The translations under genes and the position numbers were made by a program. From Phycisphaerales bacterium (GTDB lineage: Bacteria; Planctomycetota; Phycisphaerae; Tepidisphaerales; Tepidisphaeraceae), in NCBI GenBank assembly GCA_020847545.1, contig JADLBV010000001.1:1-64000 (forward strand): 64,000 nt of DNA. The letters run 5' to 3'. A model generated the notes under the pieces. It was given only the letters and a program-made list of their open reading frames with translations, searched no databases and was not told where the DNA came from. This document shows positions 1-64,000 of this stretch, piece by piece (position 1 is the stretch's first letter; every line of letters begins with the position of its first letter).

Positions 1-581
1 AGGGGCATGTCATCAATGTGGTGTTGGGGCCGGGGGTGGTGGTGGATTTTGAACAGTACACCCGCCATACATTCGCTTCCTCATCGTGCGGGTTGTGCGG
101 CAAATCCTCCATCGACACCGTTCGACGACAGTTTCCGCATTTGGAATCGACCATCGAGGTGGAGGCGCCGGTTCTATTGAAATTGCCCGAGCGGATGGAG
201 CGGGCGCAGGCGGATTTTCGGCGCACGGGGGGTTTGCACGCGGCCGTGTTGTTTGATGCGGACGGGCAGTTGATCGTGTTGCGCGAAGACATCGGACGAC
301 ACAATGCGGTGGACAAGGTGCTGTGGTATTGACTGTTGCGGGGGGAGCTGCCGTTGAAGGATGCGATTTTGCTGGTGAGTGGTCGGTTGTCGTTTGAGAT
401 TTTGCAAAAATCATTGGCCGGGGGGATTCCGATATTGGCGGCCGTATCGGCCCCATCGACGCTGGCGGCCGAGTTTGCCCAACAGAGCGGCCAGACGCTC
501 ATCGGTTTTTTGCGCGATCGCCGGATGAATATTTACACCCACCCACAACGGGTGCGATTTGATGCAGGCTCATCCGCGTAA
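1..581 (+). pseudogene. fdhD: FdhD (formate dehydrogenase sulfurtransferase), 3' part, interrupted by in-frame TGA
   Basis: FdhD transfers sulfur to the molybdenum cofactor of formate dehydrogenase. The reading frame enters from outside the window (frame of position 3) and shows the family's CGLCGK cysteine motif near 93-110, then EDIGRHNAVDKV. At 330-332 there is an in-frame TGA. The same frame continues directly with LLRGELPLKDA, LLVSGRLSFEILQK, SAPSTLA and the C-terminal RRMNIYTHPQRV, all typical FdhD segments. The two halves together are a normal FdhD C-terminus, so only the stop breaks the gene. At the break, the usual G-H-G-like triplet reads Trp-Tyr-stop. Recent nonsense mutation, sequencing error and readthrough are all possible; I see no convincing selenocysteine hairpin after the TGA. 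Family assignment is very safe; functional state is open. Confidence 0.85.
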
Positions 582-721
582 CTTCCGTTGTACAAAATAG
601 TTGCGTGAGTATGTGAATTTTTTCGCATGTTTTGGCGCAAATTTTGCGTGCGAATTATCGTCCTTTAACGAACCTTCACGGCAAATCGTGCGTATGATTT
701 TCGTACGATCCTCCTTCCCTG

Positions 722-760
722 GGTGCCGTGGAAAACCGAGAGGTCCACGGCACCTTTTTT
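722..760 (+). terminator. Rho-independent terminator between fdhD and recJ
   Basis: An 11-bp perfect stem (722-732 with 744-754, arm GGTGCCGTGGA) is followed by six T at 755-760. It lies about 140 bases after the fdhD stop and about 95 bases before recJ. It may end fdhD transcription, or end a short transcript from the A+T-rich stretch at 590-700. Confidence 0.85.
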
Positions 761-854
761 ACGCGCCCAATCGACAGCGCAAAATGGCGATCTTGCGGTT
801 GTTGAGCTTTGGGCGTGGCGTTAAGCTGCCGGTGGATTGTTCAAAGAAGCACGG

Positions 855-2618
855 ATGCACACCCCCAAGCGTTGGAACATGCCGCAGGTGGATGCCGAGG
901 CCGCCAGAGGGCTGGCGGATCGGTTGAACACATCGCCATTGTTGGCGCAGATTCTGTTGAATCACGGCCTGATGGATGTGGAGAGCTGTCAGAGTTTTTT
1001 GCGGCCGTCGCTCAAGTCGTTGCATGAGCCGGCCAGTTTGCCAAACCTGCAGATCGCGGCCGAACGAATCGCCAAGGCGATCCGCGATGGACAGTCGATC
1101 GTCATTTATGGCGATTATGATGTCGATGGGATCACCGCCACCTCCATTTTGTGGCACGCGATCCGAACGCTGGGGGGAAAGCCGAGCTATTACATCCCCC
1201 ACCGCATCGAGGAAGGATACGGCCTGAACGCCGAGGCGATTGCGCAGATTTGCGATCAGGGGGCGGGGTTGATCGTCACGGTCGATTGCGGCGTCACGGC
1301 CACGGGGCCGGCCGGTGTGGCGGCCGAACGAGGGGTGGATCTGATCATCACCGATCACCACGATTTGCATGAACATGTCGATGATCAGGGGAACCGGGTG
1401 GCGGATCTTCCGGTCTGCCATAGCATCGTGCATCCGAGGCTGAGTGGGTCGAAATATCAAAATCCTTATCTGTGCGGGGCGGGGGTGGCGTTCAAGCTGG
1501 CGTGGGGGATTGGTCAGGCGATGAACGGCGCCGCGAAGGTGGATGATGCCTTTCGGGCGTTTTTGCTGGAGGCGACGGCGCTGGCGGCGTTGGGAACCAT
1601 CGCGGATGTGGTTCCGCTGGTGGGGGAAAACCGCATTCTGGCCCATTATGGATTGGGTGGGCTTAAGCAAAGCAATTTGATCGGCGTGCAGGCATTGATC
1701 GAATCGGCCAATCTGACCGATCAGAAGCTGGACAGTTATCATGTCGGTTTTCTGCTGGCGCCTCGGCTTAATGCGTGCGGGCGAATGGGACACGCAAGGC
1801 TTGCGGTGCGGATGCTGACCGATGCGGATCAGGCCAAGTCGCTGGAGATCGCACAATATCTGGAAAAACAAAACCGTCTGCGGCAGCAGATCGAACGAAA
1901 GATATTGGAAGAGGCGCTGGGGCAAATCCAGTCGCAGGGGCGAGACCCGAACGAACGACGATCCATTGTGTTGGGGAGTGCTGATTGGCATCCGGGGGTG
2001 ATCGGAATTGTCGCATCCCGGCTGGTGGAGCGATTTAATCGGCCGACAATCATGGTGGCGATGACCAACGGTCACGGCCAGGGGAGCGGACGATCGATCG
2101 CGGGGTTTCATCTGTTGCGGGCACTGGAATCATGCCATGATTGCCTTGAAACCTATGGCGGGCATGAAATGGCGGCGGGGTTGAAGGTGCAAAGCAGCCG
2201 GTTTGAGGAATTTCAGGAGGCGTTTGAGGAACATGCTCGGGCCAGCTTGGACCCGCAATTGCTTGTCCCGGAACTGGCGATTGAGTGTCAGATGGAATTG
2301 TCACAGGTGAATGTCGGATTGGTGAATGATCTCAAACGGCTGGAACCATTTGGCAATGGCAATCGGCGCCCGATTTTATGCTGCCGTGGGGTTGAAATGG
2401 CCCGGCCGGCCAGACGGGTGGGGAAAACCGGGGATCATCTGCAACTGCTGGTCAAACAAGGAGATGCGATGATGAAGGGAATCGCCTTTGGCGCGGGCGA
2501 CCTGATGGACCAACTGACGGCGGGCCGACGGGTGGACCTTGCGGTGGAGCCGACGATCAACGAATACAACGGGCGATCCAGCGTTGAACTGAACGTGAAG
2601 GATATTCAGTTGATCTGA
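855..2618 (+). CDS. recJ: Single-stranded-DNA-specific exonuclease RecJ
   Basis: RecJ degrades single-stranded DNA 5' to 3' in recombination and mismatch repair. The 587-residue protein has the DHH phosphoesterase core: YGDYDVDG near residues 85-92 and TDHHDLHE near 166-173, both metal-binding motifs. The DHHA1 domain follows, with GRSI and GGHEMAAG near 410-450, and a C-terminal OB-like region comes last. Length is typical. ATG 855 (MHTPKRWNMP) is chosen; a TTG at 837 in the same frame would add six residues. The gene stands alone and converges with ilvN, whose stop is 18 bases away. Confidence 0.95.
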   Translation: MHTPKRWNMPQVDAEAARGLADRLNTSPLLAQILLNHGLMDVESCQSFLRPSLKSLHEPASLPNLQIAAERIAKAIRDGQSIVIYGDYDVDGITATSILWHAIRTLGGKPSYYIPHRIEEGYGLNAEAIAQICDQGAGLIVTVDCGVTATGPAGVAAERGVDLIITDHHDLHEHVDDQGNRVADLPVCHSIVHPRLSGSKYQNPYLCGAGVAFKLAWGIGQAMNGAAKVDDAFRAFLLEATALAALGTIADVVPLVGENRILAHYGLGGLKQSNLIGVQALIESANLTDQKLDSYHVGFLLAPRLNACGRMGHARLAVRMLTDADQAKSLEIAQYLEKQNRLRQQIERKILEEALGQIQSQGRDPNERRSIVLGSADWHPGVIGIVASRLVERFNRPTIMVAMTNGHGQGSGRSIAGFHLLRALESCHDCLETYGGHEMAAGLKVQSSRFEEFQEAFEEHARASLDPQLLVPELAIECQMELSQVNVGLVNDLKRLEPFGNGNRRPILCCRGVEMARPARRVGKTGDHLQLLVKQGDAMMKGIAFGAGDLMDQLTAGRRVDLAVEPTINEYNGRSSVELNVKDIQLI

Positions 2619-2639
2619 GGCATTTTGATGAAGCCTCAG
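2615..2639. other. Hairpin carrying both convergent stop codons of recJ and ilvN
   Basis: A 7-bp perfect inverted repeat (CTGAGGC at 2615-2621, GCCTCAG at 2633-2639) has an 11-base loop. The recJ stop TGA (2616-2618) is in the left arm and the ilvN stop (2636-2638, minus strand) in the right arm. No T-run follows on either strand, so Rho-independent termination is not supported. It may shield the 3' ends of both mRNAs. Confidence 0.45.
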
Positions 2640-3205
2640 CTTGGGGGGAGTGCTTGGGCGTGGGGCGCGTTGAGGGAGCGTTTGCGCGATTTTGGGCCGG
2701 GGTTGGAGGCGGCGTCATCCTTGGCGTTTTGTGTGCCACGGGCCATGGCGATGGCGCCGGTGCGGGCCAGTTCGCGGATGCCGTAGGGTCGCAACAGTTC
2801 GATCAGTGCTTCGATTTTGTCTTCGGTGCCGGCCAGTTCGACGATGAGACTTTGGCGGGCGACATCGACGACCTTGCCGCGGAACAGGCGGACGATGTCG
2901 ATCACTTCGTTGCGTTTTTCCGGGCCGACGCTGATGGTGATCAAGACCATTTCGCGCTCGACGTAGGCGGTATCCTTGAAATCTCGAACCTTGACGACGG
3001 GGACGAGCTTTCCAAGCTGTTTGCGGACCTGTTCAAAGGTGTTTTCATCGGCGGTGACGACGATGGTCATGCGCGACAAGTCGGGTGTCTCGGTGCGGCC
3101 GACCACCAGCGAATCGATGTTGAACCCGCGCGCCGCGAACATGCCGGCGACATTGGCCAAAACACCCGGTTCGTTCATCACAAGGGCGGAAATCACATGA
3201 CGCAT
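2636..3205 (-). CDS. ilvN: Acetolactate synthase small (regulatory) subunit
   Basis: This is the regulatory subunit of acetohydroxyacid synthase, the first enzyme of branched-chain amino acid synthesis; the family mediates valine feedback inhibition. The 189-residue protein opens with MRHVISALVMNEPGVLANVA, an ACT domain with the conserved NEPGVLA and AARGFNIDSLVVG segments. The family C-terminal domain follows (ERELVLI-like REMVLITI, then RLFRGKVVDVA). The catalytic subunit gene ilvB is not adjacent, which is unusual because the two are often an operon. Residues 165-189 are basic and extend past the usual end of the family (about 160-170). Confidence 0.95.
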   Translation of the reverse strand: MRHVISALVMNEPGVLANVAGMFAARGFNIDSLVVGRTETPDLSRMTIVVTADENTFEQVRKQLGKLVPVVKVRDFKDTAYVEREMVLITISVGPEKRNEVIDIVRLFRGKVVDVARQSLIVELAGTEDKIEALIELLRPYGIRELARTGAIAMARGTQNAKDDAASNPGPKSRKRSLNAPHAQALPPS

Positions 3206-3460
3206 AAGGCTCCTGCGAAAAAATCAGAAGCGGCATTGTATGAGAAATTGAATGGCGATGGAAATCCAGCGATCCGCGTGGGCCACGATCAGACGACGCG
3301 ACAAGCTGGAAAAGACGATGGGTCGTGAGATACACTCTGTCATGTGATGGCCTTGCTACAGTGCGTGTTCCATTTTTGATTTAACTGCGGACACGACAGG
3401 AAGTAAGGCCGACGCGCCAAAGACAGATCCATTACAAACGTGAAATATCAGGGCTAATTC

Positions 3461-5662
3461 ATGCTTCCATTGCAATTTGATTCAACCAGTTATCTGCGGG
3501 ATGGGAAGCGGATGTTTCTGGTGGGGGGTGAGGTTCATTATTTTCGCCTTCCGCCGGAGCAGTGGGCGCATCGGCTGAAATTGCTGAAGAAGGCGGGCGC
3601 CAATTGTGTCTGCACCTATGTCCCCTGGCTGTTGCACGAACCGGAGGAAGGTCGGTTTGTGCTCGATGAGCCGGCGCTGGATGTGGGACGGTTTTTGGAA
3701 ATTTGCCGGGATTTGGACCTCTGGGCGGTGGTTCGGCCGGGGCCGTATCAATACAGCGAGTTGCTCAACGCCGGCCTGCCGCGATGGTTGTTGACCAATC
3801 ATCCGCAGATCAACGCACGGCGGATCGATGGGTCGCCGCTGGTGTGGGCCAATGGGATGTTTGTTTCGGTTTCGTATCTGCATCCTGATTTTTTGACGTT
3901 GGCCAAGCGGTGGTATGAGCGGATTTTGCCGGTTCTGGCGGCTCATCAGGTGGATCGGGGCGGGGCGGTGGTGGCGGCGCAAATCGACAACGAATTGATG
4001 GGCGTTCACGAATGGCTTGGGAGCTGGGATTATCACCCGGATGTCACCGGAATCGGACGGGAGGGGGGCGAATGGCCTGCCTATTTGCTGGGAAAATATG
4101 GTGATCTGTCGGGGATCAACGAGGCATATGGGTTGCGAGCCGATTCGGCGACCGGGGTGTTGCCAATGGCGGAATCGGAAGCCAAAAGTATGGCGGACCT
4201 GCGGCGGGTGATGGATTATCGAGCGTTTTATTTTGGTCAGGTGGCAAAATACGCTCAGACGTTGATTGGGTGGATGAAAGAGGGTGGGATCAGCGTTCCG
4301 CTGGTTCACAATTGTGCCAGTCCATACATGACCGGCTATTTTCGCGAGACGGTGGAACAGAATCGCGGCCGGTTGTTGCTGGGTGCGGATCATTATTACA
4401 ATCTGGATTTGGATTGGGATCAGAACAGCCCATCACCCAAGTATGCCAGCAAGTGTTTGATGTCGATGGAGTTGCTGCGCGGGTATGGATTTGTGCCGAC
4501 GGTGTTTGAGATGCCATCGGGAAGCTTGTCCGATTGGCCGCCGATATTGCCCAATGATGCCGCATGTGCGTATGCGTTGAACCTGGCGGTGGGGATGAAG
4601 GGATTGAATTATTACGTCTTTGCCGGCGGGAAAAACCCGCCGGATGCGGGGACAACCGCGAATGTGTATGACTATGGCGCTCCGGTATCGCCCGAAGGTG
4701 AGACCCGCGCGTTATTTGAGTCGATGAAAGGGTTTAACGAGTTTCTGGATCGATACAGTTGGCTGGCCGGCGCCTGGCAGGCGGCCGATTGTCGGATCGG
4801 ATATTCGCTGGATCAGTCGCGGCATCCGCGCAAGCTGGCGGTGGATCGCAATATGCTGATGCCGCCGGGTGAGTCTTGGAGTTTCATGCGCAAGGGGTTG
4901 TTGTTGACGGGATTGTGTGCGCATTGGTCGCCACAATGGGTGGATTTGGCCGGTTCAGAGATATTGGAGCGAACCGATCTGCCACTGCTGGTGGCCGGTT
5001 CAACGGTGATGTCGGCGCATGAGCAGCAACAACTGGTGGCCTTTTTGCAGGCGGGTGGGAATCTCATCATTTCTCCGGTTGTGCCGACGCTGGATGAGAA
5101 TTATCGCCAGTGCGGGATTTTGCGTGATTTTCTGGGTGGAATCGAGCAAAGGAGCTGTACGCGGGGCGCTCCGCTGGCGACGATTGGAGATGTGGATGGC
5201 GTGTTTATCAATGGTGGGATGTTTGAGTTCACCCATCGGCCGACCGATGCGCAGGTGATCGCACAAACCCAGCAGGAACCCACCGCGATAGGGATTCGCC
5301 TTCGCACCGCGGGCGGTGGCAGTGCGGCCGTGCTGGGATGCCATTGGCGTCAATCCCGCCGTGAACATGAAAGGGCGTTGAATCAGGTTCTGCTGCAATC
5401 CGGCGGGAATCCTCTGATCGAATGCGACAATCCAAATGTCTGGACCATGCTGCGGACGGATGGAACTCGGATGATGTTATTTTTGATGAACCTGTGGACC
5501 CATCCGATGAAGGCAACGGTGCGTTTTGGCGATCCGATTGAAAAAGGGCGTTGGCACGAACCGGATGGTTTTGACCTGCCGGCCAACAGCGTCTGGTGTT
5601 GGACACCCGATGAGGGGGTTGTGTTTCGGTCGGATCGGCTATTGGCCCCCGGCGTTCAGTAG
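3461..5662 (+). CDS. GH35-like glycoside hydrolase (beta-galactosidase family)
   Basis: The 733-residue protein matches the start of the GH35 TIM barrel: VGGEVHYFRLPPEQW (21-35), LLKKAGANCVCTYVPWLLHEP (41-61) and VVRPGPYQYSEL (90-102). AAQIDNE (172-178) fits the GH35 QIENE acid/base motif, putting the proton donor at E178. The glutamate in VFEMPSG (near 349) is a candidate nucleophile, though its surroundings differ from typical GH35. No signal peptide is apparent, so it may be cytoplasmic. A GATase-like region around 500-560 (LLVAGSTVMS, LVAFLQAGGNLIISP) resembles domains after the barrel in GH42-type enzymes. Substrate cannot be read from sequence. Confidence 0.8.
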   Translation: MLPLQFDSTSYLRDGKRMFLVGGEVHYFRLPPEQWAHRLKLLKKAGANCVCTYVPWLLHEPEEGRFVLDEPALDVGRFLEICRDLDLWAVVRPGPYQYSELLNAGLPRWLLTNHPQINARRIDGSPLVWANGMFVSVSYLHPDFLTLAKRWYERILPVLAAHQVDRGGAVVAAQIDNELMGVHEWLGSWDYHPDVTGIGREGGEWPAYLLGKYGDLSGINEAYGLRADSATGVLPMAESEAKSMADLRRVMDYRAFYFGQVAKYAQTLIGWMKEGGISVPLVHNCASPYMTGYFRETVEQNRGRLLLGADHYYNLDLDWDQNSPSPKYASKCLMSMELLRGYGFVPTVFEMPSGSLSDWPPILPNDAACAYALNLAVGMKGLNYYVFAGGKNPPDAGTTANVYDYGAPVSPEGETRALFESMKGFNEFLDRYSWLAGAWQAADCRIGYSLDQSRHPRKLAVDRNMLMPPGESWSFMRKGLLLTGLCAHWSPQWVDLAGSEILERTDLPLLVAGSTVMSAHEQQQLVAFLQAGGNLIISPVVPTLDENYRQCGILRDFLGGIEQRSCTRGAPLATIGDVDGVFINGGMFEFTHRPTDAQVIAQTQQEPTAIGIRLRTAGGGSAAVLGCHWRQSRREHERALNQVLLQSGGNPLIECDNPNVWTMLRTDGTRMMLFLMNLWTHPMKATVRFGDPIEKGRWHEPDGFDLPANSVWCWTPDEGVVFRSDRLLAPGVQ

Positions 5663-5690
5663 CAAATGGGGATTCTGGACTTTGCGTCAA

Positions 5691-5777
5691 CGGAGAGGGG
5701 GAGATTCGAACTCCCGCTACCCTTGCGGGCAGACCGGTTTTCGAAACCGGCGCGTTCAACCGCTCCGCCACCTCTCC
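5691..5777 (-). tRNA. tRNA-Ser (anticodon CGA)
   Basis: On the minus strand the sequence folds as a class II tRNA. The acceptor stem is GGAGAGG/CCTCTCC (5771-5777 with 5692-5698), and the anticodon stem CCGGT/ACCGG has loop TTCGAAA giving anticodon CGA (codon TCG). A variable arm (GCCCGCAAGGGTAGC region) and a T-loop with GTTCGAATC follow. The discriminator is G at 5691, as in bacterial tRNA-Ser. The 3' CCA is not encoded, so it must be added by nucleotidyltransferase. Length is 87 nt. Confidence 0.96.
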
Positions 5778-5865
5778 AAGCGGTCACGATGAGGATATGC
5801 GAATCGGGTTCATCCGTCAAAACAGCCAAGGCACAATTGGGTTGTCTGAATTGTTAAACGTTCAT

Positions 5866-7875
5866 TTATTTGGCCGCTTCGCTCATCAGCACCGCATCGG
5901 GTGTTGGCGGGTTGCGGCCGGCGGGGATGAGATAGCCGCCGAGGTTCATTTGTTCGCCGTCGTTCATTGCCCACAGCCAGTATGTCGCGGCCGGCGTGGG
6001 GCGATTGCGGGCATCGGTGCCGGGGGATTTTTGGAGTTTGAGAAAGACAAAGCCATCCGATTGCGACATCTCGCCTGACACCTCCGCGCCTTGTGCGGGG
6101 TTTTGGGTGTCGCCGCTGAAGGTGCCGGTGATTTTTCCGTTGTCATCCAGTTTCAGGTCCACCTGAAACGGGCGGCTGGTGTCGCCCAGATTGACCTTGG
6201 CGAACGTAACTCCTTTTTCCAACAGGCTTTGCATCTGCGCCTGATCCGCCGCCAGACGATCCGTGTCCACGGGCGAGAGTTCCACCGTTGCCCCTTGGAA
6301 TCCGGATTGTTTGCCGGTGATTTGGGGTTTGCCGTCGACCCACATCAAATCGAGATTGAAATCCCGCCCTCTTCCCAACAGGCCGGTGCCTGAATGTTTG
6401 ATGTTTTTTGTGCTTTTGAGCGTGATCGTCGCACCCAGCAGTGTCGGGGCGGCCGATCCTTCCAGTTCATATTCGCCGCCCAGATGCAATATCGACACCG
6501 AACCGCCAAGCTGGCGTTGACCTTTTGATTTGAGCTTGATGTAGAGCGGCATCGGATAGGGTTTGGTGGAGTTGATCATCGCCGGGCCGCTCAGTTCCAC
6601 ACCACGGGCAAGTTGTTGATCCAGAAATTTTGTCGTGTCGGCGGTGCGTTGGGTCAGTTCTTCCTTGGAAAGGATTTGGGTGATCTTCAGTTTCGCGTTC
6701 ATGCCGTTTAATTTCCCGATCACTTCTCCTTCTTCGCCCGGTTCAAGCAGACCCTGCAAATAGGGCAGCGACAGCATCGGCTTGTTATTCTCCCATTGCA
6801 CCACCGCGGGTTGATTGAAAACATTGGGCAATGGATTGCTGTTGTTGCGCAGGTCCGCCATGGCGAACGCCGGTTTGCCTTCAACACGCAGCAATCCCAT
6901 GCGGACCTGCACCGGCCGACCGTTGGGATTGTTCGGATAGGTCAATTCCCCCTCCAACTGGCAATACATCTTGAACTGATCGGCGAATTTCTCCACCGCC
7001 TGCTCGCGTTGTTTTTGGATCGAATCGTAATTGGCGACAATGGCCGCGTGAATTTTGTCATCCGAATTCAGCGCCAATCCATGATCGTGCAGTTTCATTG
7101 CCTCCCCCTCCCCTTCGGCGACCAGCGTGATGGTCATCGGGTTGCGCGCCCCTTCGCCGACCGGGCCGATGACGTTGCCCAAACTGAGAATCACCCGCGG
7201 CACATCCCCTTTGCCCAATTGCACCGTCGCCGTCACATCCCGTTTCAAGGGTGGGTTGTATTCACTGTAAATCACGCCACGCCATGAACTTGCGCTTCCT
7301 TTTAATTCCAGCGCATAGCGCGACAGGTTGATTTTGGGATCGGACGATGAGAGCACCAGATTGGGCCTGCCAAGCAATTGCTGCACGGATTCAACCAATG
7401 CCTGGCGTTTGCGTTGCGCTTCCTGCGCGCTTGCGCGCAGCGCCTGTGCAACCGTTTGGCCCTTGAGCCGGGTGAAGACCGACTTGCCGATCAGCCCCAT
7501 CATGCGGGTTTCCGGGTCGAGCATCAGTTTGTCGCCGGATATTTCGCAATTGAAGACAACGGTTTGTCCCCGTGGGACGACCATTCGCACCCGTCCCCCT
7601 TCCAGCACCGAATAGTCCATCGTCACGGCTTGGAGGATCTCGCCATCGTTGTCGCTGCCGAGCATCAGTGTGGCCTTGCCATCCTTGCCGAACTCGACGC
7701 CGGTCAAATCCTGCTCGGCGGCCTGAAACCAGGTGCCGACAAGCTGGGATTCATTGGAAACCGGCTCGGCGGAGGCGCTTGAGTCTGATTCGGATGAGGA
7801 TGATTCCGATTTTCCACACCCCGTCAGCAGCAACAAACCCAGCACCGGCAACGCCCATAATGACATGCGCTTCAT
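5866..7875 (-). CDS. Large putative lipoprotein of unknown function
   Basis: The 669-residue protein begins MKRMSLWALPVLGLLLLTGC: short basic start, hydrophobic core and lipobox LTGC, so acylation at C20 is predicted. A Ser/Glu-rich linker follows (about 21-45), typical of exported lipoproteins. The body has a repeating beta-rich pattern, with segments such as LVGTWFQAAEQDLTGVEFG and GKITGTFSGDTQNPAQGAEV, resembling lipocalin- or NlpE-like 'amount of X' lipoproteins. I do not recognise a specific family. The start has GAGGT about eight bases upstream. It is downstream of the cus operon on the same strand but separated by a terminator. Confidence 0.8.
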   Translation of the reverse strand: MKRMSLWALPVLGLLLLTGCGKSESSSSESDSSASAEPVSNESQLVGTWFQAAEQDLTGVEFGKDGKATLMLGSDNDGEILQAVTMDYSVLEGGRVRMVVPRGQTVVFNCEISGDKLMLDPETRMMGLIGKSVFTRLKGQTVAQALRASAQEAQRKRQALVESVQQLLGRPNLVLSSSDPKINLSRYALELKGSASSWRGVIYSEYNPPLKRDVTATVQLGKGDVPRVILSLGNVIGPVGEGARNPMTITLVAEGEGEAMKLHDHGLALNSDDKIHAAIVANYDSIQKQREQAVEKFADQFKMYCQLEGELTYPNNPNGRPVQVRMGLLRVEGKPAFAMADLRNNSNPLPNVFNQPAVVQWENNKPMLSLPYLQGLLEPGEEGEVIGKLNGMNAKLKITQILSKEELTQRTADTTKFLDQQLARGVELSGPAMINSTKPYPMPLYIKLKSKGQRQLGGSVSILHLGGEYELEGSAAPTLLGATITLKSTKNIKHSGTGLLGRGRDFNLDLMWVDGKPQITGKQSGFQGATVELSPVDTDRLAADQAQMQSLLEKGVTFAKVNLGDTSRPFQVDLKLDDNGKITGTFSGDTQNPAQGAEVSGEMSQSDGFVFLKLQKSPGTDARNRPTPAATYWLWAMNDGEQMNLGGYLIPAGRNPPTPDAVLMSEAAK

Positions 7876-7928
7876 ATAGTGACCTCAGTTTGGATCTCGA
7901 ACAATATGACCCCTGTAGCGGTTACTAT

Positions 7929-7963
7929 AAAAAATGACACCGGTGGATGTCCATCGGTTTGTC
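7929..7963 (-). terminator. Rho-independent terminator of the cus operon
   Basis: On the minus strand, GACA followed by a stem formed by 7950-7958 with 7939-7947 (one G-T wobble) ends in a run of six T (complement of 7929-7934). It begins five bases after the cusA stop. Confidence 0.75.
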
Positions 7964-7967
7964 AAAA

Positions 7968-10900
7968 TTATGCGGGGAGGGCAATGGGCACGGCCACCTG
8001 CTGCCGCATCCGCAGCCAGCGGCGACGGCGGATCCAATAGAACAGCACCGGGATCATCAAATCGACCACTTCGTCGCTGATGAGCAGCCCACCCAGCACC
8101 GGGGCGGCCATCGGGCGCATGATCTCGGCGCCGGTGCCGGTGGCCCAGAGCATCGGCACCAGGCCGACGATCGCGACCCCTTCGGTCAGCAGTTTTGGGC
8201 GCAGGCGATGCACCGCCCCTTCGATCACGGCCTGGCGCAATTCGGCGAGGGTTTCGATTTTTTCCAATCCACCATGCCGGTCGATCGCATCGCGCAGATA
8301 GACCAGCATGATGACGCCCGTCTGTGTCGCCATGCCAAACGCCGCGACATATCCGATGGAGACGATGACGCTGAAATTGAAATCGAACAGCGCTTGGAAG
8401 ATCACCGACCCGCACAACGCGCCCACCACCGCCAGCAGCACCAGCAGCGTGTCCATCATCTCGCGGAAGGTGATGAACAGCAGGAACAGGATCGCGAGGA
8501 TCACCATCGGGAAGATCACCACCATGGTCTGACGGGCGCGAACCTGGTGTTCAAATTCGCCTGACCATTCGATCGACATTCCGGTGCCGGCCAGTTCGGC
8601 CTCGATGGGACGGATCGCCTGCCGGGCCTCTTCGACAAAGCCGACGATGTCGCGGTCGCGCACGTTTAATGTGACGTAATTGCGCAGCCGGCCATTTTCG
8701 CTTTTGATCATCGCCGGGCCTTCGACGATGCGGATGTCCGCCACCATCCGCAGCGGGATTTGCACCATCGGCGGTTCGCCGCCTTCGGTTTTTTCATCCT
8801 GTGCAGGCAACAGCAGTTTGGCGGGTGAGGTTCGCGCCTCCACCAACACATTGCCGATGGCCTGCGGGTCCTGCCAGTAGGCCCGCGCGTAGCGCAATCG
8901 CACCGGAAAACGCTGCCGGCCTTCGACCGTCCGCGTGATTTGCTGGCCACCCATCGCGGCCTCCACGGCCATCGCGACATCGCTCATATTGACGCCGTAA
9001 CGGGCGGCGTTTTCGCGGTTGATGGTGATTTCGAGATAACTTTTGCCGGTTGCCTGGTCGGCCACCACATCCACCGCGCCGGGCACCTGCCTCAGCCGGG
9101 TGGCGATCTGGTTGCTGATCCGCTGCAGGTCGGCGACCGAATCTTCCAATGACCGGCCGGTGGGACCGAACACTTTCACGCCGATCTGCGTGCGCACGCC
9201 GGTGGAGAGCATGTTGACGCGATTGATGATCGGCTGTGTCCACGCGTTGCCCCAGCCGGGCATCTGCAAATCGCTGTCCATCTCGCGCAGCAAATCCTGC
9301 TTGCTCTTGTGCCACAGGAACAACTTGCCGGCCAGCGGTTGATCGAATCCTTTGCGAAATTCCGAAATTTTCTGATCATCGGGAACCTGCACGACATACC
9401 CTTCAATTCGGGCCTCGCGCAGCAGCTCATCGGTCAGCAGGGTATTGATCGTAGCAACCGCATGATCGAACAGTTCCCAATCGAGGTGGTGCATTCGCTG
9501 GCGCCACAATTGGTCGTATCGGCCGCCCAGTTTCTCCCTTACCTGCTGTGAAAAATCGAGAGACTGACCACCGAGCGAATTTTTGATCCAATCGAGCGCC
9601 ACCCGCCAGGTTGGCGGGTTGGAAATCAGCAAATCCTCCCGGTCATCCACCCATTTGCGATCCACCATTTCGCGCCGAAATGTCTGAAGCAGATCATCCA
9701 CCTGTTCCTGACGCGGGGTGAGGGGCCAGGGGGTCTGTTTCTGTAAAGCCTGTGCAATCAACACGTTGCGATCTTCCGTAGTGGGTTCGTGTTTCAACGC
9801 CACATGGCCATCGTGCGGTGGCAATGATTTGATCTGTGTGATCAACTCGTCGAGCGCCAGCTCCACCAGTTGTCGATACACCTGCGGCTCAAATTCATCC
9901 TGCTTTTGCCGGACGAATTCCCGCATCTGTCGATCATATTCCGTCACCGTTTGCATGGTGGCCGCGTTTAACAGCGTCGATTCATCCGCATCGGCCGGCG
10001 GTTTGATCCAGCCGCGATCTTTCATCTGTTGAAGGATCATCGCGGCCTGCGCCTCGGCATCGTCGAAATGGATCATGCGCTTGGGCCAAAGATGTTTTGG
10101 CCGCAGCGTGATGATGGTTTCGATCATGTCGATGGGGGAAGGGTCGGTGCTGGTGTCCGCCCGGCCGATTTTGCCGACGGCCGACTCCACCTCCGGAAAC
10201 GTGCGCAAAATGCGGTCGCGCACCGAAATGTCATCCACCGCCTGCGCCATCGTCACGCGCGGGGATGTGGTGGGCATGTCGAGAATGCTCCCCTCATCCA
10301 GTGATGGCATGAATTCACTTCCCAGCTTGCGGAACCGCGTATCGGCCAGCAGCGCCACCAGCAGCAACGACAGCACCGCCGCCCCGCGCAACGACCATTT
10401 GCCCCGCCGGGTTCCCAGCAGGACAAATACCGCCCCCACACCCACCGCCAGCGCGGAAACAAAATGCGAGTTGATGAAGGCGGCCGCCAGGACCATGATG
10501 ATCGCCAAAATCCACCAGACCACGCCGGGGCGGTCGATCATCCATGAGAGGAGCGGTTTATAAATGTCGATGAAGCTGCGGACGAGGCGGTTGTCCATCT
10601 CGCCGCGCAGTCGGCCGCGGATGAAGATCGGGATCAACGCCGGCACCAGCGTCACCGCCAACACCGCCACGCCGATCATGGCAAAGCTCTTGGTAAAGGC
10701 GAGCGGGTGGCTGAGTTTCCCCTCCTGACCGCCGAAGGCGAAAATCGGCAAAAAGGAGATCAGCATGATCAACACGCTGAAGAAGATCGGCCGGCCGACC
10801 AGTCGGCACGATTTGACCACGATTTCGGTGGTGTTGCCGCGCACTTTTTGCGTGCCGAACCGATCATGCAGGTCGTGCGTGGCGTTCTCCACCATCACCA

Positions 10901-12110
10901 CGGCCGCATCGACCAGGATGCCGATGCTGATGGCGATGCCGCTGAGGGACATGATGTTGCTGGGGATGTTCAGATAAAACATGAACAAAAAGCTGACCAG
11001 CACCGCCAGCGGCAGTGTGATGCAGACCACAAAGGCCGAGCGAAAGTGCATCAGGATGAGCAAAATCGCCAGACTCGCGATGATGATCTCCTCCTTGAGC
11101 GTGCCGGTGACGGTGTGGATGGCGCTTTCGATCAGTCGGGTGCGGTCGTAAAACGGCACGATTTGCACGCCTTCGGGAAGGCCGCTTTGGATCTGGCGGA
11201 TTTTCTCCTTGATGGCCGCCGTCACCGCCAGCGGGTTTTCGCCGTAACGCATCATCACCACGCCCCCCACGGCCTCGCGCCCATCCTTTTCCAGGGCGCT
11301 GCGCCGAAATTCCGGCCCCAGTTGCACGGTGGCGACATCCTTGAGCCGCACCGCCACCCCCTTGCGCGAGACCACCTCCACGTTTTCCAAATCCTCAACC
11401 CCCTTGAGCCACCCCACCCCGCGCACAAGGTATTCACCATTGGGTTCGGCGATCACCTTGCCGCCGACGCTCATGTTGCTGTTGGCGATGGCGGTGTAGA
11501 GCGCCCCCAGCGGCAGGTCATACACGCGCAGCTTGGCCGGATCGACATCGACCTGATATTCGCGCACGAACCCGCCGACGCCGGCGACTTCGGCGACGCC
11601 GTTGACGCTGTTGAGCTGATACCGCACCGTCCAGTCCTGAATCGCGCGCAGTTCATCGAGCGACAATCCCTTGCCTTCAAGCGTGTACCAGAAAATTTGT
11701 CCCAGCGCGGTTGCATCCGGCGCCAGATAGGGGGTCACACCCTCCGGCATGGAGGCCTGCGCCGTCGCCAGCCGTTCCAGCACGCGCGTGCGCGCGAAAT
11801 AAAAGTCGGTTTTATCATCGAAGATGACGTTGATCATCGAGAAATTGAATTCGCTCGACGACCGCACCGCCTTCACCCCCGCCAACCCCTGCAATTGCAC
11901 GCTCAGCGGGTAGGTGATCTGCTCCTCGATGTCCTGCGGGCTGCGCCCCATCCAGTCGGCGAAGACGATCACCTGGTTTTCCGACAAATCCGGTATCGCA
12001 TCCACCGGCGTGTGCAGCACCGCATAAGTGCCCCACAACGCGATGCCCAGCCACGCGATGATCACCATCGCCCGGTTTCTCACGCAAAATTCGATGATTC
12101 CGGCAATCAT
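7968..12110 (-). CDS. cusA: CusA-like Cu(I)/Ag(I) RND efflux pump, with a ~265-residue insertion
   Basis: This inner-membrane RND pump exports monovalent copper or silver out of the periplasm using proton flow. The 1380-residue protein has the family N-terminus (DAIPDLSENQVIVF, DWMGRSPQDIEEQITYPL), the proton-relay helix with D401 (GISIGILVDAAVVMVEN) and a C-terminal RND half. Three methionines equivalent to the CusA Cu/Ag ligands are kept: M612 (DMPTT), M662 (DMIETII) and M967 (NMLSTGV). This argues for CusA rather than the Zn/Co/Cd-type CzcA. Usual length is about 1045 residues. The excess is mainly a charged, helix-rich insertion at about 680-945, between M662 and M967, plus extra hydrophobic residues near 552-590. 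Starts four bases after the cusB stop. Confidence 0.95.
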   Translation of the reverse strand: MIAGIIEFCVRNRAMVIIAWLGIALWGTYAVLHTPVDAIPDLSENQVIVFADWMGRSPQDIEEQITYPLSVQLQGLAGVKAVRSSSEFNFSMINVIFDDKTDFYFARTRVLERLATAQASMPEGVTPYLAPDATALGQIFWYTLEGKGLSLDELRAIQDWTVRYQLNSVNGVAEVAGVGGFVREYQVDVDPAKLRVYDLPLGALYTAIANSNMSVGGKVIAEPNGEYLVRGVGWLKGVEDLENVEVVSRKGVAVRLKDVATVQLGPEFRRSALEKDGREAVGGVVMMRYGENPLAVTAAIKEKIRQIQSGLPEGVQIVPFYDRTRLIESAIHTVTGTLKEEIIIASLAILLILMHFRSAFVVCITLPLAVLVSFLFMFYLNIPSNIMSLSGIAISIGILVDAAVVMVENATHDLHDRFGTQKVRGNTTEIVVKSCRLVGRPIFFSVLIMLISFLPIFAFGGQEGKLSHPLAFTKSFAMIGVAVLAVTLVPALIPIFIRGRLRGEMDNRLVRSFIDIYKPLLSWMIDRPGVVWWILAIIMVLAAAFINSHFVSALAVGVGAVFVLLGTRRGKWSLRGAAVLSLLLVALLADTRFRKLGSEFMPSLDEGSILDMPTTSPRVTMAQAVDDISVRDRILRTFPEVESAVGKIGRADTSTDPSPIDMIETIITLRPKHLWPKRMIHFDDAEAQAAMILQQMKDRGWIKPPADADESTLLNAATMQTVTEYDRQMREFVRQKQDEFEPQVYRQLVELALDELITQIKSLPPHDGHVALKHEPTTEDRNVLIAQALQKQTPWPLTPRQEQVDDLLQTFRREMVDRKWVDDREDLLISNPPTWRVALDWIKNSLGGQSLDFSQQVREKLGGRYDQLWRQRMHHLDWELFDHAVATINTLLTDELLREARIEGYVVQVPDDQKISEFRKGFDQPLAGKLFLWHKSKQDLLREMDSDLQMPGWGNAWTQPIINRVNMLSTGVRTQIGVKVFGPTGRSLEDSVADLQRISNQIATRLRQVPGAVDVVADQATGKSYLEITINRENAARYGVNMSDVAMAVEAAMGGQQITRTVEGRQRFPVRLRYARAYWQDPQAIGNVLVEARTSPAKLLLPAQDEKTEGGEPPMVQIPLRMVADIRIVEGPAMIKSENGRLRNYVTLNVRDRDIVGFVEEARQAIRPIEAELAGTGMSIEWSGEFEHQVRARQTMVVIFPMVILAILFLLFITFREMMDTLLVLLAVVGALCGSVIFQALFDFNFSVIVSIGYVAAFGMATQTGVIMLVYLRDAIDRHGGLEKIETLAELRQAVIEGAVHRLRPKLLTEGVAIVGLVPMLWATGTGAEIMRPMAAPVLGGLLISDEVVDLMIPVLFYWIRRRRWLRMRQQVAVPIALPA

Positions 12111-12114
12111 GGTT

Positions 12115-13935
12115 TCACCTTCCCCCCGGATTCAAACGGTTTTCCGAATCGACCAGAAACGCCCCGCGTGTCACCACGCGGTCCCCTTCGACCAGGCCGC
12201 TAAGAACCGGGAAATATCCCTGCGCCTCGGGGCCGGTGGTCACTTTTCGCAGATCGAACACCCCCGGATCGGATTCAACGTAAACCATCATGTCCCGCCC
12301 CGTGTTGATCACGGCCGAGCGCGGGATCGACAAAACAGCGCCGGCCGGCGCGGTGGAGGGCTGGGTTGTGGCGATGGGAACATTTGCCGCCGTGGGAAGT
12401 GTCTCAACGGCCGCGCCGCAGGTTGGCATTTCGCTGCCGTAATAGGGGTTGGAGGTGATTCCCCCCTGTTGCAGCCAATAGGGTTTGTCGGTCATGGGAC
12501 AGCGGAAGACCTGAATCGCCGCCGTCCCTTCCGGCACGCCGGTGGTCCGCCCGATCTCCATCATCGCCAGCGACACATCGCGAAACGTCTTTCGCAAATC
12601 GGCCAGATTCTGCCCCACCGACCGTTTGGCCGCATCGTCCAGCTTGTGATAAGCGTTTTCCAGCCGCGGATCACTCCCCAACGGCGACAATTCCGTCGCC
12701 AACCGTGTCAACTGATCCGCCACCCCCTCGGCCTTGTCATTCGCCAACAAATCGTGCGCGGCCAAATAAGGGGTCAGACCCCTTAGATAGACCTGCGCCT
12801 CGGCCGATTGTGTCGCCGGCCCGATGGCCGGCGGGGCGGACATTTCCCCGCCCGTCATCGGCACTGAAATGGCCGCCTCGGCGAACATTCCCGGCCGCAG
12901 GCGCAATTCGGGGTTGTCCACCTCCACACGGGCATCGAGCGTGCGCGTCTGCGGGTCCAGTTCAAACGACAAAAACGTCACCTGCCCCTTGAATGTTTCA
13001 TTGGGCAGCGCCTCCACCGTCACATTGACGGCCTGTCCGATACGCATCAAAGGCACATCCCGTTCATAAATCTTCGCCTGCAACCACAGCGTCTCCAGAT
13101 TGGCGATGGTGTACGGCCGATCGCCCACCTGCACATAAGACCCTTCATAGATGTCCTTGCGGATCACGATCCCGCTGATCGGGCTGGTGACAATCAAGTG
13201 TGTTGGCACCTGCCCCGACTGGTCATACTGAGCGTCCATCTTGTCCAGTTGTTCGCGGCTGATCCCCCACAGCACCAGCTTCTGCATCGACGCGTTATAG
13301 ACCGCCGAGGCATCCACCCTGGCTTCTGGGGATGCATCGGCCGGCAGGTCGTGGACGCGCTTTCGCGCCAACAGATATTCCCGCTGGGCGGTATAGACCT
13401 CCGGGCTGTAAATGGAATAAACCGCCTCCCCCTGTTTGATCGACTGCCCCGTGTACCCAATGAACAGTTCATCCGCGCGCCCGCCCACGCGGGCGCTGAG
13501 CTGTGCGACTTTGGTTTCGTTGTAATCCAGCACACCCAACGCCCGCACCTGTCGAACCAGCGTCCGCATCGAAACCATTGAGGTTTCGATCCCAGCCATC
13601 GCGATGCGCCTTGGTGTTAACTGCACGCGGGCCAGCACATCCTCCGGCAGCGCCTCTTTGCTCCCTTTTTTACGCTCGATCAGCGGCATTCCGCAGATCG
13701 GACAGATGCCCGGCCCTTCGCGCACCACATCCGGGTGCATCGAGCAGGTGTATTCGATGTCCGAAACCCGCTGTTCAACCGCCGCGGGCCGGGTCCATTT
13801 GTCCCAGTAATTCTGGATGTTCTCCCAATACCCCACCAGCAGCGCCGCGATGACAAAAACCATCACAAACCGCAGCCGCGCCATCGCCACTTTGCTGACC
13901 ACCCAGACATCGTGAAGAAATATCTTTTTGTTCAT
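12115..13935 (-). CDS. cusB: CusB-like periplasmic adaptor with two added metal-binding domains
   Basis: This membrane-fusion protein links the RND pump to the outer-membrane channel. The 606-residue protein has a membrane anchor (about 20-37). A heavy-metal-binding domain follows at 61-85 (YTCSMHPDV, GICPICGMPL), then the CusB core: barrel-sandwich hybrid (VGGRADELFIGYTGQSIKQGE; SPISGIVIRKDIYEGSYVQVGD) and beta-barrel to about 358. Between about 360 and 532, inside the membrane-proximal region, sits an insertion whose end (RCPMTDKPYWLQQGG, NPYYGSEMPTCG) matches the DUF3347 family found in copper-related proteins. The core resumes at AVLSIPRSAVINTGRD. Its start overlaps the cusC stop as ATGA, implying translational coupling. 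Confidence 0.93.
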   Translation of the reverse strand: MNKKIFLHDVWVVSKVAMARLRFVMVFVIAALLVGYWENIQNYWDKWTRPAAVEQRVSDIEYTCSMHPDVVREGPGICPICGMPLIERKKGSKEALPEDVLARVQLTPRRIAMAGIETSMVSMRTLVRQVRALGVLDYNETKVAQLSARVGGRADELFIGYTGQSIKQGEAVYSIYSPEVYTAQREYLLARKRVHDLPADASPEARVDASAVYNASMQKLVLWGISREQLDKMDAQYDQSGQVPTHLIVTSPISGIVIRKDIYEGSYVQVGDRPYTIANLETLWLQAKIYERDVPLMRIGQAVNVTVEALPNETFKGQVTFLSFELDPQTRTLDARVEVDNPELRLRPGMFAEAAISVPMTGGEMSAPPAIGPATQSAEAQVYLRGLTPYLAAHDLLANDKAEGVADQLTRLATELSPLGSDPRLENAYHKLDDAAKRSVGQNLADLRKTFRDVSLAMMEIGRTTGVPEGTAAIQVFRCPMTDKPYWLQQGGITSNPYYGSEMPTCGAAVETLPTAANVPIATTQPSTAPAGAVLSIPRSAVINTGRDMMVYVESDPGVFDLRKVTTGPEAQGYFPVLSGLVEGDRVVTRGAFLVDSENRLNPGGR

Positions 13936-15302
13936 GGTTGCACCTGTTGTTTGGGTTCACCGATCTGTTCCATCCGTTCAACATCCACCCCGGCCAATTC
14001 CTCCATCTCCGCCAGCCGTTGTTCGCGCGATGCCTTGGCCTCGACCAGCATCAATTTCACCTCCAGCAGGGTGCGCTGGCTGTCGATCAGTTCCGTAAAA
14101 GGCACCGACCCGGCCGAATAGGCCTGCCGCGAGCTGTCCAGCACCAACCGGGCGGCCGGCAAAATCCGGCTCTCCAGAAATTCCACCTGACGTTCGTTGT
14201 TGCGCATCGCGAACAACGCCGCCACAAACTGCGCGGATTTGTCCAAACCGGCCTGGTGGGCAATCGCCTCGGTCCCCCGCAACATCGCGCGGGCCTCCTT
14301 GATCGCCCCTTCAATTCCCACAAAATTGGTCGGAACCATCACCATCGCCCCCAGCATCCGCGACATGTCCCCCGTCAACGCCGCCATGGGGTTGATGTTG
14401 GGGATGTAGGCCATCCGCGCCAGTTCCAGCGCATCCTTCCGCCCCTCAACCTGCCTTGCCAATGCGGCCAACTCCGGATTGCCGGCCGCCGCCACCTGGA
14501 TCAGCTTCGCATCGTCGGCCGACAAAATGCGGGCCTGCGGCAACTGATCGGGCAACGCCAATTCCGCCATCGCCACCCGGCCCATCATCGCATTCAACGT
14601 CGCCCGCATCCGCGGAACCTGCGATTCCAGATTTTGCAGTTCATTTTCGGCCAGACGCTGCTGAATCTGCGCTTTCAATAAATCCTGCTGCTGACCTCCC
14701 GCCTGCAACCGGCTGGCGGCGGTTTGTGTCAACAGCCGCAACAATTCCAGATTCTCCCGCCCGATGCGCAGCCGTTGCGCCAACAGCGCCCAGTCGAGAT
14801 ATTGACTGATGACCTTGCGTTGAATCTCAAACCGCTTGGCCGCGAACCGATCACCGGCCGCACGAGCCTCCTCCAGCGCGATTTTGCCCCGTTTGGCGGT
14901 CTTGGTCGGAAATTCCAACCCATCCAGCTCGGCCGACAACGTGGTGCGATCCCAGGCGCTCATGCTCTGCGATGAGAACATGTATTCAAACCCCAGTTGC
15001 AGATCGACGTTGGGATAGGCCCCCGCCTGTTGCACCCGCGCCATGGCCGCCTGCCATTCAAAATAGCTCGATTCCAACTCGCCATTGCACAGCAGCGCCC
15101 GTTGCAACACCTGTTGCCAGGTGGCGTCGGCCGCCAACGGCTCAACAGGTCTGCTGGTCGGCGGCGATTCATAAATCTTCCCCGCGCGATCCACCCGATC
15201 CTGCTCCGCCGACCGTTCGCCCGGCGCCAACACGCACCCACCCGCCAACAGCGCCACGGCCAACCCGCAACCCACCGCGATGGTTTTAATGATTCCTGTC
15301 AT
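13932..15302 (-). CDS. cusC: CusC/TolC-like outer-membrane efflux lipoprotein
   Basis: This outer-membrane channel would complete the Cu/Ag efflux system. The 456-residue protein has a lipoprotein signal (MTGIIKTIAVGCGLAVALLAGGC, lipobox LAGGC) followed by long alpha-helical segments rich in Ala, Leu and Gln. The two halves show the TolC-type repeat pattern (ALLCNGELESSYFEWQAAMARVQQAGAYPN; YSAGSVPFTELIDSQRTLLEVKLMLVEA). Length fits the family (about 450). It precedes cusB with a four-base overlap. Assignment to the cus system rests mainly on operon position. Confidence 0.9.
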   Translation of the reverse strand: MTGIIKTIAVGCGLAVALLAGGCVLAPGERSAEQDRVDRAGKIYESPPTSRPVEPLAADATWQQVLQRALLCNGELESSYFEWQAAMARVQQAGAYPNVDLQLGFEYMFSSQSMSAWDRTTLSAELDGLEFPTKTAKRGKIALEEARAAGDRFAAKRFEIQRKVISQYLDWALLAQRLRIGRENLELLRLLTQTAASRLQAGGQQQDLLKAQIQQRLAENELQNLESQVPRMRATLNAMMGRVAMAELALPDQLPQARILSADDAKLIQVAAAGNPELAALARQVEGRKDALELARMAYIPNINPMAALTGDMSRMLGAMVMVPTNFVGIEGAIKEARAMLRGTEAIAHQAGLDKSAQFVAALFAMRNNERQVEFLESRILPAARLVLDSSRQAYSAGSVPFTELIDSQRTLLEVKLMLVEAKASREQRLAEMEELAGVDVERMEQIGEPKQQVQP

Positions 15303-15393
15303 AATCCATGTTCCACTGAAATTGATGATCCCGATCCGGCACGATTGGCGCGCGCAACATCATCCGCGCAACGCCATCAGCGCGCGGCGGGAT

Positions 15394-15819
15394 TCACAAT
15401 GTCAGCAAACAGGATTGATGAAACAGGTCTGTTAAGGAGATGAACTCAAGTCGATCCAGCGAAAGGGGCCAATCAACCCGTGCCGGTTGATCCAGTGTGA
15501 CCATCGCCGAATCAATCGCCACCGGCGTCATCGCCCAGTGCAACACGGCCAACGATGCGCCGGCCGGATTGGGAGCCACGGTGGGCGCTTTTTGCGCTTC
15601 ATCACAACGCTGGCGACAGGGATCGTTGTCCGTGGTCGGGGTCTGCTTCGGCTGATTGGACTTCTTGCAACAGGAATGATCCGACTTCATCTTCTTTGGC
15701 GTCGGTTCCGGCTGATTTGTTGTCCCCATCATGGACAAGCACAACGGCTGCGCCCCCAGGAGGCTGACTCCCAGAAACACCCGTAGCAAAATGGCGCCCA
15801 ATACAGCCATCGGCATCAT
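15394..15819 (-). CDS. Small exported Cys/His-rich protein heading the cus operon
   Basis: The 141-residue protein starts at ATG 15819 (a second ATG follows at once), with AAGGGG about seven bases upstream. A longer in-frame reading to 15999 lacks such a site. Residues 5-25 are hydrophobic and look like a signal sequence. A mature part rich in Lys, Pro and metal-ligand residues follows: HSCC (48-51), then CRQRC (68-72). I recognise no family. Its position 91 bases before cusC and its possible metal ligands suggest a periplasmic Cu/Ag-binding or sensing protein. Such proteins occur at the head of other planctomycete metal-efflux operons; that role is inference. Confidence 0.65.
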   Translation of the reverse strand: MMPMAVLGAILLRVFLGVSLLGAQPLCLSMMGTTNQPEPTPKKMKSDHSCCKKSNQPKQTPTTDNDPCRQRCDEAQKAPTVAPNPAGASLAVLHWAMTPVAIDSAMVTLDQPARVDWPLSLDRLEFISLTDLFHQSCLLTL

Positions 15820-15955
15820 TATAGCCCCTTTTATCTCATCGGGAAACCGGCATTTCGACCTTTGGCTCCTTATTGGGTCCGATAACCCCGACAAGTTCGC
15901 TTCAGTCAGGTCCGATTTGTGCCGATGCAAAGACTGGCATGAGATGAGGTGTAGT

Positions 15956-16375
15956 ATGGACGGTAAATCAATCGCCGCGGGCAAACATCCGCAATCCAAG
16001 GAACAAAACGACCATCGGTCCGAACTTCCAGACCGGCGTTCGCGCGCCGATCGTCGCCAGGTGACGGCCGAGGAATCCGGCTACACCGGCCCCGACCGCC
16101 GTGCCCCCATCGACCGCCGCACCGGCCTCGAACGCGGGCGCGGCCCCGGCCATCGTCTGCCCGAAGAACGCCGCAGTGCCGAGGAGGGTGAGATGAACAT
16201 CGCCCAATTCGAGTTCATCATGGCGATCGAAGCGTATAAAAAAGCCAACAAGCGCATGTATCCCACCTGGACCGAAATCCTCGAGGTGATCCATCAGCTT
16301 GGCTATCGCAAGGTCGAACCCCGGCAGGTCAAACTCGACAACGTCCCCGAAGCCCCTGTGGCGCGGGTGGCATAA
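15956..16375 (+). CDS. Small DRR-rich protein of unknown function
   Basis: The 139-residue protein starts at ATG 15956 with GAGG about nine bases upstream. The first half is highly charged and repetitive (PDRRSRADRRQ, GPDRRAPIDRRTG, LPEERRSAEE) and probably disordered. The second half is a compact predicted helical domain (MNIAQFEFIMAIEAYKKANK, YPTWTEILEVIHQLGYRKVEP) that recalls small winged-helix-like domains seen after DRR-rich tracts in other planctomycete proteins. I cannot name a function. It is transcribed divergently from the cus operon. Confidence 0.75.
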   Translation: MDGKSIAAGKHPQSKEQNDHRSELPDRRSRADRRQVTAEESGYTGPDRRAPIDRRTGLERGRGPGHRLPEERRSAEEGEMNIAQFEFIMAIEAYKKANKRMYPTWTEILEVIHQLGYRKVEPRQVKLDNVPEAPVARVA

Positions 16376-16385
16376 TTTGCCATTA

Positions 16386-17960
16386 TCATTGCCCGAGCTT
16401 TGACCGTTTTCTTCGGCACAGCAACAGCGCCGGCAACAACATTCCCGCCGACGGTTCGGGCACGGTCAATGTGACCACATCATTGTAAACCCGCCTTTCC
16501 CAGCCGGTGATGGCGCCGTTGGCATCCATCAGCGGGAAGACGTAAACCGGTTCCATGGTGACCTGCCACTGATCGCCACCCATCGGCGTGACATTGATTT
16601 CCATGTGCCCGTAATGCTTGCCGCCGGAGATCAGTTGATTGCCGCTCCAGACTTCCGGCGCATCATCATGCGCCAAAAAGACCTGATACGGATTGGTCAA
16701 CCCCGCCTGCGGCCCGCGCAAACCATCACCGGCGCTGGGCATCACAAAATAATGGATGCCGTTGACGATCGAGTGCTCATACATCTCATCGTGACCGTTC
16801 AAGACAGCGGCCACATCATTTTGCTCAAAAAGCGGCGAATAAATCCGCATCGGCACGCCGGATTGATTGTCATGGCCCGCTCCCGTCCCCGCCGGCCAGC
16901 CGTGCGGACCAACCGAGTATGGGGTGTGATGAAACTGCACAAAGATGATCTGTCCATCCGCCTTCGCATCCGCCAGTTGCGCCGACGCCCAGAGATATTG
17001 CTCCGATCCCATCGCGTAGTCCGGCGCGTTGGTCCCGTTGATGTAATAATTGGTGTCGTTGGCGCTCCCCTGCACGCCCCCATTGCTGGAATCCAGCGTG
17101 ATCAGCGTGACTTTGCCATAATCACGCCGGCTGTATCGTCCTTCCTGCGCCGGATTGCCCGCCCCGTTGGGGGGCGATTCAAAATAGGTGGTGAACTTGG
17201 CGGTGGCATAATTGGACGGCGCGGTGCCATATCCGCCAAACGCCCCCGGCCCGGCGAAATTCTCGTGATTGCCCATCGAGTTCATCAGGGGTACGCGCGA
17301 GGCCAGTGTGCCATAGTCGCCGGAAAAATGCTTCCAGAATTCATCCCAGTCGCGCTGTTCGCCGCCTGATTCCACCAAGTCCCCCGCGATGGAGACAAAA
17401 TTGGGATTGCGCGATGAGACGACGTTCAGGTTCTGGCGCATCCCCGTGGTTTGATCGACGACATATTTCCCATCAGAGTACATCGCCGGCCGAACCACCC
17501 CTGTTGGCACATCCCAAGGCTCCCGTTTGCCGGTCGATTCCGGCTCGGTTTCACTGTCGGCCAGAACCATGAATCGCACCGCCTGGTTGGCGGAGACGGC
17601 CGTGGTCAAGGTGGAATTGAACGAAAATCCGTTCTGATTGACCGAATAATTGTAGGCCGTCGCCGGCGTCAACCCGCTGACCCGCACCGAGTGCATATAA
17701 GGCAACGCCGGATGCGGCCCGTTCGGCTCGGCGCTATAAGGGTTGTAACCCAATGTACTGGCCAGCACCGGCGTTGAATTCAACACCAGCGGCCCACCCG
17801 GTGTCGTGAGCGTCAGCGTGCCGGCGACATTGGAATCCGACAGCCACCGCACCGTCATTTCTGTCGGCGATGGGTTTTGAAGATATGGCAATACCCGAAA
17901 ATCATCGGCATTGGCCGAAGCACAGAAAATCAACCCGCCGCATAATACAAGTCTCTTCAC
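16386..17960 (-). CDS. Secreted purple-acid-phosphatase-like metallophosphoesterase with PEP-CTERM tail
   Basis: The start is taken as GTG 17960 because GGAGGG sits about five bases upstream; an in-frame GTG at 17972 overlaps that site. The 524-residue protein has a signal peptide (MKRLVLCGGLIFCASANA) and a fibronectin-like N-terminal domain (SPTEMTVRWLSDSNVAGTL). The metallophosphoesterase domain shows SIAGDLVESGG, MGNHE, QFHHTPY and NGHDEMYEH. In purple acid phosphatases the last motif is GHxH; here the second His is Glu. The C-terminus is a PEP-CTERM signal (VPEPSAGMLLPALLLCRRKR), predicting exosortase processing and surface retention. Substrate is unknown. Confidence 0.88.
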   Translation of the reverse strand: MKRLVLCGGLIFCASANADDFRVLPYLQNPSPTEMTVRWLSDSNVAGTLTLTTPGGPLVLNSTPVLASTLGYNPYSAEPNGPHPALPYMHSVRVSGLTPATAYNYSVNQNGFSFNSTLTTAVSANQAVRFMVLADSETEPESTGKREPWDVPTGVVRPAMYSDGKYVVDQTTGMRQNLNVVSSRNPNFVSIAGDLVESGGEQRDWDEFWKHFSGDYGTLASRVPLMNSMGNHENFAGPGAFGGYGTAPSNYATAKFTTYFESPPNGAGNPAQEGRYSRRDYGKVTLITLDSSNGGVQGSANDTNYYINGTNAPDYAMGSEQYLWASAQLADAKADGQIIFVQFHHTPYSVGPHGWPAGTGAGHDNQSGVPMRIYSPLFEQNDVAAVLNGHDEMYEHSIVNGIHYFVMPSAGDGLRGPQAGLTNPYQVFLAHDDAPEVWSGNQLISGGKHYGHMEINVTPMGGDQWQVTMEPVYVFPLMDANGAITGWERRVYNDVVTLTVPEPSAGMLLPALLLCRRKRSKLGQ

Positions 17961-17992
17961 AACACCCTCCACGATTTATTAACCCACCCCAT

Positions 17993-18021
17993 ATTATACC
18001 TCATTACACGCAAATTGTTCA
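17993..18021 (-). promoter_or_regulatory. Putative sigma-70-type promoter for the metallophosphatase gene
   Basis: On the minus strand TGAACA (18016-18021) and a perfect TATAAT (17993-17998) are separated by 17 bases. They lie 33 bases before the GTG start, with GGAGGG between. Confidence 0.5.
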
Positions 18022-18083
18022 GTTAATTGCCAAGGATGTTTGCACCGCTTGCCCTGATTTTCGCCTCTGTTACAGTCGCGGTC

Positions 18084-19181
18084 ATGGGTCGTTGGTTGAT
18101 TCTGGTCCTGTTTTTGATGCCGCTGGCGTGCAAACGCAAGCCAAATCCCACGCCGCCGCCACCTGTGCCGGCGGTTTCCATCCCCACGCTGGAGATTCAA
18201 TCCCTGATGCCCCTTTTGCCCGGCCGGCCGACCCATCTGGCCATCGCCGCCCGGCAACAATTTTACTGGGTTCAGGAAACCACCACCGGCGATGACACCG
18301 TTTTTGGCCTCGATTCGCAGATGATCCCCGCCGCCACACCCCTAACAACCGCCAAAATCCTCTCCGAGCTGGGCGCCTCATCCGGCACGGGCAACATCCA
18401 ATCCCTCGCCTGGGCGGATGACCAACTCTATTTTTATTTCATCGGCGGCCAAAGCGCCCGCGTCATCGCCTGTCTGGGCCGATTTTCCCCCTCCACCGGC
18501 CGTCTCCGCATCCTGGCTAACACCGAATCGATCGACCGCGCCACAAGCATGGGGCCATCCCTCGCACTGGCCCGCGGCCAGATCATCGCCACCGACGGCG
18601 CTTGGTGGCTCTGGTTGCGCCACACCGACCGTTCGATTTTTCTTCGCTTCGACCCCGCATCGCTCGCCCCCGCCAGCCCCATCGAATTCCACCAACCTTT
18701 CACCTCCATCCAATCCCCCAATGGCACGCTGGCGATGACACTCCCCCAAATGCACCCCTCGGCCGGCCCTGATGGACGGTTGCTCCTGACCGACCTCCAT
18801 TCCGCCACACTCTGGACCATCGACCGCGCCGGACAGGCGACCATCACTCTTTCATTGGTTGGCCTCTCCGGCGGCCTCTCCACGCCGGTGGTCGATCCCA
18901 AGCTCGGATTTGTCTTTTTCGCCGCCGCCGCCGCCGAGCCTCTGTCCGCCATCACCATCGACCGCATCGCCGAACCGCCCGTGCGAACCTCCTATCCCGC
19001 GCTGTTGATGCTCAGCGCCGATCACTCCAGCACCATCGATCTCCAGCATTTTCATGTCACCGGAAACCTCGACTCTTCCACATTGCGAATCGACCGGCTC
19101 TACCCCGATCCATCCCGACAGGGTTATCTGGCGTATGATTCAACGTCCGGGCATCTGGTTTTGTTGAAGATCAACCAATAG
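18084..19181 (+). CDS. Putative lipoprotein, beta-propeller-like, unknown function
   Basis: ATG 18084 is preferred because it gives a clean lipoprotein signal, MGRWLILVLFLMPLAC, with lipobox PLAC and C16 as acylation site. An in-frame ATG at 18036 would lengthen the N-terminus. The 365-residue protein has a Pro-rich linker (NPTPPPPVPAV) and then repeated beta-rich segments (IQSLAWADDQLYFYFIGG, RLLLTDLHSATLWTIDRAG, GYLAYDSTSGHLVLLKIN). These look like blades of a propeller used for reading or binding. No family can be named. The next gene begins 11 bases downstream and may be co-transcribed. Confidence 0.7.
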   Translation: MGRWLILVLFLMPLACKRKPNPTPPPPVPAVSIPTLEIQSLMPLLPGRPTHLAIAARQQFYWVQETTTGDDTVFGLDSQMIPAATPLTTAKILSELGASSGTGNIQSLAWADDQLYFYFIGGQSARVIACLGRFSPSTGRLRILANTESIDRATSMGPSLALARGQIIATDGAWWLWLRHTDRSIFLRFDPASLAPASPIEFHQPFTSIQSPNGTLAMTLPQMHPSAGPDGRLLLTDLHSATLWTIDRAGQATITLSLVGLSGGLSTPVVDPKLGFVFFAAAAAEPLSAITIDRIAEPPVRTSYPALLMLSADHSSTIDLQHFHVTGNLDSSTLRIDRLYPDPSRQGYLAYDSTSGHLVLLKINQ

Positions 19182-19192
19182 AGGACCATCGC

Positions 19193-20038
19193 ATGAATAT
19201 TTACATCATGACCGATCTCGAAGGGGTCTCCGGCATCAATTCGTGGGACCAGTGCTATCCCCCCAACCGCGACGACCCGGCCTATCGGCAGGCGTTGCGC
19301 CATCTGACCGAGGAGGTCAACGCCGCCGTCGCAGGGGCTTTTGATGGGGGGGCAAAACAGGTCTTTGTCGTCGATGGCCACGGCGTCAATCAAAACGATG
19401 GCTTTGTCAAAGATTTGCTCGACCCCCGCGCCCGCAAAGCCTATATCGCCTCACGCAATCCCCTGCGATTTGAAGCACTTGATGAATCCATCTCGGCGGT
19501 TGCCATGATCGGCCAGCACGCCATGGCCGGCACAATCAACGGATTTCTCGACCACACGCAAAATCCCAAGACCATCTGCCGATTCATCATCAATGGCCAG
19601 GAACATGGCGAACTCAGTCAACTCGCCATGTACGCCGGCGCGCTGAACATTCCGATGGTTTATGCTTCAGGCGATGAGGCGCTCTGCGTTGAAGCCCGAC
19701 GAATCATCCCCGGCATCGCCACCACCCCCACCAAGCGGGGCACCGGATGGGCCACCTGCGAGTTATACGACCCGGCCGAGGTGCGCCAAAACATCCGCCG
19801 GGATTTTGCCAATATCCTGCGCGACAAAAAATCATGGCCCGCGCCATTGCGCACCACCCTCCCCATCGAAAAGACCATCGAATGGGCATGGAGCGAATTC
19901 GCCGACACCATTTGCCGAATTCCCAACGTCCAGCGTCCACACGCCCGCTCCACCCGCTGGTGGATCGACAACCCGCTGGACATGTTCGATTATCCCAATG
20001 AAAACTGGCATCCGATACCACCGCCGGCCCGACCCTGA
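19193..20038 (+). CDS. M55-family D-aminopeptidase (DppA-like)
   Basis: DppA-type enzymes are zinc-dependent peptidases that release D-amino acids from small peptides. The 281-residue protein has the expected zinc ligands: D8 and E10 in TDLEGVSG, H63 in VDGHG, H109 in GQHAMAG and the glutamate in GQEHGE (137-140). H121 in FLDHT fits the position of the proposed catalytic His of B. subtilis DppA. Length is normal. It starts with GAGG upstream and is followed 12 bases later by thiL, so it may be part of a short operon, though the functions are unrelated. A role in recycling cell-wall D-amino-acid peptides is inference. Confidence 0.9.
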   Translation: MNIYIMTDLEGVSGINSWDQCYPPNRDDPAYRQALRHLTEEVNAAVAGAFDGGAKQVFVVDGHGVNQNDGFVKDLLDPRARKAYIASRNPLRFEALDESISAVAMIGQHAMAGTINGFLDHTQNPKTICRFIINGQEHGELSQLAMYAGALNIPMVYASGDEALCVEARRIIPGIATTPTKRGTGWATCELYDPAEVRQNIRRDFANILRDKKSWPAPLRTTLPIEKTIEWAWSEFADTICRIPNVQRPHARSTRWWIDNPLDMFDYPNENWHPIPPPARP

Positions 20039-20050
20039 TAAATTATCCCC

Positions 20051-20938
20051 ATGCCCGATGAATCGGACTTCATCGACTGGATACGCTCCCAGCAAACCCA
20101 CGCCGCGCATGTGCTGCTGCCTGCGGGGGATGATCTGGCCATCCTGCGCTGGCCGGCCGATGACCTGCTGATCGCCGGCGTCGATCAGGTGCTCGATGGG
20201 GTTCATTTTGATTCCAAACAGCACAATCCCCGTTCTATCGGCCAAAAGGTGATGAATCGCAATCTCTCCGACTGTGCCGCCATGGCGTGCCTGCCCGTGG
20301 CCGCTCTGGCCACCGTCGCCTTGCCGTCCGGTTCCAACCTCAGTTATGCCAAGGAGTTATATCTGGGCCTCAAAGCCGCCGCCGACCCCTTTGATTGTGC
20401 CATCATCGGCGGTGACACCGCCTCCTGGCCACACCCGCTGGCTTTCACCGTCACCATCCTCGCGCGCTCGGCCGGCATCCAACCCATCACCCGCGGACAT
20501 GCCAAGGCGGGCGACAACATCTACATTACCGGCCCGCTGGGCGGCTCCATCCTGGGCCGACACATGACCTTCTCCCCCCGCGTCCACGAAGCCCGCGAAC
20601 TGGCTACCCATTATCCTCTGACCGCCATGATCGACCTCTCCGATGGCCTGTCGCGCGACCTGGACCACATCTGCCGACAAAGCGGCGTCGGCGCAATCGT
20701 TGATTCAACATTGATCCCCATCCATCCCGATGCGGTTGAATTATCCCGGCAAGATCACCGCCCACCCCTGCAACACGCACTGCACGATGGTGAGGATTAC
20801 GAATTGCTCTTCACCTGCGCCGGCCCGTGCGACCGCGCCATCCGCATCGGACAAATCACCACCGGCCAGGGTGTGCAACTGCGTACCGACCAAGGGCTTG
20901 AACCCCTGCCGACGCTCGGTTGGCAACACCGGCTGTGA
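20051..20938 (+). CDS. thiL: Thiamine-monophosphate kinase
   Basis: ThiL phosphorylates thiamine monophosphate to thiamine diphosphate using ATP. The 295-residue protein has the AIR-synthase-like fold's conserved segments: LLPAGDDLAIL (22-32, Mg/ATP binding), GVDQVLDGVHF, MNRNLSDCAAMA, GGDTASW and AMIDLSDGLSRDLDHIC. GEDYELLFTC lies in the C-terminal domain. Length is slightly short of the usual 310-330, but all main motifs are present. It sits between the DppA-like gene and tsaE with gaps of 12 and 5 bases. Confidence 0.93.
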   Translation: MPDESDFIDWIRSQQTHAAHVLLPAGDDLAILRWPADDLLIAGVDQVLDGVHFDSKQHNPRSIGQKVMNRNLSDCAAMACLPVAALATVALPSGSNLSYAKELYLGLKAAADPFDCAIIGGDTASWPHPLAFTVTILARSAGIQPITRGHAKAGDNIYITGPLGGSILGRHMTFSPRVHEARELATHYPLTAMIDLSDGLSRDLDHICRQSGVGAIVDSTLIPIHPDAVELSRQDHRPPLQHALHDGEDYELLFTCAGPCDRAIRIGQITTGQGVQLRTDQGLEPLPTLGWQHRL

Positions 20939-20943
20939 CTCCC

Positions 20944-21372
20944 ATGCCAACCACCTTTGATTCCCATTCCGTTGACCAAACCGAACAGATCGCCGCCAAT
21001 CTGGCCCTCAACTTGCGCCCCGGCGACTGCATCGCATTGAATGGTGACCTGGGAGCCGGCAAAACCCAGTTTGTCCGAGGATTGGTCCGCGCCTATGGAG
21101 GCCACGAACGCGCCGTCAGCAGCCCCACGTTTGTTCTCTTAAATGTCTACCCCACCCCGCGCGGCCCGGTCTTTCATCTCGACGCCTACCGCATCAGCGG
21201 CCCGGCCGACCTTGAAGCCCTCGGATTTGAAGAATTGCTCCAACAACAAGGCCTGGTCGTCGTCGAATGGGCTTCGCGGGTCCAATCGCTGCTCCCACCG
21301 GCCACCATTCACATCACCCTGACTCCCACATCGTCCAATTCCCGACGAATTGAAATATTTAGGCCAGATTGA
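20944..21372 (+). CDS. tsaE: tRNA threonylcarbamoyladenosine synthesis ATPase TsaE
   Basis: TsaE works with TsaB and TsaD to make the t6A modification at position 37 of ANN-decoding tRNAs. The 142-residue protein carries a Walker A motif GDLGAGKT (34-41), then SSPTFVLLNVY, FHLDAYRISG, LGFEELL and VVVEWASRV, the family's signature series. ATG 20944 gives the normal family length; the upstream extension in the same frame overlaps thiL and is not needed. It lies five bases after the thiL stop. Confidence 0.95.
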   Translation: MPTTFDSHSVDQTEQIAANLALNLRPGDCIALNGDLGAGKTQFVRGLVRAYGGHERAVSSPTFVLLNVYPTPRGPVFHLDAYRISGPADLEALGFEELLQQQGLVVVEWASRVQSLLPPATIHITLTPTSSNSRRIEIFRPD

Positions 21373-21490
21373 CCGGACTTCCGCAATGGGACACCCAAAT
21401 CTGATGCTCAACCCATGTCAATGGGTGACTCAAATTATTGAAGCGTATATAGTCTGATGGCCCTGTTTGCCAAAAGGAGAAGCTGCAACG

Positions 21491-22576
21491 ATGAGTGGCC
21501 GGATTGAATCATTGGATCGTAATTTGGCGCCGGTTGCCGTGACGGGTGATCAGGCGTGGTATGACATTCTTGGTTTTGGGTTGGAAGGGCGCGGGTTTGC
21601 GGATGTGCTGACGCCGTTTGATCGGCTGCCGGCCAAGGCACAACCTGTTGTTTCGCAGCATGTCTGGGCGCTTGGCATGCATTCGGCCGGGTTGTGCGCG
21701 CGGTTTGTCACCGACGCCACAAGCCTGTCGGTTCGCTGGTCGTTGCGTGAGGATTTGCAAGCCATGCCGCACATGGCCGCAACCGGCCAGGCGGGCATTG
21801 ATCTGTATGTTCGGGTCAATGGCCAATGGCGCTGCCAGGCAACCGCCAGACCATATCAGCCCCGCCACAACCAGGAGATGCTGATCCGCGACGACTCGCC
21901 GATGACGCCGGGAAGGCGGGAATTTCTGCTCTATCTGCCCCTCTACAGCGGCGTGGAAAGCGTGAGCGTCGGCGTGCCGAAAGGGGCTGTGATTCAACCC
22001 GCACCGCCATGGCCGAAGGAGAGGGCACAACCCATCTGCTTTTATGGCACCTCCATTGTTCATGGTGGATGCGCTTCGCGGCCGGGAATGGCTTATCCGG
22101 CGATATTGGGCCGGTGGCTGGATCGGCCGGCCATCAACCTAGGATTTTCCGGAAATGGAAAGGCGGAGGTTGAATTGGCGCAATTGTTGTCGGAAATTGA
22201 TGCCGCGGTTTATGTGATTGATCCCCTGCCCAATCTGATGAGCGACCAAGTGGCCGAGCGAATAACGGCTTTTGTGAAAACGCTGCGGCAACACCGCCCC
22301 ACCACGCCGATTGTTCTGGTGGAAAGCATCACCTATCAACAAGGGGACCGGCCACCAATGACCGTGGCGCGATCGCGTGACAGCAACCGCGCGCTGCGCG
22401 AGTCATTTGAGCAATTGCAGTCGGCGGGGATCGGCCGGCTTCATTATATACCGACCACCAACCTGCTGGGCGATGATGGTGAGGGAACTGTGGATGGCAC
22501 ACACCCCACCGATCTGGGTTTTTACCGCATGGCGCAGGGCATGTTGCCGACCTTGCAAGCCATCCTCGATCATTGA
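21491..22576 (+). CDS. SGNH/GDSL-family hydrolase, two-domain
   Basis: The 361-residue protein has an N-terminal beta-sandwich-like domain (about 1-175). The C-terminal SGNH esterase domain shows block I FYGTSIVHGG (nucleophile S188), block II-like NLGFSGNG (G220, N222) and block V DGTHPTDLGF (D335, H338). This layout matches SsfX3-type hydrolases that deacylate carbohydrates. No signal peptide is seen. AAAAGGAG lies about 11 bases before ATG 21491. The gene is convergent with the GH78 gene (13 bases apart) at the end of cluster A, so a role in removing acyl groups from sugars is likely by context. Confidence 0.85.
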   Translation: MSGRIESLDRNLAPVAVTGDQAWYDILGFGLEGRGFADVLTPFDRLPAKAQPVVSQHVWALGMHSAGLCARFVTDATSLSVRWSLREDLQAMPHMAATGQAGIDLYVRVNGQWRCQATARPYQPRHNQEMLIRDDSPMTPGRREFLLYLPLYSGVESVSVGVPKGAVIQPAPPWPKERAQPICFYGTSIVHGGCASRPGMAYPAILGRWLDRPAINLGFSGNGKAEVELAQLLSEIDAAVYVIDPLPNLMSDQVAERITAFVKTLRQHRPTTPIVLVESITYQQGDRPPMTVARSRDSNRALRESFEQLQSAGIGRLHYIPTTNLLGDDGEGTVDGTHPTDLGFYRMAQGMLPTLQAILDH

Positions 22577-22589
22577 CCGAAATGAATGG

Positions 22590-24920
22590 TCAGCCGTCCA
22601 ATTTCACCGAAGAAAGGGATGGATCGACAATGATTTCAATGTCGGATGGGCGATCCAACCGCATTTTGCCTGGCTGAAGGTGTAATTGGACTTTGCCGGC
22701 CGGTGTTGGGAGCGTCCCTTTTATTTCATACAAGGGAAGGCACGGCCGATGGTGGAGTTTTTTCATGCCAGGCTCCAGTGGTTTGAGACCCAGGCCATAG
22801 GCTCCATAAAAATAGGCCGGAATGGCCGACCACCCGTGGCACAGGCTGCCGGCATGATGGAAATCCCAGCCGCCGGCGCGGGTTTCCCAGAAGGTGGTGG
22901 CGCCGCTGAAGACCATCGCCGACCAGATGCGGGCGATGTCGCTCAGGACAAATTCGCCGTTGGCCGCATCCATCATCAGGGCTTCGTATTTGTACAACGA
23001 CTGGCTGAGTGTCGCCGCAACCCATCCATTGTTTGGGTCCATCAGTTTTTGTTGCAAGGGTCGATGCGATTCGACATCCAATTCGGCCAGCAACGCCAGC
23101 GCCTGGGTCAATTCCGCAAAATGATCGGGTGTGTGATCGCCCTGATAGGTGCGATAGGCCTGGTGTGAATCATCCCAGAACGCCCGCCGGGCGGACACGC
23201 GCAGCGATTGCGCGGCCTCCAGGCATTCATCGGCAACATCCGCATGGCCGATGCGTCCGGCCATGTTCGCCACCGACCGCAGTGCGAGGATCAGAAAACA
23301 ATTCAATGGCGTATCAAATCGGGTTTGCCGCACGGGGATCGGGGCATATGTTCGCGGGTCCGTCCCATCCAGGCCGACCGCCCAGTCGTAAAATTGCCAG
23401 TGGCGTTTGCCGGTCGGGCATGGGAACAATCCATCGATCCGCGTGGCCAGAAACGTCCGGATCATCCGTATCATTTGCGGCATCTGGCGGGCGATGAATT
23501 CCCGGTCGCCACTGTACATCAGGTAATCGTTCATCCCCAAAAACCACGTCAGCGTGAAACTGGGGATGGTCAATTCAAATTTCATCGGCGCGCACAATTC
23601 CAGATACCCATCGGGGCCAATGGTGCGGCCGAGCAATTCGAGGCTGGCGCGGGCGAAGTTGTAATTGCCAAAGACGTAATATCCGCACAGCATCTGGTTG
23701 CGCGAGTCGTTGGCATACAGGGCCTGTTCGCGCCAGGGGCAGTCTTCGTAATGCTCGTGCATGCACAGATGCAGGGTGCGGCGGGAGAGTTCCCAGATGC
23801 GGTTGTGCAATGAATCCGAACTGTGAAACGCGCCGGCTTCATCAACAGGAAATTCGGCCGGGATCAGCCCCGCACCGATCAATTCCACCGGCCCGGTCAT
23901 CGCGGTCAGATGCAACTGAAGATACCGCCCGGCATAACGGTCGATGTGGTGCGTGAATGTTTGCCGGCCGGCACGGGCGACATATCGGCTGGCGAAATTG
24001 CGGCCCCCCACATGGGCACGCACGCGCAGGTCATCCAGATGTTCGCCAATGACGATGTCGATAATGCAGCCGTTTTCAGTTGAGATTTCCAGTGAAACAA
24101 ACCCGCATTCCTCGCGTCCCAGGTCGATCACCAGATAGGCGCCATCCACATCGTGCAGGTGATCGGTGTTGATTTTCACCGGAAGCATGGCCGCGGTGGA
24201 AATGGGTGGCTGGCCTTCAAACAATTCCCAGCTTCGTCGGGCGGACAAATAATCCTGCTGCATCTGTTCGGCCAAGGTCCGATCGGCCGCGCCGGCGCGT
24301 TTCAGAAGTCCCTGGGCGATGATCGATCCACCTCGCAATGCCTTGGGTTCCAGCATCGGAACCGGCCGGGAAACAGGCTGAATTTCCGATTCACCCAATG
24401 TCGAAGGCCGCCAATCCGGTTTGATGGAATAATTCAATTCCCGCCAATCATCCTCCTGACGGGCATCAAAATGAAATGTGAATCCGCGCTGGGGGGTGAT
24501 GCGTTCGGTCAGTTCCGGCCGATACGCCGACGACGGCCGACAGTATGTTTTATCATCACTGGCCGCGATCACCCGCTGATCCGTTTGCAACTCATACCAG
24601 ACCCCCGCATCGCCGAGAAGATACGAAAAATGGTCGATCCCGCAGTAATAAACCAGCAATGCCAGAACATTCCGCCCGATACGCAGATGGGGTTTGAGAT
24701 CGATCCGGCTGAAGGTGCGCGCATCGGGAAAATCGGTGAACTGCCCTGTGCCCAGAAATACCCCGTTCAGCCACGCCACGAAATTGCTGTCGGCGCTGAG
24801 GCGCAATTCCGCCATTGCCGGGAACGATTCCACGTTGAATTCACGACGGAATTGCGCATATCGATTGGGCCGGGCAGCATCCGGTCCATCCAGCCATATC
24901 CAGCGGGCACGATTCATCAC
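22590..24920 (-). CDS. GH78-like alpha-L-rhamnosidase
   Basis: GH78 enzymes release terminal alpha-L-rhamnose. The 776-residue protein starts with a carbohydrate-binding-like domain (RARWIWLDGPD, FVAWLNGVFLG) and has an (alpha/alpha)6 barrel. The barrel carries EDCPWREQALYANDSRNQM near 390, matching the family motif with the general-acid glutamate. WQFYDWAVGLD, a segment rich in FDTPLNCFLILAL and a C-terminal beta-sandwich (GKVQLHLQPGKM) follow. No signal peptide is apparent, suggesting action on imported oligosaccharides. It is the last gene of the cluster A operon, 71 bases after the oxidoreductase. Confidence 0.85.
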   Translation of the reverse strand: MMNRARWIWLDGPDAARPNRYAQFRREFNVESFPAMAELRLSADSNFVAWLNGVFLGTGQFTDFPDARTFSRIDLKPHLRIGRNVLALLVYYCGIDHFSYLLGDAGVWYELQTDQRVIAASDDKTYCRPSSAYRPELTERITPQRGFTFHFDARQEDDWRELNYSIKPDWRPSTLGESEIQPVSRPVPMLEPKALRGGSIIAQGLLKRAGAADRTLAEQMQQDYLSARRSWELFEGQPPISTAAMLPVKINTDHLHDVDGAYLVIDLGREECGFVSLEISTENGCIIDIVIGEHLDDLRVRAHVGGRNFASRYVARAGRQTFTHHIDRYAGRYLQLHLTAMTGPVELIGAGLIPAEFPVDEAGAFHSSDSLHNRIWELSRRTLHLCMHEHYEDCPWREQALYANDSRNQMLCGYYVFGNYNFARASLELLGRTIGPDGYLELCAPMKFELTIPSFTLTWFLGMNDYLMYSGDREFIARQMPQMIRMIRTFLATRIDGLFPCPTGKRHWQFYDWAVGLDGTDPRTYAPIPVRQTRFDTPLNCFLILALRSVANMAGRIGHADVADECLEAAQSLRVSARRAFWDDSHQAYRTYQGDHTPDHFAELTQALALLAELDVESHRPLQQKLMDPNNGWVAATLSQSLYKYEALMMDAANGEFVLSDIARIWSAMVFSGATTFWETRAGGWDFHHAGSLCHGWSAIPAYFYGAYGLGLKPLEPGMKKLHHRPCLPLYEIKGTLPTPAGKVQLHLQPGKMRLDRPSDIEIIVDPSLSSVKLDG

Positions 24921-24991
24921 ATCGAATGTATCCGCGAGACTTTGCCTTGGCCAATTGATACCGATACTGATGCATCATGTGGCGATTGGTC

Positions 24992-26026
24992 TCAATCGGC
25001 GGCCGGCAATGGCTGGGGTTGGATGGCCGCATCCACGGCCTGCCATTGGCCGCTGTGGGCGCTTTTCTCGGCGGCGGCCAATGCCGCGGTGCTGAGGGCG
25101 GAGCGGGAATAGGGCATCGGCCAGATGGCTTTTTTGTTGATGGCGTCGATAAATGTGTGGATTTCCATGCGATAGGCCTCTTCCAACACCTCGCCGATGG
25201 CCCCCAGGCGCAACTGATCGCGCACATCCGGGTTTTTGAATTCTCGTTCGATGATGCCGCTCATCACGTCAAAGCGGATCATGCCGTTGTGGCCATAACA
25301 GATGCCCCGACGGGCTTCGGCCGGGCACCCCATCAGCACCGTCAATTGGGCCGATGCGCCATTGTCGAGCACCATCTGCAAGGCCCATAAATCCTCCATC
25401 TTGTCGGGCAGATCGCCGCGCTGGGCCACCGTGCCGGCGGCCGAGCGGGGATATCCAAACAGATCGTTGAGATAGAGCAGTTCAAAGGGGACCATCTCGC
25501 GTGCGGCGGCGGTGGCGCGGTTGCGGGCGTAATATTCCTTTCCCTCGCCGGGGTGCCAGTTGGGTTGATAGGTGGACAGGAGCATCTGATAGCCGTGCAG
25601 CGTCCCCAGTTCCTGTTGAATGAGTCGTTTCAGCTCCCTGATCACCGGCAGAAAGCCCATGGAACAGGAGGCGGCGCTGACCAGCTTTTTTTGTGCGGAG
25701 ATCGATTCCACATGGGCCGGGTCGACCGTCCAGATGTTGGCCTCGCTGAAATGGTGCAGACCCTGTCGCAATGCCAGTTCGACAAGCTCGGCGTGCTGGT
25801 CGGGCGGTGTGGAAATCACCAGCGCGGCCGGCCGCCAATCCAGTGCGGATTTGAGTGAATCAAAGGTGCGAACGCCAAACGTGCCGGCCGCCTGATCGCG
25901 GCGATCCGCCCGCAAATCGAGTAGACCCACGCTGACATCCCCCCTGGCCGACAAATCACGCATCCGCCGACGACCCATCGAGCCGCCACCGATGACCAAT
26001 ACCTTCATCCGATCCGATTGTGACAT
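24992..26026 (-). CDS. Gfo/Idh/MocA-family oxidoreductase
   Basis: This family oxidises or reduces sugars with NAD(P). The 344-residue protein has a Rossmann motif VLVIGGGSMGRRRM (9-22) and the DxR-type second strand (LLDLRADRR). The substrate domain includes GTLHGYQMLLSTYQPNWHPG. Where typical members have the catalytic EKP triad (after LxxGxH), this protein reads HHFSEANIW, so the conserved lysine is absent and activity may differ. It is embedded between the sialidase-like gene (9 bases upstream) and GH78, so a sugar substrate is likely; its identity cannot be told. Confidence 0.85.
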   Translation of the reverse strand: MSQSDRMKVLVIGGGSMGRRRMRDLSARGDVSVGLLDLRADRRDQAAGTFGVRTFDSLKSALDWRPAALVISTPPDQHAELVELALRQGLHHFSEANIWTVDPAHVESISAQKKLVSAASCSMGFLPVIRELKRLIQQELGTLHGYQMLLSTYQPNWHPGEGKEYYARNRATAAAREMVPFELLYLNDLFGYPRSAAGTVAQRGDLPDKMEDLWALQMVLDNGASAQLTVLMGCPAEARRGICYGHNGMIRFDVMSGIIEREFKNPDVRDQLRLGAIGEVLEEAYRMEIHTFIDAINKKAIWPMPYSRSALSTAALAAAEKSAHSGQWQAVDAAIQPQPLPAAD

Positions 26027-26035
26027 AACAAATCC

Positions 26036-27100
26036 TTATCCGCGTAACTGATGCGGGTCAATTCGTGCTGATTCTATCGTGCGAGGGGTGTTGGCGTGAT
26101 CCTGTTGCCACACGATCACCACTTCGCCATTGGCCGCCTGTATGCAATTGGGGTAGGAAGACTGCTGGCCGGGCGTATCGGCCAGTACATGCGGCCGGCT
26201 CCAGCTTCTGCCCTGATCGAACGACACGGCCGCGCACAATGGCCAGCGATCGGTGGGTGAATTGTTCCAAACCGCCAAAATGCCCGGTTTCGACCCGCCG
26301 AACGCACACAGCGACGCGGGGGAATTGTGACTGACCAGGGGCGAAGGCTTTGGCTCGCTCCAGGTCCATCCTCCATCCGTGCTGCGCGACTCATACATGT
26401 GCGACCGGCCGGACCTTGCCAGCATGTACAACGAACCATCCGGACAGATCACAAATGCCGGTTCATCCAATCCGCTGATCGCATGTCTGCACGAGGCGTG
26501 CTTTTCAACATGCGTGTTCAGTTCAGGCCCTTTGCTCCAGGTTTTGGCATTGTCTTTCGACACCATCAGCCCGACGATGACCACCTCATCCCCCTCGGTG
26601 TCGAGCTTGTACTGCTGTTGCAACCTCACATCCCAGGAATATCCGAACATCGCGGTCCCATCGGGAAAATGAAGTCCATTGTGAATCTTGCCGGAGGTGT
26701 AGCGGTACGGCATTGGAATTTCATAGGCGCCAGACCAGCTTGTGCCATTGTCATCGCTGCGCACGGCCATGGTGCGGGAGGTTGAGATGAACTGGGCGTG
26801 AGTCGGCGGCACGGTGGTGGATGTGACCAGTATCGTCTTGTCCATCACCAAAATGGACGAGTCGTAATCGACATGCGGATGCGAATCGATCAGCGTGAAG
26901 GGCTTGCCCCAGCTTTTGGCATTGTCGGTTGAATATCGTCCTTCGATGACGACATGGAGACAATCGGGGCCGTCGTAGGCCGAATAGACGCACAGCAATC
27001 GTCCATCAGACAGGCGGTCAATGCAGGGATAGGCGGCCTGATAATGGCGTCCGTTCGGGGCGATCGGCACAGATTTGGTGAGGTTTTCCATCATGGTCAT
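26036..27100 (-). CDS. Sialidase-fold (BNR repeat) protein
   Basis: The 354-residue protein carries at least five Asp-box motifs: STDNAKSWG, SDDNGTSWSG, SKDNAKTWSKG, STDGGWTWSE and SFDQGRSWSR. This pattern is diagnostic of the six-bladed sialidase-type propeller. Exo-sialidases hydrolyse terminal sialic acid, but many planctomycete members act on other sugars, so specificity is open. An RxP arginine motif near the N-terminus is not obvious. No signal peptide is seen. It lies in the cluster A operon 19 bases after the large secreted protein. Confidence 0.82.
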   Translation of the reverse strand: MTMMENLTKSVPIAPNGRHYQAAYPCIDRLSDGRLLCVYSAYDGPDCLHVVIEGRYSTDNAKSWGKPFTLIDSHPHVDYDSSILVMDKTILVTSTTVPPTHAQFISTSRTMAVRSDDNGTSWSGAYEIPMPYRYTSGKIHNGLHFPDGTAMFGYSWDVRLQQQYKLDTEGDEVVIVGLMVSKDNAKTWSKGPELNTHVEKHASCRHAISGLDEPAFVICPDGSLYMLARSGRSHMYESRSTDGGWTWSEPKPSPLVSHNSPASLCAFGGSKPGILAVWNNSPTDRWPLCAAVSFDQGRSWSRPHVLADTPGQQSSYPNCIQAANGEVVIVWQQDHANTPRTIESARIDPHQLRG

Positions 27101-27119
27101 GGTTTGGTTCCATCGGTCC

Positions 27120-29564
27120 TTATCGCGCCCAGATTTCCAGTTCGCTGAGGATGGTTTTATCCGTAGGAGAGACCGGGGCGGACAAATCGATTTTCAGATA
27201 TCGGCAACTCCCCTTGAGCGTCATGGTCGTATCAAAGACATCCATCCCGGCCTCGTGCGCCGGCCAGGAGCCTTGTTCGCACCATTGACGGCCATCGGCA
27301 CTAGTGGAAACAACGGTTTGCGGCAACCCACCCGAATAAAACAGCACGATGTGATCCAGCGGATAGGATTTTCCCAGATCGACCACCACGCTCGCCGCGC
27401 CTTTGGGTTGCAGCGTCCACAATTCCGGTTCGTGGTTGCGAAATTCCCGCCGGGTCTGGTAGGACTTCCAGCGATTGGTCAGTTTTCCATCCGCGAACGA
27501 TGTCGGCTTTTCAAGGATTGATCCATCCTCCAGCGATCGCACTTCATAACTGCCCTCGATACGGCGATTGTCGCCACTGAGTTCCGCCACGCTTCCTTCC
27601 ATAACCACATGGTTGTTGGTGAGACACAGCGGGCTGTCGTTCGTCGTTGGCGGCGCCGATTCGAGCTTTGTTTTCAACGGCGGCAGTTTGAATCGCCATA
27701 CATCCAGCCCGGTTTTCGCCCCCACCGACTCGTGCAACTGCTTGAACAGGTCATTGACCGGCGATGTCAGCGCGGGGGAGACCGTCAGGGGGTTGGAGAC
27801 GAACTGGATCACCCGCCCATTACCGAGTTTGCGGATTAAAATGGCCGGTGTGCCGTCGTCGAAGGTCATGATCGGATGCGCATCATCCGCCAGTTTGGTG
27901 ATGGAATAACCGGGTGAAGGAAATTCCACATCCCCCTTCAATGATGGCGACAGACGCGCAACAGGTCGTGCCTTGACACTACCCTGACGCGGCTGACTAA
28001 AATCCACGCCGGTGATTTTGGACCAACGTTTCGACAACGCCTCCCCATTGATGTTCCACGAGAACGCCTCGGGGTCGGCGCAGATCACCGTGCCGCCGGA
28101 ATGAATATAATTCTCCACCCGATCCAGCACCTCGGCCGATTCGTATTTGGCCAGCGGAATGTACAGAACCTTGTATTGTGCCGCATCCAGCGGCATGCGC
28201 TCCACCTGGCGGTCGCTGACAAAAGTGAACCAACCGCGCGCCAAAGGCCCCAGCAGTGTGTAAATCGAGTAGATTTCCTTATGGTCATCCGCCGTCACCT
28301 GCGGCCAGCGAAACGTGTACATCGTGTATTCCGACAACAACACCGCGCTGTCGGATTCGGGCAGACGAACCTTGTTCATCGTCTTGGCGACATCCGCGAT
28401 CTCCAGCATCGCCCGCCATTTGGCCGGATAGACGTAGCGTGGATGGCCGATCTCAAATTCATACCATTCCTCAGCGCACAAGGTGATTCCATCGGCCCCG
28501 TTGCGATACGCCTGGCTGTAACGCTCGCGAATGTCCTCCAGCCCCGGAATATCCGACCGGCCGATGGTGTTCTGCACCAGCGCCGACACCGGCGCGGCCG
28601 ACAAATCCGTCATGATCTTCGTGTCGCAGCCGGTTGACACCTGATTGTTCAATGGAGCGAAGATGTCCCAGCTCTGGTACATCACCAGATCAAAATGCCC
28701 CGACAACCGCCCCAGATCGCACATCGGCGACGCGCCGCTGAAATCGGGACTGATCAACGTGATTTGCGGATTGACCGCCTTGACGGCCTGTCGGGTCCCG
28801 TCAAACAGCGCATCCAACTGGTCGATCACCCACCGCCGGTGTGCGATGCGTTTGAATGGATCGGCATCCGCATCCGAATCGGGCATGGAATATTTTCCAA
28901 ACCCGTATTTCTCCCTGATCACCTCTTCGGCCTCATGCACCCGGTCGTACCGCAGTTTCATCGGCGGAATCTTGATCGCCGCGGATTCATACAGTTCATC
29001 CCCCGCCAGCAACGCCCACAACTGATCCGACTTCCCCTTGTATTGCGTCGCCAATTCAACGGCCCTGCGGACATATTCATCCTGCCATCGCGGGTCAAGT
29101 ATCCAGTTGGACACTCCATCATCGATGATTTTGGGCGCCACATCGGTTGAATAAGGCAGGATGCCCTCAAACGTCGGTATGCCATATTTGATCGATTCCG
29201 CGCAAGGTGACCCCTGGGCCGCCAGGGAATGGCCGGCAATCTCCCGCCATTGCTCATCCCAGACATACCGATACGCGTGTTTTGCGGCAAACCCGCTGTA
29301 ACGGGCGCGATATTGCGTATTGCCGCCCCAATAGGGTGTGATCCTCAACGCCGGCTGATCGCTCAACAGCTCGCCAAACAGCGGGTCGGGCACAATAAAA
29401 TAGCCGGAATCATTCGGTTTCGGCGTCGTCGCGGCCTGATTCGTCCCCGCCCCCACGCCGCTGGACAAGGCGTCTTTCTGCGCCTGGTCATCCCCCCATG
29501 CGCCACCCTGACCCCATACCGCCAGCGCCACACACAAGGCGCACAACGTCCGTGAATTGAGCAT
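27120..29564 (-). CDS. Large secreted glycosidase-like protein with C-terminal discoidin-type domain
   Basis: The 814-residue protein has a signal peptide (MLNSRTLCALCVALAVWGQGGAWG). The middle looks like a TIM-barrel glycosidase: YKGKSDQLWALLAGDELYES, LFDGTRQAVKAVNPQITLISPDFSG and GADGITLCAEEWYEFEIGHPRY. A GATase-like domain follows (YKVLYIPLAKYESAEVLDRVENYIHSGGTVICADPEAF), the kind found after the barrel in GH42-type beta-galactosidases. Residues from about 710 form an F5/8 type C (discoidin) carbohydrate-binding domain, ending CRYLKIDLSAPVSPTDKTILSELEIWAR. I cannot place it in a named GH family. It starts five bases after the pseudopilin stop. Confidence 0.75.
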   Translation of the reverse strand: MLNSRTLCALCVALAVWGQGGAWGDDQAQKDALSSGVGAGTNQAATTPKPNDSGYFIVPDPLFGELLSDQPALRITPYWGGNTQYRARYSGFAAKHAYRYVWDEQWREIAGHSLAAQGSPCAESIKYGIPTFEGILPYSTDVAPKIIDDGVSNWILDPRWQDEYVRRAVELATQYKGKSDQLWALLAGDELYESAAIKIPPMKLRYDRVHEAEEVIREKYGFGKYSMPDSDADADPFKRIAHRRWVIDQLDALFDGTRQAVKAVNPQITLISPDFSGASPMCDLGRLSGHFDLVMYQSWDIFAPLNNQVSTGCDTKIMTDLSAAPVSALVQNTIGRSDIPGLEDIRERYSQAYRNGADGITLCAEEWYEFEIGHPRYVYPAKWRAMLEIADVAKTMNKVRLPESDSAVLLSEYTMYTFRWPQVTADDHKEIYSIYTLLGPLARGWFTFVSDRQVERMPLDAAQYKVLYIPLAKYESAEVLDRVENYIHSGGTVICADPEAFSWNINGEALSKRWSKITGVDFSQPRQGSVKARPVARLSPSLKGDVEFPSPGYSITKLADDAHPIMTFDDGTPAILIRKLGNGRVIQFVSNPLTVSPALTSPVNDLFKQLHESVGAKTGLDVWRFKLPPLKTKLESAPPTTNDSPLCLTNNHVVMEGSVAELSGDNRRIEGSYEVRSLEDGSILEKPTSFADGKLTNRWKSYQTRREFRNHEPELWTLQPKGAASVVVDLGKSYPLDHIVLFYSGGLPQTVVSTSADGRQWCEQGSWPAHEAGMDVFDTTMTLKGSCRYLKIDLSAPVSPTDKTILSELEIWAR

Positions 29565-29569
29565 GTCGA

Positions 29570-30226
29570 TTAGTTTCCATCCCAGAAGACGTTGGTTGAA
29601 TCCATCGGAATTACTTCGTCCATTCGGACAAACGCCGCGTGAAAGTCGCCATATAAGACATTGATGCCGCGACTGTGACGAAAGTAATTGTTGTACGTTG
29701 GATTGTACCAGGCCCAGTAAAACCCATCATCCACATCCGCCATCACGCACGTCTCGGCGGCCCGGCGAAAGGTGGTGGAACGGACAAACGTGCCCGTGCC
29801 GCCCGGATAGACCAGTTCCTGTGGAAAGACCAACAAATTCAAGCCATAACTGGCCTTGCGGTCCGTACCCGGGTCAAAGTTCCACGGTGTGTCATCGGTC
29901 GGACAGACGTAGGTTTTGGGCCAAAAATAAATCGTCGGCGAATAACCCCCGGGAATTTCCTTCCCATCCGCAAAAGGCGCCAGATAATCGTAGTAATATC
30001 GCCCAAACGGATTGAACGAGTCATAACATGGATACCAACCCTTGTAGTTGTTGGCGTACAACTGAAATGCGATGCCGATCTGCTTGAGATTTGATGCGCA
30101 CCGCACCGTGTTGGCGGCCTGTCTGGCCTTGTTCAGCGCCGGCAGCAGCATACTGATCAATAGCGCTATGATGCCGATGACGACCAGCAATTCCACAAGG
30201 GTGAAACCATGGCGTGACTTTTTCAT
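29570..30226 (-). CDS. Prepilin-like secreted protein with H-X9-D C-terminal motif (cluster A)
   Basis: ATG 30226 is chosen because GGAG lies about seven bases upstream and it gives a textbook type IV prepilin leader: MKKSRHG followed by [24 protein letters not shown], cleaved after G7 by prepilin peptidase. The 218-residue protein continues [20 protein letters not shown], as in the DUF1559/H-X9-DG family abundant in planctomycetes. It ends with [12 protein letters not shown], where the family normally has H-X9-DG. Its function is unknown; a type II secretion or surface role is presumed. It is in the cluster A operon between the PEP-CTERM and the large secreted protein genes. Confidence 0.88.
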
Positions 30227-30259
30227 GGGGAACTCCACTAAATCATCGGCTGGCGATGA

Positions 30260-30298
30260 AAACGGGGCGCGGATGAATGGTTTTTCATCCGCGCCCCC
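30260..30298 (-). terminator. Strong intra-operon terminator/attenuator after the PEP-CTERM gene
   Basis: A 14-bp perfect stem (30264-30277 with 30284-30297) has a six-base loop. On the minus strand GTTTTC follows. It lies between the PEP-CTERM stop and the pseudopilin start, so it should reduce transcription into the downstream enzymes. Confidence 0.75.
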
Positions 30299-30313
30299 AT
30301 TCAACCAAATCCA

Positions 30314-31198
30314 TTACTTCCTTCGACGCCGAAGCGCCAAAGCGGCCAGACCCAGCAGGGAAATCGCGCCGGGTTCAGGAACGGCCGCCTCGAACGCGCC
30401 ATTCGCGCTGTCGAAATAAGCCAGCGAATCAACGTTCCACACGGTCGTCACGTCGTTCCCATAGGATGTATAATCACCCCAGCCAAGATACCCTACGGAC
30501 AAGTCGGCAACCTCCGCATCCAAATCGACCTGGCTCGATGATGGCGTCATTGCCGATCCTACCGTTATGGTGCCTGTATGCTGCCCCAGCAACGTTCCCT
30601 GGTCATCATACAAAGCCAGGCTAACCGTGCGGGTGACGCCATCCCAACCCACGGCCAATTGGTAATCCGTGCTTAAGGCATTCGGGCCGAGATTGATCGC
30701 GTAATTGGGCAGCGGTCCGGCAGCGACTGCAAAATTCTCCACCAGATGTCCGGTTGATCCAAAAGCCACGTCCAAACCGACCAGGTAATCTCCACCAATC
30801 TGATAATGGCGAAGGCGACCACCGACAAACTGTCGGGATTGTGCCGAATGGTTTCCGATAAAGCCAACCGCTTCGGTGATTTCGCTGGCAGTTGTATTCA
30901 ACGTTGACCAGCTAAAGCGATACAGACCGCTGAATGAATCCGTGCCAACCTGTGCCGTTCCCAAAGATCGGCCGGCGCGGTCTGGTGAATATGCCTCAGC
31001 GCCGCCATTGTCCTGTGTGGTGATCTCCAGTTTTCCGCTGGAGACCGACCCAATCATGACTTTCTCGGCGTTGCCGGTATAGATATCAACCACGCCATCT
31101 GCGTTGCTGTCAAAGGTTGACTGCCACACGGGGGCGGCCAGAACACTGGAAGTGCCAACCAGAACGGCGGCACACGATAAAAGAACCTTGTGGTTCAT
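30314..31198 (-). CDS. PEP-CTERM surface protein (cluster A)
   Basis: The 294-residue protein has a signal peptide (MNHKVLLSCAAVLVGTSSVLAAP). The mature part is beta-rich (VWQSTFDSNADGVVDIYTG, TVSLALYDDQGTLLGQHTGTI) and looks like a concanavalin/LamG-type sandwich. The C-terminus is a PEP-CTERM signal, AAVPEPGAISLLGLAALALRRRRK, which exosortase would recognise. No exosortase gene is in this window. It begins 33 bases after the stop of the regulator gene and is probably co-transcribed with it. A strong hairpin follows. Confidence 0.9.
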   Translation of the reverse strand: MNHKVLLSCAAVLVGTSSVLAAPVWQSTFDSNADGVVDIYTGNAEKVMIGSVSSGKLEITTQDNGGAEAYSPDRAGRSLGTAQVGTDSFSGLYRFSWSTLNTTASEITEAVGFIGNHSAQSRQFVGGRLRHYQIGGDYLVGLDVAFGSTGHLVENFAVAAGPLPNYAINLGPNALSTDYQLAVGWDGVTRTVSLALYDDQGTLLGQHTGTITVGSAMTPSSSQVDLDAEVADLSVGYLGWGDYTSYGNDVTTVWNVDSLAYFDSANGAFEAAVPEPGAISLLGLAALALRRRRK

Positions 31199-31231
31199 AA
31201 GATGCCCTTCCTGAAAATGGTTTTCCCCCTG

Positions 31232-32326
31232 TTACATCCTGTCATCAGAGGCCGTACATAGCCTCGATGGAATAATGATCCGCCGCTGTGTCAGCGGCTG
31301 CCCTTCGGCCTGTTTACGCAGCAGGTCGGCGATTATTTTGGTCATGTCGAAAAAATCGATATTGGGCTGTACGTGTGCCATGGCGCGGTGTTCAGCGCTC
31401 AAATTGGACTGCCCTTCATCCTGAAAGACGATCTCAAGGTCCTTGCCGACCGTCAGCCCCAATGACGCCGCCGACCGACAGACGCTGTTCACCAGCTTGT
31501 CGCTGGCGCAGATCCAGCCGGTTGGGCGATTGGGCGAATCCAGCAATTGGCGCACCTGCGCATCAAACGCATCAAAATCATGGGCGAACGTGCGGACGGT
31601 CAATGCGTTGTGCGGGAGGTTTGCCTCGGTCAAAACATCGCTCAGCCCATCATAAAAAACCCCATCGCCCGGACGCCCGCCGCCGGTGGTCAACATCGCC
31701 ATTCGACGATGCCCGCGCCCCACCAGATGGCTGGCCAGCAACTGGGCGGCCTGCCGATAATCCATATCCAGCGATGGAATGTCCTGCTGATCCGGATACA
31801 GCGACCCCATCACCACAAGCGGAACCCGACATTCGGCCAGAAAACGATACACATCGCGCGGGCATGAGATCGCCACCACACCCGCGAACTGGCCCGCCTC
31901 CTGTGCCGGCGTAATCACCGCACGCACAAATTCAACGCCGTTTCGCTCGGGCAGAAAGCTGAATTGCACACCCGCCCCTGGGAAAACCCCCGCCAACGCC
32001 TGCATCAGGTCATCCAATACAATGTTGGTGACATTGCGCTGACGTTCCTCCATCAGGACGAAAATCGTCTTGACTTCCAGCTTGGGAGACGATTTGAGCG
32101 ATGAGCCGACAAATGTCCCCGCTCCCTGCCTGCGGCTCAATAAATTTCGACGAACCAGCAACTCCATCGCCCGGTGCGCCGTGGCCGGACTCACCCCCAA
32201 AAATCGCCCTGTATCAATTGATGTTCGATATCGATCCCCCGGCCGATACCCCCGAGCCAACAAATCCGCCTCCAGCCGCTTGGCCAATGTCACAATTCGC
32301 GTTTTTTCGGCCAATTGACTCGGCAT
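31232..32326 (-). CDS. GntR-type regulator with LacI-like sugar-binding domain (cluster A)
   Basis: The 364-residue protein (ATG 32326; a TTG at 32335 would add three residues) begins with a GntR-type winged helix (GYRPGDRYRTSIDTGRFLGVSPATAHRAMELLVRRNLLSRRQGAGTFVG). A periplasmic-binding-like domain of the LacI/PBP1 type follows (KTIFVLMEERQ, FAGVVAISCPRDV, LVVMGSLYPDQQDIPSLDMDYRQAAQLLASHLVGRGHRRMAMLT). Such proteins respond to a sugar and control carbohydrate genes. It is the first gene of the cluster A operon and probably controls it. An unusual inverted repeat lies just upstream. Confidence 0.9.
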   Translation of the reverse strand: MPSQLAEKTRIVTLAKRLEADLLARGYRPGDRYRTSIDTGRFLGVSPATAHRAMELLVRRNLLSRRQGAGTFVGSSLKSSPKLEVKTIFVLMEERQRNVTNIVLDDLMQALAGVFPGAGVQFSFLPERNGVEFVRAVITPAQEAGQFAGVVAISCPRDVYRFLAECRVPLVVMGSLYPDQQDIPSLDMDYRQAAQLLASHLVGRGHRRMAMLTTGGGRPGDGVFYDGLSDVLTEANLPHNALTVRTFAHDFDAFDAQVRQLLDSPNRPTGWICASDKLVNSVCRSAASLGLTVGKDLEIVFQDEGQSNLSAEHRAMAHVQPNIDFFDMTKIIADLLRKQAEGQPLTQRRIIIPSRLCTASDDRM

Positions 32327-32333
32327 AACCAAC

Positions 32334-32396
32334 AACCTACATCAATATGAATCAATTGTCAACAAAATAATTTATAGTAATCTAAATTGATTCATA
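32334..32396 (-). promoter_or_regulatory. Putative promoter with paired 12-bp inverted-repeat operator
   Basis: Two perfect 12-bp arms (TATGAATCAATT at 32346-32357, AATTGATTCATA at 32385-32396) are 27 bases apart in very A+T-rich DNA. On the minus strand TTGACA (32357-32362) and TAGGTT (32334-32339), 17 bases apart, could form a promoter. The left arm then lies between -35 and -10, and the right arm about 22 bases upstream of -35. This is the arrangement expected for an autoregulated operator of the GntR/LacI gene. Confidence 0.6.
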
Positions 32397-32529
32397 CCCA
32401 TCCAGGCCGTGTTAATTCCACATGGCCGAGGCCGTTTGGCTGAGTTAGTTTGGCCATTGGTTTGGGCCATCTCATCTGGAATGGAAAATAGATGTGGCTA
32501 CCAAATGATTTTTGGCGATACTCCCTCCC

Positions 32530-33213
32530 ATGGGGACAACCAATCTCTCCGTCCACGCATTGCGCGGCCGATGGAAGCCCAAAAAAGAGGCGCTGCTGGC
32601 TATTCAAGACAGCCACCCCACCTGCATCCGACTGCATCGCGCCTTCAGTTGGATCGCCCGCTGCGAAAATGAAACCGACCTCGACACCTCGCTGATTTGC
32701 CTTTGGATCGCCTTCAACAGCCTTTATGCCCAATGGGATGAGGATCGACGCGAACCCCAGCGAGACATTCAATCATTGCGCACATTCATCGACCGCATCA
32801 TCGGCCTCGATGAAAGCAACCACCTCTCATCCATGCTTCAGGAACAACACGACAAGGTGATGAACATCTTCGACGATGAATATCTCAGTGCCTATTTCTG
32901 GGTAGAACCCAGCAGGGTGCGCGCCAGCAAATCCAAAAAATCAAAATTCGACGCTCGCACCTGGTACATCGATGGCAAATGGAGACTGCTCACCGAACGA
33001 CTGGTGGAACGCATCTACCTCCTGCGCTGCCAGATCATCCACGGCGCCGCCACCCACGGCGGAAAACTCAACCGCGACAGCCTCAAAAAATGCGCCCAGA
33101 TGCTCCGGGACCTGCTCAACTGCTTCCTGCTGGTCATCACCGACCACGGCCACCAGCAGGACTGGGGAATGATGTGCAATCCGCCGTTAAATTCGCCGCA
33201 ATCAATGACATGA
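32530..33213 (+). CDS. HEPN-domain protein, orphan
   Basis: The 227-residue protein (ATG 32530; an in-frame start at 32512 is possible) is helical and charged. It contains the RX4H signature of HEPN RNases, R166-CQII-H171, followed by the family-typical HGA. The preceding helix (RLVERIYLLR) and the following one (RDSLKKCAQMLRDLLNCFLLVI) fit an ApeA-like HEPN fold. HEPN proteins often act as toxins or anti-phage RNases, but here no MNT nucleotidyltransferase or other partner is adjacent. I see no clear ribosome-binding site. Function is unproven. Confidence 0.6.
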   Translation: MGTTNLSVHALRGRWKPKKEALLAIQDSHPTCIRLHRAFSWIARCENETDLDTSLICLWIAFNSLYAQWDEDRREPQRDIQSLRTFIDRIIGLDESNHLSSMLQEQHDKVMNIFDDEYLSAYFWVEPSRVRASKSKKSKFDARTWYIDGKWRLLTERLVERIYLLRCQIIHGAATHGGKLNRDSLKKCAQMLRDLLNCFLLVITDHGHQQDWGMMCNPPLNSPQSMT

Positions 33214-33260
33214 GTCGGAATTTATTGCGACGGCGATGTTTTCGGTCGCTGCCGTTGCAG

Positions 33261-33295
33261 AAAACCCGCCGGGCCGGTTTCCCGAACCGGCGGGT
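33261..33295 (-). terminator. PEP-CTERM cassette terminator, copy 1
   Basis: A GC-rich hairpin with arms 33265-33272 and 33287-33294 (CCCGCCGG/CCGGCGGG) and an inner pairing CCGGTT/AACCGG. On the minus strand it is followed by TTTT. It lies 15 bases after the stop of the 33310 gene. Near-identical hairpins recur at 35012-35042 and 36086-36115. Confidence 0.85.
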
Positions 33296-33309
33296 GAATC
33301 ATTTGATAT

Positions 33310-34902
33310 TTAAACCGATTTCGACTCCCGACGCCGACGCATCAGCAATGCCGCGGCTCCGATGCCCAGCAGCGTCAACGTGCCCGGTTCCGGCACGGCC
33401 ACAACACTGAGAACGCCGGTGCTGCTGATGGCCGAGGTGTCCCAGTCCAATCCTTGTTGCAGGTTCGGCAGATCATAGCTGAAGTCGCCGTTGAAGCTGC
33501 CAAAGTCCAACAGATCGAAACTGTCACCCGCCTGTGGGGTATAGGAATTAACCAACAGGACTTCCAGCGTGCCGTCCGCCGACAACCCACCGGTGATGTC
33601 CAGGGCATCATAATCCGTCCCGCGGGTGGTGGTCCCGCCCAGTTCCATCAGAAGCGTGGCACCGGAATTCTGAGTCAGACCGCCGGTGATGGTCATCAGG
33701 CCGGGGCTGTTGCCGGGGGCGAACGTGCCGTCGTTGGTCACAGACCCGGCAATGGTCCCGGTTCCCTTCAACGTACCGGCCGCGGGAACGGTAAGAGCCG
33801 CATCCAGATTGCTGACCGAACCGCCGTCGATAAACAGGGTTCCACCGGTCCAGTTGGTATTAAACCTCGTCACATTATTATCAAAATCCAATGTACCAGC
33901 CTTCACCGTCCCACCTTGGAGGCGCAGGCCGTTGGTGCTGTCACCCTTGTTCCACACCTTGAGCGTTCCGCCCACATCCAGTGTTCCGCCGGTCTCAACA
34001 TTGGTAGTGCCCACCACCTCAGAAAAAGCGTGACTGTTATCACCAGACATGAAAAAGTCGCCCGTGTTCGTCCACCTTGATCCGGTGCCGGTTATGGTGG
34101 CCGTTCCGGCACTCCAGTGATATCCGCCGACATATCCAACGCTGGAACTGACCTGGGCCCCATCCTGCACAATCAATATGCCCGTGCTGCCATTGCCAAC
34201 GCTTAAAGAGTTTGTATTGTCCCATTTCGACCCGCTGCCGGTGATCGTTGCACTGCCATACCGGATGAATCCACTGTCACTGCTGACATATCCACCGGCC
34301 TGCACGTTTAACGTGCCGGATCCTTGGTTGGGACCGATCCCAAGATAGCCTGAGTTGGTCCATTTTGATCCATTGCCTGTGATCAGAGCAGAACCACCTG
34401 CTTCGTCGGCGATTCTTCCGTTGGCGTTGATGGCTTGTCCACCATCCTCCACGACCAGCGAACCTACGCCATCGAATCCAACATGTAAATCATATTCGTT
34501 TGTCCAAGTTGATCCGACGCCAGTGATCGTGGCCGTTCCACCGGCGGTAAAGCCAATATATCCATTGCGAGCCTGACCATATTCACCGTCATAATAAACC
34601 GCTCCCATCCCTTCGTTGTTGGTAAGCGTGCTGCCCCCCTCCACGCGTAAGCTGCCACTGCCGCCACCAGAGCTTACGCCGATAACCACCGCCTGCACAC
34701 CACTTGTTGTGGCGCCATTGCTGAGCGTCAGGAGTGGCGTTGGGTTGCCATGAATCACCAGTGCATCATTATCCACGGCGAATGTACCGCCGGATTGCGT
34801 GGTGTCGGTCATGACATTCGTGTCCGCCTCCACCTCGTGCATTCCAATTCCTCCCAACATCACCGCCGACGCACACGCGATAGCCCATTTCCCGTTACGC
34901 AT
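33310..34902 (-). CDS. Repeat-rich PEP-CTERM protein, autotransporter-like beta-helix
   Basis: ATG 34902 is chosen because GGAG lies just upstream and a signal peptide follows (MRNGKWAIACASAVMLGGIGMHEVEA). The 530-residue protein has repeated units of about 40-50 residues with a TGxGSxWxN motif (TGVGSTWTNEYDLHVGFDG, TGNGSKWTNSGYLGIGPNQG, TGSGSKWDNTNSLSVGNGS, TGTGSRWTNTGDFF). This is typical of autotransporter-associated beta-strand repeats forming a beta-helix. A segment like GGTLKGTGTIAGSVTNDGTFAPGNSPG follows, also seen in that class. It ends in a PEP-CTERM signal (VPEPGTLTLLGIGAAALLMRRRRES). Likely a surface adhesin or matrix protein. Confidence 0.88.
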   Translation of the reverse strand: MRNGKWAIACASAVMLGGIGMHEVEADTNVMTDTTQSGGTFAVDNDALVIHGNPTPLLTLSNGATTSGVQAVVIGVSSGGGSGSLRVEGGSTLTNNEGMGAVYYDGEYGQARNGYIGFTAGGTATITGVGSTWTNEYDLHVGFDGVGSLVVEDGGQAINANGRIADEAGGSALITGNGSKWTNSGYLGIGPNQGSGTLNVQAGGYVSSDSGFIRYGSATITGSGSKWDNTNSLSVGNGSTGILIVQDGAQVSSSVGYVGGYHWSAGTATITGTGSRWTNTGDFFMSGDNSHAFSEVVGTTNVETGGTLDVGGTLKVWNKGDSTNGLRLQGGTVKAGTLDFDNNVTRFNTNWTGGTLFIDGGSVSNLDAALTVPAAGTLKGTGTIAGSVTNDGTFAPGNSPGLMTITGGLTQNSGATLLMELGGTTTRGTDYDALDITGGLSADGTLEVLLVNSYTPQAGDSFDLLDFGSFNGDFSYDLPNLQQGLDWDTSAISSTGVLSVVAVPEPGTLTLLGIGAAALLMRRRRESKSV

Positions 34903-34919
34903 GACCTGCTCCATTCTCA

Positions 34920-34945
34920 GAGGCGAATTAAGATGGGACCGCCTC
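34920..34945 (-). promoter_or_regulatory. Conserved PEP-CTERM leader element, copy 1
   Basis: GAGGCG (minus strand, complement of 34940-34945) pairs with CGCCTC (complement of 34920-34925) around a conserved loop containing TCCCA and TTAATT. It lies 18 bases before the 34902 start, just upstream of its ribosome-binding site. The same element precedes the 35967 and 37011 genes; this copy lacks their TTCG hairpin. Confidence 0.7.
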
Positions 34946-35011
34946 ATCGAATTTCCCGCCATCAAACGATGGTACATTCACACCGGACCAGGCAACACAC
35001 CCGATCCAAAT

Positions 35012-35042
35012 CCCGCCGGGCCGGATTTCCCGAACCGGCGGG
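35012..35042 (-). terminator. PEP-CTERM cassette terminator, copy 2
   Basis: Hairpin CCCGCCGG/CCGGCGGG with inner pairing, 19 bases after the stop of the 35062 gene. On the minus strand it is followed by ATTTGG, a weaker T-run than in copies 1 and 3. Confidence 0.75.
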
Positions 35043-35061
35043 AAGAGGTTTCAACAGACTT

Positions 35062-35967
35062 TTATGCCCGCCGACGCCGACGCATCAGCGCGATCGCGCC
35101 CACGCCCAACAGACTGATGGCGCTGGGCTCGGGAACGAAGTTCACCACGTCTCCGCCATTAAGCAGGTTCGTCTGGAGGTAATCAAGGTAGGCGGTTCCG
35201 TTTTTCTGGTAGCTTCCGAGTCCAAACTGAATGCTCGTTACTTTTGCTCCGGTGCCAAAGAGTTTGGGTCCCCAGGTCGCATCGGCGTTCCAATCGTCCA
35301 GCGTCTTCATTGTGCCACCGCCAGGCGCAGTGTAGAAGGCATTTCCAGCCTGGTCATATAGAGCCCAGGTGCCGGTGTCATGGTCCACTGACTCCGTGAT
35401 CCAGGTGTTGTACTGGGCCGGCTCATGAAGATGCACAAGAACGAGGTCCCAAGCTGACTCGCCGGAGCGAATGGCGGAAAAACCATTCTGCGATTGCCCG
35501 GCACCCGTACCCCAATCTGTCGATTGAATGCCGAGCTTAAACGCCAGCGTCCTACCGATGCTGTACGATTCGTATGTGGCACTAAAGCTGCTCAGCAAAC
35601 TCGCGCCCGTGCCGAAGCCGGTTGTCGTGTCGATCACGCTGTAATTCGACTTGCCGTTGTTGTCGGTAGTCCCGTCGATCCAAACCGCCCCGCCATAGGT
35701 CGAGCCACTGGGTTCGCTGTTGACAAACTTAATCTGCGCCGCGATGGCGATATCGTCTGCGGCAGTGGGCGTTTGTCCGGGCTTGCCGGCGTGGGTGTTG
35801 TTGATGCCCACCAGGTCCGTGCCCGACGTGTTTCGCACGTCGTCCGCTTTCCAGCCCTGGTCGCCGAATTGTCCGACATTAACCATCGCCGCCTGGCTTG
35901 TCACCGCCATGCCCAATCCAAATACCGCCGCGGCGGCACACACGATAGCTGACTTTCTGCTGAACAT
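35062..35967 (-). CDS. PEP-CTERM protein (cassette 2)
   Basis: The 301-residue protein has a signal peptide (MFSRKSAIVCAAAAVFGLGMAVTSQA) almost the same as that of the next cassette, then a beta-rich domain (NVGQFGDQGWKADDVRNTSG, FSATYESYSIGRTLAFKLGIQ, GGTMKTLDDWNADATWGPKLFGTGAK). Its C-terminus is NFVPEPSAISLLGVGAIALMRRRRRA. I recognise no named domain in the middle. The start has AAGGAG upstream within a conserved leader. The signal-peptide and leader similarity to 36124-37011 suggests cassette duplication with divergent cargo. Confidence 0.9.
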   Translation of the reverse strand: MFSRKSAIVCAAAAVFGLGMAVTSQAAMVNVGQFGDQGWKADDVRNTSGTDLVGINNTHAGKPGQTPTAADDIAIAAQIKFVNSEPSGSTYGGAVWIDGTTDNNGKSNYSVIDTTTGFGTGASLLSSFSATYESYSIGRTLAFKLGIQSTDWGTGAGQSQNGFSAIRSGESAWDLVLVHLHEPAQYNTWITESVDHDTGTWALYDQAGNAFYTAPGGGTMKTLDDWNADATWGPKLFGTGAKVTSIQFGLGSYQKNGTAYLDYLQTNLLNGGDVVNFVPEPSAISLLGVGAIALMRRRRRA

Positions 35968-35975
35968 GATAAAAC

Positions 35976-36070
35976 TCCTTGTCTTTCAGGGCCGAAGCCC
36001 TGGATACCTCGTTAAGGCGAATTAACTGGGATCGCCTCGATCTCCCCGCCGCAGAAAAAGCGGATGCGGC
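35976..36070 (-). promoter_or_regulatory. Conserved PEP-CTERM leader element, copy 2 (multi-hairpin 5' UTR)
   Basis: Reading the minus strand, three hairpins precede the ribosome-binding site of the 35967 gene: GCCGCAT pairing with GCGGC (within 36048-36070), AGGCGA pairing with TCGCCT (36015-36037), and CAGGGC-TTCG-GCCCTG (UUCG tetraloop, about 35988-36005). Copy 3 has the same order and spacing. Confidence 0.7.
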
Positions 36071-36085
36071 ACCGCTCCAAGGAAA

Positions 36086-36115
36086 CCCGCCGGACCGGTT
36101 TCCCGAACCGGCGGG
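36086..36115 (-). terminator. PEP-CTERM cassette terminator, copy 3
   Basis: Hairpin CCCGCCGG/CCGGCGGG, followed on the minus strand by TTTCC. It lies eight bases after the stop of the 36124 gene and just upstream of the leader of the next cassette. Confidence 0.8.
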
Positions 36116-36123
36116 TGAATCAT

Positions 36124-37011
36124 TCAATGTCCAAAGAGATTTCGCCCCCGACGCCGACGCATCAGAAGTGCGGATGCCGCCAATCCCGCCACGCCCAGGT
36201 AGCTGGGTTCGGGGACGGTGGCATTTGTCAGGCTAAAATCATCAAAATTAAATCCGGCTACACCGGACTGCGCCGTTCCACCTTCGCGGAACAGTACGCG
36301 ATCCACAGCGAAGAGTTGGTTCCCATTTCCTGCCTGTTCCGGATCATCGCGGTAGTAGTCTTCCCAACTTCCGATCGTGGCTTTAAGGCTGCCATCCACA
36401 TAATATTGAACCACATCGTTGTTGGGTCCATCATTGAAGACCGATGTAACCAGGAGCTGATGCCAACTGGTTCGGTCAACATTGCCAAGCGAGGAAGGGT
36501 TGAAGTCTGCGGTATTCCCAAATCCATTTGAAGTGGTGTCATATACAGTCAGCAATACTCCACCAGCGTTACTGTTATCAAGAGACACGTAATTTATACG
36601 TGACCCCCCCACGTCCGACAGAGAAATGCTAATGGCACTGTTGTCCTGGGAGGTGGTTCCGGCTTTAAACCAAACGGAATATGTGGCAGTATTACCTGTT
36701 ACACCGGAAACGGTCGATTCACCTGCCGCATTGCCGCCTGGCAGAGGGGCCGAAAAAGGCTGATCACCAAAAGAACCCGTGGTATAGGTGTTGGTGGAAT
36801 TGTACATCTGCGTGCCACTGTGAGCCGCGCCGCTGATTACTTCCTGGTCAAAGCTGGGATTTGTAACCTGCCATCCTTCCTGTCCATTAATGCTGCCAAG
36901 GCTCATGCTGTCAAAATTCGTGCTGTATGTCACGGTGGCACTGGCAAATGAAGCGCTGATTCCGAAGGCCGCCACTGCGGCACACACGATAGCTGTCTTC
37001 TTACTGAACAT
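36124..37011 (-). CDS. PEP-CTERM protein with LamG-like domain (cassette 3)
   Basis: The 295-residue protein has a signal peptide (MFSKKTAIVCAAVAAFGISASFASA). Its beta-sandwich resembles LamG/concanavalin domains (YSTNFDSMSLGSINGQEGWQV, ATYSVWFKAGTTSQDNSAISISLSDV, RTSWHQLLVTSVFNDGPNNDVVQYYVDGSLKATIGSW). A PEP-CTERM tail (ATVPEPSYLGVAGLAASALLMRRRRG) ends the protein. The AAGGAG site follows a conserved leader. It is first of the three tandem cassettes; each has its own leader and terminator, so they are probably separate transcripts. Confidence 0.9.
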   Translation of the reverse strand: MFSKKTAIVCAAVAAFGISASFASATVTYSTNFDSMSLGSINGQEGWQVTNPSFDQEVISGAAHSGTQMYNSTNTYTTGSFGDQPFSAPLPGGNAAGESTVSGVTGNTATYSVWFKAGTTSQDNSAISISLSDVGGSRINYVSLDNSNAGGVLLTVYDTTSNGFGNTADFNPSSLGNVDRTSWHQLLVTSVFNDGPNNDVVQYYVDGSLKATIGSWEDYYRDDPEQAGNGNQLFAVDRVLFREGGTAQSGVAGFNFDDFSLTNATVPEPSYLGVAGLAASALLMRRRRGRNLFGH

Positions 37012-37020
37012 GATGAAACT

Positions 37021-37117
37021 CCTTGTCTTTCCGGGCCGAAGCCCTGGATACCTCGTTGAGGCGAATTAAATGGGATCGCCTCGATCTCCCTGCCGCATGA
37101 AATGGCGTATGCGGCAC
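37021..37117 (-). promoter_or_regulatory. Conserved PEP-CTERM leader element, copy 3 (multi-hairpin 5' UTR)
   Basis: On the minus strand: hairpin TGCCGCAT/ATGCGGCA (within 37092-37116), then GAGGCG/CGCCTC (37058-37082) around the same TCCCA and TTAATT loop, then GGGC-TTCG-GCCC (about 37032-37045), then AAGGAG and the ATG at 37011. Same architecture as copy 2. Confidence 0.7.
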
Positions 37118-37159
37118 CGCGTATTTGTTACTTGCCAACTCATCAGTCGGCGGGATTGT

Positions 37160-37609
37160 TCAAAACCGGGACACTCGTTTTGATCGCACAAGGTCCGAAT
37201 CACGCGGCCGGTTGGTGGTACGTCGCAGCTCGGCGACGCCGGGAAGGTGGGTGAAAATCCGCCAGGCGGCCAGGCTTCGGGCCTGGATCTCCCGCGCCTC
37301 ATCAAGGTGCGGCGCCACCAGCGCCCAGCGCTGTCGCGGCCAACCTTGCCTCATTCGGCGGATGAACGCCCATGGCGACTCATTTGGCGATTGATCGTGA
37401 ACCAAGGTCAGGTCAAAACGCATCATCCGCATCAACTCGATCGCCCGCCTGGGATGAGCGGTCGTCCAGAGATTCAACGCCCGCCACTGTGCCGGCACCT
37501 CGGCCCAACCCACGGCCAAAATGGCCTGCTCCGTCATCGTTTCATGTGCGGCCGACAAGCCGGTCTCTTCGACCCCTGAGCCGCTCATTTTTGTTACAAC
37601 CGATTCCAT
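37160..37609 (-). CDS. Orphan degenerate receiver-like protein
   Basis: The 149-residue protein resembles a response-regulator receiver fold in its middle: RALNLWTTAHPRRAIELMRMMRFDLTLVHDQ, PWAFIRRMRQGWPRQRWALVAPHLDEAREIQARSLAAWRIF. The Asp in FDLTLVHD fits the strand-3 phosphoacceptor region, but the acidic pocket near the N-terminus is not evident, so phosphorylation is doubtful. No output domain is attached. It sits between the PEP-CTERM cassettes and the sigma-54 activator, so it may modulate that activator; this is inference. Confidence 0.6.
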   Translation of the reverse strand: MESVVTKMSGSGVEETGLSAAHETMTEQAILAVGWAEVPAQWRALNLWTTAHPRRAIELMRMMRFDLTLVHDQSPNESPWAFIRRMRQGWPRQRWALVAPHLDEAREIQARSLAAWRIFTHLPGVAELRRTTNRPRDSDLVRSKRVSRF

Positions 37610-37906
37610 GCCTGGGCATTAACGAACGATGTGCCACACGATGAGGGCGTTGATAAGATTTTTGCAAGTGCAGTGTTTGAATGGGCTTATGACAGCCTGG
37701 CGCATGCGTAGCCGGAAGGAGGTCAAAAGAGAAAAGTGGTTGTTTTAACAGGCCAAATCACAGCGCGAATCAGCGCAACTGTCTGATCCGCAGAGGGTAA
37801 CGAGAGGCACAGGTTATATTGAACAGGGGTGGTTGAAATGACCTGTGTTGGGGCGCGAATCTACGCGCGCGGCGTCACTTGGCGCGATGTTCTGCATACA
37901 TTGAAT

Positions 37907-38896
37907 TCAGTGCATGGGGATATTCAGGCGGACAATTCGGCGATTGAGCCGCTGGATGTTGAGATTGAGCAGTCGACCGGCGGCCGCCTTGCAGTAATTG
38001 GTACGGTGAAGGGCTTCAATGATGGTTCGGCGTTCGACATCCTCAAGACGCAGGCCATCGCTGGTGGAGACCGGCGGGCCGGAATGAAAATGGGGTGGCA
38101 GATCATCGAGTTCGATCGCGCGGCCGCTGCACAGGATGTGCATTTGTTCGATGATGTTGGACAGTTCACGCACATTGCCGGGCCAATGCCACGCCCGCAG
38201 CGCCTCGGCGGCGGACGCCGACAAAATGCAGGGAGGCTCATCATATAAAGCCGCCTGCTGGTCAATGAAATGGCGGGCCAGGGGCACGATGTCCAGCGGG
38301 CGCTGACGCAAGGCCGGCACACGCAGGTTGATCACGTTCAGCCGATAGTAGAGGTCGGCACGGAAGGTTCCCTGATGGACCATCTCAATCAACGGCCGGT
38401 TGGTGGCGGCCATAAACCGCACATCGACCGGAAATCGCTTTGTGGACCCAACCGGCAAAACCGTGCGCTCCTGCAACACGCGAAGCAATTTGGCCTGCTG
38501 GGGCAGGGGCAATTCGCCGATTTCATCGAGAAAAACCGTCCCCCCGTTGCCGCTGCGGATCAAACCCAGCGTATCCTGCGTGGCGCCGGTGAAGGCGCCG
38601 CGAACGTGGCCGAAGAGTTCGCTTTCGATCAGGTGGTCGTTGAGCGTGGAACAATCCACGGGAATGAACGGGCGATGGGCACGACGGCTGGAGGCCCAGA
38701 TGTGCCGTGCCAGCATCTCCTTGCCGCAGCCGGTCTCCCCCTGAATTAAAATCGTGGCCTTGCGCGGCGCCACCTGCTCGGCCCGCGCGGTCAGCGCGCA
38801 CATCAATGGGGATTGTGCGACCCAATTGAGCGCATCAGGCTCCGGCAGCGAAACCTCTGGTATGAGGCACTGAGAAACGTGGGCGGCAGGAATCAT
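37907..38896 (-). CDS. Sigma-54-dependent transcriptional activator lacking a sensor domain
   Basis: The 329-residue protein (ATG 38896 with AAGGGG upstream) consists almost only of the AAA+ core and DNA-binding domain. It has Walker A GETGCGKE (53-60), the sigma-54 contact loop GAFTGA (100-105), Walker B VFLDEIGE (121-128), the arginine-finger region FRADLYYRLNV (178-188) and WPGNVREL (238-245). A Fis-type helix-turn-helix lies at 288-328. The N-terminal 25 residues are too short for a receiver, PAS or GAF domain, so input must come from another protein, as with PspF. The nearby receiver-like gene and PEP-CTERM cassettes are candidate partner and targets. Confidence 0.93.
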   Translation of the reverse strand: MIPAAHVSQCLIPEVSLPEPDALNWVAQSPLMCALTARAEQVAPRKATILIQGETGCGKEMLARHIWASSRRAHRPFIPVDCSTLNDHLIESELFGHVRGAFTGATQDTLGLIRSGNGGTVFLDEIGELPLPQQAKLLRVLQERTVLPVGSTKRFPVDVRFMAATNRPLIEMVHQGTFRADLYYRLNVINLRVPALRQRPLDIVPLARHFIDQQAALYDEPPCILSASAAEALRAWHWPGNVRELSNIIEQMHILCSGRAIELDDLPPHFHSGPPVSTSDGLRLEDVERRTIIEALHRTNYCKAAAGRLLNLNIQRLNRRIVRLNIPMH

Positions 38897-39203
38897 GTCA
38901 AACCCCTTTTCACTTATCCGAGGCTCTTGGGACAGCGCGTAAACAACCCATCTCAAGCCAACGGATGCAATTAAATTTTTACTTTGAACTGCCCCTTGTT
39001 CCGGAATGGAACATTACAGCTCCGTCTCCTCTATCTATCGATAGCGTTCTACAACGGATGTCTGATCCAAGTCAAGCATTATTTTCAAAATAATGGGATC
39101 GCCCCAAATTTTATTTTTCAGTCATTTTAAGGCTATTTAGGACCGAAAAGGAATGGATTCAATAGTTTAGGCAATACAAATGAAATGGATCATCATTCGT
39201 TCA
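38897..39203. other. 307-base intergenic region with several palindromes
   Basis: No gene is visible. The DNA is A+T-rich and contains three symmetric sites: GTTCC-N5-GGAAC (38998-39012), CTATCGATAG (39035-39044) and a 9-bp perfect inverted repeat around one base (CATTATTTT, C, AAAATAATG; 39077-39095). It probably holds the promoter of the sigma-54 activator gene, the 3' end of the minus-strand gene upstream and protein-binding sites. No clear -24/-12 element was found. Confidence 0.5.
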
Positions 39204-39839
39204 TTATCCGGGTTTTGTAGTTGCGGTGGTGGGTTCGGATGCCGGGCGGATCAGCCGGCCGCGCATGACTTGGGCGGCCTCGTCGGCGGTGTGGAATTTG
39301 CCAGCGAGAATATCGGCGGTCGTTTCATCGAACACCCGCACCTGTAATGCCATTTCTTCGATTTGTTGGGCGATTTGGCCCGGTTCAAGGTCGGTCAGCA
39401 TTTCCCCCAGCGGCACGCGCCAATGGCCGTCCATTTTTCTCATATGGATCAGCGGGGTATTGGCCGAATCGACCTTTAATGTGGCTTTGTCCCCATCGAT
39501 CTGCTCAATGGCCTGGCGGATCGCTTCCAGACGTTTTTCGTGGTCGGCCGGGTCGCCGGTCAGGATGCGCGACTGTGCCGCTCCATAGGTTTGCACCGCA
39601 GCCTGGCGCATTGTTGATAATGACTGGGCATAATTCACCAGCGCATCGACCAGTCGTTGTTGGTCATCCCCCTGGGCAACGATGGATTGGCGGATGGTCG
39701 CCCCATCCCCCTCGCGCATCGCCACCACCAGGCGTTCGTAGGCCTGGCGGGGGGAATCGCCCGGTTGGGTGGCCGGCTGGGCTTGGGCGGAGGCCGACAT
39801 CGACACTAACAGCAAGATTCCGTAAAATATCCTTTGCAT
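39204..39839 (-). CDS. Small secreted protein of unknown function
   Basis: ATG 39839 is preferred: GGAG lies about five bases upstream, and it gives a signal peptide (MQRIFYGILLLVSMSASAQAQP). The 211-residue protein is mostly helical (SPRQAYERLVVAMREGDGATIRQSIV, LVDALVNYAQSLSTMRQAAVQTYG) and includes a strand-rich core (KATLKVDSANTPLIHMRKMDGHWRVPL). It resembles small periplasmic helical/NTF2-like proteins but belongs to no family I can name. The A-P-T-rich ends suggest a flexible surface or periplasmic protein. Confidence 0.72.
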   Translation of the reverse strand: MQRIFYGILLLVSMSASAQAQPATQPGDSPRQAYERLVVAMREGDGATIRQSIVAQGDDQQRLVDALVNYAQSLSTMRQAAVQTYGAAQSRILTGDPADHEKRLEAIRQAIEQIDGDKATLKVDSANTPLIHMRKMDGHWRVPLGEMLTDLEPGQIAQQIEEMALQVRVFDETTADILAGKFHTADEAAQVMRGRLIRPASEPTTATTKPG

Positions 39840-39935
39840 AACCGCTCCGTGCCTGTTGTCACTGGACGATTGGAACATTATCATGCTCCGCCCTGTTGAA
39901 ACAGCGGTTTGGAACTGGAATTTTGAGGTGTCACG

Positions 39936-40268
39936 ATGTCAATGGATCGTAGTTTGAAGAGCGCCAACTCTCTGGTGCGTCATCGCAATGTGCTGACCCG
40001 CACCGAGCGGCTGGACAAACTCAAGGATGAGGAAAAGTGGAACGACAGCAAGAGCGTGTTTGGGTTGCCGAAGGTTGCCCATCGCAAGCAGGCGGTCGCC
40101 AAGACGGTGAAGGAAGAAGCCGCTCCCGGCGCTGAAGGGGCCGCGCCGGCCGCCGGCGCCGCACCGGCGAAGGGCGCAGCTCCGGCCGCCAAGGGTGCCG
40201 CGCCGGCCAAGGGCGCTGCTCCTGCAGCCCCGGCCGCCAAGGCCGCCGCTCCGGCCAAGAAAAAGTAA
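39936..40268 (+). CDS. 'Small basic protein' (TIGR04137-type) with Ala/Lys-rich tail
   Basis: The first 50 residues match the small basic protein family of Verrucomicrobia, Chlamydiae and Planctomycetes: MSMDRSLKSANSLVRHRNVL, TRTERLDKLKDEEKW, SVFGLPKV. Usual members end soon after with a Lys-rich stretch. This one adds about 50 residues of low-complexity repeats (GAAPAKGAAPA, PAAKAAAPAKKK). The positive charge suggests nucleic-acid or ribosome binding, but the role is unknown. GAGGTG lies ahead of the start. It is followed by nuoH, with a gap of 43 bases. Confidence 0.88.
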   Translation: MSMDRSLKSANSLVRHRNVLTRTERLDKLKDEEKWNDSKSVFGLPKVAHRKQAVAKTVKEEAAPGAEGAAPAAGAAPAKGAAPAAKGAAPAKGAAPAAPAAKAAAPAKKK

Positions 40269-40311
40269 TTGCCGTCTTCGCGCTGGTCAGCAAGGATGAA
40301 CGGGACCCACC

Positions 40312-41688
40312 ATGCTTGAATGGATTTTACGCCTGCCGGTCTGGTTTTGGATCGCTCTGATCGTTCACGGAACGGTTCTGGGTTCGGTGGCGTATCTCAT
40401 TTTGCTCGAGCGCAAAGTCGCCTCGTGGGTTCAGGATCGACTTGGCCCCAACCGCGTCGGTTACGGCGGGTTGCTGCAACCCATAGCGGATGGATTGAAA
40501 TTCATCTTCAAGGAAGACTATCGCCCCGGCGGCGTTGACAAGGTTCTGTTCACCCTCGCCCCCGGTTTGATGATCGCGGTCATCATCGTCAGCATCGCGG
40601 TGATCCCGTGGGGTGGCACATGGCAGCGCACCTGGACGGTGCAGACCCCGGCAAATGCGACCGACCAACAGGCCGCCATCGCATCACAGATTCCTTATGA
40701 TGCGCAGGTGGTGAATGTCGTCCCCGCGCAGCAGGCCGATACGTTTGCCGTCACCTTTCAGGAACCATTTCAGATCGCGTCGTTGAACATCGGCGTGCTG
40801 TTCATTCTGGCGATTTTGTCGCTGGCGGTGTATGGCGTCGTCATCGGCGGATGGGCCAGTAACAACAAATATTCATTCCTGGGCGGTCTGCGCGCCACCG
40901 CCAACATGATCAGCTACGAAATCCCGCTGGCGCTGGGCGTGCTGACGATCGTGCTCATGTTCGGCACGCTGGATTTGAACGTCATCGTCGACAAGCAGGC
41001 GCATTACTGGGCCGGCTACATCCCCGCGTGGAATGTCTTCACGCAGCCGCTGACGTTTCTGCTCTTTCTGGTCTGCATCCACGCCGAGGCCAACCGCGCC
41101 CCGTTTGATCTGGCCGAGGCCGAACAGGAACTGGTCGGCGGCTATCACACCGAATCCAGCTCGATGCGGTTTGCCCTCTTTTTCCTGGGTGAATATGCCG
41201 GCATGATCACCACCAGCGCATTGTGCGTGGCGCTCTTCTTTGGCGGGTGGCATCTGCCCGGCCTGACCGGGCCGGCCGAAAATCCGGGGTTGTCCTCCAG
41301 TTTGTGGATCTGCATTTTGCGGGGGGTCGTCTTCTTCGCCAAAACGATCGTCATCATCTTTGTCTTCATGTGGGTGCGCTGGAGCCTGCCGCGATTTCGC
41401 TTTGACCAGTTGATGATGCTGGCGTGGCGCGGGTTGATCCCCGTGTCGCTGGTGTTGATGCTGGCAACGGCCATCGTGATGTATTTCGTCGCCCCGCTGG
41501 ATGAGCTTTTTGTGGCCGGCCAGGGAATCGGCGGTCGGCTGGCGATCTACCTGCTGATCATCAACGTGGTCATCACGGTTGGCGCGATGCTCATCAGCAC
41601 GGTTCTCCCGCCGGCCCCCAAGACCAACCGCCGGATCAAAGTCGAAGGCAGCCGTTTCGACCAGACCCCCCTGCCGGCCGGCACGTAA
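40312..41688 (+). CDS. nuoH: NADH-quinone oxidoreductase subunit H, orphan and extended
   Basis: NuoH is a membrane subunit of respiratory complex I and lines the quinone site. The 458-residue protein has the expected helices and signature stretches: ILLERKVASWVQDRLGPNRVG (26-46), GLLQPIADGLKF, then later helices with EANRAPFDLAEAEQELVGGYHTESSS and MWVRWSLPRFRFDQLM. Typical length is 325-350. Part of the excess is a hydrophilic insertion at about 100-155 (TWTVQTPANATDQQAAIASQ region), between helices, and part is a longer C-terminus. No other nuo gene is adjacent. It lies between the small basic protein and thrS genes. Confidence 0.93.
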   Translation: MLEWILRLPVWFWIALIVHGTVLGSVAYLILLERKVASWVQDRLGPNRVGYGGLLQPIADGLKFIFKEDYRPGGVDKVLFTLAPGLMIAVIIVSIAVIPWGGTWQRTWTVQTPANATDQQAAIASQIPYDAQVVNVVPAQQADTFAVTFQEPFQIASLNIGVLFILAILSLAVYGVVIGGWASNNKYSFLGGLRATANMISYEIPLALGVLTIVLMFGTLDLNVIVDKQAHYWAGYIPAWNVFTQPLTFLLFLVCIHAEANRAPFDLAEAEQELVGGYHTESSSMRFALFFLGEYAGMITTSALCVALFFGGWHLPGLTGPAENPGLSSSLWICILRGVVFFAKTIVIIFVFMWVRWSLPRFRFDQLMMLAWRGLIPVSLVLMLATAIVMYFVAPLDELFVAGQGIGGRLAIYLLIINVVITVGAMLISTVLPPAPKTNRRIKVEGSRFDQTPLPAGT

Positions 41689-41769
41689 ACAAGCGGGCAG
41701 TCATCGCCCCCGCGATGATTCGGTCAATTGCCATTCGATGACAGACGACATCTGACATGAAGGTTTCTC

Positions 41770-43806
<2,037 letters not shown>

Positions 43807-43850
43807 ATTAACGCTATTTTATCGGACCATGCCCCGTATTCGGATTTTCT

Positions 43851-43880
43851 TTGCTTCCGTGGCGGGACAGGGCGTATGAT
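43851..43880 (+). promoter_or_regulatory. Putative promoter for the GspF-N-like/MamK-like gene pair
   Basis: TTGCTT (43851-43856) and TATGAT (43875-43880) are 18 bases apart, about 40 bases before the GTG start at 43919. A sigma-70-type promoter is plausible but not proven. Confidence 0.35.
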
Positions 43881-43918
43881 GGCGTGACGGCGAAGCGTTC
43901 AGCGAGGATTTCTCTACC

Positions 43919-44761
43919 GTGCGTTATCGTTTCCGCGGGTTTATCCGATCCACCGGCCAGCCGGTTGACGGCCATGTTCAGGCCGACCCCGCGGAGATGG
44001 GGTATGGCGCGCTGGCCGAGCATGGCATCATCACCGAATCGCTGACACCCGACCCCGAACCATTAAACTTAAGCGCCCAGCACCAGCCGATCGCCAGCGC
44101 GATCGATTCAGCGCTCGACACGGCCGCATCGCAGGTTCCATTTGATGCCTTGACCGACAAGTTCAAGGGCAAAAACGTCTGGGTGCTGGACCGGGACAAA
44201 ATCCGCAGCCGCGTGGCGCAGGTGGTGGATCAGGCCCTTTCCAACGCCACCAACGTCGGCGGCACGGACGTCACGGCCATTCGGGCCTCGGTGGCCGATG
44301 CGATCAACGGGCTGTTCAAGGACAACCGCAACCTGACCAGCAAGGTGTCGAACACCGCGCTGCAGATGGATCATCAGATCCAGCGGCTGGAATCGTTCGT
44401 CCGCAAGGCCGAAAGCCTGCTGGCGCAGATGACGGTGGCGATCAGCCGGATCGGCACGGGGGGCGGCGGCGGATTCGCGCCGCGTCGATACGGCGGCGCG
44501 CCGTCGATGCAGCAGGAGCAAAACAAGGTATTGGTGGAGATTTTCAAGGAAAATCTCCGCCTTCGCGGCATCGAGATCGACCAGTCGGCCGATGAATTGG
44601 CGGGTGTGGCGGAGGGAACCGACCAACCGGCCGACGGGACGGCCGCTGCGACAGCCGTCGCGACAGCCGACGAGGCCCAGCCGGCCGTGTCGAACCGGCC
44701 CGCGTTGCCGCCGCAAACCTTTGCCACCGGACCGATTTCGGATCAAAATCAGGACAGTTGA
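43919..44761 (+). CDS. GspF-N-like protein of unknown function, partner of the MamK-like gene
   Basis: The start is GTG 43919. The N-terminus (MRYRFRGFIRSTGQPVDGHV, then QADPAEMGYGALAEHGIITESL) closely resembles the first domain of GspF/PilC type II secretion platform proteins, which reads similarly with 'G...A..L...G'. The rest is not GspF: there are no membrane helices. The middle is helical (KIRSRVAQVVDQALSNATNVGG, NTALQMDHQIQRLESFVRKAESLLAQM), followed by a Gly-rich linker and an Ala/Thr-rich C-terminal tail. It ends 40 bases before the MamK-like gene and may recruit or regulate that filament. This is inference. Confidence 0.75.
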   Translation: MRYRFRGFIRSTGQPVDGHVQADPAEMGYGALAEHGIITESLTPDPEPLNLSAQHQPIASAIDSALDTAASQVPFDALTDKFKGKNVWVLDRDKIRSRVAQVVDQALSNATNVGGTDVTAIRASVADAINGLFKDNRNLTSKVSNTALQMDHQIQRLESFVRKAESLLAQMTVAISRIGTGGGGGFAPRRYGGAPSMQQEQNKVLVEIFKENLRLRGIEIDQSADELAGVAEGTDQPADGTAAATAVATADEAQPAVSNRPALPPQTFATGPISDQNQDS

Positions 44762-44801
44762 AAATAGAGTATAGTAGAGAACCCTTTAACGGAGACCATC
44801 C

Positions 44802-45923
44802 ATGACCGAAGCGAATGCAGCACCAAGAGTGAAGCCCGTGGCCGGCCGGCCGATCCTGGCCCCCAATGATCAGGACACCGGACGCGATGAAAAAGTGTTG
44901 TTGCTGGGCATCGACCTGGGAACATCGCGCAGCTCGATTGTGTCGTTGTCGGGCGCGCGAAAGACGGTGGAAAGCTATGTGGGTTATCCCAAGGACGCCG
45001 TCAGCCGCAAGTTTTTGAAGGCGGATGTGATCTACGGCCGGGCGGCGTTGGACAACCGGCTGGCGGTTGATTTGTATCGCCCTCTGGAAAAGGGCGTCAT
45101 CAAGGGGACGCGGGATGATGATGCCAACAGCGCGGAGGAACAGCGTAAAAACCTGGAGGCCGCCAAGGTATTGTTGCGGCACATGGTGGACCTGGTGCAT
45201 CCGGGCCGCGATGAGGTGCTGTTTGGCGTAATCGGCGTCCCTTCGCGGGCAACGGTCAAGAACAAGCAGGCGATTCTGGACATCGCCCGCGAAGTGCTGG
45301 ACAGCGTGATGATCGTCTCCGAACCGTTTACGGTCGCCTATGGCATGGAGCGCATGAGCGATGTGCTGGTGATCGACATCGGCGCCGGCACGACCGACCT
45401 GTGCCGGATGCACGGCACGGTTCCGGTTGAGGAAGATGAAATTTCCTATCCACTGGCGGGCGATGCGGTGGATCAGAAGCTGTATGACCTGATTCGGGCG
45501 CGTTTCCCCAAGGCGCAGTTGACCGTCAACATGTGCAAGATATTCAAGGAGCAGTACGGGTTTGTCTCCGATGCCAAGGACAAGATCGAGGTGATGATCC
45601 CGGTGGATGGCAAGCCGACGCCGCATGACATCACCGCGGATGTTCGTCAGGCATGCGAGATTCTGATCTCTCCAATCGTCGAGGGAATTCAGAAGCTGGT
45701 CTCCAGTTTCAACCCCGAATTCCAGGAACGGCTGCGTCACAACATCGTGCTGTCGGGCGGCGGGGCGCTGATGGATGGCCTGAACAAGCGCATCGAGGAT
45801 GCCATGCAGGCGATCGGCGGCGGGCGCGTGGCGGTGGTTGAAGAACCCCTCTACGCCGGTGCCAACGGCGCGCTGCAACTGGCGGTGGACATGCCGGGCG
45901 AATACTGGCAGCAGTTGCGGTAA
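44802..45923 (+). CDS. MamK-like bacterial actin filament protein
   Basis: MamK builds cytoskeletal filaments that organise magnetosomes. The 373-residue protein has the actin-fold sites: phosphate-1 LLGIDLGTSRSS (34-45), phosphate-2 VIDIGAGTTDLC (190-201) and adenosine LSGGGALMDGL (317-327). Beyond these, it shares MamK-specific stretches, from memory of that family: YVGYPKD, YRPLEKGV, GVIGVPSRA, VSEPFTVAYG, GTVPVEEDE, PVDGKPTPHDIT and the C-terminal AGANGALQLAVDMPGEYWQQL. E174 in VSEPF sits where MamK has its catalytic glutamate. About 30 extra residues precede the core. The gene has GGAG upstream and ends before a strong terminator. No other mam gene is in the window. Confidence 0.9.
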   Translation: MTEANAAPRVKPVAGRPILAPNDQDTGRDEKVLLLGIDLGTSRSSIVSLSGARKTVESYVGYPKDAVSRKFLKADVIYGRAALDNRLAVDLYRPLEKGVIKGTRDDDANSAEEQRKNLEAAKVLLRHMVDLVHPGRDEVLFGVIGVPSRATVKNKQAILDIAREVLDSVMIVSEPFTVAYGMERMSDVLVIDIGAGTTDLCRMHGTVPVEEDEISYPLAGDAVDQKLYDLIRARFPKAQLTVNMCKIFKEQYGFVSDAKDKIEVMIPVDGKPTPHDITADVRQACEILISPIVEGIQKLVSSFNPEFQERLRHNIVLSGGGALMDGLNKRIEDAMQAIGGGRVAVVEEPLYAGANGALQLAVDMPGEYWQQLR

Positions 45924-45951
45924 GTGTTCGTGATTGCGATTTGGAACCCCG

Positions 45952-45982
45952 ACACTGGCGGATCGTCCGCCAGTGTTTTTTT
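45952..45982 (+). terminator. Rho-independent terminator after the MamK-like gene
   Basis: An 11-bp perfect stem (45952-45962 with 45966-45976, arm ACACTGGCGGA) with a three-base loop is followed by seven T. Its tail touches the stop codon of the convergent glpK gene. Confidence 0.92.
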
Positions 45983-47495
45983 ATTGCGCCTCATCGGCGG
46001 AGAGCCATCTCAACGAACGCTCGACCGCCTTTTGCCATTGGCCATGCAGCCGTTGGCGAGTGGATGGGGACATCGTCGGCCGCCAGGAGCGGTCGATGCG
46101 CCAGGTTTGTGGCAGGGCGTCTTCATCTTGCCAGAATCCCACCGCCAGACCGGCCGCGAAGGCGGCTCCAAGTGTGGTCGTCTCGGCCGACTGGCAACGC
46201 ACCACCGGAATATCCAGCAGATCGGCCTGAAATTGCATCAGCAATCCGTTGGCCGACATGCCGCCATCGGCCTTGAGCGATTGCAGCGTGATGGGGCAAT
46301 CCTGTCGCATGGCCGACAGCACGTCGAGGGTTTGAAACGCGGTGGATTCGAGCGCGGCGCGGGCGATGTGGGCCTTGGTGGAGTGCGCACTGAGGCCGAC
46401 AATGATGCCGCGGGCATCGGATCGCCAGTATGGGGCGAACAGGCCGGAAAATGCGGGGACGAAATAGACGCCCCCATTGTCGGCGACGCCGGCGGCGAGC
46501 GATTCAACCTGTGCGGATTGGGTGATGATACCCAGGTTGTCGCGCAGCCACTGGATGGCCGCGCCCGCCACGGCGATGGAGCCTTCCAGCGCATAGACAG
46601 GCGGACGGCCGGCGAATTGATAGCCAACCGTGGTCAGCAGGCCGCGCGTGGAGACAACAGGCGTTGTGCCGGTGTTCATCAATAAAAAACAGCCGGTTCC
46701 ATAGGTATTTTTGATTTCGCCGGGGGCAAAACAGCATTGGCCGACGAGGGCGGCCTGCTGATCACCCAAGTTCGCGGCGATGGGAACCGATGCGCCAATC
46801 GGCCCGGCGGGATCGGTCAAACCATACGCGGCCGGGTCGGATGAGGGGTTGATGCGGGGGAGCAGCGAACGTGGAATGTTGAAAAATTCCAGCAGTTCAT
46901 CATCCCAATCCAACGTGCGCAGATTCATCAGCAAGGTGCGCGAGGCGTTGGTGACATCGGTCAGATGTCGGCCACCATTGGGGCCGCCGGTGAGATTCCA
47001 GATCAGCCATGAATCGATCGTCCCCGCAAGGGCATGACCCTGGGCGGCGGCGTCGCGGGCCAAATCCACATGATCCAGAATCCATCGGATTTTCGGTGCG
47101 GAAAAATAGGTGGCGATGGGAAGGCCGGTTTTCTGGGTGACAACAGGGGAGAACGAATCGGCGGCGTATTGTTCGCAGGCGTGGCGGATGCGCGTGTCCT
47201 GCCAGACGATGGCGTTATAAAACGGCCGGCCGGTGCGACGATCCCAGATGAGCGTGGTTTCGCGCTGATTGGTCAACGCGACGGCCGCGATCTGCCCAGT
47301 TCCATGCTGTGACAGGCAATCCGCGATGACTTGCCGGGTGGAATTCCAGATTTCAAGCGGATCATGCTCGACCCAGCCGGGTTGGGGATGGATCTGGCGA
47401 TGTTCGCGCTGTTGGAGTTTCAGGTTCGCATCCTGATCCACCAGCGAGCAGCGGGTTGACGTGGTGCCCTGATCGATGGCGAGGATGTGGGCCAT
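45981..47495 (-). CDS. glpK: Glycerol kinase
   Basis: GlpK phosphorylates glycerol to glycerol-3-phosphate. The 504-residue protein (ATG 47495, starting [15 protein letters not shown]) has the FGGY-kinase signature [13 protein letters not shown]. Other motifs are [25 protein letters not shown] (catalytic Asp region), the [10 protein letters not shown] phosphate loop and NTYGTGCF. Length is normal for GlpK (about 500). The longer in-frame reading to 47531 adds 12 residues not expected in the family. glpF and glpD are not adjacent. Its tail converges with the MamK-like gene. Confidence 0.95.
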
Positions 47496-47538
47496 GTGAA
47501 TCAGTTTAACCGGAGAGCCTCCAGCCGACACACAAAGC

Positions 47539-48186
47539 CTAAAATTTCGGTGGTTTCCAGCGGCTGAGGAGTTGTTTGAGTTTGGCTTCGGTCAGTGGGT
47601 TGGTGAGCATCTGATCGAAGACGCTCAATGGGACGGCGGCCGCATCCGCCCCCAACAAAGCCACCTCCACCAGTTCATTGCTGGTGCGAACCGGGGAGGC
47701 GAGGATGCGGGTGGGGTATTCGTAATTGGCGAAAATCCGGCGGATTTTGGCGATCAGTTTCAGGCGGGTTTTGGTCGGTTTCTCATCACGTTCACCGATG
47801 TAAGGGCTGATGTAGGCGGCATTGGCCTTGGCGGCGGCGATCGCCTGTGCGGCGTTGAAACAGAGTGTCATGTTGATGTGGATGTCGTGGCGAGCGAGAT
47901 GACGAAGGGCCTTTTGGCCCGGCTTGTTGGCCGGTAGTTTGAGGATGATGTCGTCGGAAATGGCCGCAAGTGTTTTGGCCTCGGCGATCATGTCGCGCAA
48001 CAGATGGCTGGTGACATCCGCAAAGACCGGCCCGCCGGCCAGTTCGGCCATCTCCGCCAGCACCTTGGGATACGGCTTTTTTTCACGCTGGGCGGCCAAC
48101 GGCGTGGTGACGACGCCGTCGATGACGCCCAGTTCCCGCGCCTGGCGGATTTCGTCGAGACTGTCTGTCTCCAGAAATAGCTGCAT
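47539..48186 (-). CDS. Fructose-6-phosphate aldolase/transaldolase-like protein (FSA/TalC)
   Basis: The 215-residue protein belongs to the short transaldolase group, usually about 215-220 residues and decameric. The Schiff-base lysine is K83 in IILKLPAN; other conserved segments are [45 protein letters not shown] and [28 protein letters not shown]. In place of the family's TTNPSL-type motif it reads VTTPLAA, so specificity may differ from classical FSA. It is 25 bases downstream of the tal stop and may be co-transcribed. Confidence 0.9.
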
Positions 48187-48211
48187 AAAAAGGCGCCCGA
48201 TTCAATGAATA

Positions 48212-49258
48212 TTACGCCAATGCAGCGCGTCGGCCGGCGATCAGCTTAATGAGCGCCTTCATCGGATCGGCGAATTTGGCGATCCCCTCCTCCATCAACT
48301 TCTGCTCCAGCTTTTGCATGTCCACCTTCTGGTGGATTTCATCAATGACCGCCTGTGGGGGAAATTGATCGACCTTGCGGGTGTAGGTTTTATTGAGCCG
48401 TTGGACGGCCTCGTTGGTGGCCGGCGGATTGGTCTGGATGTCGCTGCCGGCCAGCGCTTCAACATATTTATCGGGTGAATCCTTGGGATTTTTGACACCC
48501 GTGGAGGCGAAGATGATCTCCTGTTGCAGCCGAAGCTTTTTGTCGCTCCAGAATTGCTGGTTGTCGCGCCAGACTTCCTTGGCGTTGAGAATGCCCACCT
48601 GCCCTTGTGCGGCGGGGCTGAGGGTGGAGACATGCTTCTCGGTATACACATCTTCACGGGAGATGAAGATGCTGTAGACGCTCTTAAATTGGTCCAACCC
48701 CTCGCGTCGGCGCTGGGCGCCCCGCCAGATGGCCTCCCGTGAGACCTTGTATTGGCGATGGGAGAAAATCAGCGTGACATTGATGGTGACGCCGGCGGCG
48801 GCGACTTCCTCCAGCGCATCCAACCCGGCCGCGGTGGCGGGGATTTTAATCATGCGGTTTTGATGTCCGGCCGACCATTTTTTGGCCAGCTCAATGTATT
48901 TCTGAACACGCTGGGCGTGCGGCGGGGCATCGTGCGGGTCTTCCAGAAGCGGGTCCAGCTCAAAGCTGACATACCCATCATTGCCTTTGGTCTGTTGCCA
49001 CGAGGGCAAAAAGACCTTCTGAGCATCGCGAACAAGCTGATCGGTCAATTGCCAGGCGATGGCGGTGTCGTCCAGCTTCTGTGAAATCAGCTTGGAAATG
49101 GCCGGGTCATAACCGCCCCCTTTGATGATGTCGGCGATGATGATCGGGTTGGATGTGGCGCCGCTGGCCCCCAGGGCGCGGTTTTCCTGAACCATTTTGG
49201 GGTCGATGGAATCGAGCCAGAGCTTGGTTCCCGTTGCGATCAGCGATTGAATGGACAT
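48212..49258 (-). CDS. tal: Transaldolase
   Basis: Transaldolase moves a three-carbon unit between sugar phosphates in the pentose phosphate pathway. The 348-residue protein (ATG 49258 with AAGG upstream) has [34 protein letters not shown] (13-46) and the Schiff-base lysine K138 in [33 protein letters not shown] and the late DPMKALI segment follow. Length suits the long transaldolase group. Lying just upstream of an FSA-like gene, it gives the organism two transaldolase-fold enzymes side by side. Confidence 0.93.
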
Positions 49259-49367
49259 GTCCAACCTTTCTTTTAAAAGTGCAATACCAATCCTAGGGCG
49301 GCCGACGGCACGGGTAAACCCACCCGCCACTTTTGCATTCCCCGGCCCGATGCGGTAGGACTATCGG

Positions 49368-50912
49368 ATGCTTCACGATGAAGTCATTCCCATTTTGGAC
49401 TTTGGATCGCAGTATGCCCAGCTCATCGCCCGACGGGTGAGGGAAAAAGGGGTGTACAGCGAGTTGGTCAGGCCGGATATTTCGCTGGATGAATTGCGCA
49501 AGCTCAACCCCAAGGGATTGATTCTTTCCGGCGGCCCATCCAGCGTCTATGAGGCCGATGCGCCCAAATGCGACCTGCGGATTTTTGACCTTGGCGTGCC
49601 GATCCTCGGCATCTGTTACGGGATGCAACTGGGGGCGCACATCCTCGGCGGACAGGTAAAACCGGCCAAGGCGCGCGAATATGGTCGTGCCAAACTAACG
49701 GTGGCCGGCGACGATGCGCTGGTGCGCGGCCTGCCCGCCGACACCACCGTCTGGATGAGCCACGGCGACCAGATTCACGAACTTCCGGCCGAGTTTGTGC
49801 CGCTGGCGACCACCCCAACCTGCCCCTATGCCGCGATGAAACACCGCGATCGCACCTTTTATGGTGTGCAGTTTCATCCGGAAGTCACCCACACCCCCCG
49901 CGGCGAACAGATTTTCCAGAATTTTCTTTACGACATCTGCCACTGCAGGGGCGATTGGACGATGGGGAATTTCATCGAACAGACCATCCGCCACGTCCGC
50001 GAACAGGTGGGGATGGGCAAGGTCATCTGCGGCCTGAGCGGCGGGGTGGATTCCTCCGTGGTGGCCGCCCTGCTGCACAAGGCCATCGGCGATCAACTGG
50101 TTTGCATCTTCGTCGACAACGGCCTGTTGCGCAAAAACGAACGGCAACTGGTGGAATCGACCTTCCGCGACCATTTCAAGATCGATCTGCGCGTACACGA
50201 TGCCACGGAACATTTTCTGGACGCATTGAAGGATGTCACCGACCCGCAACAAAAGCGCAAGATCATCGGGCGCAAATTCATCGAGGCCTTCAAACGCGAG
50301 GCGGCCGGCATCGACGATGCGCAATTTCTGGCTCAGGGGACGCTCTATCCGGATGTGATCGAGTCCGGCCACGGTTACGCCGGCACGGCCGCCAATATCA
50401 AGCTGCACCACAACGTGGGCGGTTTGCCCGCGGAACTCGGTTTTGAGCTGGTCGAGCCGTTGCGCGAGCTGTTTAAGGATGAAGTCAGACGGGTGGGCGA
50501 GATGCTGGGTTTGCCTGAAAATCTGGTCTGGCGGCATCCATTCCCCGGCCCCGGCCTGGCGGTGCGGATCATCGGGCAAATTACACCCGAGCGCCTGCGC
50601 ATCCTGCGCGATGCCGATGAGATCGTGCTGGAGGAGCTGGTGGCCAACAACCTCTATCGCAAAACCGCGCAGGTCTTCGCGGTGCTGCTCCCAATCGGCA
50701 CGGTGGGCGTGATGGGTGATGCCCGCAGCTACGATTCGGTGGTCGCCATCCGCGCGGTCGAGAGCCAGGATTTCATGACCGCCGACTGGGCGCGAATCCC
50801 CTTCGACGTGCTGGCGACGATGAGCAACCGGATCATCAACGAAGTCCGCGGCGTCAACCGCGTCGTCTACGACATCAGCTCCAAGCCGCCGGCGACGATC
50901 GAGTGGGAATAA
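49368..50912 (+). CDS. guaA: GMP synthase (glutamine-hydrolysing)
   Basis: GuaA converts XMP to GMP using glutamine and ATP. The 514-residue protein has an N-terminal class I glutamine amidotransferase domain with C83 (GICYGMQLG) and the His/Glu pair in FHPEVTHT. The ATP pyrophosphatase domain has [10 protein letters not shown] near 221-230, and a C-terminal dimerisation domain follows ([42 protein letters not shown]). Domain order and length are normal. lipB starts just after or across its stop. Confidence 0.97.
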
Positions 50913-50932
50913 TCCGCGTCGTGGAATCGAAT

Positions 50933-51577
50933 ATGCAGGTCATCGATCTGGGATTGATGGAATATCGCCAAGCATGGGCCAAGCAGGAGGAGGCCCATCA
51001 GGAAGTTCTTGATGGCGCTCCCGAACGGATTTTGATCGTTGAGCATCCGCCGGTGATTACGCTCGGCCGGCGCGACGGCGGGGAGCGGCATTTGATCGCA
51101 TCGGCCGATCAATTGAACAAATTGGGCGTGGATGTGGTGCGGACCGACCGTGGCGGGGATGTGACGTTTCATGGTCCCGGCCAGGTGGTGGCATACCCGA
51201 TCATTCGGCTGGTCGATCACGGTTTGTCGGTGGGCGGATATGTGCGGACCTTGCAGGAGGCGGTGGTGAAGGTGCTGGATGGGATCGGCATCGCAGCCCA
51301 CCTGGAAGCGGGCGCGGTGGGGGTTTGGGTGAACAATGAACAGGGAATCGCGGCCAAAATCTGCGCGCTGGGGGTGCGAATCCGCCGGGGTGTGTCATTG
51401 CACGGAATCGCCCTGAACGTGCGCACCGAACTGGGGTATTTCGACCTGATCGTCCCTTGCGGGCTGACGGGCAGGCCGGTGACATCCGTTGAAAAAATAT
51501 TGGGGGACCGGACGCCTGAAATGGAGCGGATCAAGCAACGGGTGGCCGGTGGATTGATCGCGGCATTTCAACGCTGA
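50933..51577 (+). CDS. lipB: Octanoyltransferase LipB
   Basis: LipB moves octanoyl from acyl carrier protein to lipoyl domains, the first step of lipoate synthesis. The 214-residue protein has VEHPPVITLGRR, RGGDVTFHGPGQ (73-84), the conserved lysine K142 in AAKICALGVR and the acyl-accepting cysteine C176 in VPCGL. ATG 50933 is chosen; a GTG at 50903 or 50921 in the same frame would overlap guaA or begin closer. The lipA gene is not adjacent. Confidence 0.95.
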   Translation: MQVIDLGLMEYRQAWAKQEEAHQEVLDGAPERILIVEHPPVITLGRRDGGERHLIASADQLNKLGVDVVRTDRGGDVTFHGPGQVVAYPIIRLVDHGLSVGGYVRTLQEAVVKVLDGIGIAAHLEAGAVGVWVNNEQGIAAKICALGVRIRRGVSLHGIALNVRTELGYFDLIVPCGLTGRPVTSVEKILGDRTPEMERIKQRVAGGLIAAFQR

Positions 51578-51584
51578 CGTTCAA

Positions 51585-52547
51585 TCAATGCGCATCCGGC
51601 TCCAGCGGGCCTCCCAGTTGCCGCACGAAAAAGAGTCGGCCGGGCATGGTGGGCATCCATGAGCTGGGGATCCACGGCGTCGGGCCGTGCTGAAGCGTGA
51701 CGCAGAGGCTCATCCCCTGCCACATCGCCCCGCGGTCGGGATAGGCGCCATCCGCGCCGCCGATGCAGAAATCGCTTTGCAGGAACAACCCCGGGCCGAT
51801 GGTGTTGGCAAAACAGGGGATCAGCGTGAATCGGCTGTTGAAACTGTGCAGGGAATTCTGTTCGATGGTCAGCGGATGCAGCGCAACGCCCAGCCGGTGG
51901 GTCTGGCGCTTCCAGCGCGACTCGGGATATTGGCCGGCGAGTTGCGGCTCCCAGAAGGCGATGTGACATGCCCGGCCGATGCCATACACCGTCACCAGCC
52001 GCCCACCCCGCTTTTTGATCGCGGCGATTTTTCCTGCATAGGTGGGCAGGTTCTTTCGCGTGGCGAAATTGCGCTGTTCGGCCGGCACGGTCAGCCGTCC
52101 CAGTGGATTGAACAACGCACCCTTCATCGCGTTTTCAAAACCGCCGGGCTGGTCGCCGGGCATGGTGTTGCCGGCGGCGTCCGACCACTCATCCATGTTG
52201 AACGTGGTGACATGATCGCAGCGGGTTCCGCTGGCTTTGATCCGCTTCACCACGGTCTTGTACATCCCCATCGGTCCAACCGGCAAAATAATCGCCAGTT
52301 CCTGGCCCACCTTGCGGGTCTTCTCGATCTGGTCGGCGATGGCATCCCCCATGAGCTGGTCCATCTCGGAGACATCCTCCACCACCACCGGCTTGAAATT
52401 GCGGTTCCAGAAACGCGCCCGCGTGGTGATCTTCTTCAATCCCAGCCCGCAGCACCGGTCGATCTTCCTCAGATCCCATCCGGCGGGATAAAATTTTTCC
52501 AGCAACGATCCCTTGATCGTGTTCAACATCGTCAATGATTTGGGCAT
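51585..52547 (-). CDS. NagB-like (glucosamine-6-phosphate deaminase-fold) protein with altered active site
   Basis: NagB converts glucosamine-6-phosphate to fructose-6-phosphate and ammonia. The 320-residue protein keeps LPVGPMGMY (89-96, phosphate loop) and FNMDEW (116-121, including the general-base Asp). It also keeps a region equal to GxGxDGHIAFNEP. That region reads GIGRACHIAFWEP: H195 and E200 are kept, but the catalytic Asp is Ala193 and the Asn is Trp. It is longer than NagB (about 265). Its start overlaps the LmbE stop as TAATG, so the two are coupled. Deaminase activity is doubtful; a related amino-sugar isomerase or binding role is possible. Confidence 0.8.
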   Translation of the reverse strand: MPKSLTMLNTIKGSLLEKFYPAGWDLRKIDRCCGLGLKKITTRARFWNRNFKPVVVEDVSEMDQLMGDAIADQIEKTRKVGQELAIILPVGPMGMYKTVVKRIKASGTRCDHVTTFNMDEWSDAAGNTMPGDQPGGFENAMKGALFNPLGRLTVPAEQRNFATRKNLPTYAGKIAAIKKRGGRLVTVYGIGRACHIAFWEPQLAGQYPESRWKRQTHRLGVALHPLTIEQNSLHSFNSRFTLIPCFANTIGPGLFLQSDFCIGGADGAYPDRGAMWQGMSLCVTLQHGPTPWIPSSWMPTMPGRLFFVRQLGGPLEPDAH

Positions 52548-53293
52548 TATTTTTTGCTCCCTAAAAGTTCAACCAGAATGTCATCGTGCGGATAGGCGTG
52601 TCCCAGGTGCTGAACAAACGCCTCGGCATAGGCCAGTCCGGCCTGTTTGCCCCGCAAAATGCCGTGCCGTTTCATCGCTTCGATGTATTCATCCATCCCA
52701 TGATGGGCGCGAAGCCATTCGCGCTGCGAGGCGTGGCACGCCAGCATGTGCGATTTTTTGTCCATGACGGCCGTCACATCGATCACCGTGGTGGGTGTGA
52801 CCAGATTCCCCTGCGGATCGACCCCTTCGATCGGATCGCAGTAATACAGATGAGGCACATGGGATCCGGGTAGCAGCGGAAACGTCGATGCGTTGGGCGC
52901 GCCGTATCCGAAACTGGCCGCGCGGGCCAGCAGATGAACCATCTCATGGTCCATCATGTAATCCTTGGCCGGATGGGTGAAAACCAGCGACGGGGCGACC
53001 CGGCGGAACAGATCGACCGTCTTTTGCAGCGTCGGCTGGTCGTAGCAGACGTAAATGTCCTTCTCCCCAAGGCAGTGATAGGTTGCCCCGATGGATTCGG
53101 CCGCCTTTTTCCCCTCCTGCGTGCGCGTGGCGCCGATCTCCCAGGGTGTCTGCGTCATCGTCCCACAGTCGCCCGCGGTGGCGGTGGCGATGTGAACACT
53201 CCAACCCGCCTCCGCCAACCGAACCAGAGTCCCGCCGCAAAGAATCTCGGCATCATCCGGATGGGCCAGAAAACTCAAAACGGTTTTATTCAT
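52547..53293 (-). CDS. LmbE/PIG-L-family deacetylase
   Basis: Members remove N-acetyl groups from N-acetylglucosamine-type sugars using zinc. The 248-residue protein starts MNKTVLSFLAHPDDAEILCGG, with the zinc-binding AHPDD at 10-14, and has FTHPAKDYMMDHEMVH (zinc His region, HxxxH near 117-125). The family's later conserved HxSQ-type HASQREW segment follows. ATG 53293 gives the normal start. Coupled with the NagB-like gene, it suggests N-acetylhexosamine metabolism, by inference. Confidence 0.9.
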   Translation of the reverse strand: MNKTVLSFLAHPDDAEILCGGTLVRLAEAGWSVHIATATAGDCGTMTQTPWEIGATRTQEGKKAAESIGATYHCLGEKDIYVCYDQPTLQKTVDLFRRVAPSLVFTHPAKDYMMDHEMVHLLARAASFGYGAPNASTFPLLPGSHVPHLYYCDPIEGVDPQGNLVTPTTVIDVTAVMDKKSHMLACHASQREWLRAHHGMDEYIEAMKRHGILRGKQAGLAYAEAFVQHLGHAYPHDDILVELLGSKK

Positions 53294-53357
53294 CGCGCTC
53301 GTTCCCACATCGATTATCAATTCCAACCAGTCCGCAACCCATTAGAACGATTCCACT

Positions 53358-54458
53358 TCATGTTGTCACGGCCGATGGTGGAGGCGCCGTGGATTCTCGA
53401 ACCACCAGCCGCGGCGTGATGAGTATTCCATGAACCGGTTGTGACTTTGTTCGCTCAATCTTGGCGATCAATAATTCAACGGCGGCCGTGCCCATCTCAT
53501 CGCGCTCTGGATTGATGGTCGTCAATGGAACCTCGCATTTGGGCACCAGGGTCGAATCATCAAACCCAACCACCGACAAATCACGCGGCACCTTCATTCC
53601 CAATGCCGTCGCCTCATGAATGATGCGAACGGCCCAGGTGTCGTTGTAGGCAACGATTCCCGTCGGATGATTGGGTTTGGTGAGCAAATCCCTCAGCTTT
53701 ACCTGATATTCCCTGGGATTGATGTTGATCAACTCCATCGCACAGTTGCCCGCCTGCCGACAGGCTTCCACAAACCCGCGCCGACGTTCTGAAACGATGG
53801 GAGGAAAATCATCCAGGGCAAAATCATCCGATATATAGGCAAGTCGTTGATGCCCCAGTTGGATCAGATGTCGGGTGGACAGTTGGATTCCATAGGCGTT
53901 GTCGATCAATACATGGTCTTCACGGCAATCCGGAATGCACATGTCCGCGAGCACGACCGCGATGTTCTCCCCGATCAACTCCTGATAATAAGCCCGCGCC
54001 TCCGTGGACCGCGGCGCAAGCACCACCCCTAGCGCATTGTCCCGCATGAAGGCACGAACCGACCGCAACTCCTCGGTTGTATTGTGCACCGATCCCATCG
54101 CCACCGTATATCCCCGACTGGCCGCCGCAGCACAGGCGCCTTGAACCAGCCCGGTAAACCCATATTCAACATCATACAGCATCAATCCGATCAACCCGAC
54201 CTGCAGATTGGCCGGCGGCCCGGAATTCAATGAACTGGTGATAAATGTGCCCCGACCCTGCTGACGGACGATCAAATGTTCCTGCTGCAACATGCGCAGT
54301 GCCAGACGAACGGTCCCTCGACTGATGTCAAATTGGTCGGCCAATTGACGCTCGGTTGGCAATGCAGCGCCCAGTGGATATTCGCCCGCATGAATCCGCT
54401 CACGCAACCGCGCCGCCAAGCTGCTTGCCGGTGGGATAAATGTCTTTGATTTCGACAT
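53358..54458 (-). CDS. GntR-type regulator with LacI-like sugar-binding domain (cluster B)
   Basis: The 366-residue protein has a GntR winged helix (RLRERIHAGEYPLGAALPTERQLADQFDISRGTVRLALRMLQQEHLIVRQQGRGTFI, about 18-73). A LacI/PBP1-type effector domain follows (VGLIGLMLYDVEYGFTGLVQG, DHVLIDNAYGIQLSTRHLIQLGHQRLAYISDD, LSVVGFDDSTLVPKCEVPLTTINPERDEMGTAAVELL). It is the counterpart of the regulator of cluster A but with different operator-like DNA. The start lies inside a perfect 7-bp palindrome (54456-54470). It is divergent from the GH123-like gene and probably controls that operon. Confidence 0.92.
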   Translation of the reverse strand: MSKSKTFIPPASSLAARLRERIHAGEYPLGAALPTERQLADQFDISRGTVRLALRMLQQEHLIVRQQGRGTFITSSLNSGPPANLQVGLIGLMLYDVEYGFTGLVQGACAAAASRGYTVAMGSVHNTTEELRSVRAFMRDNALGVVLAPRSTEARAYYQELIGENIAVVLADMCIPDCREDHVLIDNAYGIQLSTRHLIQLGHQRLAYISDDFALDDFPPIVSERRRGFVEACRQAGNCAMELININPREYQVKLRDLLTKPNHPTGIVAYNDTWAVRIIHEATALGMKVPRDLSVVGFDDSTLVPKCEVPLTTINPERDEMGTAAVELLIAKIERTKSQPVHGILITPRLVVRESTAPPPSAVTT

Positions 54459-54506
54459 GGATCATCCATGGACGAAATTATCTAACCATTTTGTACCAAT
54501 ATGGTA
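54456..54506. promoter_or_regulatory. Palindromic operator candidates at the cluster B regulator start
   Basis: CATGGAT-C-ATCCATG (54456-54470) is a perfect inverted repeat containing the regulator's start codon (54456-54458). TACCA-ATA-TGGTA (54494-54506) is a second perfect inverted repeat. Both are candidate sites for autoregulation. Confidence 0.5.
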
Positions 54507-54609
54507 AGGCATCGATTCAACGTCGTCCAACAAAATAGTCGTCGTATTGTAACACATTATTTTATAACGACTTATATGATTACATGGTCGGTATTGTTCC
54601 GCCTGAATT

Positions 54610-54641
54610 GTTTTGCTTCGATACAAAACGAGGGCTACACT
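54610..54641 (+). promoter_or_regulatory. Promoter of the GH123-like operon with overlapping inverted repeat
   Basis: TTGCTT (54613-54618) and TACACT (54636-54641) are 17 bases apart, 60 bases before ATG 54702. GTTTTG (54610-54615) and CAAAAC (54624-54629) form an inverted repeat with an eight-base spacer over the -35 box, a plausible operator. Confidence 0.5.
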
Positions 54642-54701
54642 TGATAAGTCAAAGTTCATTGTCAGTTCGATTCATTGTCTGGGTTCAATAGCGTGGGAAA
54701 G

Positions 54702-57029
54702 ATGATTTATCGACCGTTTTTTATCCTCCTGATATCGCTTTTTTGGACCTCCTCCTTCTGCGCGGCGGAAACGAATCGCCCCACCATTGTGGATGACTTT
54801 TCATCCGAATCGGCCCCTCACACCTGGCAGGCCAGGGAACCCTCCTCAACAGTTCAATATCAGCCGGGTGCTGCTCGCCTTGATCTACCCAAATACACCG
54901 GCGGACAGGATGAATCGCGCTGGCCCGGCATGGTGCGCAGCGTCGGCGATCTAAACTTGGGGTTATACAACGGTCTGCTGGTTGATGTGACCAACACCAC
55001 GCATCAAACACAGTCGCTGGTGGCCGATTTTAAGGATGGCCACAGCACGACATCGGCGTTGTGCCCTTCGGTTGCACCAGGCCAGCGCCAGACACTGAAA
55101 ATTGCATTCGATCATGCGGTTACAGGCGCTGTGGATTGGACCGGTATTCAATCCATTGTGTTGTATCAGTCCCGGCCGGCCACACCCCAGACATGGTTGA
55201 TTCACGGCGTCAAACTCTATTGTGATGATCCGAATCAGACCGCCATCGGACAACTTCATGCCCTGCTGGAGACCACTCAATCGATCTATCGACAGGCCCT
55301 CGCCGACAAATTGTTGGAACCGGTGGACCGACAGCACGCCCAACAGACGATTGAGCGCTGGTCAAAGGCGCTGAAGGCTCCGCAATCGCTTGCAGGCCAG
55401 GGCAACACATGCCGCGATGAATTGACCCTTCTGCAATCGCATTTGCGGCAAATGGAGTTGTATAAACAACTCGGCCATCCGCAGGTATTGTGGAGCACCG
55501 ATTTGGGGACTCGATTTGAGCCGGCCGAAGCGTTGCTGCAATTTCAGAAACCGGCCGACAAATTGCATTTTTACGCCGCCAAGGGCCAATATGACGATCG
55601 GATCGTCCGGCTGAGCAATCTTGGTGGCGACACCCAGGACTGGCGCGTGCGGTTCATGTCCGACGATCCTGATGCCGCCACGGCGTTGAGCATTCGTCGA
55701 AATCAGTCCATTGTGGCAGCCGACCGATCGGTGGTTGGTGATGCGCTGACACCATTGGACGCCGCCGGAACCCTGACGCTGGCGCCGGGCGATACGGCCG
55801 AGTTGTGGATTCGACTGGATGCCAAACATCACGATCTGAAAGCAGGCAGCCACTCGGCAAAACTTGTTCTGCAGGACCTGCGGCGGGGTGTGGTTTCCCA
55901 GATCGAACTGCCGCTGGATTTGACCATTCACCGCTTTGACCTGGCGGCGGCGAAACCGATGCATTTGAATGTCTGGTTCGACACGGTTCCATTTCTGAAA
56001 GGACATGAGCAGGCTTCACTGGACAACCTGACGGATTATGGGTGTGACGTCTTTGTGATTCATCCATGGCACCTTCCCTTCCCGAAGTTGACGGCCGAGG
56101 GTGAACCGGCCGCTCCGCTGGACCTGGCAAATTTTGACCGGCTTGTACGCATGTTTCGCGCCTGCAATCCGCGTGCGAAACTCCTCATCGGACTGGGGCT
56201 GGACAGCGACGTGCCGGATTATCAGCAGCTCAAATCCCACCTGGCCCTCTACTCACCACAATGGAACAAAGGCATGCGTTTTTGGGTGGGCCAGTTCATG
56301 GAACGCATGAAGCAACTGGATATTCCACTGTCGGATTACGCCTTTTATGTCAGTGACGAGCCCGACGACGATGAGTTGGATCTGACCCGCGCGGTCGCCA
56401 CAATCGCCCGGTCGATCGACCCGGGGGTGCGGATTTACGTCAACGGAATCAACATTTATTTCGACAAACCCGAATTGAACAAACAATTGATGGATTTGTC
56501 GAACATCTGGCAGCTCGGTGGCGATTATCTGGGCGTTCGCCCGACATTGTTGTCCACATTAAAAAGCGACAAGCAACTTGATTTATGGGTCTATCAATGC
56601 CGCACTGGAACCCGCGGCCGCCAATTGGGTGCGGATGCCTACAATTATTATCGCCTGCTCTCCTGGCAGGCATTGCGCGATGGCATGACCGGTATCGGAT
56701 ACTGGGTGTATTGCTGGAACACCGCCAAGGATCTCTGGGACGGCACCACGGGCGATGGATCGAACCTTGTCTATCCGGATGCGGGCAACGGCGTGCTGGC
56801 ATCCGTTCGCTGGGAACTGGTGCGCACCTCCCTTGATGATGTGAAGTATTACCGGCTCCTGCAACTGGCCTCAGATACAAAATTGTCCATGGATTTGAAG
56901 ACGAAAATCGATGCCCTGCTGGGCGAACGCTTTAATCAGGTGCTCGCGCATCCGCTTGACCCGCGACTGGCCGTACAGTGGCGAATCGACGCTGGCACGG
57001 CACTGGACGCCGTTTCGGGACAACAATGA
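54702..57029 (+). CDS. Secreted GH123/DUF4091-like glycoside hydrolase
   Basis: The 775-residue protein starts at ATG 54702 ([23 protein letters not shown], signal peptide). The N-terminal half is beta-rich with carbohydrate-binding-like and linker regions. The C-terminal half is a barrel similar to GH123/DUF4091: [16 protein letters not shown] near 545-560, where the DE pair matches the catalytic and assisting residues of GH123 beta-N-acetylgalactosaminidases. The late segment [19 protein letters not shown], then [32 protein letters not shown], is characteristic. Substrate is uncertain. It leads the cluster B plus-strand operon. Confidence 0.82.
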
Positions 57030-57054
57030 ATTTTCTTGGATCAAGGAGTTGCAG

Positions 57055-57870
57055 ATGACAGTGAAAATCACGATCCATCGCAAAGACCCGGCCGCCTTCA
57101 CCCTCGTTGAACTGCTGGTCGTCATAGGCATTATAGCGCTTCTGATCAGCATCCTGCTCCCGGCGCTCAACCGCGCCCGCGAACAGGCGAGAACGGTCGC
57201 CTGCATGTCCAATTTGCGGCAAATCATGCTCGGATTGGTGATGTACGCACAGGACAATAAGGGATCGCTCCCCTGGTGTTACGGACAGGATTTACAGGCC
57301 AATCGTTATTACGGATGGCCCGGCCTGCTGAGCGCCACGGGTCGCCAATATGTCCGCGACCCAAGGGTGTATATCTGCCCCACACGCGAGAGCATCCAGT
57401 CCACCCAGATACTGGACTACATGCGGCTCGCGCAAATCGAATCGGATGGCCTGTACGACTCCAATCATGGAGATGGCTGGCTATACACCTCGTATGGTGC
57501 CAATCGTTTCGGAGCCATGCCAATCTATTACGATCCCAAACCCCATCCCATCAAAATCGGTCAGACCGGGGCCGACTCGGCCAACTTCCTGATCCTGACC
57601 GAAACCTACGAACCAACGACCGCCAACACCTACCAGATTTATGGACGGTATTGGGTCGCTCCGATGTACCAGAATTATTACGGATACAACCTGGCGCTCT
57701 GGCTGCACGTCGGCAATGTCGTCAACTCCGCCTTTCTCGATGGGCACTGCGCCAGCGTGCCGGCATCGGAATTGAGATGGAATGTGAAGGCCAATACATG
57801 GGATCCCAGCGCCAGCGACTACAACTGGCAGCAGGGGCCTCCCTGGTATCTCAATCGATTTGTACGTTAA
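57055..57870 (+). CDS. Prepilin-like secreted protein (cluster B)
   Basis: ATG 57055 follows an AAGGAG site by eight bases. The 271-residue protein has a prepilin leader: [14 protein letters not shown] followed by [24 protein letters not shown], then [20 protein letters not shown]. The cleavage-site residue is Ala rather than the usual Gly before FTLVE, a difference from the cluster A protein. The C-terminus has [15 protein letters not shown], a close variant of the H-X9-DG motif. It lies 25 bases after the GH123-like gene, mirroring the position of the pseudopilin next to the secreted protein in cluster A. Confidence 0.88.
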
Positions 57871-57874
57871 CCGT

Positions 57875-57891
57875 GATCACATGTTGTGATC
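57875..57891. promoter_or_regulatory. Inverted repeat between pseudopilin and PEP-CTERM genes (cluster B)
   Basis: GATCACA (57875-57881) and TGTGATC (57885-57891) with a three-base spacer. No T-run follows, so a protein-binding site or a weak processing hairpin is more likely than a terminator. Confidence 0.4.
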
Positions 57892-57928
57892 CGTTCGTAG
57901 TTTCAACTCTTTTATGGAGAGGAATCTT

Positions 57929-58738
57929 ATGCGATTCTCACTTCGTCAGTCCGCGGCGTTTTCGGCTTCATTGGCGCTGATGGCTTCGGTTTCATCCGCC
58001 GCCGTCGTCTTCAACCAGAACTTCGACGATACCGGCGTCTTCCCAACCAACGTCGAAATCGGCGCCACGGGAGATGGCGGCACCACCGGCGGCCGCTGGT
58101 CAAGAAATGACTCCACCAGCCCCACGCCCACCCCCAAGGCGGACCCCGCCCCCGCCTATTCGGGTGATCAGGCCATGCTCATCACGCGCAATGGCAGCGG
58201 CGTCACTGGCCTGCTTGGCTATCGCGACGACAGTTCCACCAACATCGCCAGCGGCACCTTTACCTTCCAATACTCCATCTACCGCAACACATCGGATGCC
58301 TCTTTCAGTGCGAATGTCAACGACAACACCAGCACCGCCCAGAACTCATCCCCATTGGGTTTGTACATCGATTCGACCGGCGACCTGAATACGATGTCAT
58401 CGGATAACGTAGGGTATGTACCGCGCGGCGTGAACATCCCACAGGCAACCTGGACGCAAATCAGACAGGTCGTCGACATCGACACCGGCAAATATGATCT
58501 GTTCGCCACCATCGGCGCCGGTTCGGAAACACAAATTCTGAATGATTATCCATTCAAGACATCCGCTTTTGGCGGCGCCGGCAGTGTGGCATTTACACCT
58601 TCGGGTACGGTCGGCAACACCTTTTACGTTGACGATGTGTTCCTGGGCAACCAGCCCGTTCCCGAACCCATGAGCGGTGGAATTCTGCTTGGTGGCGGCC
58701 TGCTTCTCCTGGCCCAGCGTCGACGCACGGACCGATGA
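57929..58738 (+). CDS. PEP-CTERM surface protein (cluster B)
   Basis: ATG 57929 has GGAGAGGA about seven bases upstream. The 269-residue protein has a signal peptide (MRFSLRQSAAFSASLALMASVSSAAV) and a beta-sandwich-like body (VFNQNFDDTGVFPTNVEIGATGDG, FTFQYSIYRNTSDASFSANVNDN, YDLFATIGAGSETQILNDYPF). The tail is PVPEPMSGGILLGGGLLLLAQRRRTDR, a PEP-CTERM signal. It has no sequence resemblance to the cluster A PEP-CTERM protein that I can see outside these signals. It is followed by a hairpin. Confidence 0.88.
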   Translation: MRFSLRQSAAFSASLALMASVSSAAVVFNQNFDDTGVFPTNVEIGATGDGGTTGGRWSRNDSTSPTPTPKADPAPAYSGDQAMLITRNGSGVTGLLGYRDDSSTNIASGTFTFQYSIYRNTSDASFSANVNDNTSTAQNSSPLGLYIDSTGDLNTMSSDNVGYVPRGVNIPQATWTQIRQVVDIDTGKYDLFATIGAGSETQILNDYPFKTSAFGGAGSVAFTPSGTVGNTFYVDDVFLGNQPVPEPMSGGILLGGGLLLLAQRRRTDR

Positions 58739-58780
58739 ATCTGAAGTCAGACTACGCTGACGACGTTGTCCGATTTTCCA

Positions 58781-58826
58781 AGAGACGTCCATCAACCTTA
58801 TTTGATGGACATCTCTGCTTATTGTC
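58781..58826 (+). terminator. Hairpin after the cluster B PEP-CTERM gene
   Basis: AGAGA and GTCCATCAA (from 58781) pair with TTGATGGAC and TCTCT (to 58816), with one mismatch. The tail (GCTTATTGTCTTCT) is only moderately T-rich, so termination may be partial. Confidence 0.6.
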
Positions 58827-58872
58827 TTCTACACTTCTGGTGAGGCTCGGTGATACTGAGCAATAATTATCC

Positions 58873-60408
58873 ATGAACCGACGAATATTTCTGGCCATCG
58901 ACGATCTCTCATTGCCTTTGCGACGAAGCCTGTGCCTGCATTTGACCCGGCCCAACATCCGCACCGAGCCGGTATTGTCCCCGCGACGGAATAACCCGGC
59001 CTCCCCCGACCAACTGGCCGCGTTATTTTATGGCACGGTGTTGCACGAAGGGGGCAAATATCGCATGTGGTATCACGCTGTTGCCAAAGGGATAGATACA
59101 ACACTTCCGCCGAAACTGAAAATCCAACTCAACCCCAAGTCGACCTTGGACATGTCCACCGGCCCCATCTGTTATGCCCAAAGCGACGATGGCATCCACT
59201 GGGAACGTCCAGAGCTTGGACTTTGTCACTATAAGGGCAAGACCAACACCAATGCCCTGTCTCTGGACCTGGCCACCACCATCGGCGCAGCCATCCTGCG
59301 CGACGACCTCGATCCGGATCACCTGCGAAGATACAAAGCCGTCTTCAACTATTACGACTATCAACCCGGATCGACCCCCGCCGAACAATGGGGCGCCATG
59401 CGCACCGCCACCAGCCCCGATGGCCTGAATTGGACCACCGGCGGCCGCGACCCGATCGGCACATTCTTTGAAGCCAACGGCTTTTATCGATTCAACAACC
59501 AATACATCGTGATCGGCCAGAAAACCAGCCCGTTCACGCTCAGCGAAGGCGCGCATCCCAGCGGCCGACAGGCCTATGCGCATCTATCAACCGATTTTAA
59601 TCATTGGGAAGCCGCACAAGCCGATGCTTTCCTATTACCCGAACCGCTCAACCCCGAAGACCGAGGCATTTTCAAACCCTACGACCAGGTTCATGTCGGC
59701 ATTGGCGCGGCCGTCTACGACAACGTGACGGTTGGATTGTATGGCCTTTGGCACAACCTGCCCGACTTTGGCCAGATCGGTTGCGATCTGGGGCTGGTCA
59801 TCTCCAACGATGGCATCCATTACCGCGAACCGGCCAAAGGCATCCCCTTTATCCGCCAGGAAGATTCACCCCTGATCACAACCCACGGCCTGCCCACCAA
59901 GCTGACACAAGGCAACGGCATTCTCAATGTCGGCGACCAGACCCTGATTTATCACGGCCGCTGGACTGAAGGACGAATGGCCGACAAATGCAGCGAATCC
60001 ACCGGTTGGGGCTTCCACCCTGAATTTCTGGATGATTACTTTTCTGAAATCGCCCTGGCCAGCATCGACCGTGACCGCTGGGGCGCAATGGCTCTATATC
60101 CCGATCAATCCGAGGGTTATGTCTGGTCCATGCCGATTCGACTGCCCGACAATCCGCGCGATTTTAAGGTGACTCTCAACGCCACCGGCGTCGCCGGTTT
60201 AAGCGTTGATCTGGCCGGAGAAGATTTCCAGCCAATCGCGCAATTTCAGGGTGGCCGTTGCTCCGGCGGCGATTCGCTGGACGCCGAGGTGCGATGGGAT
60301 GGTCCAATCTCAATGATTGCCGGCCACACCATTCGCCTGCGCATTCGATTTTCTCGAACCAACTCTACCGATCCGCGACTCTACGCCATCAACCTGATCG
60401 GAGTCTGA
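58873..60408 (+). CDS. GH32/GH43-like beta-propeller glycosidase relative
   Basis: The 511-residue protein has the five-bladed propeller pattern of GH32/43-type enzymes: LFYGTVLHEGGKYRMWYHAV, PICYAQSDDGIHWERPELGL, AMRTATSPDGLNWTTGG, NGFYRFNNQYIVIGQK and CDLGLVISNDGIHYREPAKG. A C-terminal beta-sandwich follows (about 420-511). No signal peptide is apparent. The catalytic residues cannot be fixed by eye, so activity is uncertain; several planctomycete relatives carry the same architecture. It closes cluster B and abuts the convergent small membrane protein gene. Confidence 0.75.
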   Translation: MNRRIFLAIDDLSLPLRRSLCLHLTRPNIRTEPVLSPRRNNPASPDQLAALFYGTVLHEGGKYRMWYHAVAKGIDTTLPPKLKIQLNPKSTLDMSTGPICYAQSDDGIHWERPELGLCHYKGKTNTNALSLDLATTIGAAILRDDLDPDHLRRYKAVFNYYDYQPGSTPAEQWGAMRTATSPDGLNWTTGGRDPIGTFFEANGFYRFNNQYIVIGQKTSPFTLSEGAHPSGRQAYAHLSTDFNHWEAAQADAFLLPEPLNPEDRGIFKPYDQVHVGIGAAVYDNVTVGLYGLWHNLPDFGQIGCDLGLVISNDGIHYREPAKGIPFIRQEDSPLITTHGLPTKLTQGNGILNVGDQTLIYHGRWTEGRMADKCSESTGWGFHPEFLDDYFSEIALASIDRDRWGAMALYPDQSEGYVWSMPIRLPDNPRDFKVTLNATGVAGLSVDLAGEDFQPIAQFQGGRCSGGDSLDAEVRWDGPISMIAGHTIRLRIRFSRTNSTDPRLYAINLIGV

Positions 60409-60600
60409 TTACGGCCGATGGCGCTGGCGGATGCCCAAGGCCCCCACCACCAGCGCACAGACCGCGCCGGCCAGATACAGCCCCACCCGCCACGCGGGGA
60501 CGCCGATCATTCGGCCGCTGAGAATCTTGTACGACTCCCACAGCAGCACCGCGCCGATGATGATGAACGAATACGCCAATCGGCCCAGCCAGCGCTGCAT
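60409..60600 (-). CDS. Small two-helix membrane protein
   Basis: The 63-residue protein has two hydrophobic segments (LAYSFIIIGAVLLWESYKIL and VGLYLAGAVCALVVGALGI) joined by a short loop, with a basic N-terminus (MQRWLGR) and C-terminus (RQRHRP). I recognise no family. It follows the CYTH gene by five bases and converges with the propeller gene with no gap. The short overlap-free spacing supports it being real. Confidence 0.6.
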   Translation of the reverse strand: MQRWLGRLAYSFIIIGAVLLWESYKILSGRMIGVPAWRVGLYLAGAVCALVVGALGIRQRHRP

Positions 60601-60605
60601 GAAAC

Positions 60606-61199
60606 TTACCCCTCTGTTGCGGATGGATCGGTAGCGGGGAAAACAATCTCCCGTTGCGGCAGGTTATTTTCCTGCAAATGGCTCATCAGCAGGCCGATGT
60701 AACTGGCCCGCACCAGCGGCCGGTCGGCCAGTTGCAGCCGCGAACGAACCTCCAGCACCGCCTGTTCCGAAGGGCCTTCAATCTCGACATAGCACCCCAG
60801 ATACGGCATCTCATCCAGCTCGACATGGCAATGGTCCAGTTCCCAACGCTCACGCCTTTTCTCAAACCGCAAAACGGGCGCATATCCCAGTTGTAATAAA
60901 AACTCCACGGCCGAATCGGCCTCGACGACCATCAACTCCTGCTCCTGGCGAGTCTTCAAAGAACCATGCAACCGCGGACCTTTGAATGTCAGAATGTATT
61001 GCTCCCCTTGGCCGGCCAAATCGCGGTTGATCCGCAGACGCAGCCCTTTGTCGGCCGCCAATAGCGAACGATCCTCGGTGTCAAAAAAGGTGTTGGTTTC
61101 CAAAAATCGACCCGCGCATGCCGCACCGACGGCTTGCAGCCGGCCGCGCACGGCCTCCAGATCATTCACCTTCATCTTCGCTTCAATCTCAAGGGGCAT
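60606..61199 (-). CDS. CYTH-domain protein (class IV adenylate cyclase-like)
   Basis: The 197-residue protein begins MPLEIEAKMKV, with the diagnostic ExExK motif (EIEAK, 4-8). It continues with FFDTEDRSLLAADKGLRLRINRD and ILTFKGPR, then RQEQELMV, DHCHVELDEMPYLGCYVEIEGP and the late RASYIGLL. This suits CyaB-like enzymes, which form cAMP or, more often in bacteria, hydrolyse triphosphates. CYTH length is typical (about 180-200). Which reaction it performs cannot be decided from sequence. Confidence 0.9.
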   Translation of the reverse strand: MPLEIEAKMKVNDLEAVRGRLQAVGAACAGRFLETNTFFDTEDRSLLAADKGLRLRINRDLAGQGEQYILTFKGPRLHGSLKTRQEQELMVVEADSAVEFLLQLGYAPVLRFEKRRERWELDHCHVELDEMPYLGCYVEIEGPSEQAVLEVRSRLQLADRPLVRASYIGLLMSHLQENNLPQREIVFPATDPSATEG

Positions 61200-61250
61200 T
61201 GGGCCAGTTATATGGGGATACGGGCGATCCTGTAAAGCAATGGGCGGTCA

Positions 61251-62045
61251 TCAGCACAAATTCGCAAACCGCGCGCGATACGCCGCCGGCGTTGAACCCA
61301 CCTGCGAGAGAAACAACCGATGCAGATGCGGCAACTCCGGATACCCCACCATTTGTGCAACCCGCTTGATCGGCAACATCGTATCCCGCAACAACCGTTG
61401 GGCCTCGCGGGCGCGCAACTGTCGCAGATACCGCGCCGGTGACATCCCCGCCTCCTGATGAAAACGCGAACGAAAATGGCTGGCCGACAACCCCATTCGC
61501 AAAGCCATCTCCTCAACCATGATCGGCCGCGACAAATTCTCCATCAACCATGGCGCCAATGCCGAAAATTCACCCATCTCGCGCGGCTCAACCCGCGGCA
61601 AGCTCCCCTCCAGTTGCGCCAACTCCAGCGCCAGCAACGCCGTGCGCAAATCATGCAGCAACGGAGTCGACCGCGCCGTCGCCAACCCGATGGCGCGCGA
61701 GACATCCGGTTCGGCCGACTGGCAATCCCGCGATTCAAAAATCTCAAAACCCGACGTCTTCCCGCGCCGGCTCAACAACGGCAATGGCAATCGATCACGG
61801 CCGCCAAGCATGAAATGTTGGATGGAAACCCTGCTGACACGGGTGACCGACCGGCCGGTAAAATGCGTTTTCGGGTAAATCAAAACCGCCCGCGGGGCCT
61901 TCAACGTCACATCATGCCGATTCAACAGTTGAATCACGATCTGCCCGCTGTGTACGAACAACAGATCGAAATGCGGCCAAACCTGCGGGCCGACAATCCT
62001 CGTCTCGTCAAACCAACCGTAGTCGTGTCGTAAAAATTCGATCAT
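61251..62045 (-). CDS. AraC-family transcriptional regulator
   Basis: The 264-residue protein has an N-terminal cupin-like sensor domain (PHFDLLFVHSGQIVIQLLN, LKAPRAVLIYPKTHF). A C-terminal double helix-turn-helix follows (SRPIMVEEMALRMGLSASHFRSRFHQEAGMSPARYLRQLRAREAQRLLRDTMLPIKRVAQMVGYPELPHLHRLF). This is the XylS/AraC signature. Sugar or related effectors are typical. It lies alone between the CYTH gene and the zinc-ribbon gene, so its targets are unclear. Confidence 0.93.
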   Translation of the reverse strand: MIEFLRHDYGWFDETRIVGPQVWPHFDLLFVHSGQIVIQLLNRHDVTLKAPRAVLIYPKTHFTGRSVTRVSRVSIQHFMLGGRDRLPLPLLSRRGKTSGFEIFESRDCQSAEPDVSRAIGLATARSTPLLHDLRTALLALELAQLEGSLPRVEPREMGEFSALAPWLMENLSRPIMVEEMALRMGLSASHFRSRFHQEAGMSPARYLRQLRAREAQRLLRDTMLPIKRVAQMVGYPELPHLHRLFLSQVGSTPAAYRARFANLC

Positions 62046-62089
62046 TCATTGTTTTCCCACTCTCCCGGTTGTCGGGATTGGTCGTTGCT

Positions 62090-63022
62090 CTATTCCTCGT
62101 CAACATCCGCATTTTGGGATGAATCCGCCGGCGATAGGGCAGGCGCATTGGATGGATTGCCCGTGCCCGATCCACCTGATCCTCCCGAAGATGAAGCGCC
62201 AAGCGCCGTCATCAACCCCAACAGCAACACCCCGGCCAGGAAATATCCCACCCAGGTGCGGATCAGCCAGATGATTACCGTCAGGATCATCATCTCGCTC
62301 CCATCCAGATCGAAAAAAACCTTGAACAAAATGAAATAGATCCCCAGCATTAAAAACCCCACCAGCATCCCCGCCGCCGGACCCACCCACAGCTCAATCA
62401 ACCCGCCCAATGCCCCCGGCGCGATGGCGATGGCGCAGATTTTCAAAAGCGCCTCTCCCGGCGATCCAAGCGAAATATCCATCAACTTGATCGCGATCAA
62501 ACACCCCAAAAAAATCAGCACCAGATCGATCAGCAGTTTGATCCCGACCACCAGCGTGGCGCCGGCCAGCGAAATCTCATAAAACCGCATGTTGACAAAC
62601 AGCGCCAGCGCCGTGCCGACGACAATCAGGGCAATCGGCAGATAAAAATGCTTGCCGCGCTCCTCCCCCACCGAATCTTCATCCACTGGGCGCGGCCGGG
62701 CAACCGAAGCATATGGAAGAACCGGACTGCCAATCCGCCCGGAAGCCGGTGTTGCCGACATCGTGGCGGCCGGCGCAACCGGCGAGGGCTGATTGGACGC
62801 CGGCGACGGCGCCATCACCGACCCCTGCACCTGCGGTCGGGGCTGTGGTTCATCCACCAGGTCATACAACCCCTCCTCCTCCGGCGGCATCGGCGGCTCG
62901 GCGGGAACCTCCATCACCTGCCCGCATTTGCACTTGGCCTTCTTGCCGGCCAGTTCCGGCTTCCAACGGTACGTCTTGTTGCAACCAACGCACTGAAACT
63001 GAGGGGCTTGTGATTCAGACAC
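62090..63022 (-). CDS. Zinc-ribbon membrane protein of unknown function
   Basis: GTG 63022 is chosen because GGAGGAG sits about six bases upstream; the longer frame to a TTG at 63097 lacks such a site. The 310-residue protein has an N-terminal zinc ribbon (C11-x2-C14 and C31-x-C33, FQCVGCNKTYRW, KAKCKCG), a Pro-rich linker, then at least five hydrophobic helices (for example IALIVVGTALALFVNMRF, LLIDLVLIFLGCLIAIKL, AAGMLVGFLMLGIYFILF). A low-complexity Ser/Gly tail ends it. The layout recurs in planctomycete proteins with a zinc ribbon before a membrane domain. Function is unknown. Confidence 0.78.
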   Translation of the reverse strand: MSESQAPQFQCVGCNKTYRWKPELAGKKAKCKCGQVMEVPAEPPMPPEEEGLYDLVDEPQPRPQVQGSVMAPSPASNQPSPVAPAATMSATPASGRIGSPVLPYASVARPRPVDEDSVGEERGKHFYLPIALIVVGTALALFVNMRFYEISLAGATLVVGIKLLIDLVLIFLGCLIAIKLMDISLGSPGEALLKICAIAIAPGALGGLIELWVGPAAGMLVGFLMLGIYFILFKVFFDLDGSEMMILTVIIWLIRTWVGYFLAGVLLLGLMTALGASSSGGSGGSGTGNPSNAPALSPADSSQNADVDEE

Positions 63023-63107
63023 GATCGGCTCCTCCGAAAGACAAGAGTTGATTTTATCTGATTCCTGCGATTCGTCACGAAAAAATTCGTCGCCCAAAAT
63101 TCATCGC

Positions 63108-63785
63108 TCAATGAACGGCCGGGTCCGCCGTCGATTCAACCAGAATTTTTTGTGCCGCCACCATCCCCAGGGCAATCGTCGTCCTGCCGATGCGCACCGA
63201 AACCGTATCCGCCTGCGGCTCACGCCTTTCCACAACCAACGTAATCCCCGGTGTCAGCCCGCACCGCTCGATGAATTGCAAAAATCCAGGCTCCTGATCG
63301 ATCACCCGCGCCACCCGCAATGCCTCCCCCACCGGCGCATCGGCCAAACTGTTCGCCGGCACATCGCTGACCACCCCTCTGGATGTCGGGATCGGATCTC
63401 CATGCGGATCAACACTGGGATGACCCAAAATATGATCGATGCGCTCCAGTACACGGTCGGAAATGGAGTGCTCCAACTCCTCCGCCTCCTCATGCACCAC
63501 CGACCAGTCCAGATCCAACACCTTGACCAGAAACAACTCCACCAGCCGATGCCGACGCAGCACATGCAGCGCCAATTGCTCACCCCCGGCCGTCAATCGC
63601 ACACCGCCGCGCGGCTCATAACTGACCAGCCCCGAATCGGCCAGCGCCTTGACCATGCTGGTCGCCGTTCCTGGAACCACCCCCATCAGCGCCGCCAGCT
63701 TCCCCATCGCCACCAGATGCTCGGACGACTGCTGCTGCAACAGATAAAGCTGCTTGAGATAATCTTCGACGGTGCTGCTGGCCAT
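63108..63785 (-). CDS. DtxR/MntR-family metal-dependent regulator with FeoA-like domain
   Basis: The 225-residue protein starts at ATG 63785 (MASSTVEDYLKQLYLLQQ). It has the winged helix (MGKLAALMGVVPGTATSMVKALADSGLVSYEPRGGVRLT), the dimerisation/metal-binding domain (HRLVELFLVKVLDLDWSVVHEEAEELEHSISDRVLERID) and a C-terminal FeoA-like SH3 domain (TLVVERREPQADTVSVRIG). Family members sense Mn or Fe and repress transporters. It lies 49 bases after the end of a metal P-type ATPase, so that pump is its likely target. Confidence 0.92.
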   Translation of the reverse strand: MASSTVEDYLKQLYLLQQQSSEHLVAMGKLAALMGVVPGTATSMVKALADSGLVSYEPRGGVRLTAGGEQLALHVLRRHRLVELFLVKVLDLDWSVVHEEAEELEHSISDRVLERIDHILGHPSVDPHGDPIPTSRGVVSDVPANSLADAPVGEALRVARVIDQEPGFLQFIERCGLTPGITLVVERREPQADTVSVRIGRTTIALGMVAAQKILVESTADPAVH

Positions 63786-63834
63786 GGCTTTGCTCAATGG
63801 GGATGTTATGCCCGCCGCCCGCAAATGCAACGCA

Positions 63835-64000
63835 TTACCGAAGGACGGCGACCTTCGGATGATCCGATCCATCGGCAACGCGCTGATCCGACAGCGGTGA
63901 TTTGCGGTTTTCCCCCACATCAAACGCCAGCAACCGCAGCGCATTGAGCACCACCACCACGGTCGATCCCTCATGCAGCAGCACCGCCACCCCCAGCGTC
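63835..64000 (-). CDS. Heavy-metal P-type ATPase, C-terminal end (partial)
   Basis: Reading in from the window end on the minus strand gives LGVAVLLHEGSTVVVVLNALRLLAF, the classical final membrane helix of Zn/Cd/Co/Pb-type P1B ATPases. A 30-residue hydrophilic tail follows, and a stop at 63835-63837. The rest of the gene lies beyond 64000. It is upstream of the DtxR-like regulator and in the same direction. Metal specificity cannot be told from this part. Confidence 0.82.
   Translation of the reverse strand, partial: TLGVAVLLHEGSTVVVVLNALRLLAFDVGENRKSPLSDQRVADGSDHPKVAVLR

Follow-up and report, generated by a model that had tools for sequence, protein, structure and literature searches.

The stretch of Phycisphaerales DNA analysed here, 64,000 nucleotides long and referred to below as the window, encodes a MamK-family actin and, immediately upstream on the same strand, a second protein with a short motif near its C-terminus. 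The same motif is found in most of the genes that directly precede mamK in deep-branching magnetotactic bacteria (MTB). We consider it probable that the two genes form an actin-adaptor module, in which the adaptor would carry a filament-docking motif and use its N-terminus for cargo.

Architecture of the locus

A sequence-only reading of the window had assigned the interval 43919-45923 to one MamK-like gene. The actin-like ATPase gene occupies the second part of this interval (44802-45923, plus strand), encodes 373 residues ending in GEYWQQLR, and was identified from its open reading frame, profile and fold. The first part, 43919-44761, is a separate gene on the plus strand, with a GTG start, for an adaptor-like protein of 280 residues. 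The gap from this partner gene to the actin gene is 40 nt. The end of thrS lies ~110 nt upstream of the partner gene on the same strand, and downstream of the actin gene glpK and transaldolases are encoded on the opposite strand, facing the pair. A terminator-like hairpin (45951-45977, plus strand; 12-bp stem and T-run, by consensus match only) lies just 3' of the actin gene and may close a transcription unit of the partner and actin genes. The earlier reading had named these same neighbours, and our gene reading of the flanks, in which no mam gene was found, agrees with it. Its description of a lone MamK-like gene holds for the missing mam neighbours but not for the gene itself, which is paired with the gene upstream and is a member of a widespread planctomycete family. 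Elsewhere in the window, positions 39936-40268 match the model for the small basic protein of PVC bacteria (TIGR04137; 70.2 bits, cut-off 50). The protein has a long tail of KGAAPAA repeats, and its gene stands upstream of a nuoH-like gene.

The actin belongs to the MamK family

The window actin passes the curated cut-off of the NCBIfam MamK model (NF040964; 422.8 bits against 400, E = 8.4e-127). It fails those of the BeeR model (NF053558; 202.8 bits against 530) and the ParM model (17.6 bits against 417), and scores 45-77 bits with MreB models. A separate true MreB (465 bits) is present in the same genome as a second actin, which has the actin fold in common with the window protein. The best sequence matches in the PDB are structures of AMB-1 MamK (PDB codes 5LJW, 5JYG and 5LJV; E ~1e-78), aligned over residues 27-372. 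An AlphaFold model of the window actin (pLDDT 81) returned the MamK filament 5LJV as its top fold match (E = 1.9e-39, TM = 0.83/0.95), and the next family in the search was BeeR (PDB code 8R2N); the nearest solved fold is thus that of MamK, ahead of MreB, ParM and BeeR. Taken together, profile, fold and the tree described below bear out the MamK-like identity first proposed from the sequence.

The ATPase motifs are intact, with the phosphate-binding motifs GIDLGTSR and DIGAGTTD, residue E174 in SEPF, and GGG all conserved. Ca. Magnetobacterium casense has a MamK with 52% identity to the protein, and in vitro this relative assembles into filaments in an ATP-dependent manner (PMC4818849); ATP-driven polymerisation is most likely for the window actin as well. 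Residues 1-28 are disordered in the model, as part of an N-terminal extension of ~30 residues that is predicted to be disordered. BeeR of Verrucomicrobiota, described in the accessible text of its report (PMC11929497) as a MamK-related actin from non-magnetic PVC bacteria, likewise has a disordered N-terminal extension; it shares 27% identity with the window actin in the fold alignment, and that text mentions no partner gene. By comparison, the actins of deep-branching MTB mostly have a short N-terminus, the core being preceded by a median of 9 residues, compared with 26 in the remaining actins.

Search for magnetosome genes in the genome

The genome, which is 95.6% complete, was searched with models for MamP, MamM and MamA. 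The MamP model gave at most 25 bits over a short match, as it also did in control genomes; the MamM model reached no more than 125 bits (cut-off 350), for generic CDF proteins; and the MamA model gave TPR-type matches only. All three models thus find just generic relatives, as in the control genomes. As a positive control, the same model library recognises the mam cluster of Ca. M. casense, with MamP and MamM scoring over their cut-offs and MamA, MamB and MamQ below theirs. The remark that no magnetosome genes lie near the actin is upheld; these three models also find none above cut-off in the genome, and no magnetosome cluster emerged that would have spoken against the earlier reading. Since the tested mam models give only generic matches here, MamK alone is no sign of magnetotaxis in this planctomycete.

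Distribution and phylogeny of the actin

The actin was found over the cut-off in 8 of the 26 genomes of the source's taxonomic family (its own genome included) and in 91 of 392 sampled Planctomycetota genomes, with many more just below. Among planctomycetes in culture, Pla163 and Poly30 have the actin together with its upstream gene (L098 and L106). A scan of genome collections returned 350 relatives. The best 80 of these 350 are mostly from Planctomycetota and MTB, the latter from Nitrospirota, Desulfobacterota and Myxococcota; no alphaproteobacterial MamK/MamJ locus is among these 80, and a search of plasmids returned none either.

In the tree, the window actin falls inside a Phycisphaerae clade (support 96/93), close to the MamK proteins of deep-branching MTB, which form one clade (100/100). 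AMB-1 MamK belongs to a different clade, grouping with other Desulfobacterota actins, and alphaproteobacterial MamK is farther from the window actin. A single clade of all MTB MamK proteins is rejected (p-AU = 3e-4). The phylogeny that had been proposed as a check thus places the protein in the MamK family, and nothing places it outside MamK; at the same time, it sits among Phycisphaerae sequences and not in a clade of magnetosome MamK only. The tree also hinted at a position of MTB MamK inside the Planctomycetota (84/93); as the AU test gave no support (p = 0.53), this arrangement was not adopted.

Some planctomycete genomes encode two MamK-family actins. In G448 (loci L045 and L064) each of the two has its own motif-bearing upstream gene, and further examples are G229 and G201. 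Two such actins also occur in one presumed magnetotactic Myxococcota bin (G445; L100 and L157), where the motif is missing upstream of either, an exception among loci of the deep-branching MTB type. A different arrangement is seen in Desulfobacterota (loci L168, L169, L172 and L173; genomes G594, G750, G644 and G689), where MamK-like actin genes occur as a close pair with no adaptor motif upstream; these actins have their place in the tree near AMB-1 MamK. Between the paired genes is a short gene whose product begins with a hydrophobic, membrane-anchor-like segment, continues with charged, coiled-coil-like sequence and has a conserved 'SHYLP' near its end.

The partner protein is conserved with the actin

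Within the source's taxonomic family, each actin copy whose upstream sequence could be read is directly preceded by the gene for the same partner. Around the pair the other genes vary, with thrS and glpK in the window and in L007, and cysD/cysN-like genes in L005. A partner profile run over the 392 Planctomycetota genomes returned five matches, all of them just upstream of a MamK-family actin; three of the five are weak (E = 1e-4 to 1e-6) and come from other families. The 14 partners from Phycisphaerae are 34-87% identical to the window protein.

Three regions of the partner stand out. The first is an N-terminal β-β-α-β domain (43919-44050, plus strand; residues 1-44, 'MRYRFRGFIRSTGQPVDGHV...GIITESL'), which is conserved in the 14 Phycisphaerae adaptors and is a candidate module for recognising cargo or a cell site. 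The second is a core, 'GKNVWVLDRDKIRSRVAQ' (44168-44221, plus strand; residues 84-101), in a predicted helical region; its invariant residues among the 14 adaptors are Gly84, Val87, Val89, Asp91, Arg92, Lys94, Ile95 and Val99, and a profile of this core also finds the adaptors of L070 and L075, outside the class Phycisphaerae (E = 2e-5 and 1e-4). The third, near the C-terminus, is the motif 'KVLVEIFKENLRLRGIE' (44525-44575, plus strand; residues 203-219), a predicted short filament-binding motif in which Val204, Leu205, Ile208, Phe209 and Asn212 are invariant in the 14 adaptors. The AlphaFold model of the partner is mostly of low confidence (mean pLDDT 59), with residues 1-40 at a pLDDT of ~91, and places the motif in a predicted helix (196-215).

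The partner has no known family in Pfam or NCBIfam. A Foldseek search of the PDB with its model returned nothing below E = 0.1, and nothing convincing for the N-terminal domain, and a profile search of the PDB gave matches at chance level only (best E = 0.029). The N-terminal domain has a GspF-N-like pattern that could have linked it to type II secretion. The profile scores were not significant (E = 0.16 for one member; 1.2 and -0.4 bits against the genome's own GspF-like proteins), and we do not claim this resemblance.

A tail motif shared across phyla

The motif can be written as [LM]xx[IVLM][FLVM]xxNxx[LMI], the window version being VLVEIFKENLRLR. Examples are KKELMSKIFQANLELRKQ in planctomycetes, EQNKVLVEIFKENLRLRG in the window, KKALLRGVLQENIMLREET in Ca. 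M. casense (L093) and SSLLLAIVNENRALRD in Desulfamplus (L103). When this fixed pattern was applied to the non-redundant set, 69 of 83 Planctomycetota loci had a motif-bearing ORF ending shortly before the actin gene, and five of the six deep-branching MTB loci had one just upstream of mamK. Control windows in the planctomycete loci gave 0/45, 0/53 and 0/78 (0/176 in total), and the pattern occurs in the last 40 residues of 9 of 729 other ORFs of the loci (~1%). Many of the planctomycete misses are near variants, such as FFDGIIKENLQLRG (L125) and FLRIVDENLTLRG (L120), and in L053 the motif-bearing adaptor is encoded one gene further upstream. Exceptions with no motif upstream are the MTB locus L100 and the planctomycete locus L051. 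Upstream of MamK-like actins in other Desulfobacterota, the motif is present in one of 11 cases, and that one is on a contig from a viral collection. On the viral-collection contig L161 (IMG/VR, IMGVR_UViG_3300009370_000045), the MamK-family actin has 45% identity, and a short unrelated ORF separates its gene from an upstream ORF that bears the motif (EKKLELLKVVFEENKQLRKDLSG).

Because the pattern was composed after the loci had been read, the control windows and a held-out profile are the stronger evidence. The profile was trained on 59 planctomycete C-termini from outside the Phycisphaerae set. When 2248 six-frame ORFs were ranked with it, Phycisphaerae upstream ORFs took nearly all of the first 17 places; these loci are partly redundant, some of them representing one genome that entered the set through two tools. 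For MTB, the corresponding ORFs rank 1, 3, ~10 and ~12 of 1082, with weak scores (best E = 0.49).

While the tail motif stays, the N-terminal parts of the adaptors vary. The 44-residue β-β-α-β domain is found in Phycisphaerae, and in other planctomycete adaptors its place is taken by a GGDEF domain (PF00990; E from 1e-12 to 1e-16), by a helical 'KLNLV' region or by coiled coils alone. In the GGDEF-type adaptors the catalytic signature is replaced, for example by 'MVDDRL'. The GGDEF domains of the partners in L048, L049, L055 and L069 exceed the Pfam cut-off and have no catalytic signature, and a nucleotide-sensing or structural role is possible for them. The adaptors of L122, L124, L127 and L144 contain two to three near-identical copies of the motif (e.g. 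GGGLLAGLVRENQALR), separated by unrelated, divergent linkers of low complexity, as would be expected if the motif is a binding unit.

Discussion

In the model that we propose, the downstream gene would supply the MamK-family actin, which would form an ATP-driven filament, and the upstream gene would supply an adaptor for it. The helical motif near the adaptor's C-terminus would dock on the filament, its helical or coiled-coil middle would act as a spacer or in oligomerisation, and its variable N-terminus would hold cargo or a site in the cell; exchange of the N-terminal domain would then alter what the filament positions. In deep-branching MTB the cargo would be the magnetosome, and its positioning one use of the module. 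That the actin positions another organelle or complex had already been suggested from the sequence, and the paired adaptor-like gene makes this idea more specific and easier to test.

Known systems offer a precedent by gene position. The gene for MamJ, the protein by which magnetosomes are tethered to MamK in Magnetospirillum, is located immediately upstream of mamK, and in MV-1 the adaptor Mg-1g50 is likewise encoded immediately upstream of mamK (PMC10653835). The window locus resembles these systems in its MamK-family actin, in the same-strand partner gene immediately upstream and in the proposed tether between filament and cargo. It differs from them in that no magnetosome genes were found at the locus and that no known family is detectably similar to the partner. 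Outside the magnetospirilla no MamJ orthologue has been identified, and the same authors expect that MamJ-like partners have been overlooked there (PMC10653835); by analogy, the simplest reading of the upstream proteins described here is that they are such partners. MamK and Mad28 of RS-1 belong to an interaction network that includes several coiled-coil Mad proteins (PMC12748827). Closer counterparts are the deep-branching MTB loci L093 and L103, which combine a 50-54% identical actin with an upstream gene that has the same C-terminal motif. The upstream protein of these bacteria differs from the window partner in its N-terminus and, unlike the window locus, L093 and L109 are part of mam clusters, the neighbours in L093 being MamP, MamM and MamB-, MamQ-, MamA- and MamE-like proteins.

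The main rival to this model is that the upstream protein regulates the filament through the motif, by nucleation, capping, bundling or turnover, and holds no cargo, the N-terminus serving as a sensor or oligomerisation domain. MamJ and LimJ do affect MamK turnover in AMB-1 (PMC10653835), and some adaptors have a degenerate GGDEF domain, or are short coiled coils with no obvious cargo domain. Diverse N-terminal modules on a constant motif are, however, more naturally explained by changing targets than by changing regulation, and multiple copies of the motif in one adaptor are consistent with crosslinking or tethering. We therefore think regulation as the sole role rather unlikely; it may also be combined with tethering.

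It is also possible that the likeness between the MTB and planctomycete motifs is a coincidence or the product of convergence, and that only the planctomycete pair reflects shared inheritance. The MTB motif scores are individually weak, the N-terminal parts of the MTB proteins ('YxxAxxEYAG'-like) have no similarity to planctomycete ones, and the case in MTB rests on position, in five loci from about four lineages. Against this, gene position, strand and placement near the end agree in those five of six loci, compared with the background of ~1%, which makes this second alternative quite unlikely in our view; even convergence would speak for one shared binding site on the actin.

That the pair is what remains of a lost magnetosome cluster seems very improbable. 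The window actin is close to the MamK of deep-branching MTB, and MTB have been reported from Planctomycetota (PMC12748827). The pair is nevertheless widespread in this phylum, with several of the 91 positive genomes holding two copies and the adaptors being diverse; motif and reading frames are intact, MamP, MamM and MamA are absent in the genome search, and the Phycisphaerae actins form their own well-supported clade. Least probable of all is DNA segregation with the upstream protein as a DNA-binding adaptor: two-gene actin-adaptor operons are typical of ParM systems, but the ParM match is negligible, the locus looks chromosomal (thrS, glpK and the nuoH-like gene), profile searches found no DNA-binding domain in the partner, and 43811-46000 holds no centromere-like repeat array.

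MamK relatives in non-magnetic bacteria were already known in principle, as the BeeR paper indicates (PMC11929497), and NCBIfam already has a 'MamK family' model. In the open-access literature searched, neither the upstream adaptor family nor its motif in MTB was described, and no paper reported how widely the planctomycete family is spread. The motif common to mamK-adjacent and planctomycete genes names candidate adaptors and a candidate actin-binding peptide. These candidates address the question of how MamK holds magnetosomes in deep-branching lineages, in a form that is testable with purified proteins.

On a broader proposal we are evenly divided: MamK would be part of a general bacterial system in which a C-terminal motif docks exchangeable cargo adaptors, planctomycetes would use it for one or more other cargoes, sometimes with several pairs per cell, deep-branching MTB would use the same motif for magnetosomes, and the missing MamJ equivalents would be the genes just upstream of mamK. 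The actin-adaptor pairs described here suggest other cargoes for MamK-type filaments in Planctomycetota, a phylum noted for its unusual cell plans. They also suggest that the track on which magnetosomes are lined up is part of a wider system of tracks and adaptors in bacteria; magnetosome alignment may have recruited such a system ready-made.
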